The position numbers and the translations under genes are program-made. Shown piece after piece: positions 1-64,000 of a stretch of 64,000 bases of DNA. Position 1 is the first letter of the stretch; every line of letters begins with the position of its first letter. The DNA comes from Ischnura elegans (Eukaryota > Arthropoda > Insecta > Odonata > Coenagrionidae): contig NC_060246.1 in the NCBI RefSeq assembly GCF_921293095.1, positions 13,162,001-13,226,000 on the forward strand, given 5' to 3'. The notes beneath the pieces are model-generated. The model was given only the letters and a program-made list of their open reading frames with translations, was not told the DNA's origin and did not search any database.

Positions 1-995
1 GTATGAAAGAAAAGGACATTCATGCCGATTTCCAGAATACACTAAGGGACTGCTCCTTCATAGTCAACTGTTGCCAAGAGGACAAAAATAGTTAAATTTG
101 GTCGGGGGAGCTTAGATGATGGTCCGTGCTAAGGTCGGCCAAGAAGTGTCACTACTCCAGAAATCATTGCAAAAGTGCACAAAATGGTAATGGAGGATCG
201 CAGATTGAAAGTAGGTGAAATTGCTCTTGCTTGCCAGATGTCAAATAAAAGGATATATTATATTTTGACGGAACGATTAGAAATGAAAAAATTATCTACA
301 AGATGAGTGCTGCGACTCTTGACGCTGGATCAAAAACGCATGAGAATGGACATATCGGAACAATGTTTGACCCGTTTTAGGGAAAATGAACAAGTTTTTT
401 TGCACCAGTTTGTGACCAAAGATGAAACATGGGTCCATTACTATTCCCCAGAGACAAAAAACAGCCAAAGCTGTAGGAACATAGTCATTATCCACCGCCA
501 AAGAAAGCAAACACAATTCTTTCCACTGGAAAGGTCATGGCATCAGTGTTCTGGGATGTGACGGGAATTCTGTTTGTATATTGTCTCCCCACTAGGCAAA
601 CAATTACTAGACAATACTATGCTAACCTCTTGAACTACTTTCAAAAAAATACATGCAAAAACAGGCCAGGTTTAGCAAAGAACAATGTCATCTTTCAGCG
701 ATACAATACGCGCCTGCACACATATGCTGTCGCCATGGCAAAATAACACGAACTATGGTATTAATTGTTGTCACTTCCGCTTTATTCACCTGATGTGCCT
801 CCGCCAGACTTCCATCTCTTCCCAAAATTAAAATTTCTTGATGTTGGACGGGGTGGATAAAATGATTTACTTCAAATGAAGAACTGATAGCCGGAGTTGA
901 CAACTATTTTGCAGGCCTAGAGAAATCTCATTTTCTAGATGGGATCAAGGCACTAAAATATCGTTGAACCGAATGTAGTAATCTACAAGGTACCA
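1..995 (+). pseudogene. Decayed mariner (Tc1/mariner) transposase, cut by the window start
   Basis: Transposase of the mariner group, which cuts and pastes the element at TA sites. Reading across frames shows the family's motifs in order: a helix-turn-helix stretch (KVGEIALACQMSNKRIYYIL, about 205-265), the RLLTLDQKRMRM linker (313-350), DETWVHYYSPETK with the first catalytic Asp (about 421-460), FWDVTGIL and YYANLL (540-640), NNVIFQRYNTRLHT (about 690-720) and PPDFHLFPKLK with the third catalytic Asp (about 800-832), ending in YFAGLEKSHFLDGIKALKYR (about 906-965). It is broken: an in-frame TGA follows the LSTR stretch near 303, the coding frame changes near 540, stops lie near 744 and 965, and the second catalytic Asp, normally in a HQDNAPAH-like motif, reads Tyr. 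The element's left end lies outside the window. Confidence 0.9.
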
Positions 996-2819
996 CCCTC
1001 GTACTATGATAATTTTGTTTTTCTGTGCACACAATCTCAACATACCATTCAAAATAAGAGTTTCTTTGTTTTTATCACCGCTTGGTAGAAGCTTGCCTCT
1101 AAGAATAAAATTCTTGATTGGCAGTTTTAAGGAATTCCACAGTCTGGTAGGAAAGACCATCACATAGTCTTAGATACCATAAACTGAACGAAATAGAAAA
1201 GAGAAAGCTTCTTGGAGCCATGGGTAACTGCCACAATCTGCATCGTGACACACACACACAGAACTTAGACTGTTGCTGAATCATAAACTATTATGTATGT
1301 AGCTACCTCTGAGTTGGTGGCTCCCGCACAACTCTTTTCCTTTCCCTCTCCCATGGCGGAACTGCCAGTACCCGTAGTGAAACAGGTAGATGTAAAACAT
1401 GTTTGCCATGCTAACATTTAATTTGCTGAGGGCCTGAATTGCTTAAAATCCACTGCACACTACAGTACCAATCAGTTTACATTTGAGCCATTGGTTTAGC
1501 CGAGGTTTGTGCTGTTTGCTGTTAATTCTTTAATTTTAGATACGTTAACAACATGCTGTCTACTAGAGGAATAGAAAAGTAGGAGTGCCGAGTGGGCTAA
1601 GTTAGGCAACTAGCCTTTATGTGCTCAATCTGCTGCTAAGCCAAGGATTTTTGTTGACTGTGTATAAGATCATAAGTAGAAATGAATGGTGTATCTAATG
1701 CTTTTTGTGGCTTTGAAATTGGTTACTTAGCTGGATTATAGAGCTCCTCAAACTTAGGTGTCTTGCCTTATTTTTACCTGGAATAAATAATTCTGTAATT
1801 GAATTCCGTTAGTACACAGAGCGGTAGCATGCACCTCTATAGGCATGAGAGATTTACTGGTGGCCCAGACTTGAGTAGGCTCCACAATGACGATGACGGC
1901 ACTTCCAAAACAGAAGGGCATAGATTGCAGCTCGATCATAAGTTGGAGAGTGTTGAGCCAATGTGTTTGGGATGGAAGTGTTAGCCACAGAGCCTCCTCC
2001 AACAATAATGACAGGTGGAGGGTCTGCAAAACACTGCGCTGGTGGCGGTGCAAGCAGAAGTGCAATTGGGGGGTGGAGTGCAGGGGGCAGGCGAGAGCAT
2101 CTCGGAGGTAGCTGGCAAGGAGTTAGATCGCATAGCAGGAGAGGCGAGTGCAGGCAGTGGTGGTGTTGCAGGCAGCGGAGGAGATGACGTGGTGAGTACG
2201 TGTACGGACTGTGTGGGTCATGGGAGGAGGAGACAAATTCCTCCACTCCTCTCGCACTCAGAGGTGCCATGCCTCTTGATTGGCTTATTTATATGCATAT
2301 TATTGCCTGCAGGAATCACTGAAGCTTATTTTCTAAGAACTGGTTTGGAGTTACATAATGCATCTTGAACGTAAAGTTGAGTTAAGATTATACTTTCTTC
2401 ATGGGGTCCTGATAAGTATTTATACATATTTCCTAGCTAAAGGAACTCAAATGTAAATCATAATGGAATTACTCTACTACTCTAAAATACATATCGATCA
2501 CTTTACAGATCATTGAGTATAAGTTATGGGTATTACAATGATTCACACATTTCATTATTCATCTTGATACTTTTAAATGAATTTTATGCCTCTGAATTCA
2601 CCATCTACACATTTAGCATTTTGTGCAATAGTCACAAAATGTTATCTCTGGGGTAAAACTCCCTAAAATCTGTTGATTTGAAGCCCACATTTTCCAGGTG
2701 TAAAGATTGCATATCGAAAAACAATTCTCCAACTTATTCAGTTTGTAATCTCCATTTTCCTTTTTTTTCTCGAGTAATTCCTAAATTAAATTTTGATAAT
2801 ATGTACCAGGTAACAGTTA
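996..2819. other. Non-coding stretch, no gene recognised
   Basis: No supported exon. A G-rich island at about 1985-2255 produces overlapping open frames on both strands, rich in Gly/Ala or Pro/His, with no domain. A donor-like GTGAGTACG is present near 2190, but no matching acceptor or conserved frame was found. It may be intron of the ion-channel gene whose last exon is at 12627. Confidence 0.5.
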
Positions 2820-3183
2820 CCGTATTTACCCATAGAAGCTGCGCACCTTTTCTCCAGAAGTGGGGGTGAAAAAAGGGGGTGCATGGCTTACACAAATCCT
2901 CCAAATTTTAATGTAAGCCACGTACCATTTTCCCTCAAATGTTTTTCCTTTATTTCTTAAGAGTTTAGCATTGAATTAGAAAACCTTTGCAGGAATTACA
3001 TTCCTAACATTATTTAACCTTATTAATCACGGTAACGTAAATTTATTGATTTAGCAACGAATCACGAGTTCCTATATTAGACCGCTCTCAAAAAGCGCTG
3101 GGAAGGTTTTTTTTCCTCACGAGGTGCCCAAAAGTGGGGGTGTGTGGGATACAGGAGGGCACGGCTTGCATGAGTAAACACGG
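2820..3183. mobile_element. Tc1/mariner-superfamily MITE (Tigger/pogo-like ends), TA target site
   Basis: A 364-bp non-autonomous element with inverted ends: CCGTATTTACCCAT at the left, and at the right ATGAGTAAACACGG, which is nearly its reverse complement. TA dinucleotides at 2818-2819 and 3184-3185 form the target duplication typical of Tc1/mariner insertions. Inside there is only AT-rich sequence plus two G-rich copies of GTGGGGGTG-like sequence near the ends; there is no transposase. Confidence 0.7.
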
Positions 3184-4767
3184 TATGTGTTGCCTGAGAA
3201 TTTCATTTCAGCATTTGCTATGGTGTGGTCCCAGTCAAAGTAATCATAAATTTTATTCATTATGATAGAAATATGACCCAAAGAATTGATACGTAAGCAC
3301 TCATTGTGTGTGATTTTTGTGATTAAATGTACAAAAGGTGATCTTCACCTAAGAGCATATGACCTCATAATCACTGCATGGATGTTGAGTGTGTTTTGGT
3401 GCATGAAGCTTAACTTTTCTTACATAAATGAAGGCTTGATTGTTCCATTAATGCTGGCTTAAAACTGTCTCAATTCATGCATTGAGTGTACTAAGTTTTG
3501 ATTCCCTGATTATGCTGTATTTTTAATCCTTAATTAATTTCTATATTTTTGAATTAGTATGTACTTTCTATTTCCAGGGCTTTGTGTAACTTTTTATTAG
3601 ATAGATGACTTTACTGGGTGGATCTTTTAATGCCATGAAATGTGGCAATCAGCATCAGTTACGTAATGCTTCTTAGCAGACTGACACAAACCTTACAAAA
3701 CAGGGGTTGGCAATCTGTGGCTGGCAGGCTGCATACATACAACCCCTGAAGCAATGTCATCCACCCTAACTGATGTTCATCCATAATTTTATTATTTGAA
3801 CAATGACATAGCATTTTCAGTGTGTGCATTGTGTAAGTGCCCTAACTATAATCGCTAATGGACCCCTGTATATATGGAAACAATTGAAATTCAAAATATT
3901 GGCCTTAAATGAGGGTTTAAAAACTGACCTACCATGGAGATCTGAAACTAAACCCAGTCAACACCTATGATTCTTGCGCGAAGTCTTAAAGAGCTCTCCT
4001 GAATGTGTAGGTGTGTTACAAGAACATTCAATATGACTTCATAATGATGTCTTCATGAAGTCATATGCACTCCCAAAAGAGTCCTACTCAAGGGCTTGCA
4101 GGACTCCTTAGGAGCTCATTCATGAGATCTTTTAAAAATCCTTTAGGAGATCCAATGTGATGTAGCCACAAATGTGATGCCTCCAAGTTCTTGCTTATGA
4201 AACCACCAGGACACCCAAAATTTGGCACACTTCATAACAATTCTGATAGAAGGCTACGATATTCCATTTACAATTTTTTAGGGATATATAAAAAGATTTC
4301 GAAATACCTTATGCATCTTAAATAAAAGAACACACAGTCGGATGACGTTAGTAATACAATAATAAATATATCTAATTAAAATAAAGCAAAAGGTCATATT
4401 GAATGAGAGCCATAAGTGGAAATGAGGCAGAACAAACAAGTGGAATAGACAACAATAAAATTTATTCTTACAAATTCTGTTTTTTATTATTAATATTATT
4501 AATAAAATTTATTCTGACAAATATTACGTCAACTTAAAAAAACGTCACAAGTTAACTTGTTTTCAAATTCTTCCTGCTTGCATGTTGCTGCTACTGCTTC
4601 CCCACTATGACCAAGGCAACAGTACTTGGGGAGGTTGGGTTGCATTCCATATCAAAGGCTGAAAAAAAACCTTGAACTTATTTTTGAACATTTTATGTGA
4701 TTAATAATTGAAAACATCAAATACACCAGAGAATAATCATCTCATTAGCAGTCCCTTAATACTCTAA
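3184..4767. other. AT-rich non-coding stretch
   Basis: No exon or complete transposon recognised. At 3980-4140 there are several short GAAGTCTTAAAG / GGAGCTCATTCATGAG-like words that recur in altered form at 6520-6680. They could be the worn ends of an old element surrounding 4.1-6.5 kb, but I could not define borders. Confidence 0.4.
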
Positions 4768-5851
4768 GGGCTGGTTTCACCATTGAGTTAACTTGATTAA
4801 TTATAGGATTAACGGAGTTAGTGAACTACTTTTGAATGACTCTTGCACTTAATTACATTAATTCATGGTTCCATTAGTCACAGTACCGAGTTAATGCAAG
4901 CAAATTAAAAATCAGCGAGGCACTTTTGTTTGTTGACTTTAGGAGTATAAGAAATTTGCTAACTTAAACGTTCTCAGGAAAACTGTTTTATAAAATCGAG
5001 ATACATGATACGTAATAACATTGGTTGAACACAAATGAGAAATTATTGAGATAATAATTTTAATAAAGATAATGTTAAATGCAATAACAGGAAATTTACA
5101 AGGGTACAACGAATGAATTGAATTAAATGAACCGTGAATTACAACAAAAGCACATTGCAATACTTGTACCAATAACATCTACATTCTTGTTTACACAGTT
5201 ACCCAGTGGCGTAACTAGGAATATGCTTTGGGTTGGGATGGGATGGTGTGGGTGGCGCCCCTCTCCCCCCCAGGCAACAGGGGGTCTGGGAAAATTTTAG
5301 ACAAATGACATGCCTGGATATACATTTTTCATCATTTTGGCACTAAAAATTTAACTAGTATATGCTTAGCTATTTAAATTTAATTTAACTTTAAATTTCA
5401 AAACTAGACAATAGTTTTAAATAACTTTTTCATTTCTCTGGGCCTTTGGGGAGGGATCTATCCCCTCATCTCCCCCCATTGTTACGCCACTGCAGTTACC
5501 TAAATATTTTACATTAATATATACCGATACATAATGATAACCATGAACTTAGATTGCACAATGGTGTAATAAAACGGATGGTCACATTAACCAGTGGAAA
5601 AAGAATTTTACACGAAAAAATCATTGAAACTTACTTTCTAAGTCTTCGTGATGTCCACAAGGTTCACGCAGATCTCTGATCTGATGGAATCTTGAGGATT
5701 TAGGCACAAGATTCACATTTGCAGGCATTAGGAAAAGCACAAGGCAGGAACTAGGCCCTGGGGTATACATTATATGTACCTATTAATCATAGACTGGGTA
5801 TTTGAGTAAAAGGCAATAGATCGGCGGTCAACACAATGGTGAAACCAGTGG
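4768..5851. mobile_element. Non-autonomous TIR element (CTGGTTTCACCATTG ends) with a nested hAT MITE
   Basis: The 15-bp word CTGGTTTCACCATTG at 4771-4785 is perfectly repeated in inverse orientation at 5834-5848, which marks the ends of a DNA transposon of about 1.08 kb. There is no transposase reading frame inside. The element is interrupted by a later 289-bp hAT-type MITE at 5204-5492. End sequences of this kind resemble PIF/Harbinger-type MITEs, but the target duplication is not clear enough to assign a superfamily. Confidence 0.65.
5204..5492. mobile_element. hAT-type MITE, family A, copy 1, perfect 8-bp target duplication
   Basis: A 289-bp element starting CAGTGGCGTAACTAGG and ending GTTACGCCACTG, which are inverted copies of each other. 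It is flanked by the perfect 8-bp direct repeat CAGTTACC (5196-5203 and 5493-5500). An 8-bp duplication with CAG...CTG ends is characteristic of hAT transposons. G/C-rich blocks sit near both ends and there is no coding capacity. A second, interrupted copy lies at 31986-36015. Confidence 0.85.
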
Positions 5852-6006
5852 AAATTGTCCGATTGTTTAAATAGAATCTGTGGGAGAAGTTTATGAACTT
5901 GTCTCTTAATTTAAAAAGTTAATTGAGGTATGAAAAAATATTAAACACGAAGAAATACATATTTACGATTGAAATTTTTATTCATTGATGTATACATTAA
6001 CATATA

Positions 6007-6502
6007 CAGTAGACTCCCGATTGTCCCAATGGGCTAATGATGGGGAGAGATGGCACGAATAATCGGAAAATACGGATAACGTAAACTTTCACTTAAATGT
6101 CTTGCAATGTTCATGATTTACCCAAAACAAACAACATTTTATTATTCATGCAGTTAGTCTGTTATTTTAGAGTGCTTCCCGGACTCAATGAGAGCTTTTT
6201 TCGCCAGTTCGCTTTTTTTTTTGCGGAGCACGGATGCGCACTGCAAGGCTTGGAAAACGGGAAAACGGTGCTCCCATGAATGCAGCTAGCGTGCGATCGC
6301 TTCCATTGTACGAAGGCGATTCTAACGGAAATAATGAGCCTGGTTTATCCTAGCATTAATGCAGTAATTCCGATGATTTTGCGTCTGATTTTTTTTTTTT
6401 TTTTTTATAAAGATCGCAAAAAAAAATAGAGCGAGAGTAAAAATCATGCACAGATAATCCGCAACCTGGATAAACCGTAGCCGGATAATCGGGAGTCTGC
6501 TG
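6007..6502. mobile_element. pogo/Tigger-like MITE, family T1, copy 1
   Basis: A 496-bp element with inverted ends CAGTAGACTCCCGATT and ATCGGGAGTCTGCTG, flanked by TA at 6005-6006 and 6503-6504. TA duplication and CAGTA... ends indicate Tc1/mariner, pogo/Tigger branch. It is a close relative of 53278-53984, sharing the segments near GAGTGCTTCCCGGACT and GCAGCTAGCGTGCGATCGC. It carries no transposase. Confidence 0.8.
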
Positions 6503-9013
6503 TATATGTGATTTTTCAGGCCTCATGTTGTGAGCTCTTTCGGAGTCATCAATCAGAGCTCATAAACAACTCCTAGAGTTTCATATGACTTCATAAGGTG
6601 TTAGGTCTTAGAGACCTCTTTGGGTCTCTTAATGCGAAGTCTTAAAGGGGTCCTAGGAATGAGTTCATAAGAATTTTAGAGGCATAAAAATTTGCACATT
6701 AGCACTATATGTGGTAACCTATGTAGTGCAACCGTAAGTTAAACTGTGACCCATCAGTGGGCCACACTGGGTACGACGAAACTCATTTAACACAAGGGTG
6801 AGCGTAACCCACTGGTTGATCGTACTCTTGCAAGACTGGGTGACAATTCTTCTTCATTTGCTCGACATTTTTGTTCTCTTTCATCATGGAAATGATCACA
6901 GAGACATGGTCAATGACTTCCTCATGGTTCTGGTCAGGCCCTTAGTGGCTTCTTCTGTCTTGAGTTCAGATATTCTTTACTTCACATTTGATTGCCGGGA
7001 AGTGAAAGTGAGTAAAAATAATCATAACCAAATATGTATCTTTAGTCAGATAACAGGCTCTGGTGAAGGCCAATCCATGGATAGTTCAGGTAATGCAAAA
7101 GATTAAGATAAGCAGTATTGTAAAACTCAAAACTAAAGCTTTAACAGCCAAAAAATTCAAGTTTGTCCCGTGAACTGAAAAGGGGAAGAGAATGGACACA
7201 TGGTGACTGAGTAAACGCCAAAGAAAACTGGTGCAAAAAACAGGAGGCATACACTCTGTTGGAACATCTGATTCAGGCAATATCACATGCAGTCCAACAA
7301 TTGAATTGCAGTTCAGTTTTATCAATTCAACAGTTCATGCTCTATTTTTTTTAATTATGTCGTGGTGAGAGTGAGGACACCCTCGTAATAATGTCCCATA
7401 CAATTTTTATCTTCTCAACTGGTTTTGGTGCTCACTGTGGCATTTTCAAGGTAGAGCAAGGTACTGAACATGTGGCGTAGGAAAAACAAGTGTGTCTGCC
7501 ATAAGTATTTGATGCTTCCCAAGCACCCTGATGAATTAAATATAACCAATTAAAGTCATGATGGAGGCATGGAATTGAATCGACTTATTAGTGTTGTACA
7601 TGCCTTAGAGGTTTAAGTTCAGCTTTCGACCTTTTTTTTTTTGGGTGATAGTAAATTAGTAAATGGTATAGTCATTGATCAATTCTCCTCTAGCATCACC
7701 AGCTGCTAAATAATAATTACGATGCCAAGAAAAGTATTTTGTGCGGTAGTATTCCCGTCCCAGGTCAATGAAAATAATTTTTCTTCTGTGCAATTTGTGC
7801 ATTTTTATCACACTTGTAAGTACGTAACTCAGTATGGGTTTACTGCTGGCTGGTGTGCAATTCCTCCTTGCAATTTGGTCTTCTTGTTCTCTTTAAACCT
7901 CCACTTCCACTTGCCTCTCTCTCTCTCTCTCTCTCTCTCACCCATGTCCTTTAATCCTCTTTGTCAATATAGTTCAAGTTTCAAAGCTCACTGTTGACTT
8001 GGTGCTCACTGTGTAAAAGTCAAAAATTTCTAAAAATTAAAATTTTATTAAACATTTTCTGAGAAATGTACGAGTCAATTAATTATACTTGACCAAATCT
8101 GAAGGGAGAGGAAGAAATGTATGAACCCTGATACTACTAGGTGCATAAAATTGTTTTCATTCTAAGGTTGTATAGCCACGACTAGCTATGTATTATGTGA
8201 ATGTAATAATTATTCTGCATTGCCACTGAAGCGGAATATGGCCTTTTAAGGAACCATTTTTTCTGGCTTCTCTCTCATTTTTACCAGTACATATTAGACA
8301 TGCACATCCACTCTGTTATCTTTCTTACTATTGTGCATATTTTTACATGTTTGCCTGCTTGCATGTGTTAGCATTTTAGTGTGTAAACCTGTGACCTATA
8401 TGTCACCATTGATAAAATGGTGTTTTTTTTATAAATAGTTTCATGTAGATATCTAGCTGGATTCACAGGTGGAAACTTAAACTTATTATATTGACACAGT
8501 GGTGGAGTGGAGGTATTGCTGGCCGAAAAAAATGGAAAAAATTTACCTCAGCCAGGTGAAATTTTTTATGTGTATTTTTGGCCATCAAACTATGGTCAGA
8601 CTGCTTTCGTTGCAAACAGAAGATCTCTGGTTTGATTCTTGGTTGAGGTGAAATTTTTTCCATATGTTTTCGGCCATCATTCCATCTCTGCACCACAACG
8701 GTGTCATTATTAGGTTTTCGTGTTCCTATCTCTTTGTTTGTGATTGTGTATTTATATTTATGAATATTCATGTTTCTTGAAAGGTGGCCTTCAAAAATGT
8801 ATGTTATATGTAGTAAACAATGGTAGAAGCCAGAAATCAGAAGGTTAAAATGTCACCTAACTGAAAGCTATGGTAAATGAGTAGATTTTGCTATTTCTTC
8901 AGATTACTTGCAATTCATGTCTACTTAATAAATGGAATATTACAGAGCTAGCAAGTTTCTGGATGGGTCAATATTCAACATTACTTTATTTCATCATTTG
9001 TACATGTTATATG
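6503..9013. other. Non-coding stretch with a CT microsatellite
   Basis: No exon was supported. The open frames here are short, lack recognisable domains and are not bounded by good splice sites. The only distinct landmark is the CT microsatellite at 7915-7938. Around 8490-8690 two similar segments containing TGAAATTTTTT and GGCCATCA form a worn tandem duplication. Confidence 0.4.
7915..7938. repeat. (CT)12 microsatellite
   Basis: Twelve uninterrupted CT dinucleotides. Confidence 0.95.
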
Positions 9014-10038
9014 TAGAGATGGGTCGAATAGCAGATTTCTCAAACTCGAATATGGAATTCGAATATTAAATCATTGATCAAACATTCAAATACCTCGAAT
9101 TTCGAATACCTTGAATACTAGAACTGCACAAAGTATTAAACGTACGTTTTTCCTTCTTATTTATCTGGATGAATGTATAAATATAAAGGTATATATCACA
9201 TACATTTAAATAGCAACTTTTTTATTTTGAATAAATTCCCCACATTGATTGTTGTTGCTTTACGTTAGCTATTTTCGGTCCTGAGGTATCTGTTTTTATT
9301 GGGTGGCTTTGTTTTGACAGACTTGTCTTCTCCAAGGCCAACTGATTTTTTATCATCTCAACTTTATTTGAATAGAATGAGAAGTTTGAGCATAGAATGA
9401 GAAGTGGTGAAAATAATTTTTTGAATGTTGGTGTATTGATGCATTAAGCCAAGAACTGCAGTCTTCAAATTCGTGATGATCTTTCCGATGAGTGGAATGC
9501 TTAGGGAGTAGTAGCTCAATGCATAATGGAAGGTACCCCAAAAGTCGATTTTTCTCCTGCCATTTTTAATTTTTTTGAGGGGTTTTGTGGGGGAAACTGG
9601 GGATATTTAGTGAAGAGTTCTCGGGACTGCATAACTGGCAGTTATGGAGTTCCTGTCCCGGTGGCGACCCCGAGAACTCTTCACTAAGTCTATTCGCTGG
9701 TGAAGCACGAAATCTTTCAAAACTGGGGATTTTCGGATTTTTTCCCCCGATCATTTTCGGTTCCCCAGTCAAACGATATCTTTTCACCACTCTCATCTGC
9801 GAATTTGATGTAGTTTGTCAACTTGCCTGAAACAGCGCTACATGTACTTAAAGACTAGAGTCCCCTACGTTTTTCCGAGTCAATTACCAATGATGCGAGG
9901 TGCGTGGACAGTGTATGGTGCAAAATTCAAAGTATTCGAGGTATTCAAGATCGTGATTTTAGCATAATTATTCAAGATTTCGAATGTTGAATACTTTCTA
10001 GTATTCGAGTATTCGCAAATACTATTCGTGCATCTCTA
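9014..10038. mobile_element. Non-autonomous hAT transposon (TAGAGATG ends), perfect 8-bp target duplication
   Basis: A 1025-bp element with ends TAGAGATGGGTCGAATAG (left) and CTATTCGTGCATCTCTA (right), inverted relative to each other. It is flanked by the perfect 8-bp repeat GTTATATG (9006-9013 and 10039-10046). The ends and duplication length are typical of hAT elements. Both subterminal regions are full of short TTCGAA / TTCGAATA words, as expected for transposase binding sites. No transposase frame was seen. The centre contains an inverted repeat (9607-9687). Confidence 0.85.
9607..9687. repeat. 19-bp perfect inverted repeat inside the hAT element
   Basis: TTAGTGAAGAGTTCTCGGG at 9607-9625 is repeated in inverse orientation at 9669-9687, with a 43-base spacer that contains a further small dyad around GCATAACTGGCAGTTATG. 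It could be the remnant of a second, nested small element. Confidence 0.8.
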
Positions 10039-12626
10039 GTTATATGTTTACCGTAATCCAATGGTGATAAATAATTAAATTTCTCAAAATGCAAGAAAAT
10101 CATAATGAATGTTTTTTTTTTTCAAATAAATATTAGCTGATGTGAGCCCAGATGGCATTAGGGGTGATTGGGTTTCCTACCATCTGTTACTGTTGCTCAC
10201 CATACTGGATGATTCTCCCTTCTGCTCCTGAAACAGAACAGAGGCACCATCTCATCAGCTGCTCAAAACTGCTACAATTGTATCAGTGCTTCTCCCCTTC
10301 CGACCATGGCATCCAACTTCGTTTTGGCGATCTATTTCCTGAAGACATATGACAGCTTCAACAATAGTCATGAGCAATACATACATATCAACTAGCTCTG
10401 CTGGCTTAATTCATCCAATAGTCTCTCTAGAGTCTAGAGTCTTCTGATGTCTCTTAAGGGAAATGTCAAGGGTACACTGATCAACCTTGATGCAGCTTCT
10501 TCCGCAGATCCACCCACATTGTTCATGTTAATTTTCACTAGCCTTACTCTATCTTTAAATGGATTGATTAACTTCCACTTGCCTCATATTTGTGAGGAGC
10601 TCATGAAAGAACTGTGTGATTCCATTTGGCTTGTATTGTAGGAGAAGGTAGGTCCTCGAATTGTCGAAAGACTATGCATCCTGGCTGTCATGCTTATTTT
10701 TGAAGCTGCATCATAGTTAAGTCATAACAGAGTTAATGTTCAGCTTCTCCTGCTCCGATAGGCCCCTGAGCACTACTGCCCTCTCCAGTTTTTGAGTACC
10801 AGTCCTCTAATAAGCTTATGTCCCTCAGATGCGCAGACTATAGGAGTTAAAATGTGGGAAGGAATGGAAAGTGAGCCCATGATAAACAGAGTGGCTGACG
10901 TAAAAATGGGATTCCTAATCATATTGGACACTTAAACTCATTGTGGAGAATGGAGCAGATAGTAGGCTTACTCTTCCGTGCTGCCATGAAAAGGAAAATT
11001 CCCTCTCCTCAACCCTCTGTGAAGATTACCTGGCGGAATTGGCATTTTACGAAAGAATATGACAAATTTCATTCCTGACAATGAAAATTGTAAAAATTGT
11101 CCTGCCATTGCTACCCATTCACCTTCAAAGACCACTTTTTGGAGAATAGACCTCCAATTCCTAAATTTTCTACATCCCAACTCTCAGAGCTTAATTCAGG
11201 AATCCAGTGGAAGCTCAGTTTAACGAGTGCTCAAAATCCCCAGAAAATCGCTAGCTATATCAGGTGCTTGTTATATACAAAGGTGAAGATGAAGCTCCTC
11301 AAAAGTCACAATTGTGGTTCTGCAATGTTTCGGCAATGTGGGTGGCTCTGCAAAGGGGTGGCGCACGCCCCCTCGTATGAATCCGCCTCTGCTCGAAAGT
11401 CACGTTTCCACTTCCAAAAACCTTGGGTTAAGCACAAGGAATGTGATCATGTCATGCAGGAAGGGGAATAATTTTGTTTTCCATACCTGATTACCCAAAT
11501 TGAAACTCATTCCATGAATTCCATTGGGGTACATTTCTTCTTGGAAATATTTTATTTGTGCTGGAGAATTTAAAAATTGATTTTTTTAAATTTCTGTTTT
11601 GTGGATAGAACCACTACAGCCCCGTTTACATTTGGCTTCAACTTCTACCTTTAACTCTGTTTTAAGAAGTTCCATGTGGTGTTTTACGTTTGCCGTCAAT
11701 TGGGATGCTTCTCAGTTGTTACATACCGGCAGCTTTCTGTGTGCCTTTGGCCGAAAGTTCACCCAGAGATTGGTTGCCATCTTGAATGCAATTGAATATT
11801 TATTTATTATTGATCCCCTCAGGATGTGTGAAATATGGTTCAAATTTATAAAACACCTTTAAGAGCTCTGATAATCCTTCTGCATATAATTTACCCTACG
11901 CTGAGTTGGAAAGAAATTCCTTGGCTTTTCCAATTTACTGAAATCTGGAAGTTCTCAGTGAATTTGAGAAGTTCTTAGCAGAAATTAAACAAGGTCTGTA
12001 TTTACACAAATATAATTTTTCAGCTGTGGAGATGAAGTATGTCGATTCGTATTTTATTTGCCAGCCCAAATAGTAGTGAATGAAATCCTATAAGGGCAAA
12101 GTGTATTGTGCATGCACTGCCTTGAAATTATCAACATCAAAGTGCAGCTTGGTTGAAAGGTGGTTAAAAGCAATTGCTAACCCATCCGTAAGAATCCATT
12201 CACTCAAGTATGGTTAGAAGTTCAAGTTAAAGCTGATCATAAAGTAGATTAGTAAAATCTTTCTTATGTGGAATCAGTAGAAAAAAATTATTTGGGATCT
12301 TCTTCTTACTGCAAAAAAAAACTTGCATGTTCCTGCTATCAGGCAGATTTTTTCAATAATGAAGGAGAAATTGCACTACATATTATGGGTTGAGTTAAAA
12401 GGCTTGATTCACATAATAACAAGTACAATTCAATGATCTTATTAATTAATGATCTGTCTTCCTGGGACTATTCTCGATTAATTTCACAATGAGGTACCCA
12501 ATTGAGAGACTAATCTATGGCAAGTCCTTGGATTTGGATATTGTCAGTCTGGTCTTCATCAGAAGTGAAAGTGTCTCTGGTATTGTATCACTCAGCCAGC
12601 CTCTCTTCTCCTCTTGTTGATTGCAG
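10039..12626. other. Intron sequence upstream of the ion-channel terminal exon
   Basis: No exon could be supported. Since the exon at 12627 has a strong acceptor, this stretch is at least partly the last intron of that gene. Open frames at about 10150-10350, 10450-10640 and 11100-11470 show no domain or splice context. Confidence 0.5.
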
Positions 12627-12758
12627 GTGCGGAAAAAGGAACCACCTCACCCCATCCGTGTGGCGAAGACAATTGATGTGATTGCTCGGATTGTATTCCC
12701 CGTGGCTTATGCCATATTCTTAATATTTTTCTTTGTACACTACAAAGGATTCTCATAG
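12627..12758 (+). CDS. Terminal coding exon of a Cys-loop ligand-gated ion channel (M4 segment)
   Basis: Cys-loop receptors are pentameric ion channels of the plasma membrane gated by transmitters or protons. This exon encodes only the last 43 residues. After a basic linker (VRKKEPPHPIRVAKTI) comes DVIARIVFPVAYAIFLIFF, which has the family's signature of the start of M4: Asp, then Ser/Ala-Arg, an aliphatic pair, Phe-Pro, then a hydrophobic helix. The chain stops six residues after the helix, the usual short extracellular tail. The acceptor is good: a pyrimidine-rich tract and TTGCAG end at 12626, the frame is phase 0, and TAG is at 12756-12758. The sequence fits the anion-channel branch (GABA/glutamate/histamine/pH-gated chloride channels), but the subtype cannot be told from M4 alone. 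The preceding exons (ligand-binding domain, M1-M3) were not found and probably lie left of the window. Confidence 0.8.
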   Translation: MRKKEPPHPIRVAKTIDVIARIVFPVAYAIFLIFFFVHYKGFS

Positions 12759-15700
12759 GGAAGTGAGTGAACTGATTTTTGTTTTAAAGATGGATATGCT
12801 CTTGGAATCAGGAGGTGAGGACAAGATCACCTCAGCATTTGTCTGGTGCCGTGGACAGTCAGTCAGTCAGTCACGTTGCCTGTTTCCAGCCCCAGGGCTA
12901 GGGCATTGTTGGGTGGGCGGAGATCCTTGCTGTGATGGCATTGGAGTGCAGATCGCTCATCAAGCTGGCAGCACATAGATATCTCCTACAGTCCATGGGT
13001 TCCACACCATGTGTGAAAAGCCAGTTAACTCAAGAAATGATCACAGACTTGCCAGCCAGAGCATTTAGTGTGATAAATGCTCTGCTCTTCACTTCACACC
13101 CTTGGAGCCTCCAGCGGAGAATCAGGGCGGCATGGGAGTGTTTTCAAGAGAGGGGGAGAGTGTCTTGGCTTCAGCTAATCACACAGAACTTCACAGAAAA
13201 GCAATACCAAATCTAGAGGTTAGGAAGAGAAAGTTTCCCAAGGATTTACAAAATTTTCATGCAATGCAAGCTATTTATAACATATCTTTTTATTAATTAT
13301 TTACCTGTATTTTAAAGAGGGTTAAATTGCCTAAATTTATTTGATGTTACCTTAATGATGCATAACAAGAACAAAGAGGCAAAAGAAGCCATAATTTGGG
13401 GAGTGATATTTTACTACAGGGTAGTATTGTGAAGCCTAATGATCTGAATTTGTTCAAATTTGATCGTGAGCATTTCAAAGCAGGAGTGTTTTATTAAATG
13501 GTTTTTCCAGAATGAAAATATTATTCCTTTCAAGTTTTACAGGCAATAAGTATTTGCATTCTAGAGGTCAAATCGGACAAAACAATAGGTTGCTTGATTT
13601 GGTTGTAACTCGGGTGGAAGGAAACGGGCAGGATAGCTTATAGTCATGATACCATCATTGTCTTTTAAGTGGCCTTGCAAACTTTTTTATTAATACCAAA
13701 AAATTAAATGCGTACTTCTTAAGCGTGTAAATTTAATCTGAAAAAATCTGCTATCTCAGGATGTAAACATGAAATTTCAATAAATTCATTAACACAAAAA
13801 GTTATAATTCAGATTGCAGCAGCCCCATTTGTGGCAAATATTTTGGTTTTTGGTCGCCCCAAGTTCAATTAATTAGTGTTAACAATCAAGATCTTGAATT
13901 TTGCAAGGTGAAAGGATGTGGAGATCTTGCTGAAGCTAAATATTTTTTATTCATTGCATGGAAAATGCCTGAAAAATGAAATATTTGTGATGAAATATGA
14001 TAAAAATTGTACTTAAATATTTTGAGCCCTGTATGTTTGTAACATTGTTTAGGCACCTTTCTTTTTAATGAATTCGGTATCTCACTTTCTCTTTGCTCTA
14101 TTTTTGTGAATGAAAAGCCCTCAGTTTCTTTGTTTTTCCAGTACATTAGGCCGTAATTACCACTGGCATTTTCACACTTTTAAAATCAAATTACATCCAG
14201 TTGTGAGTTTTTAATACTTACTAACTTTTCTTTATAGTTATGTATTTCATTCCTTTAACATATCCTTTTTGTAAAAAGGTTCTTAATAAGAATTTCATGC
14301 TGCAAGCTACTGAGCTGTTTATGTTGAATCCTGTGGAATTTCATGTTTATGTAACAAAAGTATATAGTGCATTATGAAGAAACTATAGGTACTGCAGGAT
14401 GTTCCAAATATAATATTTTACCAGCATATAGCATTCCATGACAATTAAGCCTACTGTGACTTGTTTCTTTGAAATACTGCTAGTGTTTACTGTTTTTAAT
14501 CGATTTAATACAATATACCTGTTTGGCTCTTGCAGTTTTCATAATATTTTTAATTTTTAAACACTTTTTAAATTTGTATCAAAATGCAGAGTTCTTATTG
14601 AATAGGATATCAAAAATATAAACCATGCACTTGCATTTCAGATTAATGGTTCGTTTTCCTTTTGCCTGTTGTTAAGGTCATAGTTTCATTTCTTATGGAT
14701 AAAAAGTTCATTGATATAACCCATTTTTACCTCAATGAAATCGATTTCTTATTGATTTTATCAGTTGATGGATAGACCAAAGCCTCCATGGCTATATTTG
14801 AGTGTTAAATTTTATCTTAAGATAATTTTGAATACCCTGAATTTTCTGTCTTACCCCTTAAAGCCAAAGCAGGTTTAGCTTTTTCAGATAGATCTCATCA
14901 GGTTTATATTGAATTTCTCAACCACTAAAAGGTTTTCAGAGTGGTAGCTGCTAAAATGGCAAAGAACTTTGTAACCAAGTTATCATACAGTCATCATGTA
15001 GTTTACTTACTTGAATGTGTTATTTTATGCATATATTTTGTCCCTCTATTTAAATACCTTCTTTTAAAATGTCCCCATGAAGACCTAAAGGTTAGTTGAT
15101 TGTTCATTATTTATCCTTGGGGAACTGTTGTTTTTACTCAATTATCTACAAATTGAATCATGCCTGCTTTTGGGCAGTACGTTAATGATAAAATGATGCT
15201 GTCTTATGTGAGACTTTTACCAGTCTTAAATGAGACTAACTGCCAAAGTGGTCCAGATTTAAAATTGTAGTTGCAGTTTGAGCATTGATGTCTTTAAAAG
15301 TCAGTTTTGCAATATCAATGAAAGTTTTATATATTGTACAGCACTGATTATTAAAATTTATCCTAAAATCAATAGCTTTAAATTTAAAAATAAATTGGCT
15401 TCTCTATTTTAGCACATTCAAAATGTTGATGTTTTGAGTATATGCAAGCATTTGACATGCTTCATAGCAAATAATGAAATTTTAATTTGATGGCTGTGAT
15501 ATTAACTAAAATGCTTATTTATTCCAAGCTGGTAGCTTGTTTCTTTTTTTAAGTGAGGGTGAATCTTCATTGCATCAAACCTTAGGTGGCTGGTGATACT
15601 TCTTACCGATGCCAAAGTTAACTTAGGATAAAAGTGAAATTCCTGTATTCCCAAAAAGCCTTTGGACATAGGGAATCACAATGTTACAAAAGTGAAAATT

Positions 15701-16857
15701 CTAAATTTGAAGTGACTGGTGGATTGTCATGTCTTTCTGTTTGTAGGTGCACCTAACAGTGTCCCATAACATGGCCGAGTGAATGTGTAACATAAAGGTA
15801 TTTTCAATTAATTCTGCGGGAAGCGGTGTGTGATAGCTACATAATTCCTGTAGAAATTTTCATTTTTTCATCCCCAGCAAGAAGTGTGATTCTTATGGTT
15901 AAAACTTATTGAGAGTGCAAGGCAATGGCTATGTATGATTTTAAAATCTGACCGATTATCATTCTGGTATTGGTTTGAAATAGGTGTGAGATATTAATGC
16001 AGTAGTGGTACTGAAATTTTAGGAGTAAATCAAGCAGCTTAAGACATTAATTCAAACTAATTGCACTTTTAAATGTGAAATATCTTATGCAGTTGCAAAA
16101 ACAATATGTGGATTACTGATGGATGAGTGGTACTTTTCAAAGCCATGGAATGAATGTTGTGAGTTTCACAGTTGTCTTCAGTGCATTCAATATCCCACTG
16201 ATTTTAAATAATCACCAGTTTTTGGTGGTGGCAAATGAAGAAGTAAGCTAAATTCTCCAGAAGCACATTGATCACTTCGGAAATGTGCATTTTTTTATTT
16301 TTCAACCCTCTATCACATAAATGGTCCAGGCTTATAGATCCCCATGTTCACCCAATACAATCGAAAATAACTGTCTAGTTTAATCAGCTTTCAGAAGATT
16401 AAATCCCTCCTAAATTGTGATTACCATGCTTTTGCAGAAATCACAAATGCCAGGGATGACGACTTTTGTGATTACTTTACTTTGAACTTCATTAGTACCA
16501 ATCCTGGGCATTATGGTTTTTGTTTCGGTGACTTTCTAAGATGACATTTTTTAAAGATTGAAAGCAAGATCGCTATTTATACATTCATGCCTTCAGGTAG
16601 CCCATACTGATTATTCATAAGTAAAAGAATCATTGGATATATTTTGTGCCTCCTTTCCACTGTCCATCGTCTATGGATAAGTCTCAATGTGCCTGAGTGT
16701 GATTGTATCTTTCATCGTTGAATCATTTTAAAGTGGCAGAATCATTATCTTATTGTACTCAAGCTATTATATTTTTTACAAGTTTGTTGCTCTCAATCAC
16801 ACAATTTGCTTCCATTTTCTCTCACTTCACTTGAAGAGATCCACTCCCATTCGTAGG
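12759..16857. other. Probable 3' UTR of the channel gene and convergent intergenic DNA
   Basis: AT-rich and free of recognisable exons or transposons, which contrasts with the rest of the window. AATAAA occurs at 13779-13784 and again further right, so the channel transcript could end near 13.8 kb or much later; the sequence alone does not decide. Confidence 0.45.
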
Positions 16858-17011
16858 TCACTCTGAATTCGTGTCATCCATTCGCTCATAATTGGAAACA
16901 AGCCTCTGTGCTCTCCTCTGTATGAATATTGGAAGCTTCCTCAGCAGTGTGTGTTGCTGTCGTTGCTGTTGCAACTGCTCTAGACACAGCTCTTTATCTT
17001 TTCGAAAGCCC
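16858..17011 (-). CDS. Terminal coding exon of an unidentified gene
   Basis: Not recognised. On the minus strand a strong acceptor (CCGCTTCTCTTCCCAG) ends at 17012. The following exon is open in one frame only (phase 2 entry) for 50 codons to a TGA at 16858-16860. The product's tail is charged and glutamine-rich (KDKELCLEQLQQQRQQHTLL, then IQRRAQRLVSNYERMDD), which suggests an amphipathic or coiled-coil helix at the C-terminus. Its phase does not fit a join to the last exons of the NHR gene upstream (20488 or 22831), so it probably belongs to another minus-strand gene. The rest of that gene was not found. Confidence 0.45.
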
Positions 17012-20000
17012 CTGGGAAGAGAAGCGGCAATGTTAACCCGATGAGAACAAAGCCACCGACAATGTGGCCTTACACTTCATGCTGTCTCCCCCATCCATGG
17101 GGCCCCCCTATGGATTTGCACCTCAGCAGGCCTGAGTGGTAAATAGCTGAATGTGAGGCTCATCAGATGGACTCAAAGCAACATCCACATTAATAGCCGC
17201 CCCATAAAAAATTTCCAGCCAGTTAACAAAAATCAGATCCGGAATTGATCAGGTCAGATCTGGAATAGATATGGAACTGAACTTCGTGATCTGGAAATGG
17301 CAGCTCAAAATGCACCACACTCCATATCATTTCCTTATCAATTCCCGACTGGTTTGCAATCATTACCCTGGAAATGACGTGTTCTCTTATTTCCAATTTC
17401 AGATCTGAAATTTATTTTTGACTGGGTAGAGAGCTGTGCACATGCCATTGAGTTTAAAGCCCTTTTTATCCATCCCATCTTGAATACTAGATGAAAAAAA
17501 AAATTTTTATTTAGTAGTAGCTATTCTATCTGCTCTCATAGCTTATGGTATCAAATAGGTTTTCAGTGATGAGAAAAGTGTAGTATCCCATAATAAATCA
17601 ACATAATTTGGCTTTTTTAGTTGCATGGATTTCAGTTTCTGCGATTTAATTAGCCAATCTTTACTTAGTTACATGTGCTATCAATTTTGTCAAAATTTAA
17701 TGCTTCTTTTAAAATAAATGACTTATAGGCATATGTATTTGTAAGGTTATGAATGTCGCATACTAAGTGCTGGGTGAGGGACATGTATGGAGGAGATTTT
17801 CTCGGCAAAGGTTGGTTGGGAAATAGGGTTTCACTGAAATTGTGCGTGATAAATTTCATTTAAATATTTTTTAAGCAAATCATGTAGCCCACTTTTGAGC
17901 TCTACTAATTTGGTTTACAGGATCTCATACTTTTTTAGGTAAATTTTGGGCACCTTAAAGTTTTAAATTCCCTTTTAACACAATTTTGCTTGTGATCATT
18001 TAGTAATTGCATCTTTTTTTCATTTATTGATTATAATTTCAAAAATATCTCTTACTAAATGCGTGAATATTTTATACACAAATATATATGCAATGCAATG
18101 ACAGGATTTATGCTGATCAAATGTTGTAAATATTTATTGTTGTGTTACTACGGTTATTTTTGTGGTTGATTTGAGTAGCCCATATTTAAGTAAATAAAGC
18201 CACTTATTCAGGGAAGTCAAGCATTAAAAGACTTTTGAATAAAGAAGGAGAGTGATTTTTCTCATTAGCTTTTATACAGTTGAGGTGATATAAATACATA
18301 TTGACAAGAATTCCTTCTGTTTGTTTGTAAATATATTCTTAAAATGTGAGTGGTTGTACCTACAGCTGTGTGAATGAAATTTTGAAGAAACTTGGGTCAA
18401 ATCATTATTTGTATTGTATTATGGTGGACAAATACTTTCCCTCTTAGCATTTGCTATTACTTCGGAGCCTGAAGTCTGCTATATGCCAGCTTTTCCCCTT
18501 CAATTGTAATATTTCCTAGCCAGGAAGCTACACATGACCATTAATGCATTCAAACTTTCTTCAAAGTGTCGCTCACTCCAATGCACAATACACCCTCACA
18601 GGTATTGAGGCTCAGATTTGATTTCATATAATGATCATCATATCACATTTTCCAATGGCTATATTTTTAAATTGTTGTCTCTAACAATGTGTAAAAGTAA
18701 CAAAAAATGAGTCCTCTGTGGGCTTTTCAAGGGTGCATAACATGCACTCATGGGCATGAAACTGTTTCTTAAATTGGCCAATTTTAATTGTTATCTATAA
18801 CAACATATGAGTTGACATTGTTGATACATATGAAATAACTATTTCAAAAATGCTGTGCATTATTTCACTAATGGTACCTTATTAAGTTATAAAGCTATGA
18901 AGAACTGATTGTTACATGCTTTATCAAGTGCATACCAAATAGAGCGTCATTGGGAGAGTGCTGTTGTTCACTGCAATTATTATATTTGGAAGGACGAAGG
19001 TGATCAAAGTGACTGCTACTGAGCAAATAAGAGAGTAACCAAGCTTATTCACAGGGGCCATAGAAGTTTGTCACAAAAATTTAATATTTTATGATATATT
19101 GTACTGTATATTTGTGCTATATGGCCATTTCCTCAATTGTATATACAAATCAGCATGTTTATAAAGCTAATGAATTTTATTTGCTAAATAAAATATTTGT
19201 TTTTGTTGATATAATAAGGTTAACTTGGTATGATTTTTTCATGTTACAACCTTACATATAGCCCACGAAGTTAGAAGAATAATGCACATGTACATTTTTT
19301 TGAATTCTGTGTTATAGGTGTGATTAGGTATTTTAAGTGTGAACTGACGATCTGTCCCAAAATGCATTGCACCCTCCAAGTGAAGACCCTATTAGTACTC
19401 TTAGAATTTTTTTTAAAGTTGTATTTATTAAAGGATACTATCAGCAGCTATTTAATCTAAGAAGAACGACAGTCATGGTTTTGACAACTTAAGCACCTTC
19501 TAGATTGTAGCTCTAAAATTTTTGTTTCTATAACTCACCTTCTCAAGGTTAAATCAATTGGCATGAAAAAACAAACTTGGGCCAGATTTCTGGGATGATT
19601 GACAGTTGGGTGGACACCAGCACAATCACCAATCTGGAGGTGTGGACTAATTTTCTCAGCACTTCTCTTTGTTGTATGGGGAAAGCTTCTCTCTTTGCAG
19701 AATTTGGTTTATATGTAGTTATTTGCATTCCACTTTGTGAGTATGTTTCATTTCACTCACCTGCGACACTCAATAAGTCGGTATCAAACAACTAGTGATA
19801 AAATCAGTAGAATAATTAGAATTCATGAGTTCAGTGAAGCATTAAGAGTTTGCTTTTATTTCCTATCAAGATCAAAAGTAAAATATGTAAGAGGGACTGA
19901 GAAATGTGTATCCTTACCTAGTAGTACATAAGTACCAGTAAAAACACTATCCTTAGTGTCATCTACAATTCAGGCCCTTATTTTAGGATATTAGATTTGT

Positions 20001-20329
20001 CATTTATCACCTCATGGTATCTTCAGTGTTCAAATGTGGAAGTTGAGGTAATCAAATCATGAAAAACATGTGGCAATCTATAAATAAAACATTTAATTGT
20101 ATTATGTTGCAAGCAATGGAAGAAATATGTAAATGTTCATATTTGGATGTAGAATATGTTCAGTGCTCGTAATCTGACCATCTGGTGAGGCAATTCCTAG
20201 AATGAGTTCGTATCCAGATTTTTGTCAATGACACTCCCATGTGGTGGGTGAAGATCGAGGAAAAACTCAAAAATAGTTGTTGCTTTGAGCAAAAGCAGAG
20301 GACTTGTGACCCCTGTGTCCTATTATTTC
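17012..20329. other. Non-coding stretch, includes the NHR-gene 3' UTR
   Basis: No further exon supported. The right part should be the 3' UTR of the minus-strand NHR gene (stop at 20330). The rest is AT-rich with only short frames. A minus-strand frame at 17665-17859 has an acceptor-like CAATTTCAG but no domain or partner exon. Confidence 0.4.
19855..19860 (-). terminator. Poly(A) signal candidate of the NHR gene
   Basis: TTTATT on the plus strand reads AATAAA on the minus strand, 470 bases beyond the TGA stop at 20330. It is the first canonical hexamer I see downstream of that stop. Confidence 0.4.
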
Positions 20330-20488
20330 TCAGTACACAATGGTTCCCTTCACAGCATCATACCACAGTTCAAAAATTCCATACACTGGTCCTGGGATGT
20401 TTGCCATGGCACGTCCTAAGTCCACACCATTTAAGAAATAGTGAATGCTTCCATCTTCTTTCCGCATCACGCCTAAGCGTTCCCGTGC
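20330..20488 (-). CDS. NHR gene exon 5 (end of NHR domain, stop)
   Basis: The acceptor ATTTGTCCGGCAG ends at 20489 and the exon is entered in phase 0. It reads RERLGVMRKEDGSIHYFLNG and then VDLGRAMANIPGPVYGIFEL, which correspond to the NHR motifs usually seen as GDRVGVM..GTLHFFVNGVDQG and VYAVVDLYG. It ends KGTIVY, then TGA at 20332-20330. The usual VDLYG is altered to FELWYD. Confidence 0.85.
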   Translation of the reverse strand, partial: ARERLGVMRKEDGSIHYFLNGVDLGRAMANIPGPVYGIFELWYDAVKGTIVY

Positions 20489-23400
20489 CTGCCGGACAAA
20501 TATTTTGCAGTACTTAATTCATCTTAATGGAATGAAATTTTTTGAATAGTTAAGAGTTAATGCTGGTAACTTAGGTTCAATTTTTATTACTATTAATTTA
20601 TAGCTCATTTATTTCCTCATTAGTGAGTGAAATGCCATTGCTACTCATTCATCTACCAGTGAGACTTGAAAGTTTGGAATCAACTGATTTGTCTGTATCC
20701 CAAGGAAGAAAATTGTGCTACTTCATTTGAAAAATGTAAGTACATAATCACCTCAGCATTGTATTTAAACGACTGTGTTAACTCCTGGAGTTTCCAAATT
20801 GTGTAGCAATTGAGTTTCTTTGATCACTCAAAATAGGTTTTCATGAAATGATTCTTAACCCATTCCTGCCAGTGCCTACAATAGGAAAACGTTTTCTGTG
20901 CTAGTAATGGCATAAGAATATTTGAAACCTTTCTCTGCGGAGCTCTTTTTAGGGCTGGAGTTACTGTGGTATTTTCGTTCCCCAGATTTGGGACCCAACT
21001 CAATTAAGTGCCTGTCCCTTACCCCGGCCACTGCACTAGACCCTATCGTAGCACAAATCCACGGTCATTTTATTGCATTACCAGGGGTTTTTTAGCCAAA
21101 TATTGCATTTGATTTTCAATAATTTTCTCTTCTATAAGAATTACTAACATTTATTTAAGCATTGTGGAATTTTAACCCTTTTGCTGCTGATGAATAACCG
21201 ATCCCTCACATGTGGCAAAAGTACTGAGCAAATGGCAGGGAGGAGGAAAAAATACGTTCACAGCAGCCTGCTGTGCAAACGTACCAGGTACGTTCACAGC
21301 AGTGAAAGGGTTAAACAGATTTATAGCGTTGATAACAACAAATTTGGTGAATGCAAGGTACTAAGAATAAGTCCACAAGTCTGTTATTTTTAATGCTAAA
21401 ATTTCATTTAAAAATTGCTTGCGCACAGATGAAAAGTGAAGAATTCTTTTCAAAGTATGAAAAAATTGTAGTATGCAACAAAATACAGTAGATTCCGTTT
21501 AATGGGTCCACCGATTACTTGGGGCAGCCGCTTAATTGGGGCAGATCTTGAAGAACAGAACCCAATAGAGGAATATACCACCGTATTCTCCACTTAATTG
21601 GGACAGCATGCCGCTTTATTGGGCCATGTGTCAGCGACGTAGGCTCTATACTCGCGACGAAATCAAAATTTTTTGTTTTCAGAATACTATTTTTTTACAT
21701 TTTCCTCCTTTGATTTACTCTTATTTTTCACAAATTTTCCTATTCTTGCCCTATTTTGAAAGCTCTTGTTATACTATCTGCAAGAGGATAGGACTTTTCT
21801 TTAATAGGACTTAGTAAAAGACATTCAGCATCGCCCGAGGCTGTGAAAAATACTTTTAACTAAATTGTTATAATTCTTAAAAATCATAATAAATTAATTA
21901 AACTTGCTGATTTATTAATCAAATTAATAGTTTAATAAACTTATGTTGCATTATAAACATTCTTTTGTCTTCTTTCTATCATTTAAACGTTTGTTTATGC
22001 CCATATACAGGATAGTTCGCCTAATTGGGGCAGAGTGCAAAAGTCCCGCTATGTCCCAATTAACCGGAATCTACTGTATATCATTGCAAAAACCATTGAC
22101 AATACAACCTCTTTGCAATGAATACCTGCAGTGAGGATGATCACAAATGAGTGGGAGGGTCGGGCTTAATTGCCGAGGAGTGGCCCTAAGGCTGCTAAGC
22201 TGGGTCTCAGGCCGGGACTGAATGCATCTGACAATTGCTACCTCAGCAGTCACTTCCCTTCACTCGCGTCAGCTGGAGCCGCCATCCGGTCGTTTGTGTT
22301 GAAAATGCGGTTATACCTGACGTTAGGTCTTCTGCGCATGAAAATGCCCGTCAACTCCACATGACATTCGGCACAAAAGGGTTAACGAACTTATCCTCAC
22401 ACGCCACCACTGGCTGTAATTCCAAGATCTGAAATTTTTCGGGACTGCTTTGTCCTGCTTTATACTACTTACTATTACCCCATAACTTAGTCAGTCCTCA
22501 GTAGTAGAAAAGTGGTCGAAACAACATCAATATTTAACTGCCAGAATTTTTATTGAGAAAACTGAATATATCTAATCCCAGGTATTCCAGGTTATTGATT
22601 TTCCTCACTTTTTCCAAATAAATGCAAAGCACAAAAAAAGCAATATTTCAACACGGACAGTTCATTGTTAGTATTTTTTCAGTTGAGTTGGCATTGATGT
22701 TGTTTATTTTGAATTGAAAGTGATGAAATAAGTTTGCACGTACCTGTATTTTATTCAAATCTGTACCATACTTTGCCAGCTCCCTTGCAGAACCATAAAT
22801 TGCACTGTTATGGTACACCCATGTTCCATTCCTGTAAGTGCAAGCAAGAATCATTTTCAAAATAAAACGTCATGACTTATTTCAATGAGATGTCTTTCTG
22901 CTTTCAACAAAAATATTTACTAGATGACAAATAAATTTCAAATGCCAAAAAAAAATTGTATTGCATTTGTCACAAAAAATAAAAGGCATTAAAAAGAGAT
23001 TCTTGCTGGTACTCCAACACTTTTATTCTCAAGTTGATCAACTACATGCATACAGGATGGACTCGAGCTAACCTGAGGCACTTGCTATCATTCTAGATTA
23101 GTTTAAAATGCCATTGCAGGCATATTAGATTCAGAAGAAAGAAAGATATTCAGAAATTCACCCGATGCCATGAAAAATTAATGTTTCAGGAATTTTCTCC
23201 ATGCATACATGTTAAACATAAATATTATTTAATAATCAATGCCAAAAATGTAAGATGGTATCTGCCATAACTTTTTGGAATCTAAACTTTGCATACTGGT
23301 ACTGGAATACTCAGGGACTTGTGGAAGTGAACTATATTTTTATTGCTGGTTCAACAAGAATACCAAGATATATTATTTCATGTCAGTAATAATAATTTAT

Positions 23401-26400
23401 TATTAAATAAAAATGATGAAAGCCAAAATAAATGATTCTATTTTGAAACTTAAATCAGTATTGTTTGTTTGTTAGGATGAATGCTACTCTCAATGAATTT
23501 CAAAGCCAAGCTTGTTCAACTAGTCCCATCCACAGGGGATTATAGAAAGGATTCCATGAGTGTAATGAATTACAATCGCCATGGCTCAGACCAAGCCATC
23601 CACACACAAGCTGGCTTTGTAAGGGGAACTGTAAAATTGTTGGAGGCCACTTGAAAGAACAAACTATTGACCAATATGAGCCAATGTATGATGGGTAAAT
23701 GTGATTACCATTATTTCTCCCAATTTTTTACTGCTTGTGATCTTTAATGGTCCATTGAAGTAATCCTATTCTTGTCATTACTTTCCCTAGTGTACAATGG
23801 AAATGCTACTAGCTTACTCTGCATTCAGTTTTCTTGCTTAGATCATCTATGGAGCAATGATTAAGGGCAGATGTTGAGAAATCAGGATCTGAAGAATCTT
23901 GATGAAACTTGCAGAAAAATAACTTGAGTGCATTTGAAACTGCATACATATTGCTACCCCTTGTGACATCTTAATGCTTTCAAGGTGGTGGAGTTCTCGC
24001 CTTAGCATGACTGGTGTACTGAGCCCCAAGAGACTCTTCTGTCCTCTTCGTACAGAGTATTTTTCAGGACATTCGTTAAGGAGAGTCTCACAGATAATCA
24101 CGCACTCTCAGCACCAACCTTTTGCGACCCTTCCTAACGGGGACTCTGCATTATCTCAGGCTCCGTGGGTTGTTGGGCTCCTTCCTTTCGAGGTTTATAA
24201 CTCTGCCAGCAGCATTGGTTCGCAGCATGCTTTGTATATATGAATTAGCTGTATGGATAATTATTGCTTGAACGTAAATTGCTGACGAAGCTCTACGGTC
24301 AATATTAACACATTTAATGCAGCAACAATTTCCATGTTGAAATCGAGATATAAGTTAATATTTCTTGTAGAATTTCATTTAAAAATTGTAAATGATGCTC
24401 GAAAGATGCACAATTGTATGACTGCGGTTCCATACCACTAAGAGGGGTTATATAAGACAAGGGGTCCGGGTACCTGCTCCTGTATTTCAAGGCTGAAGCC
24501 TAAGCCTCGCTGTGTTGGGTCCTGAAACAAAGACATCGCACACCCGTGGCCGTCATAAAAGGGGAGGAGCTAGGAAACAAATATATTCAGCATTCGTTCA
24601 CCTGTGTAGGATAATCTCCAACGAAAATTTGCAGCTTTCGTCTTCTGGGTCAAGAAACGTCCGGATGTACATTTTCATCTTTAGTAGGGAGAGGTTAATA
24701 TCATTGATTTTTCCCTGGTTTGTTGTGGTACATGCAATTGAACCCCTAAAATTAGCTTTTCCCAGATGAGCAGTAAAAACTCACTTGTGCTGATGCATTG
24801 AAGGCAATATTGTGACATCATCTGGAGAGTGGGTCATCACACCGAGGGCAAAGCAATGGTTCTGCTTCACAACCCTCTTGTCCAGCCTCACCTCAAACAG
24901 CTCGCCATCTTTTAACGCCCGATGAGTGAATAGTACTGCATTCAATGTATCATCTAAGCTGGAATAAAATAATTCATTTTTGTCTCGCATTATTGTCATA
25001 GATTTGCCGATGACGAAACCTTTAAAGTTTTCGTCATCACGATTTCGATGCTCAAGTGAATTCATTTTCATTAGCCTTGAATCAGTACCCACGCACATAG
25101 GCGGATCCAGGGGGGGGGCACGGGGACCCTTAAAAATATGCTAGATTTTTAATACGGTCCCATTATCATTTCGTTCATTTTGTATGACGAGGTATCCTTG
25201 TGCCCCCCCCTGAACAAAATCCTGGATACGGCCTTGCTTGTGCCCCTCCCAGAAATAAATCCTGGATCCGCCCCTGCCCACGCAGCACCTTGTCCAATGC
25301 TTTCTGGGTCATATGCCGAGTCGAGATTGTGATATGTCTGTTGGTGCTCAAGAATCAGGTTGAGTTGAATATGAACGTGGCATATGAATAAAGTGCATAT
25401 GAATATGGCAGGAGATTGATGTTTGCACGTGTGCCATTTGGTCATTTGGGAGCCTATCGCCAGCCAGACTCCACAACAATTCAATGCAAAGTGCTGCATG
25501 GAAATTTAGATAAAAATGTTGTTCTGCCCTCCTTCCTCAGAAGAATAAAATTATTGATTTAGCTAAAAGAGTGAATCATAGGGAGATTGACTGCTTCAAT
25601 TGATAAATAGATACCTCCACTACATAAACGCTCTACAATCGCCCACCGAATCAAACCCGCTCATCTAGTAGCCCCTGCAGTACTTTTAGGATTTGATTCA
25701 GCGGGTGATTGTTGAGCGTTTGTGAAGTGGAAATATCTAAATGCTCTCAGGTAAAAAATTTATTTAAACTTTTGAAAGTCTCACTTCATGGAAAGAATCA
25801 TGGATGAATTTCTATCCTTGTGCTTGTAAATATATTTATGCCAACATTTTTGCTCGCTCTTTACTTTTGTGAGGGACATAGCTTGAAGCTTACTCTAACT
25901 TCTGTGCAGAACGGCCATCATTCAGGATAACAGCATTTTTCCCATGTCGAGGGTGAAACTTTAGGCGATCATCTTTCTCAGCCGTGGCTTCTCCACTCCC
26001 ATTTTCAGGCATCTCTGAAATAGAAGAAATTTTAATGAAAATCCATAGTACCTATTTTTTTTAGAGCAATAATTAAGTGCATAATAAAGCCTCCATTTCC
26101 AGAAATATAATTAATCCCTCCGGTGACAATTATGTGCGACTGACTTACTGAATCAATAAAATTTACTTGGATAGTATATCAGTCACCTGAGACTCCTCCA
26201 AAAGAATTTTCCTCCTAATTATTAGGCTTCATGGTTAGTTTGTTTCCCAGTTTCCACTATCTGCAATTGATCTGTAGGTGTTGCTTGATTTGAAAGTGCA
26301 AAAAATTCCTTATCAAAAAATTATATTCCCTTTTGTTTTGGAGGAGGTAGGTCTCCTCCTTGAAGTTGCCATGCATCCCGGTTTTGCTAGGGCAATCCCA

Positions 26401-27918
26401 GGTTAGATCACTTTTGTAGGCGTCTTGTCGGTTTCCACAATTTCTCTACAGTGTCCCGGTTTCATGCAAAAATTATGGGAATTATGTTTTTATAATAACA
26501 GTTTACAACAGAAAGCAAAGCCCAATATGGCGGTAGGAGCTCATAGTTTAGTTTGTCGTTAAGTAGTAAGGGAGGAAAAAATAAAATAAAAGTAACAATA
26601 ATCTTAGTTTTATTTTACAAACTCATTTCCATGGAGTTGCTTTACAAAGTATCATTGGAAGGAGGAGCATAATTGATGCTATGGCTGTTCAATATCTCAG
26701 TAACAGTTTAAGGTAATTAAATAATTGATTGGTATGAACATTGAAGCTAATGGGCTCTCTAATATGGCCAGGTGTCTTGAATTCTTTAAGAGTACAGATA
26801 TTGGCAAGTACTTGTGTACGGACCTGGATGGATGAGGCATCGATGGGTAGTGAATCTTTTATAGAGGCTGTGAAACAGTCATCAAACTGCGAATGATGTG
26901 CAGGGCATTTGGAAGAGGGGTCTTTGCAGAAATGTCTATGGCTGTTGATTTGGATGTTGCGAGGAGTAATGCATTCCCTGATATATAATATAAAAGGCAT
27001 GGCGGAGACTGCTCCAACGTGCAAACAGTCATAATCCCTCACCTCATCCTCTGCCCCAGCCCTCCAACAATCTGTCACCTGATGCGAAAATAAAGTCGAT
27101 AACTCAATGCACATGGCAAAATACAGAACTATGAAATTTTTTACATCTCTGGGTCAAAGTTATCTGAAAAGGGCCAAAGTTCACCGTGGTTAAAGAGTTT
27201 TCTTTCTAATGCATTACATCCGAGTCTGTCACTGGCAATCCCGGTGCGCACAAAAACAACGCTGAGCTTTTGCTTCGACTGTAAAGGTATAGTAGCAGTG
27301 GCGCAGCGAGGGGGGTTTTGGGGGGTTAAAAGCCCCCCTCAGAGCTCAGAGAAATTTTTAACTTTAATCCATTTTACTTACTTGGATTGACATTACTAAT
27401 AGAATAGTGTAAGTGTTAATAAAATAGATAGCCGTAAAACTCACCATTCTGAACCATTCATCTCAAAATTCTGCAATTTATTAAACCTACCGCTTATCCT
27501 GGTGGGTATTCCATACCCCCACACACCCCGGTATTGTTTGCACCTAACCCCCCCCACCAGCCTTAATTCCTAGCTGCACCCCTAGGAAGTACCTTCTACT
27601 GTGCGTGGAAGAGGGCAGTGTCCAGCACCTCGACTCACCTCTGACGATGACGCGCACGTGTGCGGCTGTGCGCCCGCCGCTGCCGCCGCACCCCACGCTC
27701 CCCTGCCACGCCTCCACCTCCAGCCTCCCCTGCTTCCTCCCCTCGACGTCCACCCTCTTGGCCTCCACCGTCCACTCACCCTCGCTGCCCGGACGGCGGT
27801 GGAAAGATACCCAGAATGCATTGTCGCCCGCGCACACTCCGGCCTCCTCCGCCCGCTGCTGCTCCTCGCCTCCAACAATCGCCGAGCACAACAGCAGAAG
27901 AACGAAATGCGCAATCAT
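20330..27918 (-). CDS. Five-exon gene: signal peptide plus a single NHR (Neuralized) domain, 273 aa
   Basis: Joined exons (minus strand): 27918-27639, 26014-25894, 24958-24785, 22831-22744, 20488-20330. Their lengths (280+121+174+88+159) sum to 822 bases and every junction keeps phase with GT/AG ends. Residues 1-17 (MIAHFVLLLLCSAIVGG) look like a signal peptide. A charged, Gly-rich stretch of unknown type follows to about 105, and then an NHR domain runs to the C-terminus (FHPRHGKNAVILNDGRSAQK; THRALKDGELFEVRLDKRV; GVMTHSPDD; GTWVYHNS; YGTDLNKIQ; RLGVMRKEDGSIHYFLNGVD; final KGTIVY). NHR domains are protein-interaction modules, known mainly from cytosolic ubiquitin-ligase proteins (Neuralized, NEURL4) in Notch-ligand traffic. 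No RING or SOCS box is present. Uncertain point: exon 2 has its own ATG (26012-26010), so a cytosolic form without exon 1 coding is also possible. The NHR assignment is strong, the exon 1 join moderate. Confidence 0.7.
21176..21310. mobile_element. piggyBac-type MITE, TTAA target site
   Basis: A 135-bp element flanked by TTAA at 21172-21175 and 21311-21314, with inverted ends CCCTTTTGCTGCTG (left) and CAGCAGTGAAAGGG (right). TTAA plus CCC... termini are the piggyBac signature. Inside, the word TACGTTCACAGCAG occurs twice. It lies in the intron between exons 4 and 5 of the NHR gene. Confidence 0.75.
21486..22076. mobile_element. pogo/Tigger-like MITE, family T2
   Basis: A 591-bp element with inverted ends CAGTAGATTCCGTTTAATGG and ATTAACCGGAATCTACTG, flanked by TA at 21484-21485 and 22077-22078. 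Several subterminal copies of (C/T)TTAATTGGG(G/A)CAG lie at both ends. No transposase. It sits in the last intron of the NHR gene, antisense-neutral. Confidence 0.8.
22744..22831 (-). CDS. NHR gene exon 4
   Basis: On the minus strand CTTGCACTTACAG precedes the exon and GTACGTGC follows it, an excellent donor. The first base completes the Lys codon begun in exon 3, and 29 codons follow: GTWVYHNSAIYGSARELAKY then GTDLNKIQ. This matches the NHR core segment usually written GTWM..G..V..NG......YG.NLD.L. It ends in phase 0. Confidence 0.85.
24785..24958 (-). CDS. NHR gene exon 3
   Basis: The acceptor TTATTTTATTCCAG ends at 24959; the donor AA|GTGAGT is at 24784. The exon reads DDTLNAVLFTHRALKDGELF, EVRLDKRVVKQNHCFALGVM and THSPDDVTILPSMHQH, the most conserved part of NHR (NAIVFS.RPL..GE.FEV.ID......GS...GVTTH.PD). 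Enters with one base and leaves with two, consistent with both neighbours. Confidence 0.88.
25096..25276. mobile_element. hAT-type MITE, family C, perfect 8-bp target duplication
   Basis: A 181-bp element with ends CATAGGCGGATCCAGG and CCTGGATCCGCCCCTG, flanked by the perfect 8-bp repeat CCCACGCA (25088-25095 and 25277-25284). A second internal copy of AATCCTGGAT.CGCC lies just inside the right end. It lies in the intron between exons 2 and 3 of the NHR gene. Confidence 0.8.
25610..25737. mobile_element. Small foldback MITE
   Basis: About 128 bp, nearly a palindrome: ATACCTCCACTACATAAACG at the left matches, inverted, CGTTTGTGAAGTGGAAATAT at the right, and the pairing continues inwards over GCTCTACAATCGCCC / GGGTGATTGTTGAGC and GAATCAAA / TTTGATTC. 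The class is unassigned. It is intronic in the NHR gene. Confidence 0.7.
25894..26014 (-). CDS. NHR gene exon 2 (start of NHR domain)
   Basis: The acceptor CTTCTATTTCAG ends at 26015; the donor TTAGA|GTAAGC is at 25893. After AG comes ATG (26012-26010), a possible alternative start, then PENGSGEATAEKDD and LKFHPRHGKNAVILNDGRSA, the opening of the NHR domain (FHP.HG.NA.....GR.A). It leaves with two bases that combine with the C of exon 3. Confidence 0.85.
26689..27114 (-). other. Unrecognised 141-codon open frame inside NHR-gene intron 1
   Basis: The longest unexplained frame in this intron. It contains several His and Cys residues (e.g. SHRHFCKDPSSKCPAHHSQF) and no domain I know. An acceptor-like CGCATCAG lies within it near 27078, but joining exon 1 there gives a quick stop, so it is not an obvious alternative exon. 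It may be a decayed transposon or retrocopy fragment, or chance. Confidence 0.2.
27296..27584. mobile_element. hAT-type MITE, family B, inverted copy
   Basis: About 289 bp, starting CAGTGGCGCAGCGAGG and ending CTAGCTGCACCCCTA. Read in reverse it matches the element at 41313-41616 almost throughout: GGGGTGCAGCTAGGAATTAA, CAGGATAAGCGG, AATGGTGAGTTTTA and TTTCTCTGA are shared. The 8-bp target duplication is not intact here. It ends only about 55 bases from the exon 1 donor of the NHR gene. Confidence 0.75.
27639..27918 (-). CDS. NHR gene exon 1 (signal peptide and N-terminal region)
   Basis: Start ATG at 27918-27916 has A at -3 and lies 66 bases downstream of a TATA box. MIAHFVLLLLCSAIVGG is a short basic-poor start, a hydrophobic core and small residues before an acidic EEQQ, as in secretory signal peptides. 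Then come AGDNAFWVSFHRRPGSEGEW, beta-strand-like TVEAKRVDVEGRK and LEVEAWQG, and a GCGGSGGR linker. The donor AGAG|GTGAGT follows at 27638, leaving one base that with AG of exon 2 makes a Glu codon. The exon is much more GC-rich than its surroundings. The frame is open further upstream to 28017, but that part runs through the TATA box, so it is unlikely to be translated. Confidence 0.6.
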
Positions 27919-27983
27919 ACTCTCTCTCTGACCACGTGGCTCTCTCGATGCGATTCCACTAACTCTGGCTTCGCTGAGCGCGG

Positions 27984-27991
27984 CATTTATA
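27984..27991 (-). promoter_or_regulatory. TATA box of the NHR gene
   Basis: On the minus strand TATAAATG in a GC-rich setting (GGTATAAATGCCGCG), 66 bases before the ATG at 27918. A start site about 30 bases downstream, near 27955-27960, would give a short leader; an E-box CACGTG lies at about 27933-27938. Confidence 0.6.
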
Positions 27992-29839
27992 CCGTCTTCC
28001 ATATCGCTATCCTTCATGCGTCATTTCTTGGTGTGAGAGCTCCTCGACCTCATTATGCGTGATCGAATCATGACCTCCGACCCTAGGAAATCCAAGGTTT
28101 TTCAAGGGGTATCATGAAAATTATCTTGTTCTGAGAATTTCTGAGAGCCTCGAACTACGCAGCATTCATCGCTTATTTAAGTCATAATCGTCACTTGATT
28201 GAAGAAAAAATTTCAACGACGTAACTATGTTTTTCACCTCTAAAGCGCGAACGAATAATGCTCTGAATTTCTTTATAAATATTAAGCATAATTGATTTTT
28301 ATATAAACCACTTCCTTTTAGTGAAACGTTAATTCATCTCCACATCGTTATTATGAGAGATTTAGCAAAACCGCATAAAAACAAACCTCGAACAAAAAAA
28401 GAAAGGTTACGTTGAAAAGTGGCCAATCGGAGTACGTTAGAGTACAAGAGAAATATTGTCATGGTATAGTCACGCTACAGTTACAATCGTAATGTCGGAT
28501 CAAAAAATGAATTTTGGTTTGGGTGGTCCTCCACCTGGATATAAATTCTGCGCCTAAGAAATAGAATACCGCTTCATTATTAATTTTAACTTAATTTTTC
28601 TATAACTTGATTAACTTTTTTATTGTTGGCCTCAGAAAAATATTTTTCCTTGTATTTTGTCTTTTAACTTCCTCTTTCCAGAAGAGAAGGCTGAATGTTT
28701 CTTTTTTATATTTTGTGATAATTTTCTTTGGACTTATCGATAATGACACGTCACCTTATGTTAACATTATATTAGAAAATGCATTATTCCGTTTGTTTCA
28801 TTATATCGCTTGTAATAGCTGCGGTCTTTCTTATGATGAGATGAAATTTTCTTTATAGCCTCAAAATCAGGGCTGGGAAAAGCTAAACTTATTACTGACA
28901 GCGATAATTAAGGTTATGCTGTGCAAGTTTAATATAATTGATTTGGATGTAATTTTTCTCTTCAGTCCCAATATCAGGTTAGTAAAATAAATTTGAGCAC
29001 TTAAAAATGGGGAATATATGGATAAAACAAAAATAAAAATATTTTCTCGTCTCTAGTTTCACTTTGACCGCGGTGCTACTTCTTTTTTATGCGCTCTCAA
29101 AATGTGTGACTCCTTCCCAAGTCATTGTGAATTCTTTTAATTGTAGATACAATGTTATATTATATATTATAATTTGATAAATAAGACCTTGAGATTGACG
29201 TATTATCTTTTTTGTCCCATTGAAATGCTAATCATAGTTTTACTAATTGAGCTCCTGAAAGTTTTAATTTAGCATTCCAAAAGTCCCAAAATCGGACATA
29301 TAACTTGCTATTTCTTGTCAGTAATGGTAAATTTGTCAGCAAATGTAGTTTACAGCGACTTTATAGAGGCGAATTACAATTTTAGCGCTGGCAAATTAAT
29401 ACCGTACGATTCCGTAACCAAAGAATTTTTAGCAAATAACCGCATTACGCCTACGACTTATGCATATTGTTCTAGTACAAATGTATCACTTGTTGCATAT
29501 ATATCGGGGGTTTTGCTTTGTGTATAACCGACTCGTCTGTTACCCAAAGAAAAATACTTAGAATTTAAAGGCATAAAATTCCCATAAGCATGGGATTAAT
29601 GTGGTTTGGATTGTTAGGTAAAAGATATTCGTATTTTATAATTTATACGGTAAATGTAATGGAAGAAATAATTATTTTTTGTTCAATGGAGGTTTAGTAT
29701 TAACGCTTGCGCATTTCCCAATCTGCATCTCTTTTTCCATCACCTTGCTCGGCTTGAATTCTCTTTCATTTTTTATCACTTAGGAGCATTCTCTCAGAAA
29801 TGTTTTTTATAGCATAAGTATAATTAATTCATATTTATC
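27992..29839. other. AT-rich stretch upstream of the NHR gene
   Basis: No exon or complete transposon recognised. It is the upstream flank of the NHR gene. A CCAAT-like GGCCAATCGG lies near 28421, followed by a 21-codon open frame (MSDQKMNFGLGG...) from 28493 with no splice donor. Confidence 0.4.
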
Positions 29840-30498
29840 GATGCTGTATTCTTATGATGATAGAAAAAGATGCCCGCTGAATGTGTTCATGCGTGTATAC
29901 GTCTCCTGATGCTGAAGATACAGCATTGACGTTTTTCGCGAAATTGGTTTGGAAAATGATGGGGCGGCTTACTTTCGGGAGGAGGGAGTATCGCCTTTAA
30001 TCACGGCCTTTTCTGATATTTTCCATGCTAAAGCAATTGCTACACAAATCGGCGGTAAATTATATTTTTCGATTAGATCATAAGCAAAAGGAGAAACAGA
30101 AGTAAGTTGAACCAGCTATAGGTCTTTATCGATATGAATCGACTATATTTATTGAGATGTGTGAATAAGTCACAAAAAATCACTTATTATGAATTTCAAA
30201 GTAATTATCGCTTTGTATGTTCGTAGCAACAGGTGCAATCATTCCACATCTTTAACCTTCCTTGCCCAAGGTATGCTACATTTTTTGTTGCCCACGGGAG
30301 TGCTCAACTATCCCCACGGGTCATTTCCAAATCTACAAACTCTGGGATCACACTCCTATAAAAATCCGCAAAATGCGTTTAGCTGTTTAAGCCTTCGATA
30401 AATTTTAGCGATATTGGACAATACGGACAATACAAGCAAAAGCTTACGATGTTGTGAAGAAGGAGATGTTCAGACTGGAGAGGTCTATTATCTAAAAG
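29840..30498. repeat. Left arm of a long inverted repeat
   Basis: About 659 bp that reappears in inverse orientation at 36691-37595. Shared words include GATGCTGTATTCTTA, GATGCCCGCTGAATGTG, CACGGCCTTTTCTGATATTT, GTGCAATCATTCCACATC and GGTCTATTATCTAAAAG. The arms differ by scattered substitutions. They probably are the long TIRs of an old element or an inverted segmental duplication. Confidence 0.85.
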
Positions 30499-31224
30499 CC
30501 AGTTTTATTGGGTGGGAAGATAGTACCGGCGGGCACTTATTTACGATTTTCGAAGCCAGCTTTGAAAACTTTCATGTGTTTTTCATGGATTTTAATGTTC
30601 ATCGCAATTTTTGATTGAGGCCTCTTAATTGACGGAGAATCGGTGTGGTGCTCCAAATAGTGTTCAATCGCCAAATACGACTCGGAATTTTATTATTCGC
30701 GTTTGCACTCTATATTTCTTTGTCGCTCTGTCCCCTCTCCCCCCACTGTTCCCCTCCGTTTCTGTCCTTACCCCCCTTCCACGCGCTTCCCCTCCCTTAT
30801 TCTGTCCATCTTGAGGACGTCATCTTTCGTAAAAAAAACTTTAAATTGCATCAATATCCAGCTACTAGTACCTCCTTCTTGAGTCTTGCGTAAATATACG
30901 TCTAAAATTTTCGATGGATCGATAAATGGCAAAGGGGATGGCACAGACTTATAATTACGGCCTATGAATGCTCAGCCCAATTCTTGCTCGACTTTTGCAA
31001 TGTCAACATAACTATTTCAATGCTCGCCTTTTATTTTAGGAATTCCCATTATTTATCCTCAGTTCATTCTATCAATTTTAATGTGGTTGAAATAATTTCT
31101 CTTAATGTTATTAATCCGTTGGTTGTCGTTAGATTTTATTACGGAACAAAACAAAAACTCAATTGCTACTTGCTTTTGTGCGATAGATTCCGTTGCCAAA
31201 AATAAATCTTAATTCTAAAACCAT

Positions 31225-31330
31225 TCATCTAAACATACAAAATGCTAACTGTTTTGAGAAACATTATGAATGTCTTTTAATTAGTCACAAAAATTACGAA
31301 ACACACTTCATTGAAAGTGATAATAAAATG
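31225..31330. repeat. Direct repeat unit, left copy
   Basis: About 105 bp containing TAAACATACAAAATGCTAACT, CATTATGAATGT and ATTGAAAGTGATAA, recurring in the same orientation, diverged, at about 36196-36297. It is part of an old tandem duplication inside the long inverted repeat. Confidence 0.65.
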
Positions 31331-32363
31331 TTACTGATACAAATTAAAAGTATATGGGCTTCTTCACTCCTTTTTTGTGATTGATTCATTATAAAATCGA
31401 AATATACGATCTACTCCTCCTATGAGCTCTTTTTTCCCCTTTTCACAGTGAAAAGAAGTGACTTATGCCTTTGAATCGAAAAATCAGCAATTGCTATGAT
31501 CATGGGGAAGACGAGGAGCCTTAGTAGTTGATGAAGCACTGAATAGCAAATAGTCCTGGATAGCAGAATGGCGGTGGGAGATAATGTTTTGAATAGTTAG
31601 CATAAAATCATTGACCCTTTCATTGCATGGAGATGAGTGCAATATGTAGGAGGAGACGAAAAAATTTAAGGATAACAATTACGGATGCATCCCACAAAGC
31701 ACTAACTATGTTGCAGGAAAGAACTTCTGAAGAACGTGGATTACTTAAGAAATAACTGAAGAGATCGCAGTGTTGAATTATGCATTGTAAGCGTCAATAT
31801 ATTATTATATAAGACAATCGTTAACTTTCGGCGAAAATCATAAGTTTGTATCATGTTCTTTGAAAAAGTGGTGCCAATTGCCTGACGCCGCAATACACAG
31901 GTTATCGCCAAAATCATTAGTAAAGAATTCAAGCAAAATTTCACGATAATTATCAGTAGCCAGAATTGGAACAATAAGTTTCGGTCAGTGGTGTAACTAG
32001 GAATATGCTTTAGGGGGGATGGGATGGCCTGGGGGGGCGCCCCCACCCTCAGGCAACGTGGGTCCGGGAAAACTTTTGAAAAATTACATGCCTGGAAATA
32101 CATTTTAAATCATTTTGATACTAAATATTCGATTGTAAGCATATGCAGTGGGAACGAAACCCTTAGGACGGGCTCGCGGGATACACTCCTGGGGCAGGGA
32201 CTATAAGCGATCAGCTTTTTTCCTCTGCCACCAGAAGGGGAAGGACGGGAAGGAACAGGAAAGGAGGCGCCGCCGCGATGAGAGCCCGACGACGCCTCCA
32301 GGAGAAGGACGGGGAAGGAAGGGAGGGGACGAGGAATCCTGCACCGTCACAAGGCGGGCAGGT

Positions 32364-32390
32364 CCACGGCCGTCTTTAAACAGGCCGGAG
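32364..32390. repeat. 27-bp perfect inverted repeat, left copy
   Basis: The inverse copy is at 35771-35797 with no mismatch (core CGGCCGTCTTTAAACAGGCC). It lies in the unidentified outer part of the compound insertion. Confidence 0.9.
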
Positions 32391-33071
32391 TGACCGATGT
32401 GGCAACGTCGCGCGCCCGTCACCTAGGAGGCCTGCGGGATTGCTCTCACCTGCGACCAAGTCTATTGTTTCGGCGAAGAATATCGGCAAAAGAAACCGCT
32501 TTGCGGCAAGGAAATCCACTAAAAAACTGCTGTTTTAATTACCATGGGATAATCGTGCATCCATTGCTGATTGTGAAGCAGGAGCAGACAGGAATTATGC
32601 AAATTAGTTATGTATAAAACAGATGATTTTATTGAAATATATAGTCACCGAATTGAAAGCAGTCACATAATTGTAGAGTATTTTCTCTTATTGGAAGTGT
32701 GTCTAGCGACATCCAATCTGTTATTCCTCACTTTAGTATAATTATTTAGAAATGCGTTTGTCAGAGTTTTAATAAATCTTGCAAAAAAATAACTGTTCGG
32801 TACATTGCACTGAAAACAGCTGTCTTCATAAATTCCTCAAAAAATCGTCAAGGAGGATAATTTTAAGAAATGTCGCTTCATACTTTGGTTCTGCTATAGT
32901 CATCATAATGGCCAATGCATGATGACCAACACTTATTACAGACATACAAGGAGAAATAAGTCCGTTTTACACGGTACACGGAATTGCGCAATCTGACGTA
33001 CGTGCGAAGGCGCAATCAAAATTGCGTCGTGTAAAGCGGTGAATTGCTAGAACAGATGCGAGACGGCAAAA

Positions 33072-35176
33072 CTGTAGCCCAATACCAGGAAATCCTGGGT
33101 AAGAAACTAGAAGAAGGAGCAGAGAACCTGAGTGTAAATGACTCGATAGAGAGAAAATGGCTTAATATAAAGAAGGCTATGGAAGAGGCTGCAAAGGAGA
33201 CCATCGGAGAAAGAAAGAGAACAAGGAATGAAGAATTGTTTGATAATGAGTGCAGAAAAGCTATAGAAAGGAAGAATATAGATCGAAGAAACACCATCCA
33301 GAAAGAGACAAGACAAAATGTCGAAAGATATAAAGAAAGCAGAAGACAAGCAAATAAAATACTACGAAAAAAGAAAAAACAGCACTTAAAAGGGTATGTG
33401 GAAAAGATTGAGGAACTGAACACACAAAATGAAAGTAGAAAGTTATACCAGGCAATCAAACGGATGACAAATAAATTTCAACCAAGAACAAACGCATGTA
33501 AGGATAAGAATGGGAGGTTGGTTGGAACAGAGGAAGAAGTAATGTGAAGATGGGCCGAGTACTTTAAGGAATTGCTGAATGTCAATGAGATAGATGAGGA
33601 GGATGGAGAAATGTTGGACATGAGGGTGGACACCAGTATTAGTAGGCCATCAATTGAGGAGGTGGAGGAGTCGTTAAAACGGCAGCGGAATGGGAGAGCT
33701 CCAGGGGAAGATCAAATTGTACCGAAGTTAATCAAGTATGGAGGAAAAAATTTAACAAAGAACCTACATAGACTGATATGTGAAATATGGGAGAAAGAAG
33801 AGATGCCTGAGAAATGGAAGATTGGTTTAATTTGCCCTATATTCAAGAAGGGAGATAAATTGCAATGCAGCAACTATAGGGGAATCACATTACTAAATGT
33901 CACTTATAAGATACATTCTTGTATACTGCAGAGGAGACTTATCACGTATGCTGAAGTAATCCTTGGTGAATACAATGTGGCTTCATGCCGGGAAGAGGAA
34001 CAACCGACCAAATCTTTGTAATGAGACATGCATGCATGGAGAAATGTTATGAGTACAACATTGACCTACATATGCTTTTCATTGATTTCCAGCAAGCTTT
34101 TGATAGTGTCAATAGAAGAAAAATGTTGAAGGCATTAAAGGGATTCGGAATACCAAAAAAACTAATTAAGTTGGTAAATATGACTATGGAAGGATCTCAA
34201 GCTATATCGGGGGCAAGACTAGTGAATCCTTTAAGATAACAACTGGAGTAAGACAAGGAGATTCTCTATCAGCAGTACTATTAAATCTGTGTCTACGTGA
34301 AGCCATGAAAGAACTGGGGTTAGAGGGGACAATTGTGCATAAATCTGCTCAGGCATGTGCCTATGCCGACGAAAAAGTTCTAATGGCACGGAATATGGAT
34401 TCTCTGAAAGAAATATTCAAAATATGAGAACAGAAGAGTAAGAATATAGGGCTCAGAATCAATGAGAGAAAAACGAAATGCATGAAAATGTCGACCACGG
34501 AAGACAGAAGATGGACTCAAAACGTTACATTTGGGCAGTACAACTTTGGAAATGTGAAATATTTCAGCTACCTCGCTACTAATTTAAACTGTAAGAACTC
34601 AATGACAGAAGAGATCAACAAGAGGATAATGGCTGGAAATAGGGCTTACTTTGCTAATATTAAGCTCCTGAAGTCAACTCTTCTATCTAAGGAGATGAAA
34701 TTCAAGATCTATAAGGCACTTATCAGACCGGTCGTGACATATGGAGCAGAAACGTGGAGCATCTCCGCTGGAAACGAGCAAGCTCTGCGGATATTTGAAC
34801 GGAAGATTTTGCGAAAGATATATGGTCCCGTGACAGATGGGGTAACTTGGAGGATAAGAACAAACAAGGAAATAGAAAATATTATCCGAGGCGAAGATAT
34901 AGTGAGATTTGTGAAGACCCAACGGCTAGCTTGGCTAGGTCATGTAAAAAGAATGAGTGAAGAAAGGATGCCTAAGAAGATTCTACGTGGAAATATGGAT
35001 GGAAAGAGAAAAAGAGGAAGACCGAGGAAAAGATGGATGCAGGATGTGGAAGAAGACATAAAGGCTATGAGGATTGTCAGATGGTGGGAGAAAGTGCAGA
35101 ACAGGAGAGAATGGACAGGCGTCTTGACGGAGGCCAAAGCCCATACCGGGCTGTGGTGCCGAGGAAGTAGTAAGTA
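33072..35176 (+). pseudogene. 5'-truncated non-LTR retrotransposon (LINE) reverse transcriptase
   Basis: A LINE ORF2 fragment flanked by the perfect 12-bp duplication GAGACGGCAAAA (33060-33071 and 35177-35188). In order: a coiled, basic linker (IERKWLNIKKAMEEAAKETI, 33150-33210), a palm region (RNGRAPGEDQIVPKLIKYGG; WKIGLICPIFKKGDK; NYRGITLLN; 33690-33900), motif [15 protein letters not shown] (about 34075-34115), GVRQGDSLSA (about 34245), motif C as YADE at about 34360, thumb (RPVVTYGAETWSI, about 34725) and the C-terminal zone (RLAWLGHVKRMSEERMPKK; KRKRGRPRKRWMQDVEED). The endonuclease is missing. Damage: in-frame TGA at 33545-33547 and about 34425, frameshifts near 33975 and 34230, and the second catalytic Asp of YADD replaced by Glu. 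The 3' end has no poly(A) but a GTAGTAAGTA tail, as in LINEs ending in short tandem repeats. The clade (RTE/Jockey-like) is uncertain. Confidence 0.85.
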
Positions 35177-35178
35177 GA

Positions 35179-35233
35179 GACGGCAAAATAGCCCATGTTC
35201 TAACGAAAATAGAACATGGGCTATTTTGCCGTC
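35179..35233. repeat. Perfect hairpin at the centre of the foldback element
   Basis: GACGGCAAAATAGCCCATGT... pairs with its inverse, ending GCCGTC at 35233, around a loop of about six bases (ACGAAA). The stem is about 24 bp. Confidence 0.9.
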
Positions 35234-35770
35234 TCGCGTCCACGCATTCTCGCATGTGTTCTAGCAATTCACCGCTTTACATGACGCAATTTTGATTGCG
35301 CCTTCGCACGTTTGTCAGATTGCGCAATTTCGTGTGCCGTGTAAAGTCTTTGAAATAGGCATCTTCACTACCCTCATTTGAAATACATGAACATGCACAT
35401 ATATCAATGGTTAAGTGCTGCAATGCCTCCCTGACAGCATACCCACAAACGTAATTGAGACCCGAATATTCCTAGGCAGTGATTAATATTGGTTTGCTCA
35501 TAATTTCCAGGAGGTCGAACTGATTGAGTATGAGCTCATCATCTTCCAACGCTTCAACTTACAAATAAATAACTTACCTTCGACTACAGCTAATATGATA
35601 GGTTAAAAAATGAATCTTCTAACGTCATCTCCTGCAAAAATAGGGTTTAGAGGAAGAAAATTAACTTCAAACGAGTCATGTCGAGTATCTCATTCACCAC
35701 GAGTCCACTGTTGTAGAATGATAAACAAATAATAAACAGGCCTCCTCCGCGTTGTTGCCAAATATCATCC

Positions 35771-35797
35771 CTCCGGCCTGTTTAAAGACGGCCGTGG
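35771..35797. repeat. 27-bp perfect inverted repeat, right copy
   Basis: Inverse of 32364-32390. Confidence 0.9.
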
Positions 35798-36195
35798 CAG
35801 GTCCTACCATCAGCGAAACCAAGCTTACGCAATTAATATGCTACCAATTTTAGTAGATTTTCCTATGAGGAAGAAAAATCTATCGATCAAATCGGTAGAT
35901 GTAAGCATATGCAGTTATTATATGTCAAAACTAGGCAATAGTTTTAAAGATTTTTTTATTTCTCTGAGGCTTTTGGGATCTACCCCCTTCACCTCCCCCC
36001 ATAGTTACGCCACTGGTTTCGATCACTTCCATGCTCCAAATACCTGTCAAAAATTCATAAGATCCGTCCAGTATAAAAATATACCAACACATATCACGTT
36101 TGATTATGAAAAAAAACCCAAACTCAGCCACTGACTATTTAGTTTTAGTACTAGATATACTATACTCATAAAACAATGTTATTTCTTAAATCGTA

Positions 36196-36297
36196 CACCT
36201 AAACATACAAAGAGCTAACTATTTAGCGATTCATAATGAATGTATTTTTTAACGATTCACAGCAATCATGAAATACAGTTTATTGAAATTGGTAAAA
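36196..36297. repeat. Direct repeat unit, right copy
   Basis: Diverged same-orientation copy of 31225-31330. The following stretch to 36460 likewise repeats the DNA flanking the hAT MITE (about 31940-31985 plus 36016-36070). Confidence 0.6.
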
Positions 36298-36690
36298 AGC
36301 GTATTCTCTCATAGCCGATTTTCTCATATGCCTGGCAAGACCAATGCATTTTGATTCCAAGAAATATTGCTAATTATTATCAATAGCCAGAACTAGAACA
36401 ATTAGTATCGAGTACTTCCATACTCCAAAGATTTATCTCAAATTCATGAGATCTATCCCGTGTAAACAAAGCCAATATATAATTATTATAATATTCTTGC
36501 CTGCGTTTCATGGATTAAATATTTACTTTTATATGTAATACACAAAAGTGTACCTAAATTGGTTGGATTATGTTGGTTTATTTTGAAAAGGATACAATAT
36601 CAATAATATTTAATTACTTTTACTACGCCTTTTGCGTAATATCTAAAAATTATTATCTACCACCGAGTTGCTTTGTAATTGCTTTTGCAT

Positions 36691-37595
36691 CTTTTAGATA
36701 ATAGACCCCTCCAGTCTGAAAATCTCCTTCTTCACAATATCGTAAGCTTTTGGTGATTATTTTTCGGGTTCATTTCGCGTTGACTCAGATTTTGCGGACG
36801 ACAGTTTCGGGCGCGTCCCAGCTCCCGCCTTTGTGTCCTAATGCACGAAGTCTTCGTGTCATTTGGACCCGAAGACGGGAGCTGGGACGCGTCCGAAACT
36901 GTCGTCCGCAAAATCTGAGTAAACGCGAAATGAACCCGAAAAACAATCACCGATCAACTCACCGCGGAAGCCTCCGTAATAATCGTAAGCTTTTAATCCC
37001 ATTGTCCGTATTGTCCAATATCGCTAAAATTTATCGAAGACTTAGACGGCTAAACGCATTTTGCGGATTTTTATAGGAGTGTGATCTCAGAGTTTGTGGA
37101 TTTGGAAACGACCCGTGGGGATAGTTGAGCACTCCCGTGGGCAACGGAAAATGTAACATATCTTGGGCAAGGAAAGGTTAAAGATGTGGAATAATTGCAC
37201 CTGTTGCTACGAACATACAAAGCGATAATTACTTTGAAATTCATAATAAGTGATTTTTTGTGACTTATTCACATATTTCATTAAATATATTCTATTCATA
37301 TCGATAAAGACCTGTAGCTAGTTCAACTGACTTCTGTTACTCCTTTTGCTTATGATCTAATCGAAAAATATAATTTACCGCCGATTTGTGTAGCAATTGC
37401 TTTAGCATGGAAAATATCAGAAAAGGCCGTGATTAAAGGCGATACTCCCTCCTCCCGAAAGTAAGCCGCTCCATCATTTTCCAAACCAATTTCGCGAAAA
37501 ACGTCGACGCTGTATCTTCAGCATCAGGAGACGTATACACGCATGAACACATTCAGCGGGCATCTTTTGTTTTATCATTATAAGAATACAGCATC
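36691..37595. repeat. Right arm of the long inverted repeat
   Basis: Inverse of 29840-30498, beginning CTTTTAGATAATAGACC and ending GAATACAGCATC. It is longer than the left arm only because of the 230-bp foldback insertion at 36752-36981. Confidence 0.85.
36752..36981. mobile_element. 230-bp foldback element with 13-bp target duplication
   Basis: ATCGTAAGCTTTT is present at 36739-36751 and 36982-36994, whereas the left arm of the long repeat has one uninterrupted copy, so the insertion is proven by its own empty site. About 195 bp of the insert is a near-perfect palindrome: GGTGATT, TTTTTCGGGTTCATTTCGCG, CAGATTTTGCGGACGACAGT and TCGGGCGCGTCCCAGCTCCC, then their inverses. The remaining 35 bases at the right are not palindromic. 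Confidence 0.8.
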
Positions 37596-38749
37596 AAATT
37601 TCGCGTATCTCTTACCAACATTTTGGGCTTGGTGATTAAGGCCTCATGGAGTCATAAAAAATTATAAGTTTTAATTCTCATGAACAAAAAAAATAATGCA
37701 GTACGGCAATAAAGCTGGAAATCAAACTACCAAGGAGAAACCTTATCCGATTTCCTCTTCTCATCTATTTTTCATTTTACACAATTGCTTGTAATAAAAT
37801 CAAAATTTCCTCTTTTGTAATAAAACCATTTTTTTTATGACTTGTCACGTTTTTACTACGCTGGCTTTCATTTGTAGCGGTTTTTTGTGTCAAATATTGC
37901 GTTCGGATAGAATACTCTTCAAAGCCATATTTCCATTTATTCTTGTGATGTTGGACCTTTTTTCAACGTCGAATCTCCGTTTTGGCTGGGGTATAGAATT
38001 GTATTCTCTTCTTTCATTCATTAAGCATTTCTGTCGGAGGGATCAAGTCCCCTCTCCGCGAGCAACAACTCGCCGCCGCTATCGCATTCTCCTTTGCTCT
38101 CATTCGGGTCACTGGCGATTGCCTCCCCCAGATGCCTTGCCCCCGCCTGACCTCGGCGCTTCAGTTCCGAGGATGTTGTCTCAAAATATCCTCTTGTCAA
38201 CGACAGCCCCTGCAACCGCCAGCTCTCTCTCGTGGAATACATCGTTGAATATTTCAAGAACAGACTTCAAACTGCAATCAACTCACAGTCGCCCATGGGA
38301 TTATTATTTTAACATATTTAAATATTATTATTGTAATATATTTGTAATACCTCACTTATACATAGTTTTTGTATCAATGTTGTTTCATATTGTTTTTTCC
38401 TTTTATGTCTGTATGTATCTTTTGACGATGTCTATTGTGATTTACATCATTTAATGACAAATTAACTGATTGATTGGTGCGAGGAGTGAATTATTATGAA
38501 TAAAATCATAACTATGTCTAAATACGTTCTTCCAAGGGTACCTCATGGAAAAGCGGCCACGAAAAATAGGCTTTCCATACCATTTTCCATTTTCCGGAAA
38601 TTACAATTAATAGTCCGTATTTTTGTATTGGATTTCATTGCGGAGAGCTTTGGTAAAATTGTGGATTACTGCATGTCTGTACGTGTCGTTCTGATGAAAA
38701 TAAGATATAAGGTCCAGTGGCGCCGACTCTATGGGGCTTGAGGGGGCCC
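37596..38749. other. Non-coding stretch with a GC-rich island
   Basis: The island at about 38035-38260 is open on both strands (205 codons plus, 78 codons minus) but gives low-complexity sequence without a domain. At 38715 the word CAGTGGCGCCGACTC looks like the start of a truncated hAT-type MITE, directly abutting the TIR element at 38750. Confidence 0.4.
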
Positions 38750-39930
38750 GGTCCCTGTGACGTCACTTGGAGCGGCATCGCATGGGTGCCAATCTGGCCT
38801 TTTTCGAATGCAGTTAAAATTGATCATTGCCATTCGTCTAAACTGGGATTTCTAAAACCAAATAATTTGTAAATAATGAATACACTACTGGTGGGTAACG
38901 AATCGCAACCAATGCCTATCGTTTTCTTTGATGAAGGAAACTACACTATTGTAGCTCTGAAATTCTGTGCCGAATTGAAATTTTCAACGCGAAGAAGAGC
39001 ATGAGGAATGTAAGCGACTCTGACCCGCCCTCATCACGTCAGCTCCTCCATGGAGTAGAAAGCACTCTTTTCGAAACAGCCAATGGCTGGGCGGATTCAA
39101 ATTCATTGACGGCACATGATTAATTTCAAAGTTAGCAGCGACAGTAAAGTAGAACCAGCCGCGCTATTCTTCCACCCTCGATAACCGGTTTCTATGGAAA
39201 AGGCTTCATCCGTCTCTTCTTCTATTGAACTAATTGTAAGCCATAAGCTTTTGCATGGATCTTACAATCTCATTAATTTCATCTCCTGCCGCTGTCATCC
39301 AAATGGTTGAATAAAGCCTGTGAGACAAGTGTATTTATTTTCTTTGTTTGGACAAGGCGGTAGGGCTGGAGCGCAGAGATACACTGGAGAGGTGGACTCC
39401 CACCCCTTAAATTCACATTACGAAAGTAATATTCCCCGAACGCGATTTCTCCGATATTCGCATTTACGGATCGCAGAATTCAAAAGGCGGCTCAAAAAAT
39501 AGATATTTATCGGCTTTTCCGATCGCGGTGTGATGCTTCACTTGCGCGCGGTTTACGTACAGATTAATAAGTAAGATAAGATGAAAAAGCACCAAGTCCC
39601 CCCGCGCCCCCCTTTTCCGTGAAATCCCCCTGCGGAGTGCTCTTGAGTAAACCGTTGGATCCTGCTTGGTAGGATATGAATGAAGAAAAAAGAGGGGATA
39701 ATACCAGACATTTTGGGCAAGAGAGAAAACAGGGTAGTTTCCTTCACCAAAGAAAACGAAAGGGATTGATTGCGATTCGTTACCCACCATTAGTGTATTC
39801 ATAATATACAAATTATTTGGTTTTAGAAATCCCAGTTTAGATGAATGGCAATGGTCAATTTTAACCGCATTTGAAAAAGGCCATAGATTGGCGCCCATGC
39901 GATGCCACTCCACGTGACGTCACAGGGACC
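38750..39930. mobile_element. Non-autonomous DNA transposon with ~190-bp TIRs
   Basis: Left arm 38750-38945 and right arm 39734-39930 are inverted copies: GTCCCTGTGACGTCAC at the tip, then GGCATCGCATGGG, AACTGGGATTTCTAAAACCA, GGTGGGTAACGAATCGCAA and GAAGGAAACTAC. The 1.18-kb element has no transposase; its inside is GC-richer with short frames. The CRE-like TGACGTCA beside the tip is also present next to the ends of the THAP-type element at 54478, but the tips themselves differ. Confidence 0.8.
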
Positions 39931-40804
39931 TAGTTTCTATACGAGTAGATGGGAGTTTTACATCGTCTGAGATTATCAATGCATGCATTAGGCACAGACT
40001 TCAGGGAAACATCTCTTAATAATAATTTATTAAAACTGCCTATTGTCGGAAAGTTTCCTTCGTTTCTTAGGGTAATAATAATCCTTTTTTAAGCCAAGCG
40101 CTACCTGCTGGCAGGGTACTCAGCTACCTGATAGCAGCCTGCATCGTATCAGCGCTCAAACCTCGCCCGCCCCAAGGTCACCTCACACGGCGACAGCTGG
40201 AACCAGAACGACGTCACACGGGGTTTTCCCAACATTCATACTTAGCCGTCCCGTTTTCACGCGGTTAAAAATTTTCACTTTTCATTTTATCGCGAAAAAT
40301 AGATATATTCATTAAAAAATCTAAGAGCGTGAAATGCTTACTCCAGGAGTAATAATCTTTCGATTTAGGCAATAAAAATTTAATAGGAAACCACCCTATT
40401 ATTACGTTTTAAAGGCATTAAATAAGGATCATCTTATGCGCCACCGCTCAAAATGCCATCTCGAATTAAGGTCGGGAAAACCAAAGCCGCCGACGGCAAG
40501 TACGATGTGAAGAGGAAGGCGTGTGTGGAGGAGCTTCTTTTTCAAAGCGTCACCTTCTGAGGTCGCTGTCCTAAGTCCCATAGGCCCCCTTGGCCCCAGA
40601 CAGGGCACGGGAGCCTGGAAGGTGCCGCAGTAACTCACGAACATTGACGACGAGGAAAAGGACTTTCTTTCGCGTGATACGATCGGCATCGCACATTGAG
40701 GTCCTTATTACACTTTGCCTATGTACCGCTCACCATCTAATAAACGTGGTTCGACGTCAATTCATATAATGGGAGCGAGGTTAATTACTTCACTTATTCA
40801 ATCC
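39931..40804. other. No gene recognised
   Basis: A short plus-strand frame of 35 codons from about 40452 (MPSRIKVGKTKAADGKYDVK...) is followed by TGA and has no splice context. Confidence 0.35.
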
Positions 40805-41225
40805 AGCTCAGGTGTCGTCCGAATAGCTGTAAAAAAAACATAAAGGAAGAACGTGAAGAATTTCAAAAGACCTAAAGCCAATCGGACGACACCTGAGCAT
40901 TTTGAAGATGGGAGACAAGTCTTCTGTCGAAACGTCGGCTTTGCCCTAAAACCCAATAAGAATTCATCAATAGTGTTCACCAGGAGAATTTATAATCATT
41001 GAAGATAACTACTGGTTTTAATAATGAGCTCCGGGCAACTACCTCTTCTCATTGTACCGAGTGCCGCTTTTAGTAATCCCGTAGTACTCTGATGTACTGT
41101 TTGATGATTAGGCTGTAGAAATTTACTGGAATCATCTTCAAACGTAAAGGTCATCCTTTAACCAGTTATTTTGGATACCTGCGTCCTTCCTTCCATCCAC
41201 CATACATCATAACACTTGGTCATTG
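40805..41225. repeat. Penelope-like dispersed repeat, copy 1
   Basis: About 420 bp that recurs in the same orientation at 49864-50377. It starts with a hairpin, GCTCAGGTGTCGTCCGA pairing with TCGGACGACACCTGAGC (about 40884-40900). It then contains GAAGATGGGAGACAAG and GTCGAAACGTC, followed by AGAATTCATCAATAGTGTTC, a word set common at the ends of arthropod Penelope-like elements. No reverse transcriptase is present here. Confidence 0.65.
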
Positions 41226-41312
41226 ACCCCGACTGGGTTAATTTGCACAAAAATCATATTTTCTGACCATACGAGCAAGCACACCCAGTTACCATTGGTA
41301 AGTACTCAGCCA

Positions 41313-41616
41313 CAGGGGTGCAGCTAGGAATTAAGACTAGGGGGGGGGGGGGGGTTTAAGCGCAAATAGATCTGGGGTGTGTGGTATACCCGCCAGGATA
41401 AGCGGGTGATGCGCCCCCCCCCCCCCCCTCAGAAATATCTTATGATAAATGGTTCACAATGGTGAGTTTTATGGCTTTCTGAGGGATATTTTTATCGATC
41501 CTTACACTCTTCTATAAGTTTATTAATCAAATTAAGTCAAATGTATCAAACTTAAAAGTTTCTCTCAGATCTGGGGGGGTTCACCCCCCCAAACTCCCCC
41601 CATCGCAGGGCCACTG
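41313..41616. mobile_element. hAT-type MITE, family B, perfect 8-bp target duplication
   Basis: A 304-bp element from CAGGGGTGCAGCTAGG to GGGCCACTG, flanked by CTCAGCCA at 41305-41312 and 41617-41624. Long G and C runs lie inside both ends. Same family as 27296-27584 in the opposite orientation. Confidence 0.85.
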
Positions 41617-42741
41617 CTCAGCCACTTCATTTGGTGAGTTCCGTTTCATGTTCTTATTTGTTTCATTTAATAGGTTTCATAGTTCATCTTCAACGACCTG
41701 CCAGCATCATCTCGTGTTTTTGTGCGTCATGATGCAAGTCATGACAAACTATAGGCTACACACTATATATATATTCTGGGATGCTGTTTTCCCCCGTACC
41801 ACATGTTAGTAAGCGCTGGAACGTGAAATGGAATTATGATTGGTTGATATCGATAGATCGTTAAAAACTTTCGTAATTTTCGCATTACTTATTGCAATAA
41901 ATACAAAAAGTGATCATGATGACAGGAATTGGCGCAATAAAATTGTAGTTCATTTTCATTCGCTGGGTGCCGTCTCACGAAAGAGTTTGAAGCTCGCGCG
42001 ACTATCCCAAGGCTACCAACTCTTCGGTGTTAAATCTGGCTCTGTTTTTGGAGTGACTACGTACTTTGATTTCTTGAAATGTATTTCAATACTGTGGAAA
42101 AAATATTGACAGAGTACATTTTTAATGAAAGCATACTGATCACGTATTTTTATCCTTGAGAAAATGGTTTCCATGAGGACTTTCGGAAATATAATTACTA
42201 TTCATGGCCTTCCTTAATGGTTATCCTCAATGCGATTAAAATGATTGCTGCTTCTTATAAAATGAGTCGCTTCACGTCCTTCACCCTTAGTCTCAGAAAT
42301 GAAGAAACTATGGAGAGTTGATCATAAATTTTGTCGAAAAAAGCCCCAGTAAGGCGGCAACGGCAGAAAAGAAGGCACCGTAACACTTTTAGGATTTAAA
42401 GAAAATATTTTGAGCAGCTGTGATTTGCTCAATTTGATTGATAAATTTGTTAATTTAAATGTGAAGATTTACCTGACGTCACCACGTCATATGGAGCTGG
42501 TATTCGTTGAGTTGGTAGTACGCGTTGTCGTCAAATTTTAGCTGGAAGGCGTTGAAATTTCTTTGCTTCCGGTGTCATTCAATCGGAGTGGCGGAGTTCG
42601 ATGAATGTTTCAGTGATATTTCAAAATATTATTATTGCCAGTCGCTGAGCTAGCGCCAATACCTATTAAACATCAAGCTTATCGCTTAGTTAGTGGGCCT
42701 GTTTCGTCCAAGGCCGTGAATACTATCATTGGAGTACTGCA

Positions 42742-42764
42742 ATGGAAATGAATTCAGTATTCAG
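42742..42764 (+). CDS. Candidate first coding exon (unidentified gene)
   Basis: ATG at 42742 begins seven codons plus two bases (MEMNSVF, then AG), ended by the consensus donor CAG|GTAAGT. The sequence upstream (about 42540-42740) is GC-richer and could be a 5' UTR. The phase fits the strong acceptor at 51372, 8.6 kb downstream. Tentative: seven codons give no family information. Confidence 0.3.
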
Positions 42765-43400
42765 GTAAGTTTTCTGAATCATTTATGCAATACACACTTT
42801 TAATTAAGCTTTTGTTTGGGTGGTTGAGATACATACATATATTATAATCATTTTGAAGTATCGATGACTGAGTGACGAACAATAGATTTTTGAGAAAGAT
42901 TTGGGCATTGGAACAAATAGGTTCATTACCTTACGTGTGGCAAGTTAAATTTTTTTTATATTCGATGACATCACCTGGGTTTGGTTTTTTATGTGCAGTA
43001 AACTGCTAGGAGGCGGTTATTACCCTAAAAGGTTTAATGCCTGTCGTAAAGGTAAAGACTTGCTTGTTCAAGATCGAAAGATTAGCTGATAGGAAAATTG
43101 AGTGGAGAGCTGCATCAATTAACCATACTGAGGATTGTGGTGCTAGTGGTGATAGTTATGATGATGACATTTTAGTGTAACTGTATTTATTGGGTATAGG
43201 TAAATGTTTATATATTGATAGGCATGGTCAAAGTTGACTAAATTTTTCTACTTGGGTGTAGTGTAACCTTCTAATTAATTGTGGCAAAACTCTACAAATT
43301 GTTATGCCTTCATTTCTTAGAATGGTCACTAAATATACTAATTTTGAAAGAAATCAAAATACATGGGTGTTAAGTTCTAGGCTTATGGGTATATGATCAT

Positions 43401-43632
43401 TGTTCTAGACCCAACCTTGTAGAGTTCATCGGCACATCCCCGAATCGAACACACGACGTTCTTCTCAACGGTCACCCATCATGCCACGGGAAGAGATCGA
43501 GGGAGACAGGCCACTTCCGACGATCAGACCGAGGGAACACCCCCAGGGAGAAGAGGGGAAAGGAAAGGAGGGGAAGGCATGACCCATCTCACCAATCACA
43601 TTTATTCTGATCACATGTGCATACATAATACA
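43401..43632 (-). repeat. Gypsy 3' LTR and adjacent polypurine tract
   Basis: 232 bp with TGT...ACA ends (minus: TGTATTATG to GGGTCTAGAACA). It is preceded on the minus strand by the purine run AGAGGGAGGAA (43633-43643) that primes plus-strand synthesis in gypsy elements. CAGAATAAATG inside is a possible poly(A) signal. Confidence 0.75.
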
Positions 43633-43792
43633 TTCCTCCCTCTAATTTTTGACTTCCATAACAAAAAGAAAATTGTAACACAATACATATCTATGAATAT
43701 ACAATGAACACATCAAAATGACAAGTTCTGATACAAGAAAGAAAATATGATTTCACAATGAACCACAAAGGAGAAAATAAATAATGATAATT

Positions 43793-44387
43793 TCACCGGC
43801 ACACTCTCACAAGTTCAATCGAGAGATTGGCTTTCTTTCTCGATAGCGACGTATTGGGAGTTTTTGAAAGTTGCACTTGTTCAACCACCTGATCAGCTGA
43901 TGTAAGGGGCAGCCCTGCAGTTGACCCACCAGAGGTTTGCTCCACAATGGGAGTGTTCTCCTGTGGTGGTGTACCAAGTACCATGCCCATTAGTGATCTA
44001 GGCAAGTCATTACCTGGTACTGTACCAACATCATTTTGGACTTTTGACAATATTTCCATCTAACCTAAATTGGATGCCAATCAACTGGTCAATATGGTGC
44101 TTCCAAATGATGCCGTTATCCACTTTGACTAAATATGATACTGGACTCAACATCTTTAAAATTGTACCATCAATCCATTTAATTTTTCCTCTAAATTCTT
44201 TGCAGAGTATCAGTTGTTCAATACATAATTCTTGGGTGTTATGCACATTCGAATTAAGAGTTTGCTTAGTCTGACTTTTGTGAACTGTTTCTTGTAAATT
44301 GGGTCTCTCTTTTGTAGTACAATGGGGTGAATTCCTATAAGCTGACAAGAATTGACTTAATGCCATTTCTGCATTTTCTTTACCCAA
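43793..44387 (-). pseudogene. Gypsy integrase C-terminal fragment
   Basis: Two overlapping frames with a frame change near 44040. The first contains FLSAYRNSPHCTTKERPN (end of the catalytic core, the typical FL..YR..PH.TT motif), then CKEFRGKIKWIDGTILKML and SPVSYLVKVDNGIIWKHHID, the small C-terminal beta domain of gypsy integrases. The second continues into a Pro/Ser-rich tail. The catalytic DDE residues are absent. Confidence 0.8.
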
Positions 44388-44429
44388 TAATATACATTTT
44401 AAATATTTCTTGACAATTTTTACTGAGGT

Positions 44430-45011
44430 CGAAATTCTGAGGTCGCCTTGGAGTTAATGCCGGAAGTCTTGATGATGTTGCCTGGCCGGTCGTTTGATGG
44501 TAGGTCAGGGTAGATGAGTCACGGTCTGCTCCCTCCAGTGAAGTAGCCAACTGCACCGCTTTCTCGAACGTCAGTTCCGGTTCCCCTAACAGGCGTTTCC
44601 TGATAGCCTCGTTACGTAATCAGCTAACCAGACGATCTTGCTTGTAGTCAGAAAGCCTATACCGAATTCACAATGAGTCGACAGTTTTTTCAGTGGTACT
44701 AAATACTCGGCCACCATTTTGTAATCGTGTTGATTATGTTGACTAAACGTATAGTATTCAACTATAAATGATGGTTTATGGCTTAAATGCTCCTGTACCA
44801 CTTTCCCTATAGCCTCAAAAAATTTAGAACGCCACTTTTCGGGTGTACATAGATCTTCTAACAAATTGTACGTTTTCACACCCACGACTGTCAAAGGGGT
44901 ACTGACTTTCTTTTCCTCTTTAATGTCATTACATTCCACGAATAAGTTAAATCTTTCGATGCAAGATCCCCAGGATTCATCTGCTCCCTCAAATGGGCCT
45001 AAAGAGCCCAT
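44430..45011 (-). pseudogene. Gypsy gag fragment
   Basis: Reads GSLGPFEGADESWGSCIERF, then FFEAIGKVVQEHLSHKPSFI, VAEYLVPLKKLSTHCEFG and, after a frame change near 44590, RLLGEPELTFEKAVQLATSL. This is the retrotransposon gag (capsid) domain pattern of arthropod gypsy elements. The nucleocapsid zinc knuckle is missing. Confidence 0.75.
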
Positions 45012-45715
45012 AATGCTATGTGCCGTGCTTAAATACTTCTTTACGACAATGATGCGTGTACCTTAATACTCCTATCGTTTACTTTAAAAACGGATAATTT
45101 GAATTGTTTTCCATAGGGGTAGGGAAAGGGTCTCCCTACCCCTCCCCCCACCACTGGTCTCACAATCAGTGACATCAGGAATGAGGTGTGTGGAGTAAGA
45201 TCATGGAATGGAATTTATTGCATGGAACGACACCAACTTGCTCAATTTTACTGTCTATCAGTAGTTGCATCCATCATTTTACAAAGTACATACTTTTACC
45301 GGCTGCAATGAAATTATCGACCAGTGTTTCAGTTCAACTACAGAAATTTATTACTTAAGTATAGAAATAACTTTGTGCTGTGTGTTAAAAAGATGAAATT
45401 TTGGAAGTTCTGCTCAGATATTAGCTCCTTCAAAAGAGTGAACAGATGACTCTATTAATGACTGCCCTGGGTGGCACCAACTCTTTTAATGTTACTTTAC
45501 ATTTTATAATGTGTTTACATCGGCTTATCTACCAACAATCTTTGCTGTGTCAGTAAATCGGTTCGAAAGGCAGAAGTGCTGGAAACTACCTACATTCAAC
45601 GCCATAGTGATCATTTTGATGCACTTGATAAATCATAAAATATGTACATATTTGTAAACACATTTACATATTCCTTTTCAATTTTATGCCATGATAAGTA
45701 TTCCACTGGCCTTAA

Positions 45716-48700
45716 CCCTCCGTGACTCGCGCCCTAAATACGAACGTGAGAGCTCGCGTGGGGTGTTTCTGACACCCCACTCGTTTTTTTCGCTTTTTTC
45801 AATTGTTTAATTGTATTTTGCCTTAATTTTTGCTATTTACCTATCCTTTCATAACTCCTGATAATATTTGTTTGTTTGATATGAATAATTGTCGCATAGG
45901 AATATTTTGTTGTAATTTTGTTAATTTTCAAAAGAATTTGAAGTACAAAAGATGGGGACGTTGATACAATTTGTAAACATTCTTACATATTGGCTGTATT
46001 CTAATTAAAGCAATAATAATTTTGTTCACATAAATTAACAAATTGCATTACCTGGCTAAATAATTTTATACGTTACTTCGTTTCAATATTTTATATGAAT
46101 TGAATTTTGATTATTTGATGGAAAAACCGGCCGCGAGTCTTGCGATTTGCCTGCTTTTGAGCTAATGGAAATGATTTGATGATTAGGGTTTTTTACATTT
46201 GTTATAACGATCAAATAGTATTCTAAGTTGTTAATAATGATTCTGAAAAGTATTTTTGAAGAATTTTATCTCAATCACTGGCTCTTTCAAGTGGGAAAAT
46301 TCTGAATAATCTTCTAGTCTATAAATTCCAAATTTGCCTGGGAAATGCTGTATCTTTTCGGAAATCGAGGGTGGACCTGTAGTCTGTTCAAATAAGGTAG
46401 GATGGGTAAGAGATTTGGCATGGATCGAGGGCCCAACGATAACCGCGTACCTGCCGTCAGCCAAAAATTACCCGGGGTCCAGTCGATCACGCTCGATATA
46501 ATGAGTCACGAATCGCACTTTACTCGGAAAAATTATCTCATAAAGTAAGCGTGATATGTAATTTTTTATTATATCTTTGATTTCTACGTGTAATTTCATG
46601 AAGAAAGAGTCTCTATACGACGGAGCTACGTCCATTAGTTATGTAACACTTACATAGCGGTTGCAAAAAAAACCACTAAGTGTGGCATAACTACTTGACA
46701 TAGCTATAAATCCTTTTGTTCTGGCGGTCTCTGTATCCCAGTAAAAGAGAAGTTTGCTCTCCATTCGGCAATTTAAATATGAATTTTTACTTCTCTAAAC
46801 AAGATTTGTCTTCTTTACTTTGTGCATGCAGACGTCACGATAGTTACCACAAAAATTTCCCTGCGAAATCCTCGCTATTATTGATCAATATTCATATGCT
46901 CCTTTGGGATAGTTGCATTTTGATCAACTTTAGATATTATTATGTGTAAAATGAGACAGAAAATATTTACGAATTGTAGCAAGTTGGTATAGCCTCAGTT
47001 GACATTTGGAAGGGCTGATGAAAGACAGGAAAAAATCATTTACACGAATTCCTTCATGAAACTATTTTTTAATATTTTCCAAGCACTCACTACATACTTT
47101 CAACATGTGCGATGCACACATATTCCTTTCACAAATTTCACAAAACAATTTAGTTTTTATGTCTTTGGCTCTGGGGCAAATTACACACCTTCCACTTCCT
47201 CTTCTCCGCTTTTCCTGTGGCTCCGATATTGATGGCTCTCCGTATTTCTCTAAGGTTTTCCTAAATTCTTTTGGCAAATTTTTTTGTGTACTTCTCTGGG
47301 CAATAAAAGGTTTTGTTAAGCCTTTAGCAATTTCTCGGAGGAATGTTCTTCTATTTGTCTTAATTTCAGGATGTAAGTTCCTGAAAATAACGAACGCATT
47401 GATGCCCAATGTATTCATCAAATGATAAAAAACCACCATAGGCCATCTCTTTGTGTTTCTGGCACCACTATAGGTAGCGCACATTTCATCTACCGTATCT
47501 ACACCACCTTTCGTAGAGTTGTAAAAGGATATCATTTCCGGTTTTTTTTTCTCACCTGTGGTCAGATCAATGCTAATATCGCTGTGTATACTCGAAATCA
47601 TGAGGACGTTTTTCTTCTTTTTAAGAATATATGACACAAGAGTCATATTTTTCCTGAAGAGAAAAATGCTACTATACTCATCTCTATTTTTGACAAAAAC
47701 AATTTCAGGGGGAAGCTCTGCCTTATTCTTCCTAATGGTCCCCACAATAGTAAGTTTTCTTAGAAGTAGATCTTCCAAAAGTGGCACATACATGAACCAA
47801 TTGTCCACTGTAATGTTCCTCCCCGTTCCCAAAATTGGACTGACAATCCTTTTTACAACCTCCTTTGGGCTGTTGTCTACTCTAAAAGGACCATCTGGCT
47901 GAATACCTAGGTAAACCTCCATTTTTTGCGTGTAATACACAGTAGCATCTACAAGTGCAAATATTTTTATGCCGTACTTTGCGGGTTTATTTGGTAAATA
48001 TTGGCGGAAAGAACATCTACCCCGAAAAGGAACTAATTGCTCATCTACTGTAGCAAACTCACCGATGTTGTACAATTGTTCAAATTTACGGATAAACATT
48101 TCAAATACCTTTCTTATCGGAGCCAATTTATCAGTTTTTCTCCTATTTTCTCTGTCTCTGATGTCATCAATTCTTAGACATTGAAGCAGCAATTTAAACC
48201 TCTGGTAATTCATTGATGCCCTAAATATCTCCACACCCAAACCATCTTGATCTCACATATCTTTCAAGTTCTGGCGACCTGATTTGTTTGCCCCTAAATA
48301 AAAAAGCAGACCAATGAGACAGCAGACCAATGGCTTAGCATCTCTTTCTTGAGAATAATTTTGCGCCTTTTCCGCAAGTTTGATATTTGTACTATTTACA
48401 ATTATGTGACAGATGTTCTCATCAAAAATTATGTCAAAACAATCTAGCGGAGAATTTATATCATTCTTATTTCCCTTGAAGCCAGCTGCCTGAGATACAA
48501 TGTTATGAACTGGTGTTCGAACATTACGTCGTGGCTCAGAGGTACTCCATTTTGTCACTCGATCTTTGCCCGTTAAAAAATTATCGTTAGTCACAGTTGT
48601 ATACTCAGTCTCTGAATCACTGATGTCCTGATCGCTACATGTGTCGTGCTCCGATTCCTGTGCTGAAGCTGAAGAGAATTCAGTGTCTGAATCAAATTCT

Positions 48701-49409
48701 TCCTCTTCGGATAGTCCACTGGAAAGCAGAAGAGCAGTTTCTATGTCCCTCTCTGATCGTAAATAGGTCATCTAAGGGAAAATATAGTTTATATAAGTTT
48801 CTGAATGATTTTCAGTGATTCCTAAAATTTAAATTTTTCATTTATCAGAAATTGAAAATGACATGAACTTACCTCGAGGTCTCTAGAGAATTTCTAGGCT
48901 TCCCACTAGCAATCACTTCTAAGAGAAAAAAGTTATACGAATTTTGGGATGAAATTCTTCCCTAAAATGGAAAAATAAAAGAAATATTGCGTATAGTCTC
49001 CTTTGAAATAATGAAGTAACGAAAAATAATGGTGAAATAAGCGTTGAAAATTTATAAAACGTAATGAAGCATTAGGTATCGAAATAATGATTGTAAAAAT
49101 AAGATAAATTTTATAATTGTAAGTGAAAAGACTCACCAAATAAAAGAACGAAGTATACTTCGCGGCAGTATTTCTTCTATTCTAAACCAACACTCGAAAA
49201 TTTCGCTCCGACGGGATGCGCACTGTCTTCACAAAAGCGTCTGATCTCGGCCGAAAACGGAAAGAAACTAACCAATTTTCCAGGACAGCTAGGAAATATC
49301 CCTAAACTCAGCTACTGAAAAGATGAGACCATAAAACTAGACCCGAAACGAACTCTAACCAAAACAAGACGCTGGGGTGCCTGGGACACCCCGCGCGAGT
49401 CACGGCGGG
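45716..49409 (-). mobile_element. piggyBac transposon 1, complete ends, TTAA target duplication
   Basis: A 3694-bp element flanked by TTAA at 45712-45715 and 49410-49413. Ends: CCCTCCGTGACTCGCG (left) and CGCGAGTCACGGCGGG (right), inverted with one mismatch. About 45 bases inside the left end and 20 inside the right are small hairpins, GGGGTGTTTCTGACACCCC and GGGGTGCCTGGGACACCCC. The transposase gene (48771-47062) occupies the right half. 45716-47061 is AT-rich and non-coding, probably trailer sequence. Confidence 0.93.
47062..48771 (-). pseudogene. piggyBac transposase, full length, one in-frame TGA
   Basis: DDE-type transposase that excises and inserts the element at TTAA without footprints. 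The frame spans 569 codons from ATG 48771 to the stop at 47062, the usual piggyBac length (about 560-600), interrupted only by TGA at 48255-48253 (codon 173) where relatives usually have Trp. Acidic N-terminus (SGLSEEEEFDSDTEF), then the core. The three catalytic Asp stand in TVDEQLVPFRGR (about residue 243), ITVDNWFMYVPL (about 323) and KGGVDTVDEMC (about 425). The C-terminus holds the Cys-rich zinc domain (CVICPRAKDIKTKLFCEICE, then C-x2-H and C-x2-C). Nothing else is broken, so the copy is young or recently silenced. It lies antisense in an intron of the candidate plus-strand gene. Confidence 0.93.
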
Positions 49410-49799
49410 TTAAAGCTAGATGGAACACTTTTTTTTTTAAATAAGGACCAATTTGATTAATTAAAAAATGATATCCATAAAATTTCATATTACTTTGGGC
49501 AGTGAACTTAGATTATAATTACATTTCCTCTACTTTTAGAGAGCTGTTTTTGCTCATGGTAGTGAGTTAGAGGTAGAGGAGAGTTGCAATATGTGACGTT
49601 CATTTTCACCACTTCTTTGCCTAGGGCTAGAAAAGTTTCCATTAGTTTCCCTGGTGAATTGTTTTCTTGATTATTTATAAATCATTAAGGTGAAAAAATA
49701 ACATAATTACTGATGAATTCTTCTCGGGTTCTCAGCCAGGTTAATTCTGTCGTATAAGCTGACGTTTCGAGAGATGACTTCCTTCTTCAAGGAAGCCGT

Positions 49800-50377
49800 G
49801 TTACTCTTTGAAAGTCCAATTTCACACGGAACCGTTACGACCATTTACCGAGGATAACAATCCGGCTCAGGTGTCGTTCGATTAGCTGTAAAAAACAAGA
49901 AAAACTTATAGGAAGAACATGAAGAATTTCAAAAGACCTACATCCAATCGGACGACACCTGAGCCGGATTGTTATCCTCGGTAAAGGGTCGTATCGGTTC
50001 CGTGTGAAATTGGACTTTCAAAGAGTAACATGGCCTTGAAGATGGGAGACAAGTCGTCTCTCGAAATGTTGTATTGTACAAAAGAATCAACCTGGCCTAA
50101 AACCCAAGAAGAATTCATCAATAGTATTCACCAGGAGAATTTATAATCATTGAAGATAACTACTGGTTTTAATAATGAGTTCCGGGCAACTACCTCTTCT
50201 CACTGTACAGAGTGCCACTTTTAGTAATCTCGTAGTACTCTGATGTACTGTTTGATGATGAGGCTGTAGAAATTTACTGGAATCATCTTCAAAGGTAAAG
50301 GTCATCCTTGAACCAGTCATTTTGGATACCTGCGTCCTTCCTCCCATCCACCATACATCATACCACTAGGTCATTGC
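49800..50377. repeat. Penelope-like dispersed repeat, copy 2, with a long hairpin
   Basis: 49800-49880 (TTACTCTTTGAAAGTCCAAT ... GGCTCAGGTGTCGT) pairs with 49951-50029 (ACGACACCTGAGCC ... TTTCAAAGAGTAA) around a 70-base loop. The rest, to 50377, matches 40805-41225. Just left of the hairpin, GACGTTTCGAGAGATGACTT (about 49762-49781) is the inverse of the CTCGAAA module right of it, so two terminal modules face each other. Inverted partial copies are common in Penelope-like elements. Confidence 0.65.
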
Positions 50378-51372
50378 GATTTTATTTATAAACCCCTAAG
50401 AATGCCTCTGCTGCTTCTTAACTGAAATGTTTGTATGCAATAAGAACATAATTTTGAAACAAATAAACATGAGTACCTACCTTAATGTGCTGCTACAATG
50501 GTCAAAATGACTTCACCAACTTTCTTGGTGAAAAATTTAATAACTAATTGATTTAAAATCATTAAATATTTTATTCACAGCAGTAATTTTATCAAGTTTT
50601 GAAAGGTCCCAAAAGGAAAAAAATAATATAATGAAAGAACAAATGAGAGGTGGTTATATCCAAATTCTAATGCAGTCAAAATGACTGCTCAGGTGTTAAC
50701 TTGGGAAGTCAATTTAAATGATATTACTTAGTGAAGTGCAAAAATGCCAAAAAATTATTTTGAAATTAAAAAAAATTTCTATGAATAGAAATTTCTCTTT
50801 CGGAGTAGTCTATAAACTTGATGAAATTGTTGAACAGACTCAAGAGCAGGATTACTTCTGGTATTAACAATTTTTTAGAAGAAAATGGTAACATCAGCCT
50901 TCTGAGATGAAGATTCTGGCTTTTCATGAATCTGGAATACTTACTGCTTATAAATATTGCTAGTCTTTCATCCATTACTAATGCAAGGCTGTTGCAAAAA
51001 AAATTTGGAGAGGGGTAAATTTAAGTTGGGCACGGTGCAATCGATAGGGGTACACTTATGACCGTATCCCTCAAGCTTTTCTGGGATTTGAAATCCTTGA
51101 ACTCAACTCCCCCTGCTTTCTACTGTCTTGCTCTAATGGCTGATGTGTGGTATGTTCTGCAAATTTTTATCTCAAAACCTAAAACTAATTTTCTTGCTTA
51201 ATTATTGAAAGCTAAGCTGATTAATTTTATTTCTCTTTGTAGAGTAATGGGGCAAGGGAATTTTTATTAGGCAAATTCCATTGAGAAGTTGCCTAAAATT
51301 TGTCAATGGGTGTGTGGCATAATTTTTCCTCTAGTAAATTCATAATTTGTGATGATTCTTCCCTTTCTTCAG
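50378..51372. other. Non-coding stretch, probably intron
   Basis: AT-rich with no supported exon. It ends with the strong acceptor TTCTTCCCTTTCTTCAG at 51356-51372. Confidence 0.45.
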
Positions 51373-51474
51373 GTCATCTGTGAGGCCTCAATGTGATATT
51401 TCCAGACGGGCAAATGAAGATTGAATGAAGATCAATGCGGCAGACTTGAGTGAAGAACTCTTGCATGAAAGGGC
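51373..51474 (+). CDS. Candidate exon with a stop-start TGAATG (unidentified gene)
   Basis: Strong acceptor (TTCCCTTTCTTCAG) before and strong donor (GC|GTATGT) after. Entered from 42764 in phase, the frame reads RSSVRPQCDISRRANED, then TGA immediately followed in the same frame by ATG (51425) and KINAADLSEELLHER. So the exon may carry a short upstream frame ending exactly at the true start, or be a non-coding leader exon with the start at 51425. It leaves in phase 2, which does not match the next exon candidate; the join is unresolved. Confidence 0.35.
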
Positions 51475-51800
51475 GTATGTATATGGTGCCATTGTAGGAA
51501 ACTTTTGAGGGCTTGATTCTTTGAGATATAACTGCAGGAATATTTACTCACAATACTCTCACTATACATGCAGTGTGTCTGCAAGTCGTAAAGCTAGTCT
51601 AAATTTCATGTAATTACAACCATAACAAGTAGGGTTTGTGTTCCATTTAGGCTGTTGATACATGCTTGATAGTTTAGCCAGTAGCTTGTATGCTTTGTAT
51701 AGAAGTAAAAATCCGATGGACATAGCAGGCCGCCTCTGGCAGAAATATTTTTATAACACTACTTGGATCAAAAGCTGTGTGATAGGACTGTGGCGTAGTC

Positions 51801-52087
51801 ATGGAGAAGATGGAAAGTTCTGAGATGCGCAATTTGATGGAAATTCGAGACACGCAGAATTCCATCCTCACGATGCAAGAAGCGTTGCTGGAGCAAATGC
51901 TGCCTGCTCCAAGCAGTGGCAGTGGGACAGAGTTGGTGTTGGACATGGTGGCACCGCCCGTGGTGTCCGCCTCTCAAAGAGCACCCTCTCCATCTTTGGC
52001 CAAGTTTGAGGCAGCTAGGAGTGCCTCTATCTCCCAATACTCATCCATGATTGGGTTACAATCCTTTGGGAAATCTCTTAATGTCAG
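51801..52087 (+). CDS. Coding exon of an unidentified gene (coiled-coil, Ser-rich)
   Basis: Open from ATG 51801 (GTCATGG context) to the donor AG|GTAGGA. An upstream in-frame stop is at 51783, so this is either the first coding exon or is entered at the weak acceptor 51797-51798. Residues 1-35 (MEKMESSEMRNLMEIRDTQN, then SILTMQEALLEQML) should form a coiled coil; the rest is Ala/Pro/Ser-rich (SASQRAPSPSLAKFEAARSA). It leaves with AG and continues in phase at 52595. No family recognised. Confidence 0.5.
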
Positions 52088-52594
52088 GTAGGAATCAGGT
52101 GTCATTTGTTTTTTGAAGGAGTTATATCCCATTATCTATTTTAACATTTGGAAATACTATGTTGGGAACCATTCTAACTCACAATTTTATGTACTGCTAG
52201 CATGTAGTGGCATAGTGAAAGTAGTTGAAGGGAACATAGAAAAGGTATTTTAACTACATATTTGGTTCCTTATCCGACCATCATGGGCAACCAGGAGTGT
52301 ATAAAAGTTGTTGTTTTGGGGGGGGGGGTGTTAGTGATATGACTTCTGGAAAGCGAGCAATAATGCCCCATCCTTAGGCAATTGGCTTTAAGGTATTCTC
52401 TCAACTACATTTCAATGTTGTGAGTTGAGATGGTGAAATTAAAACTTGCATTGAAGAGCCACCTTTATGGTTGCCATGTTTTCAATTTTTCAAGGGATTA
52501 CAGGAGAGGCGGTGCTTAATTTTTCTCAGTCACTAGACAACAAATTCACATTGCTCTCTTAGCAGCTGATTATTTTGACATGCTATATTTTCAG

Positions 52595-52683
52595 CCCCTC
52601 CACTTTCTTAAAATTTGAGCCTCACCGTGGAAAATTGCTCGAGTTAGGTTCAAAGAAGTTGAAGAAGACACCCAAACATGGAG
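52595..52683 (+). CDS. Next exon of the same unidentified gene
   Basis: The acceptor GCTATATTTTCAG ends at 52594 and the donor GAG|GTATAT is at 52684. The C completes Ser from the AG of the previous exon, and 29 codons follow (PSTFLKFEPHRGKLLELGSK, then KLKKTPKHG). It leaves with one base. Good splice sites plus kept phase make this pair more credible than either exon alone. Confidence 0.5.
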
Positions 52684-53277
52684 GTATATATTTTAAATAT
52701 AAATAAATACATATGTTCATAACTTTAATATTGTAGGTATAATCTTTTTCACATCCTTTGCTATTCACATTAAGACTATATTGCATTTATAAATTAATAC
52801 CATAAATAGTACACTGAAACAGCACACTGCAATGATTTCGATAAAGTTTGATGTTGCCGTAAGTTTGAAGGGATTGATGCTAAGCACCTAGGGCATCACG
52901 GGAGAGTTACGTAAAGTAAATGTGTGGGGGTCTCTCAGACCCCCTCACATTTATCTTGTGTAACAACTTTTTAATGGTACGACGATCATCATTGATATAT
53001 TTAGTACCTCCCAGAAACTTCATATTCAATCAAAGCAGATAGAATTTTTTAGGTTATTGATATTTTCTATTGTGTTAACAATTTTAATGCCGTGGGAGTC
53101 ACAGTGATCCCCTGCGCATTATCGTCACACTTTCTGTACTTGACTTCCATGTGCTAAAAATCCTCATTTGCTGTTTTTTGAGTTAAAATTTTTGTGTTTC
53201 ATGCTAAAGTAATGTATCTTGATCTATAACTTTCCCTTCCTATAACGTCTTGTAGAATATTGCAGAAAATGGAAATA

Positions 53278-53984
53278 CAGTACACTCCCGATTATCCTAA
53301 TGGCTAATGGTGGGGAGAGACAGCACGAATAATCGAAAAACACGGAGAACTCAAACTTTCAATTTAATGTTTGTATTGTCCATAATTTACGTAAAACAAA
53401 CAATATATTATTATTTATGCCGTTTTTCTGTTATTTTAGAGTGCTTCCCGGACTTATTGAGAGCTTTCTTCGCCAGTTCGCAATCTTATTAGCGGTGATT
53501 ACGTAGTTGTACTCCTATTATTAATGCTGCATGTAAGGCCTGGTTTTGAAAACCACACTTCCGTGGCTGTGTGATCACGGGTACAGAAAAGTGGTTTGCT
53601 TGAATGCCTCAAAACCACTGTTCGACGTCGGAAACTACACTGTCAGGCACCACGTCACGTAGTTGCGTCTCGCACAAGTTGCCCGGGTTGCAACTCCTGC
53701 GGGACGCGTATCCGTGCACGGTTGTGCCCTGCGAGGCTTGGAAAACAGGAACACGGTGCTCCCGTGAATGCAGCTAGCACGCGATCGCTTCCATTGTACG
53801 AAGGGGATTCTAACGGAAATAATAAGCCCGGGTTATCCTAGCATTAATGCAGTAATTCTGATGATTTTGCGTCCGATTTTATCTTATTATAAAGATCGCG
53901 GAGAAAATTTAGTGAGAGTCAAAATCATGCACGGATAATCCGTAACACGGATATACTGCAGCCGAATAATGGGGAGTCTTGCTG
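53278..53984. mobile_element. pogo/Tigger-like MITE, family T1, copy 2
   Basis: A 707-bp element with ends CAGTACACTCCCGATTATCC and ATAATGGGGAGTCTTGCTG, flanked by TA (53276-53277 and 53985-53986). It shares long segments with 6007-6502 but has about 190 extra bases in the middle (about 53480-53730) and so may be closer to the parent element. Confidence 0.8.
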
Positions 53985-54477
53985 TATTTTCATATCAAAT
54001 TTGCATAAAATTTCAGCTAGGTAGATGTAAAAATATTAATAAGTTTTAATAAATAATAGAAATATTGTGGATGGAAAGACTTTATTCATATTCTAAAATA
54101 TGGTCAAATGACCAAAATTTAAAATGCAAACCATTAAACCATCATTCTGGTCGTTACGTGTCGTCAAGATAGGGTTTGGAAAAAGTATCTATTGCTAATA
54201 AGGAACTGGTTTAAGAGAAATCAGTGTATGTTTCTTTGTAATCATTCACTTACATTTTATTGTTTGCTCCACCTCGAGCATAAGAATTTAGGTTAGGGAA
54301 TTCCAATAGGGAAATTGCATACTTTTTATAAACAGTATGTTGATATACTACAGTAAACACTTAGTACCGCAGTATACTTTTTTCCGCTTAAAATTCAGTT
54401 TATACACTAAAAAATGACTCCCAAAAGTCTCCCGAGTTTCGCGGGCTAAAAAATACCGCCCCTACTAATCTTAGGCC

Positions 54478-56762
54478 GTGACGTCATAGTTCAGTAGGAG
54501 TCCAAGATCCAAGCCCAGTAACTGCAGGTTTGGACGAGCCACGTTGCGTTTAAAGGAGAACATGGCTGAAATAAGGAAAAATTACAAGTGGTGCATTGCG
54601 CAATAAAACCCCAGAAAAAATTTTCGTCTGCATTCCCACGGAGGAAATTAGAAGAAAAGCCTCGATGCATGCCGTCTGTCGGGATGAGCGTTACGGAAAA
54701 ATAAGAGTATAATAAACGGAATGATAAACCCGTGTGCTATGTGAGCGAAGATAACTTTAATATAAATAATATTTCCATATTTCATCGACTGAATAACTTG
54801 AAACTGAGATTTTTCGATAATTCGACCACTGTAGAATAAAAACTCAACTTCTCAACAAAAATCGAGATAGGTGTTTCTCGATGTTTACGATGGACTCAAA
54901 TTATTTATGGCACTTGTTCAATTTCAGTTACGGAAGGACATAGAAAATTCCATGATGTTTAAAATCAAGGGAGGAAATATGAAAATATAGAGCAACGTTG
55001 ATCCTCATGCATTCGAGTGCCAGCCAAGAAGACAGCGTTTTCTTCTACTGTCGGCGTCAAAATGATGTGCCGCTGTACTTTGCAAATTTATATCCTGGCT
55101 TCACTGCATGCTATAATAATGAACTATACGTCATTTTAAAGGAAATTTTATCCTAAATTCTGATTTATTTTATTACAAAAAAATTCAAAAATGTAGACAC
55201 GGCCAGTGCAATAAATGATTCCGCGCACCGAAAAATTAGCCGTTTAGTTAACTTCATGAACTTTGCAACTCAACCTAGGGAAAACTACTACGTCTACAGC
55301 ATTCATATTCCACATTAATTTACACTCATCAGTGCGGATTAATAAAATGGCTTTTGGGTATTTTTAGAACTTATAAATTGTTATAGATTAATGAAAATAT
55401 TTAAACATTATCTTGTCCCATAGTTTACCCCTAATGATAAAGGAAGTTGTAGATGGAAAAAGAATGGAATCCAGAGGTGGTCTCAAAAAATGAATCGCAG
55501 CATTCTTTGATTTTATTCTACGCCGTTGCTTGCTTTTCAGAAAAAGTTGAGTCACAAGAGGAATTTTCTGCGGCCCTTGATTTGGAAACTGTGGAGATAG
55601 AGGAAGACGTACTGTGGATCAGCAATTTCCATTTAGTTGGTTGTCAGGATAAACCAAGGATCCATTTAAAGGGTGTCAGGCCAAAATAGGACTGATGTGC
55701 CCCACAGGGGAAATGGGGTGTTTGCGGGAAAGTCAAACTCGAAGTTGCCCAAAGAATGTACAGTTCTATGTTGCTCTTTCCCCAGTTAAAACCAAATAGA
55801 AATTGGATTGGGATGATATTTTCAGCACGGGTTCCAGTGATAGTGAGAGTGCAGGTGATCACGGTCATCGTCGAAGGTCATCCCTCTAGAATTTCCCATA
55901 CAGAACTTTTAAGTGACAACCGATCGCAATGACGATGAGCTCACCTTTAGAGTAGGTTTCAGATATATCGTGAGAAAAGCTCCCAAAATGTATTAAAGAC
56001 TCTGTTTGGAAAATATTCACATTTTAATGCTACTTTAGGAAGGCTTTCATTACAAAAGTAACTTCTTAACACCTGAAGACGTTGTGTTTATTATATTGAT
56101 CGAAGTGCGATTGACCGATTCTCTCTGCAGAATAGGAAGTGGCTTCAGGGTTTTTGAGTCACAAGATGGTAGATTGTGTTGGAAGTTCGTCTATATTATC
56201 GTTACTAAATTGAAACATTGATAGTCTGGCTTCCTCAGAGCTTCCTGTCGCCCTCCAGGCAAGGTATTTTTAAGTTGAAAGTATCATCGACAGCTTCGAG
56301 GTGGAAATAAGTTCACCATAAGACTCTCTACCGGACTGCCAAAAGAATACACATTTCACATGAGTATACGCTTTCGCCAATAATATACACAAGTCTCACT
56401 ATGTTATGAACTATAAAACATTTCAGATGCACATCAGCTACCTTTCCATTTCTCGGCATCGACTTTCGGCGCCGACGAAGTCTACAGTTTCACTAAAATA
56501 CCCTGTTATCATGATGGAATCAGTAACAGGAAGCTTGCTAGGATCAGCCTAGAAATAACCATATTCCTTCATCTTTAAGCAATCTATCGCTTTCAATGGA
56601 GGAGAAATAGATCAAATAATAGCCCTGAAGTCACAATGAACAACTCCGATACGTCTGCACTTCAATTAATGAAACATAACCACGCCGTCGCTTGTATTCA
56701 AGTATGCAACCTCTAGACCTCTACTACGGCCGTGCCGCCGTGCCTCCTCGTACTGAACTATG
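54478..56762 (+). pseudogene. Decayed THAP-domain DNA transposon
   Basis: From ATG 54562 the plus strand reads AEIRKNYKWCIA, then after a frame change NKTPEKIFVCIPTEEIRRKA and MHAVCRDERYGKIRV. This is a THAP zinc-finger domain (C2CH type, DNA-binding), with the second zinc-binding Cys region lost in the frame change. Further on come ECQPRRQR (about 55017), typical of the segment after THAP in such transposases, and FLTPEDVVFIILIEVRLTDS (about 56065-56125), like the helix-turn-helix before a DDE domain in PIF/Harbinger-type transposases. Stops and frameshifts are frequent and no DDE core was found. GTGACGTCATAGTTCAGTA at 54478 is repeated in inverse orientation ending at 56762, probably the inner part of the TIRs. 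Exact ends are not resolved; P-element or ISL2EU-like alternatives remain. Confidence 0.6.
55541..55689 (+). CDS. Possible terminal exon inside the THAP element (exonisation candidate)
   Basis: The acceptor TTGCTTGCTTTTCAG ends at 55540. Joined to the exon ending at 52683, the single base G plus AA gives Glu, and 49 more codons run open (KVESQEEFSAALDLETVEIE, ending GVRPK) to TAG at 55687-55689. It lies within the decayed THAP transposon, so it is either an alternative, transposon-derived last exon or a chance match. Confidence 0.3.
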
Positions 56763-57130
56763 ACGTCACTTTTCTACCAGCCAATCATCGGGCGTTTTCG
56801 CTTCTCACTTGCATTTGAAAATTCTCGTGAACTTTGATGCATTAAATATCGCAAACCACATCATGAAATAATAAAAAAACTTTCACCGAGGTATGCAAAC
56901 ATATATTTTTATATAATTTTGGGGCTATTGATTATATCTGAAATATATGCAAGTTCCCTATTCTACTCAAATGATACTAATAGATTATTCTTCTCAGGAG
57001 CAAGGTAGTATTATAATTATGGTTTAATGCCGCCTATCTCTTGAGTCACAATAAAACGACAAAAATATGCAACTAAAAATCAAAATGATAGAAGTAAAAA
57101 TTCTTTTGGGTATTTTTTTTATTGTTAAAG

Positions 57131-57344
57131 CAATGGGGCCAGCAGTGGTGGCAAGACCAGTCGCCATTGTGTGAATAAAGTTAGTGGCAAAGCAAAGAAC
57201 AGGAGAGTTTTGGAGAACAAATTCAAAAAGAAAGGTTGGAAAAAGAAGAAGAAGAACAAGGGGAAGCTGAAGGAGTGTGCCCAGTCGCAAATGGTGAATG
57301 GTGCAGCTGCTGATAATAAGAAGAAGGTGGGAGTTCAACCATAA
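57131..57344 (+). CDS. Candidate last coding exon, lysine-rich tail
   Basis: After TTTTTTATTGTTAAAG a frame entered in phase 2 is open for 70 codons to TAA at 57342-57344. It reads NGASSGGKTSRHCVNKVSGK, then a basic stretch KFKKKGWKKKKKNKGKLKE and QMVNGAAADNKKKVGVQP. The only in-frame ATG is late, so it must be spliced to something upstream. The exon ending at 52683 leaves phase 1, so at least one intermediate exon is missing if both belong together. The basic tail suggests a nuclear or nucleolar protein, but no family is recognised. Confidence 0.4.
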
Positions 57345-57629
57345 CATGTGATGTCATTGACAGGGAGGAAATTTCCCCATTACAAAAGTCAATTTCTGTT
57401 TTTTCTGGCTTCATATTACCACCCAGTTTGTTTACCATGGTAGCAGGTCTAACCCATGTGAAATTTTTATTTGTTTGAATAGTAATTGAAGGATATTTTT
57501 TATGTACATATATATTTTTTTAAGTTATGCCTTCATATAGGAAGGATAATCAACATTATTTATTATCTCTCCTTATGTATTTCAAACATACCGAATGTAT
57601 TGTGATAGCATTGTTGTCAGCAAAAACTT

Positions 57630-57635
57630 AATAAA
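57630..57635 (+). terminator. Poly(A) signal candidate
   Basis: AATAAA 286 bases after the TAA at 57344, followed by TTGTTTGACAATGG. It supports 57131-57344 being a last coding exon. Confidence 0.4.
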
Positions 57636-57975
57636 ATATTGTTTGACAATGGCAATTGATTGATAGGGACATAGTTTCTATGAAGGAGGAATGCTAGTTT
57701 TGTCATAATTAAACTTTTTAATTGTTCAGTTTCTATCAGAGGAAAACTCTTCATTTTTTGGGAAGTCAATTTTTCCATTTTGGATGTGAAACTTAAATGC
57801 CAAAGACCCAATTTTATCAGCTCTCATGGAAGTATATTTTTGTTTTCATGTTTCTCAAAAAGGTGATTCAAGGAAGGGCACTTAATTGTCTTAAATAATT
57901 TCTCAAGTATTGTCAAGCACCCTTTTCTGACATTAAGAAGGAAGCATGCATGTAAAAGCTTTTAGAAAGAGTTGA

Positions 57976-58190
57976 TAGTCTTTCTGTCATTCATTCATCA
58001 CCACTCCTGTCATTGTAAAGAGCTTCAATTCTTTCATGATTCCAAGCATTGAGTTTCAATCCAAATGCCTTCTCAAAAGCCCCTAATGCAACAAACATCA
58101 GCTTCTTCTTTTTACATTCTCTACACTGCACGAGCAGCCTAAGGATCAACATTGCTTCCCTTGTGCCTCTGCTTTCTCTCAATCTGAATT
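57976..58190 (-). pseudogene. LINE reverse transcriptase fragment
   Basis: The minus strand reads RESRGTREAMLILRLLVQCR, then KKKLMFVALGAFEKAFGLKL and NHERIEALYND. This follows the LINE pattern GRGTRDAI..L..L......K.LY..F.D.EKAFD. The catalytic Asp of motif A is lost. Only about 60 codons remain. Confidence 0.5.
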
Positions 58191-58484
58191 GGTCTCCATC
58201 CAGATACGGCTGCTGTTGTCAGTGGAAGTCCACACACAGCTTGCTGTTACCTATATGCTGTTCTCTTTTGCATCTTCTTGTTAAATGCATCTCAGTGTGA
58301 TCCCTGTGGTTCCCAATATAATTTAGCTTAATGAGAGGTCATTTTCTGCAGTGAGTGAAACAAAAGTTTTCATCCAGTGTGCCAATAGGCGTCAAATGGT
58401 GTGTTGAACTTGAGTATTGGCTACAACAATGATGGAGTTGTCACAGTTGTGATCCTGATGCCCTGGCAAATGGTCCAGACTGTG

Positions 58485-58735
58485 CAGTAGGGGGGATCGG
58501 AAAAATCGATTTTTTTCAAATCCATCTGGCCCAGTGAAAAAAAGTTGTGGGACCGATCAAAAATAAGGCCTGAAAAATTTGAGACCTCTAGGTGAACCCC
58601 TGACCCTCGCTCAAATGCAATTTAGGGGGGGAGGGTCGAAATTCGAAAAATATAGTATTTTATGGTCATTCCCTATAGATTTTGCCGAGTTACTGTTAGA
58701 AAGAGCAAAAATTTCGTGCGTTTTGACGTATCTGC
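58485..58735. repeat. Dispersed repeat D, copy 1
   Basis: From CAGTAGGGGGGATCGGAAAA onwards about 240 bases match 63766-64000 with only a few differences (shared: AAATCCATCTGGCCCA, GGTGAACCCCTGACCCTCGC, TTTTGCCGAGTTACTGTT). Here the sequence continues into a GC-rich segment to about 58980, perhaps more of the same element. The class is unknown; the far end was not identified. Confidence 0.8.
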
Positions 58736-58980
58736 CACCGTTTAGCCACAAAATTCCTAATTTGAGTCTGCGTCCGCGAAGAAAATATTCCAACGCCCAC
58801 GCAGCGTCCGGGATACAAGAGCCGCAGGCCGATCCCTTCCCCTCCACGATCGCTTCTCCCCCTCCCACGCCTCCAATACAGCAAATTCATCCCGAGCATG
58901 CTGCTAGGAGGTCGTTTATCTATGATAATATAAATCGAAAGATGGTAGAAGGTAATAAAGGAAGCGTATGAGACGACTTG

Positions 58981-59889
58981 TCTCTTATTTGGCGCCTAGT
59001 CGGCGTTCAACAAATCGATGTTACCAACTTTTAGAGAAGTTATGAAATATTTTTAGATCCGAGAACACAGGAAAGGAGCCTACGGTCTAAGTAAAGTCCT
59101 CTTGAGTGTGCGAACTATAGTGACGCTTCCTTTCCATTATGTGTGTGACTAAATGGTTTTAGCGGTACCACAGGAAGTACTAGAACTTACGGAAAATGCG
59201 AATAGGCCAAAAGTAGGGTTTTTGTTGAAGTACAAAACTCAAGCACTTTTGAAGGAACATTTAAAATTATGCAGTCGATTAGACAAGAGGGAGGGTTGGA
59301 CTTACCGCTGAAGGGGTAGTGCTAGTATCTACCCCCTGCAGGACCTTATTTTTCTCTTCGGCCGCTTTCTGGACGAAGTTGATACCAGTGGTGGAGGTAG
59401 ATCATGGCAGCAACATCAGAGGTGGGAAGACCAGTGTCGCATTGATATTAGGGCCATTAGGGGCATCTGGCATATTGCCAGCCTTGGCATATTGTCAACC
59501 TTGGCTAGGGTAGAGATGAGTTGGCCAGATGGCATTGAACTACCGCAGCTTCCATTGACAACTTCATGCTTTACAAGTAGACATTGAAAGCATTTTTAAT
59601 ATATCTTCTTCAACTTCTATTCTTTAAGTATTGTATTTTGAGCTGTGACAATATTATTGGGTTTCTTGAATAATCTGTTCACCTTATTCTTTATTCTTTT
59701 AGTGGCATCCTAATTTTTTCACAAGGGAATACAAGCTTGTACCTTGATAATTTTCATAACGGATAGATATATCAATTGCTTTATGAGATATGAACATCAA
59801 TAACTCTATACATAAACGCGTTCTCATGTCAATCGATTACATGAATGTAAGGCAATTAAAGCCACCGAGCATTAATCTTTCATCATTAA
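58981..59889. other. No gene recognised
   Basis: AT-rich to mixed sequence without supported exons. TTAA at 59886-59889 is the target duplication of the following piggyBac. Confidence 0.4.
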
Positions 59890-62537
59890 CACGTTGCGTA
59901 CGGATGGCGAGAATTCTCGTCATATTTTTCCCGAACGTTCCGGATGGATGACGAAGATTCTCATCATTTAGGCACGTCAACCAAAACAATTTTAAAGCGT
60001 ACAATACATATTCGTTAGTACGTTTTCAGTTGTTGTTCGTTATTCATAATGAATTGATTCATCATACCGTTTGATTGGGTAAAGTTATATTCTTAAGTTA
60101 TATTCTATACCATGTTTAAACCAAAGGCATTACGCCCGAATAGGCACATATTTCCATTCTCAACACCTCCACCCAGAATCGGCGTTCCTCTTCTTACCAG
60201 CGTTGGCATCTTATTTATCTTTTTCCTTGAGTAATCCCACACACTTGGCTCATTATTTCCAAAGAGTTTATCCAAATGGCCTTGTTTTATCTAGCGAGTT
60301 TGACCCTTATCTTCATCGCTGCTTCTTCGAGATGCACTCTCAGCAAGTGGACTGCTCTGCTCCGTCAACATAAACATTCTAGACAAAAGGAACTGGGGGA
60401 CTCACAATGAAACCCCCAGTTCTTTTCGTCCATGCTATGGAGGGAAATGATGCTCTCTTACTTGTTTCTTGCCTCTGGGTTAGTTTCCTCTCCCAATGTG
60501 TCTAGAGCAGTTGGTGTTTCCCCGAGTCCCAGTGAATAGTGCATTTGGAGTCAAGTTTTTCTCGCTTGAAGGTTTGCTCGCATTTGTGCTCTAAAAACCA
60601 CTCAAGAATATTCCATATTATGGCATCACATCGGAGGGACAGCACTTTGAATGAAGAAGAAATTTTGTTAGACTTGTGTGATGATGATTTGTCAGATGTA
60701 CCATTAGGGTATGACGAATATAACGACGAAAGTGAAAGCGATTCTGATGTTGTGGTGAATATGAAAACTAGAAAACCTATTCCTCTAGTTATCAGTGAAA
60801 GTGACTCCGATGCGAGTGAAAATGAAGACAATGCTTTGGCAGGAAGTTCTACTTCATGGGAAAAAATAGATTTTGAGAGGCATTTAGTGCAATTTTTGGG
60901 CCAACCTGGAGTGAGGCAATTACCAGAAAATTCCACTAATATCCTTGACGTAGTCTCATTATTTCTTGGTTATGATTTTTTTGAAATGATGTGCCATCAA
61001 TCCAATTTGTATTACTGTCAAAATAAGCATAAATACAAAGAATCGCCAAAAACAGGGAAGTGGTCAAACATAACCATGGCTGAAATGAAAAAATTCTTTT
61101 CTATTTTGATTCTGATGGGTCAAGTGAGGAACTGATGTGTTGAAGTATTGGAGTACAGATCCTTTCATCGAAACAAAAATATTTAGAGAGCTACTGACGC
61201 GAAACAGATTTGAGCAGATATGGAAAACGTGGCATTTTAGTGATAACGAAGCATTCTTAGATACTTCGGATAGACTACATTAAATAAGACCCACCGTAGA
61301 ATACTTCGTTGAAAATTTTCAAAATGTGTATAAGCCAAAGCAGGTATTGTCACTTGATGAAGCCATGATTCCATGGAGAGGAAGATTGAAAATCAAGATC
61401 TATAAATCCTGCAATATATCCTGCAAAAATTGTAAAATATGGGTTACTAGTTCGAATGGTTTGTGAAAGTGATTCTGGCTACATTAGTAATTTACAAATT
61501 TATTCAGCTGAGGGGAAAAAATTAGAACAAACCATCTTGTCTCTTTTGAAGCCACATCTCAATCTTTGGCATCATGTCTATCAAGACAACTATTATAATA
61601 GTGTGAAAATTGCAGAACTGCTCTTAGATAACAAAGTAAGAGTGTGTGGAACCATAAGACCAAATCGGGGACTGCCTCCCGCGTTGAAGAGCGAGGCAAA
61701 AACTTTGAAAAAGGGACAGAACACATTCTCTCGTAAAGGTGAGGTGTTACTAGTGGTTTGGAAAGACAAGGGGGAAGTAAGAATGATTAGCACTCTTCAT
61801 AACGCCAGCATGGGTAACTCAAAGGTAAAAGATTGGGTTACAGGACAGGCAATCAAAAAATCCACTTGTATTCTAAAATACAATGAGTACATGAAAGGTG
61901 TTGACAGGGCGGATATGTACTCATCCTATTACTCCATCATGAGAAAAACAATGAAATGGTCAAAGAAAGTCGTGCTGTGGCTAATAAATTGCGCTCTTTT
62001 TAATGCTTTCAGATTTTATAAAACTCTAGACAAAAATAATGGCATTCGATTCAAAGGCTTTTTGCTCCAGACCGCCAAAGAGTGGGCAGCAAGTAGGCAG
62101 GAGTCGAGCGGATCATCCTCGGACGTTGACTGCGATAATAAGCCAACAGGGCGGGCCCCTTCAAGAGATCACCCACATTGCTTATCAAGAGACCTTAGCA
62201 AACACCATCTCGTTCCTATTGTGGGGAAGGGGACGAAAAAATATCACACGAGAAGATGCAAAATGTGCGCCACGAGAAAAATTAGAAAAGAAACAGGGTA
62301 TGTGTGATCAACTTGCGGCATTCCACTCCACAAGGGAAAATGTTGCATGAAGTATCACACCAGAAAGAGATTCTGAAATTATTTAAGAGTATTACATTCA
62401 AAATTGCATGAAAAAATTTTAATTTTTAAATAAGTTATGGCATTTTTTCAAATGGAATGTTTGCTCAGTGAGTGATGTTTAAAAAACCGCCGGAACAGAG
62501 GGTTAAAAGGAATTTCAATACCCCAGTACGCAACGTG
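59890..62537 (+). mobile_element. piggyBac transposon 2, TTAA target duplication
   Basis: A 2648-bp element between TTAA at 59886-59889 and 62538-62541, with ends CACGTTGCGTACGG and CCAGTACGCAACGTG (12-bp perfect inverted repeat). The left subterminal region has two related dyads, GGCGAGAATTCTCGTC (about 59904-59919) and GATGACGAAGATTCTCATCA (about 59946-59965), possible transposase sites. Ends and transposase are unlike element 1, so this is a separate family. Confidence 0.9.
60620..62307 (+). pseudogene. piggyBac transposase 2 (PGBD4-like), frameshifted
   Basis: Start MASHRRDSTLNEEEILLDL at 60620, acidic N-terminus, then MTIMAE-like core KWSNITMAEMKKFFSILILM. Damage: frameshift near 61130-61145, in-frame TAA at about 61281, and a further frameshift near 61400-61440 where a short ATCCTGCA repeat appears to be duplicated. 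Catalytic Asp motifs remain visible in three pieces: VLSLDEAMIPWRGR (about 61350), HVYQDNYYNS (about 61575) and YMKGVDRADMYSSYYSIMRK (about 61890). The last piece is open for 283 codons and ends with a Cys-poor version of the C-terminal finger (RRCKMCATRKIRKET). Length and motif order fit vertebrate-like PGBD4 transposases better than element 1. Confidence 0.9.
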
Positions 62538-62541
62538 TTAA

Positions 62542-63174
62542 TAATTACTCTCCGAGTCAATTTATCGAAAAAGTTTGTTCATACATCACGTGTGGCATCA
62601 GGAATTAAGCTACCACTACGTGCACTCATTCACTTCTTTTCATCTGCACCTTAATTCAAATATTTTCATTACATATTTCAATTCTCTTTATCTTATAGAC
62701 TTATGCTACCTAGTTTTTCCCACTTAAAATCTTATTTCTGCCTTTCTGGTGTAATTTGTATCTGCTGCTCATGCATACCACCCAGTGATCTATAAAATAA
62801 TTTAACCATGTCTCACTTAAACATATTATATCATGGTCAAAATCACCTTGCAAAACGCTGAACATTTTTTACTTACTTCTCTAACCTCTGACATTCTGAT
62901 AATAGATCGAAAGTTGCTGACTCATTGCACATGTTTTTCTACTCCAATTTTCTATCTCAAGTTAACAAGGATGCTTTCCATACTATGTGGTTTCTATAGC
63001 AAATTCACTTTGAATATTTATTCTATCCCCACTTTCACTTTTACAAGCAAATATACAACCTCCACAAACCCATACGTACTTAACGTGGCCATTTCCTCTA
63101 AGGTTTCTTGCCAGGGCATGCAACTGTCACTTTGTCTGTGTTAAAGCCTAATTTAAAAAATTGGCCTTGCTGCA
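62542..63174. other. No gene recognised
   Basis: AT-rich, only short frames and no splice-bounded exon. Confidence 0.4.
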
Positions 63175-63370
63175 TTAAGAGTCTGCGTGTCCAGGAGAGG
63201 GCCAGAGACACAGATTTCTCTTCACCCTCCTGGATTGAACAAATTCTTCCACCATGCTGGACAGGGCAAAATGAACAAAAAATGGCGTATGCTTGGACTG
63301 GGGAAACTTTCCTACCCTATATGCAGCTTCAATATCACTCCTATTGAGTTGAATAACCAAGGTAAAACTG
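63175..63370 (-). pseudogene. Possible LINE ORF1 fragment
   Basis: The minus strand reads NRSDIEAAYRVGKFPQSKHT and PFFVHFALSSMVEEFVQSRR. This resembles the I..A.RVG....K..P..V.F.....KE.....R pattern in ORF1/RRM-like proteins of non-LTR elements. It is short, and the call is tentative. Confidence 0.35.
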
Positions 63371-63765
63371 TGATACGATTGATGTATGAGCATCGTTATT
63401 TGACATTGAGATAGGTACCAAGTATTTCAACAGTATTCCTGAATGACTCCTGCTCCAAAATATTCTTCTTATCTTCACGGTCACCCAAGTGTTTTTTCAA
63501 GGCAACATTTCCCCAAATAATTTATCTAATTGATCACTCACTTAACTAAGATTACACTGGACTGCTTCTAAAACTTTTTCTCGCCTTCATAGCGTTGTCA
63601 TGCTATCACGAATGATGCTATTCCATGAATTGCATGAATTTCTAAACTCATTCTCCTCATTTTACATCACTGAGATCCTTCCCAAAAGATCACTCAGCAT
63701 TGAGCATAGATGAATCTTCCAAAGTGCTGAATGGCGCCATCTGTTGTGCAGTTTCATTCCCTGCA

Positions 63766-64000
63766 CAGTAGGGCGGATCGGAAAAATCAATTTTTTTCAA
63801 ATCCATCTGGCCCAATGAAAAAAAGTTGTGGGAACGATCAAAAATAAGGCCTGAAAATTTTGAGACCTCTAGGTGAACCCCTGACCCTCGCTCAAATGCA
63901 ATTTAGGGGGGAGGGTCGAAATTCAAAAAATATAATATTTTATGGTCATTCCCTATAGATTTTGCCGAGTTACTGTTCAACAGGGCAAAAATTTCGTGCG
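63766..64000. repeat. Dispersed repeat D, copy 2, cut by the window end
   Basis: CAGTAGGGCGGATCGGAAAA onward matches 58485-58735. The element continues beyond the window. Confidence 0.85.

Follow-up and report, generated by a model that had tools for sequence, protein, structure and literature searches.

A candidate family of secreted single-NHR proteins in the damselfly Ischnura elegans

Introduction

NHR domains are described as modules of the cytosol that take part in ubiquitin ligation, endocytosis and centrosome control. A gene located in the window, i.e., the complete stretch of 64,000 nucleotides of the damselfly Ischnura elegans that was analysed, was previously proposed to encode an NHR behind a signal peptide. 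This raises the question of whether the exon with the hydrophobic start and the exons that encode the NHR are really parts of one gene and, if so, how this domain could have come to be exported. The explanation favoured here, to which as a whole we assign a probability of approximately 0.9, is that the window gene belongs to a large damselfly family of secreted single-NHR proteins.

Structure of the window gene

The gene is composed of five exons, whose positions are given in Table 1. When these exons are assembled from the DNA, the coding sequence has 822 nt, that is, 273 codons and a stop codon, with no internal stops, and the four introns all show GT/AG borders with phases 1, 2, 2 and 0. 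This agrees exactly with the five-exon, 273-codon model with matching phases that had been put forward in the preliminary description of this DNA.

Table 1. Features of the NHR gene and of the window that contains it (exon and TATA box positions are those of the window).
Feature	Position	Strand	Remarks
Window	C1:13162001-13226000		chromosome 1 of Ischnura elegans
Exon 1	27639..27918	minus	predicted signal peptide (approx. residues 1-17) and N-terminal domain of approx. 70 residues; phase-1 donor
Conserved cysteines of exon 1	C29, C77		in the N-terminal domain of approx. 70 residues
Exon 2	25894..26014	minus	linker and start of the NHR; phase-1 acceptor, phase-2 donor
In-frame ATG of exon 2	26012-26010		exon 2 also contains one NGS sequon
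Exon 3	24785..24958	minus	NHR core; phase 2/2
Exon 4	22744..22831	minus	NHR; phase 2/0; NGT sequon
Exon 5	20330..20488	minus	end of the NHR and stop codon
TATA box TATAAATG	27984..27991	minus	start 73 nt before the ATG

When the protein was compared with Pfam at E values up to 10, Neuralized (PF07177) was the sole family detected, and neither a RING nor a SOCS box was found. The match (E 1.7e-23; residues 113-262) covers positions 1-138 of the 149 of the profile and is therefore nearly complete; its score of 83.6 bits, against a curated cut-off of 23.3, places the domain in the NHR family. The NHR extends almost to the end of the protein, and the earlier claim of one NHR at the C-terminus, unaccompanied by RING or SOCS box, was thus borne out. 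A search of solved chains at E values up to 1 gave a sole match, 2e63 (E 2.9e-16; molecule KIAA1787), which we take to be human NEURL4. In terms of the known classes, the window protein lacks the C-terminal RING of the Neuralized-type ubiquitin ligases and the SOCS box of the NEURL2/Ozz-type adaptors, and it has one NHR instead of the several of NEURL4. It does show the characters that define the damselfly signal-peptide NHR family as delimited here, i.e., a homologous exon 1, two cysteines, a phase-1 junction and an NHR encoded by four exons.

Association of exon 1 with NHR exons

The searched genome comprises 1,722,721,009 bases in 110 contigs. The search for the NHR family gave 116 exon-level matches, many of them clustered, and at C8:104.15-104.26, C11:83.68-83.75 and C10:56.58 Mb (chromosome number and position) a relative of exon 1, with a signal-like start and a phase-1 donor, precedes NHR exons of the same layout. 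The alignment of ten exon-1 sequences, including that of the window, revealed the invariant columns M1, G47, W49, A53 and C77 (window numbering). Four exon-1 proteins from paralogues, together with the window protein, were used as queries for homology searches, which detected 64 distinct exon-1-like places at E values up to 1; some exons 1 had first been picked with a hydropathy filter, and these were found by the homology searches too.

A same-strand NHR exon is present downstream within 25 kb at 49 of these 64 places, whereas random placement, calculated with guessed lengths for chromosomes 4 and 7, expects 0.097; two of the 49 matches use one common NHR partner. At E values up to 0.01 the proportion is 41/45, and 36/40 when the five query loci are removed. 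The 49 paired places form 19 groups that are separated by more than 200 kb or lie on separate chromosomes; therefore, they do not derive from a single tandem event. Among 19 short loci, 18 had an ATG with a hydrophobic start, together with a phase-1 donor in the homologous position, and none of these was seen in the remaining one (L046).

For this count the separate lists of matches were combined, and the matches were assigned to exon types manually. The NHR matches at C8:59.19-59.24, C3:79.05 and C1:20.09, presumed to represent other gene types, were left out, as were the matches of exon-2 and exon-4 type, two weak matches on chromosome 15 and one at C9:106.80. The 15 exon-1-like places with no NHR match in 25 kb (four of the 45 at E up to 0.01) correspond to seven at C10:21.7-21.9, three at C9:76.1 and five scattered ones. 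Conversely, an upstream exon-1 match is absent for 11 of the 62 exon-5-type and nine of the 54 exon-3-type NHR matches, which may represent other gene types or genes whose exon 1 escaped detection. At 9/64 places, an opposite-strand NHR exon occurs downstream at a distance of up to 25 kb, because the clusters run in both directions.

Several loci depart from the common layout. The region C10:21724562-21855668 contains seven exon-1-like signal-peptide exons with zero NHR matches within 25 kb, one of them followed by a weak exon-2-like stretch (E 0.15); possibly, these exons mark a subfamily whose NHR has changed strongly. At C9:76.18 and C12:74.66 nothing was detected past exon 1 in the 8 and 4 kb inspected, respectively. 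The exon 1 at C11:83741303-83741581 carries two in-frame TGA codons and is likely a pseudogene member of the family. Downstream of the gene designated C8B there are two lone extra copies of exon 5 (C8:104184289-104184447 and 104187458-104187538, the second one partial), which suggests partial tandem duplications.

Complete paralogues and selection on exon 1

From 17 loci inspected, nine complete models were obtained, that of the window included, all of them with five exons, phases 1, 2, 2 and 0, and zero internal stops. Regarding the other eight, C8A and C11_1 are cut at the edge of the DNA segment inspected, and for C8D, C8E, C8G, C10 and the genes in L053 and L054 some exons were either not found or not assembled. 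Exon 2 begins behind a phase-1 acceptor in the nine complete models, and in six of them, including the closest paralogue, located on chromosome 12, it has no methionine ahead of the NHR; therefore, translation cannot begin there. With this closest paralogue (C12:47938832-47947347), the window gene shows 46% identity over exon 1 and 68% over exons 2-5.

Comparisons of recent paralogues show that purifying selection acts on exon 1: six pairs gave dN/dS values of 0.02-0.11 for its mature part, in a comparison that involves few changes and in which five of the pairs come from four chromosome 11 genes. At longer distances the window gene is less informative, since exon 1 is saturated in the comparison with the chromosome 12 paralogue, and the values of 0.66 and 0.29 obtained for mature exon 1 against C8C and C8F, respectively, are accompanied by dS values above 1.2, too distant to say much. 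The distances calculated from mature exon 1 and from exon 3 are correlated among 13 genes (r 0.91, p 0.0001) and also among nine non-redundant ones (r 0.76, p 0.0004); therefore, both parts of the gene have been inherited together. The median identity among the 13 genes is 27% for mature exon 1 and 48% for exon 3.

The pairing with NHR exons, the common phase-1 junction, the purifying selection and this co-divergence all support the assumption on which the preliminary description made its interpretation depend, namely that exon 1 belongs to the gene. Taken with the intact models, they also led us to reject the idea of exon 1 as a chance open reading frame or as an exon of some other gene.

Predicted secretion and the N-terminal domain

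The signal-like character of exon 1 was evaluated with a home-made rule, rather than with SignalP, that looks for a hydrophobic core, an uncharged run and small residues at positions -3 and -1. The rule was satisfied by 29 of 30 exon-1 starts, including that of the window, versus 9 of 79 open reading frames of the window, a control set in which those of the window gene were left in. The 30 sequences are the modelled subset of the 64 and do not include L046 (no model), C11:83741303 (two stops) or the exons at C10:21812781 and C12:74664182. In the window protein the hydrophobic segment spans residues 1-17 and is followed by acceptable cleavage sites according to the same rule, in line with the signal-like start reported before. 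Past this segment, the window protein has no additional 19-residue stretch over the hydropathy threshold used.

At least two cysteines are present past residue 18 in all 30 exon-1 sequences; in L042 the second conserved cysteine is substituted. Sequons for N-glycosylation are also frequent in these exons, with 41 observed versus a mean of 23.4 in shuffled sequences and none of 2000 shuffles reaching 41, a figure obtained from kin sequences that are not independent; in 17/30 a sequon is located in the loop ahead of the G-x-W motif. Nevertheless, sequons are weak evidence, because a NEURL4-like repeat, presumed cytosolic, likewise has NGT, and because the window's exon 1 has none; the window protein has one in exon 2 and another in exon 4.

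When the N-terminal domain of 11 members was compared with Pfam at E values up to 1, weak matches only were obtained, the best with an E of 0.078 for one member, and the window's domain gave none. The best match among solved chains (E 0.96) is not credible. The alternation of hydrophobic residues, judged by eye, suggests that this domain could be formed by beta strands.

Origin of the NHR exons

The number and likeness of the many NHR matches that lie on one strand at C8:59.19-59.24 Mb led us to presume that this locus is NEURL4. One of its repeats, L001, includes exons of 100, 177 and 91 nt; the first is entered in phase 1, and the three end in phases 2, 2 and 0, respectively. By reading of the sequences, the two introns that separate these exons and the one that follows them interrupt the NHR at the same residues, in the same phases, as the window gene's introns 2, 3 and 4. 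In L001 the entry intron is of phase 1 and is located just before the NHR, as in the window gene, with a linker of variable length. The places and phases of introns expected from descent of the family from a NEURL4-type repeat were thus found for the three introns inside the NHR of L001. Over exons 3-4, L001 is 40% identical to the window gene and reaches at most 52% with other members, and two stretches at C3:79.05 Mb, the presumed Neuralized locus, match the family more weakly than L001 does. Because L001 has the same introns in its NHR as well as a phase-1 entry intron, a NEURL4-type cassette was probably joined to a signal-peptide exon through this entry intron by exon shuffling, a direction that we infer from the exon structures.

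Not all repeats of the presumed NEURL4 seem to be divided into exons in the same way: at C8:59.21-59.22 Mb the part equivalent to exons 2 and 3 is split in L001 and forms one continuous open reading frame in L002.

Proposed explanation and alternatives

According to the favoured explanation, the NHR exons of a NEURL4-like gene would have been joined to a signal-peptide exon via a phase-1 intron, and the fused gene would then have multiplied, largely in tandem. The signal peptide would direct the window protein into the ER and would be removed afterwards, leaving an N-terminal domain of approx. 70 residues, probably rich in beta strands and with one disulphide, followed by a single C-terminal NHR. 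That the window protein enters the ER or is secreted appears highly probable. Outside the cell the NHR would bind a partner instead of acting in ubiquitin ligation, and the N-terminal domain would serve as another module. Because a RING, a SOCS box or other catalytic, ubiquitin-linked or effector part was not found, the NHR is most likely a binding module and not a component of ubiquitin ligation; a binding role of this domain in the extracellular space seems somewhat more plausible than not.

A broader proposal, which we advance tentatively, is that some fifty proteins, encoded in tandem clusters, may constitute a diversifying family for extracellular recognition that arose via shuffling of NEURL4 exons and in which the NHR would be the variable binding module, its genomic behaviour being perhaps comparable to that of immune or reproductive recognition families. 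The multiplication and the wide divergence of these genes fit a recognition role, although purifying selection dominates among the recent copies.

Other explanations place the NHR in the cytosol, entirely or in part. Exon 1 could be part of a different or dead gene, with a cytosolic NHR protein starting at the in-frame ATG with which exon 2 of the window gene opens. Such a start is lacking in six of the nine models, including the chromosome 12 paralogue, exon 2 lies behind a phase-1 acceptor in every one of the nine, and exon 1 is both paired with NHR exons at 49/64 places and conserved by selection between recent paralogues, so that this possibility is extremely improbable. The same ATG, and the methionine codons situated slightly deeper in exon 2 of C8B and C8C, could instead serve to produce a cytosolic NHR in addition to the secreted form that begins in exon 1. 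The existence of two products is quite unlikely, being impossible for those six models.

A different objection concerns the fate of the hydrophobic start, given that the rule used does not distinguish a cleaved signal from an anchor: the segment could remain uncleaved, or the protein could be retained in the ER, and in either case the NHR would be luminal or bound to the surface rather than free. We regard this as unlikely, considering that the hydrophobic stretch is short and precedes acceptable cleavage sites, that a second 19-residue stretch over the threshold is absent, and that the C-terminus, GTIVY, is not known as a retention motif. The window copy could also be a relic without expression, in a family that has expanded and that includes at least one probably broken member, the copy at C11:83741303 with two TGA codons in its exon 1. 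The window copy is open over its 822 nt and has all eight splice sites as well as a well-placed TATA box, which makes this very unlikely. The favoured explanation, a family of secreted single-NHR proteins, accommodates the pairing, the intron phases and the selection on exon 1.

Relation to known NHR proteins and significance

Neuralized and NEURL1 are ubiquitin ligases that contain NHR plus RING, NEURL2/Ozz combines NHR with a SOCS box, and NEURL4 is a multi-NHR adaptor. The window protein shares the NHR with Neuralized and NEURL1, and differs from them in having no RING, one NHR and a predicted signal peptide; like NEURL2/Ozz it possesses a single NHR, in its case without a SOCS box and with a signal peptide. 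NEURL4 is similar in that it provides the sole matching solved chain, 2e63, and that the L001 repeat of the presumed NEURL4 locus has the same NHR introns and phase-1 entry. On the other hand, NEURL4 has several NHRs, in contrast with the one NHR, the signal-peptide exon and the new N-terminal domain of the window protein. Ohanin/vespryn are secreted SPRY proteins, in which an intracellular binding domain gained a signal peptide; they offer a precedent for an intracellular domain turned secreted, in this case from another domain family (SPRY, not NHR).

No report of a secreted NHR family was recognised among the open-licence papers searched. An abstract on NEURL4 describes six NHR repeats (PMC4565672); a study of the locust midgut has a Neuralized-domain entry in a domain table that belongs to its part on differential expression (PMC10484617); a work on butterfly heads gives NEURL4 as female-biased (PMC10521528); and an Aplysia figure legend (PMC9334734) was also consulted.

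A large family that exports the NHR would represent a new setting for this domain, with an origin that can still be read in the phase-1 intron beside the NEURL4-type cassette. As a duplicated and diverged family, presumably secreted, in an early-branching winged insect, it could have a function in immunity, digestion or reproduction.

Other features of the window

The TATA box upstream of exon 1 was confirmed at the distance described before, with 66 bases separating TATAAAT from the ATG. Among 12 family members examined, a TATAWA motif was detected within 300 nt upstream in five and was absent in the other seven, including the closest paralogue; this box was therefore rejected as a hallmark of the family.

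Between 33035 and 35177, on the plus strand, there are consecutive open reading frames that by eye resemble the remnant of a LINE reverse transcriptase; two of them gave no match in Pfam at E 0.01. The window also contains two transposase copies, both of the piggyBac type by reading. The copy on the minus strand comprises 47065-48252, which matches DDE_Tnp_1_7 with an E of 4.1e-61, and 48256-48771, which alone gives no match; the copy on the plus strand, split over two open reading frames (60536-61132 and 61390-62304), matches the same family with E values of 3.4e-37 and 5.5e-8.
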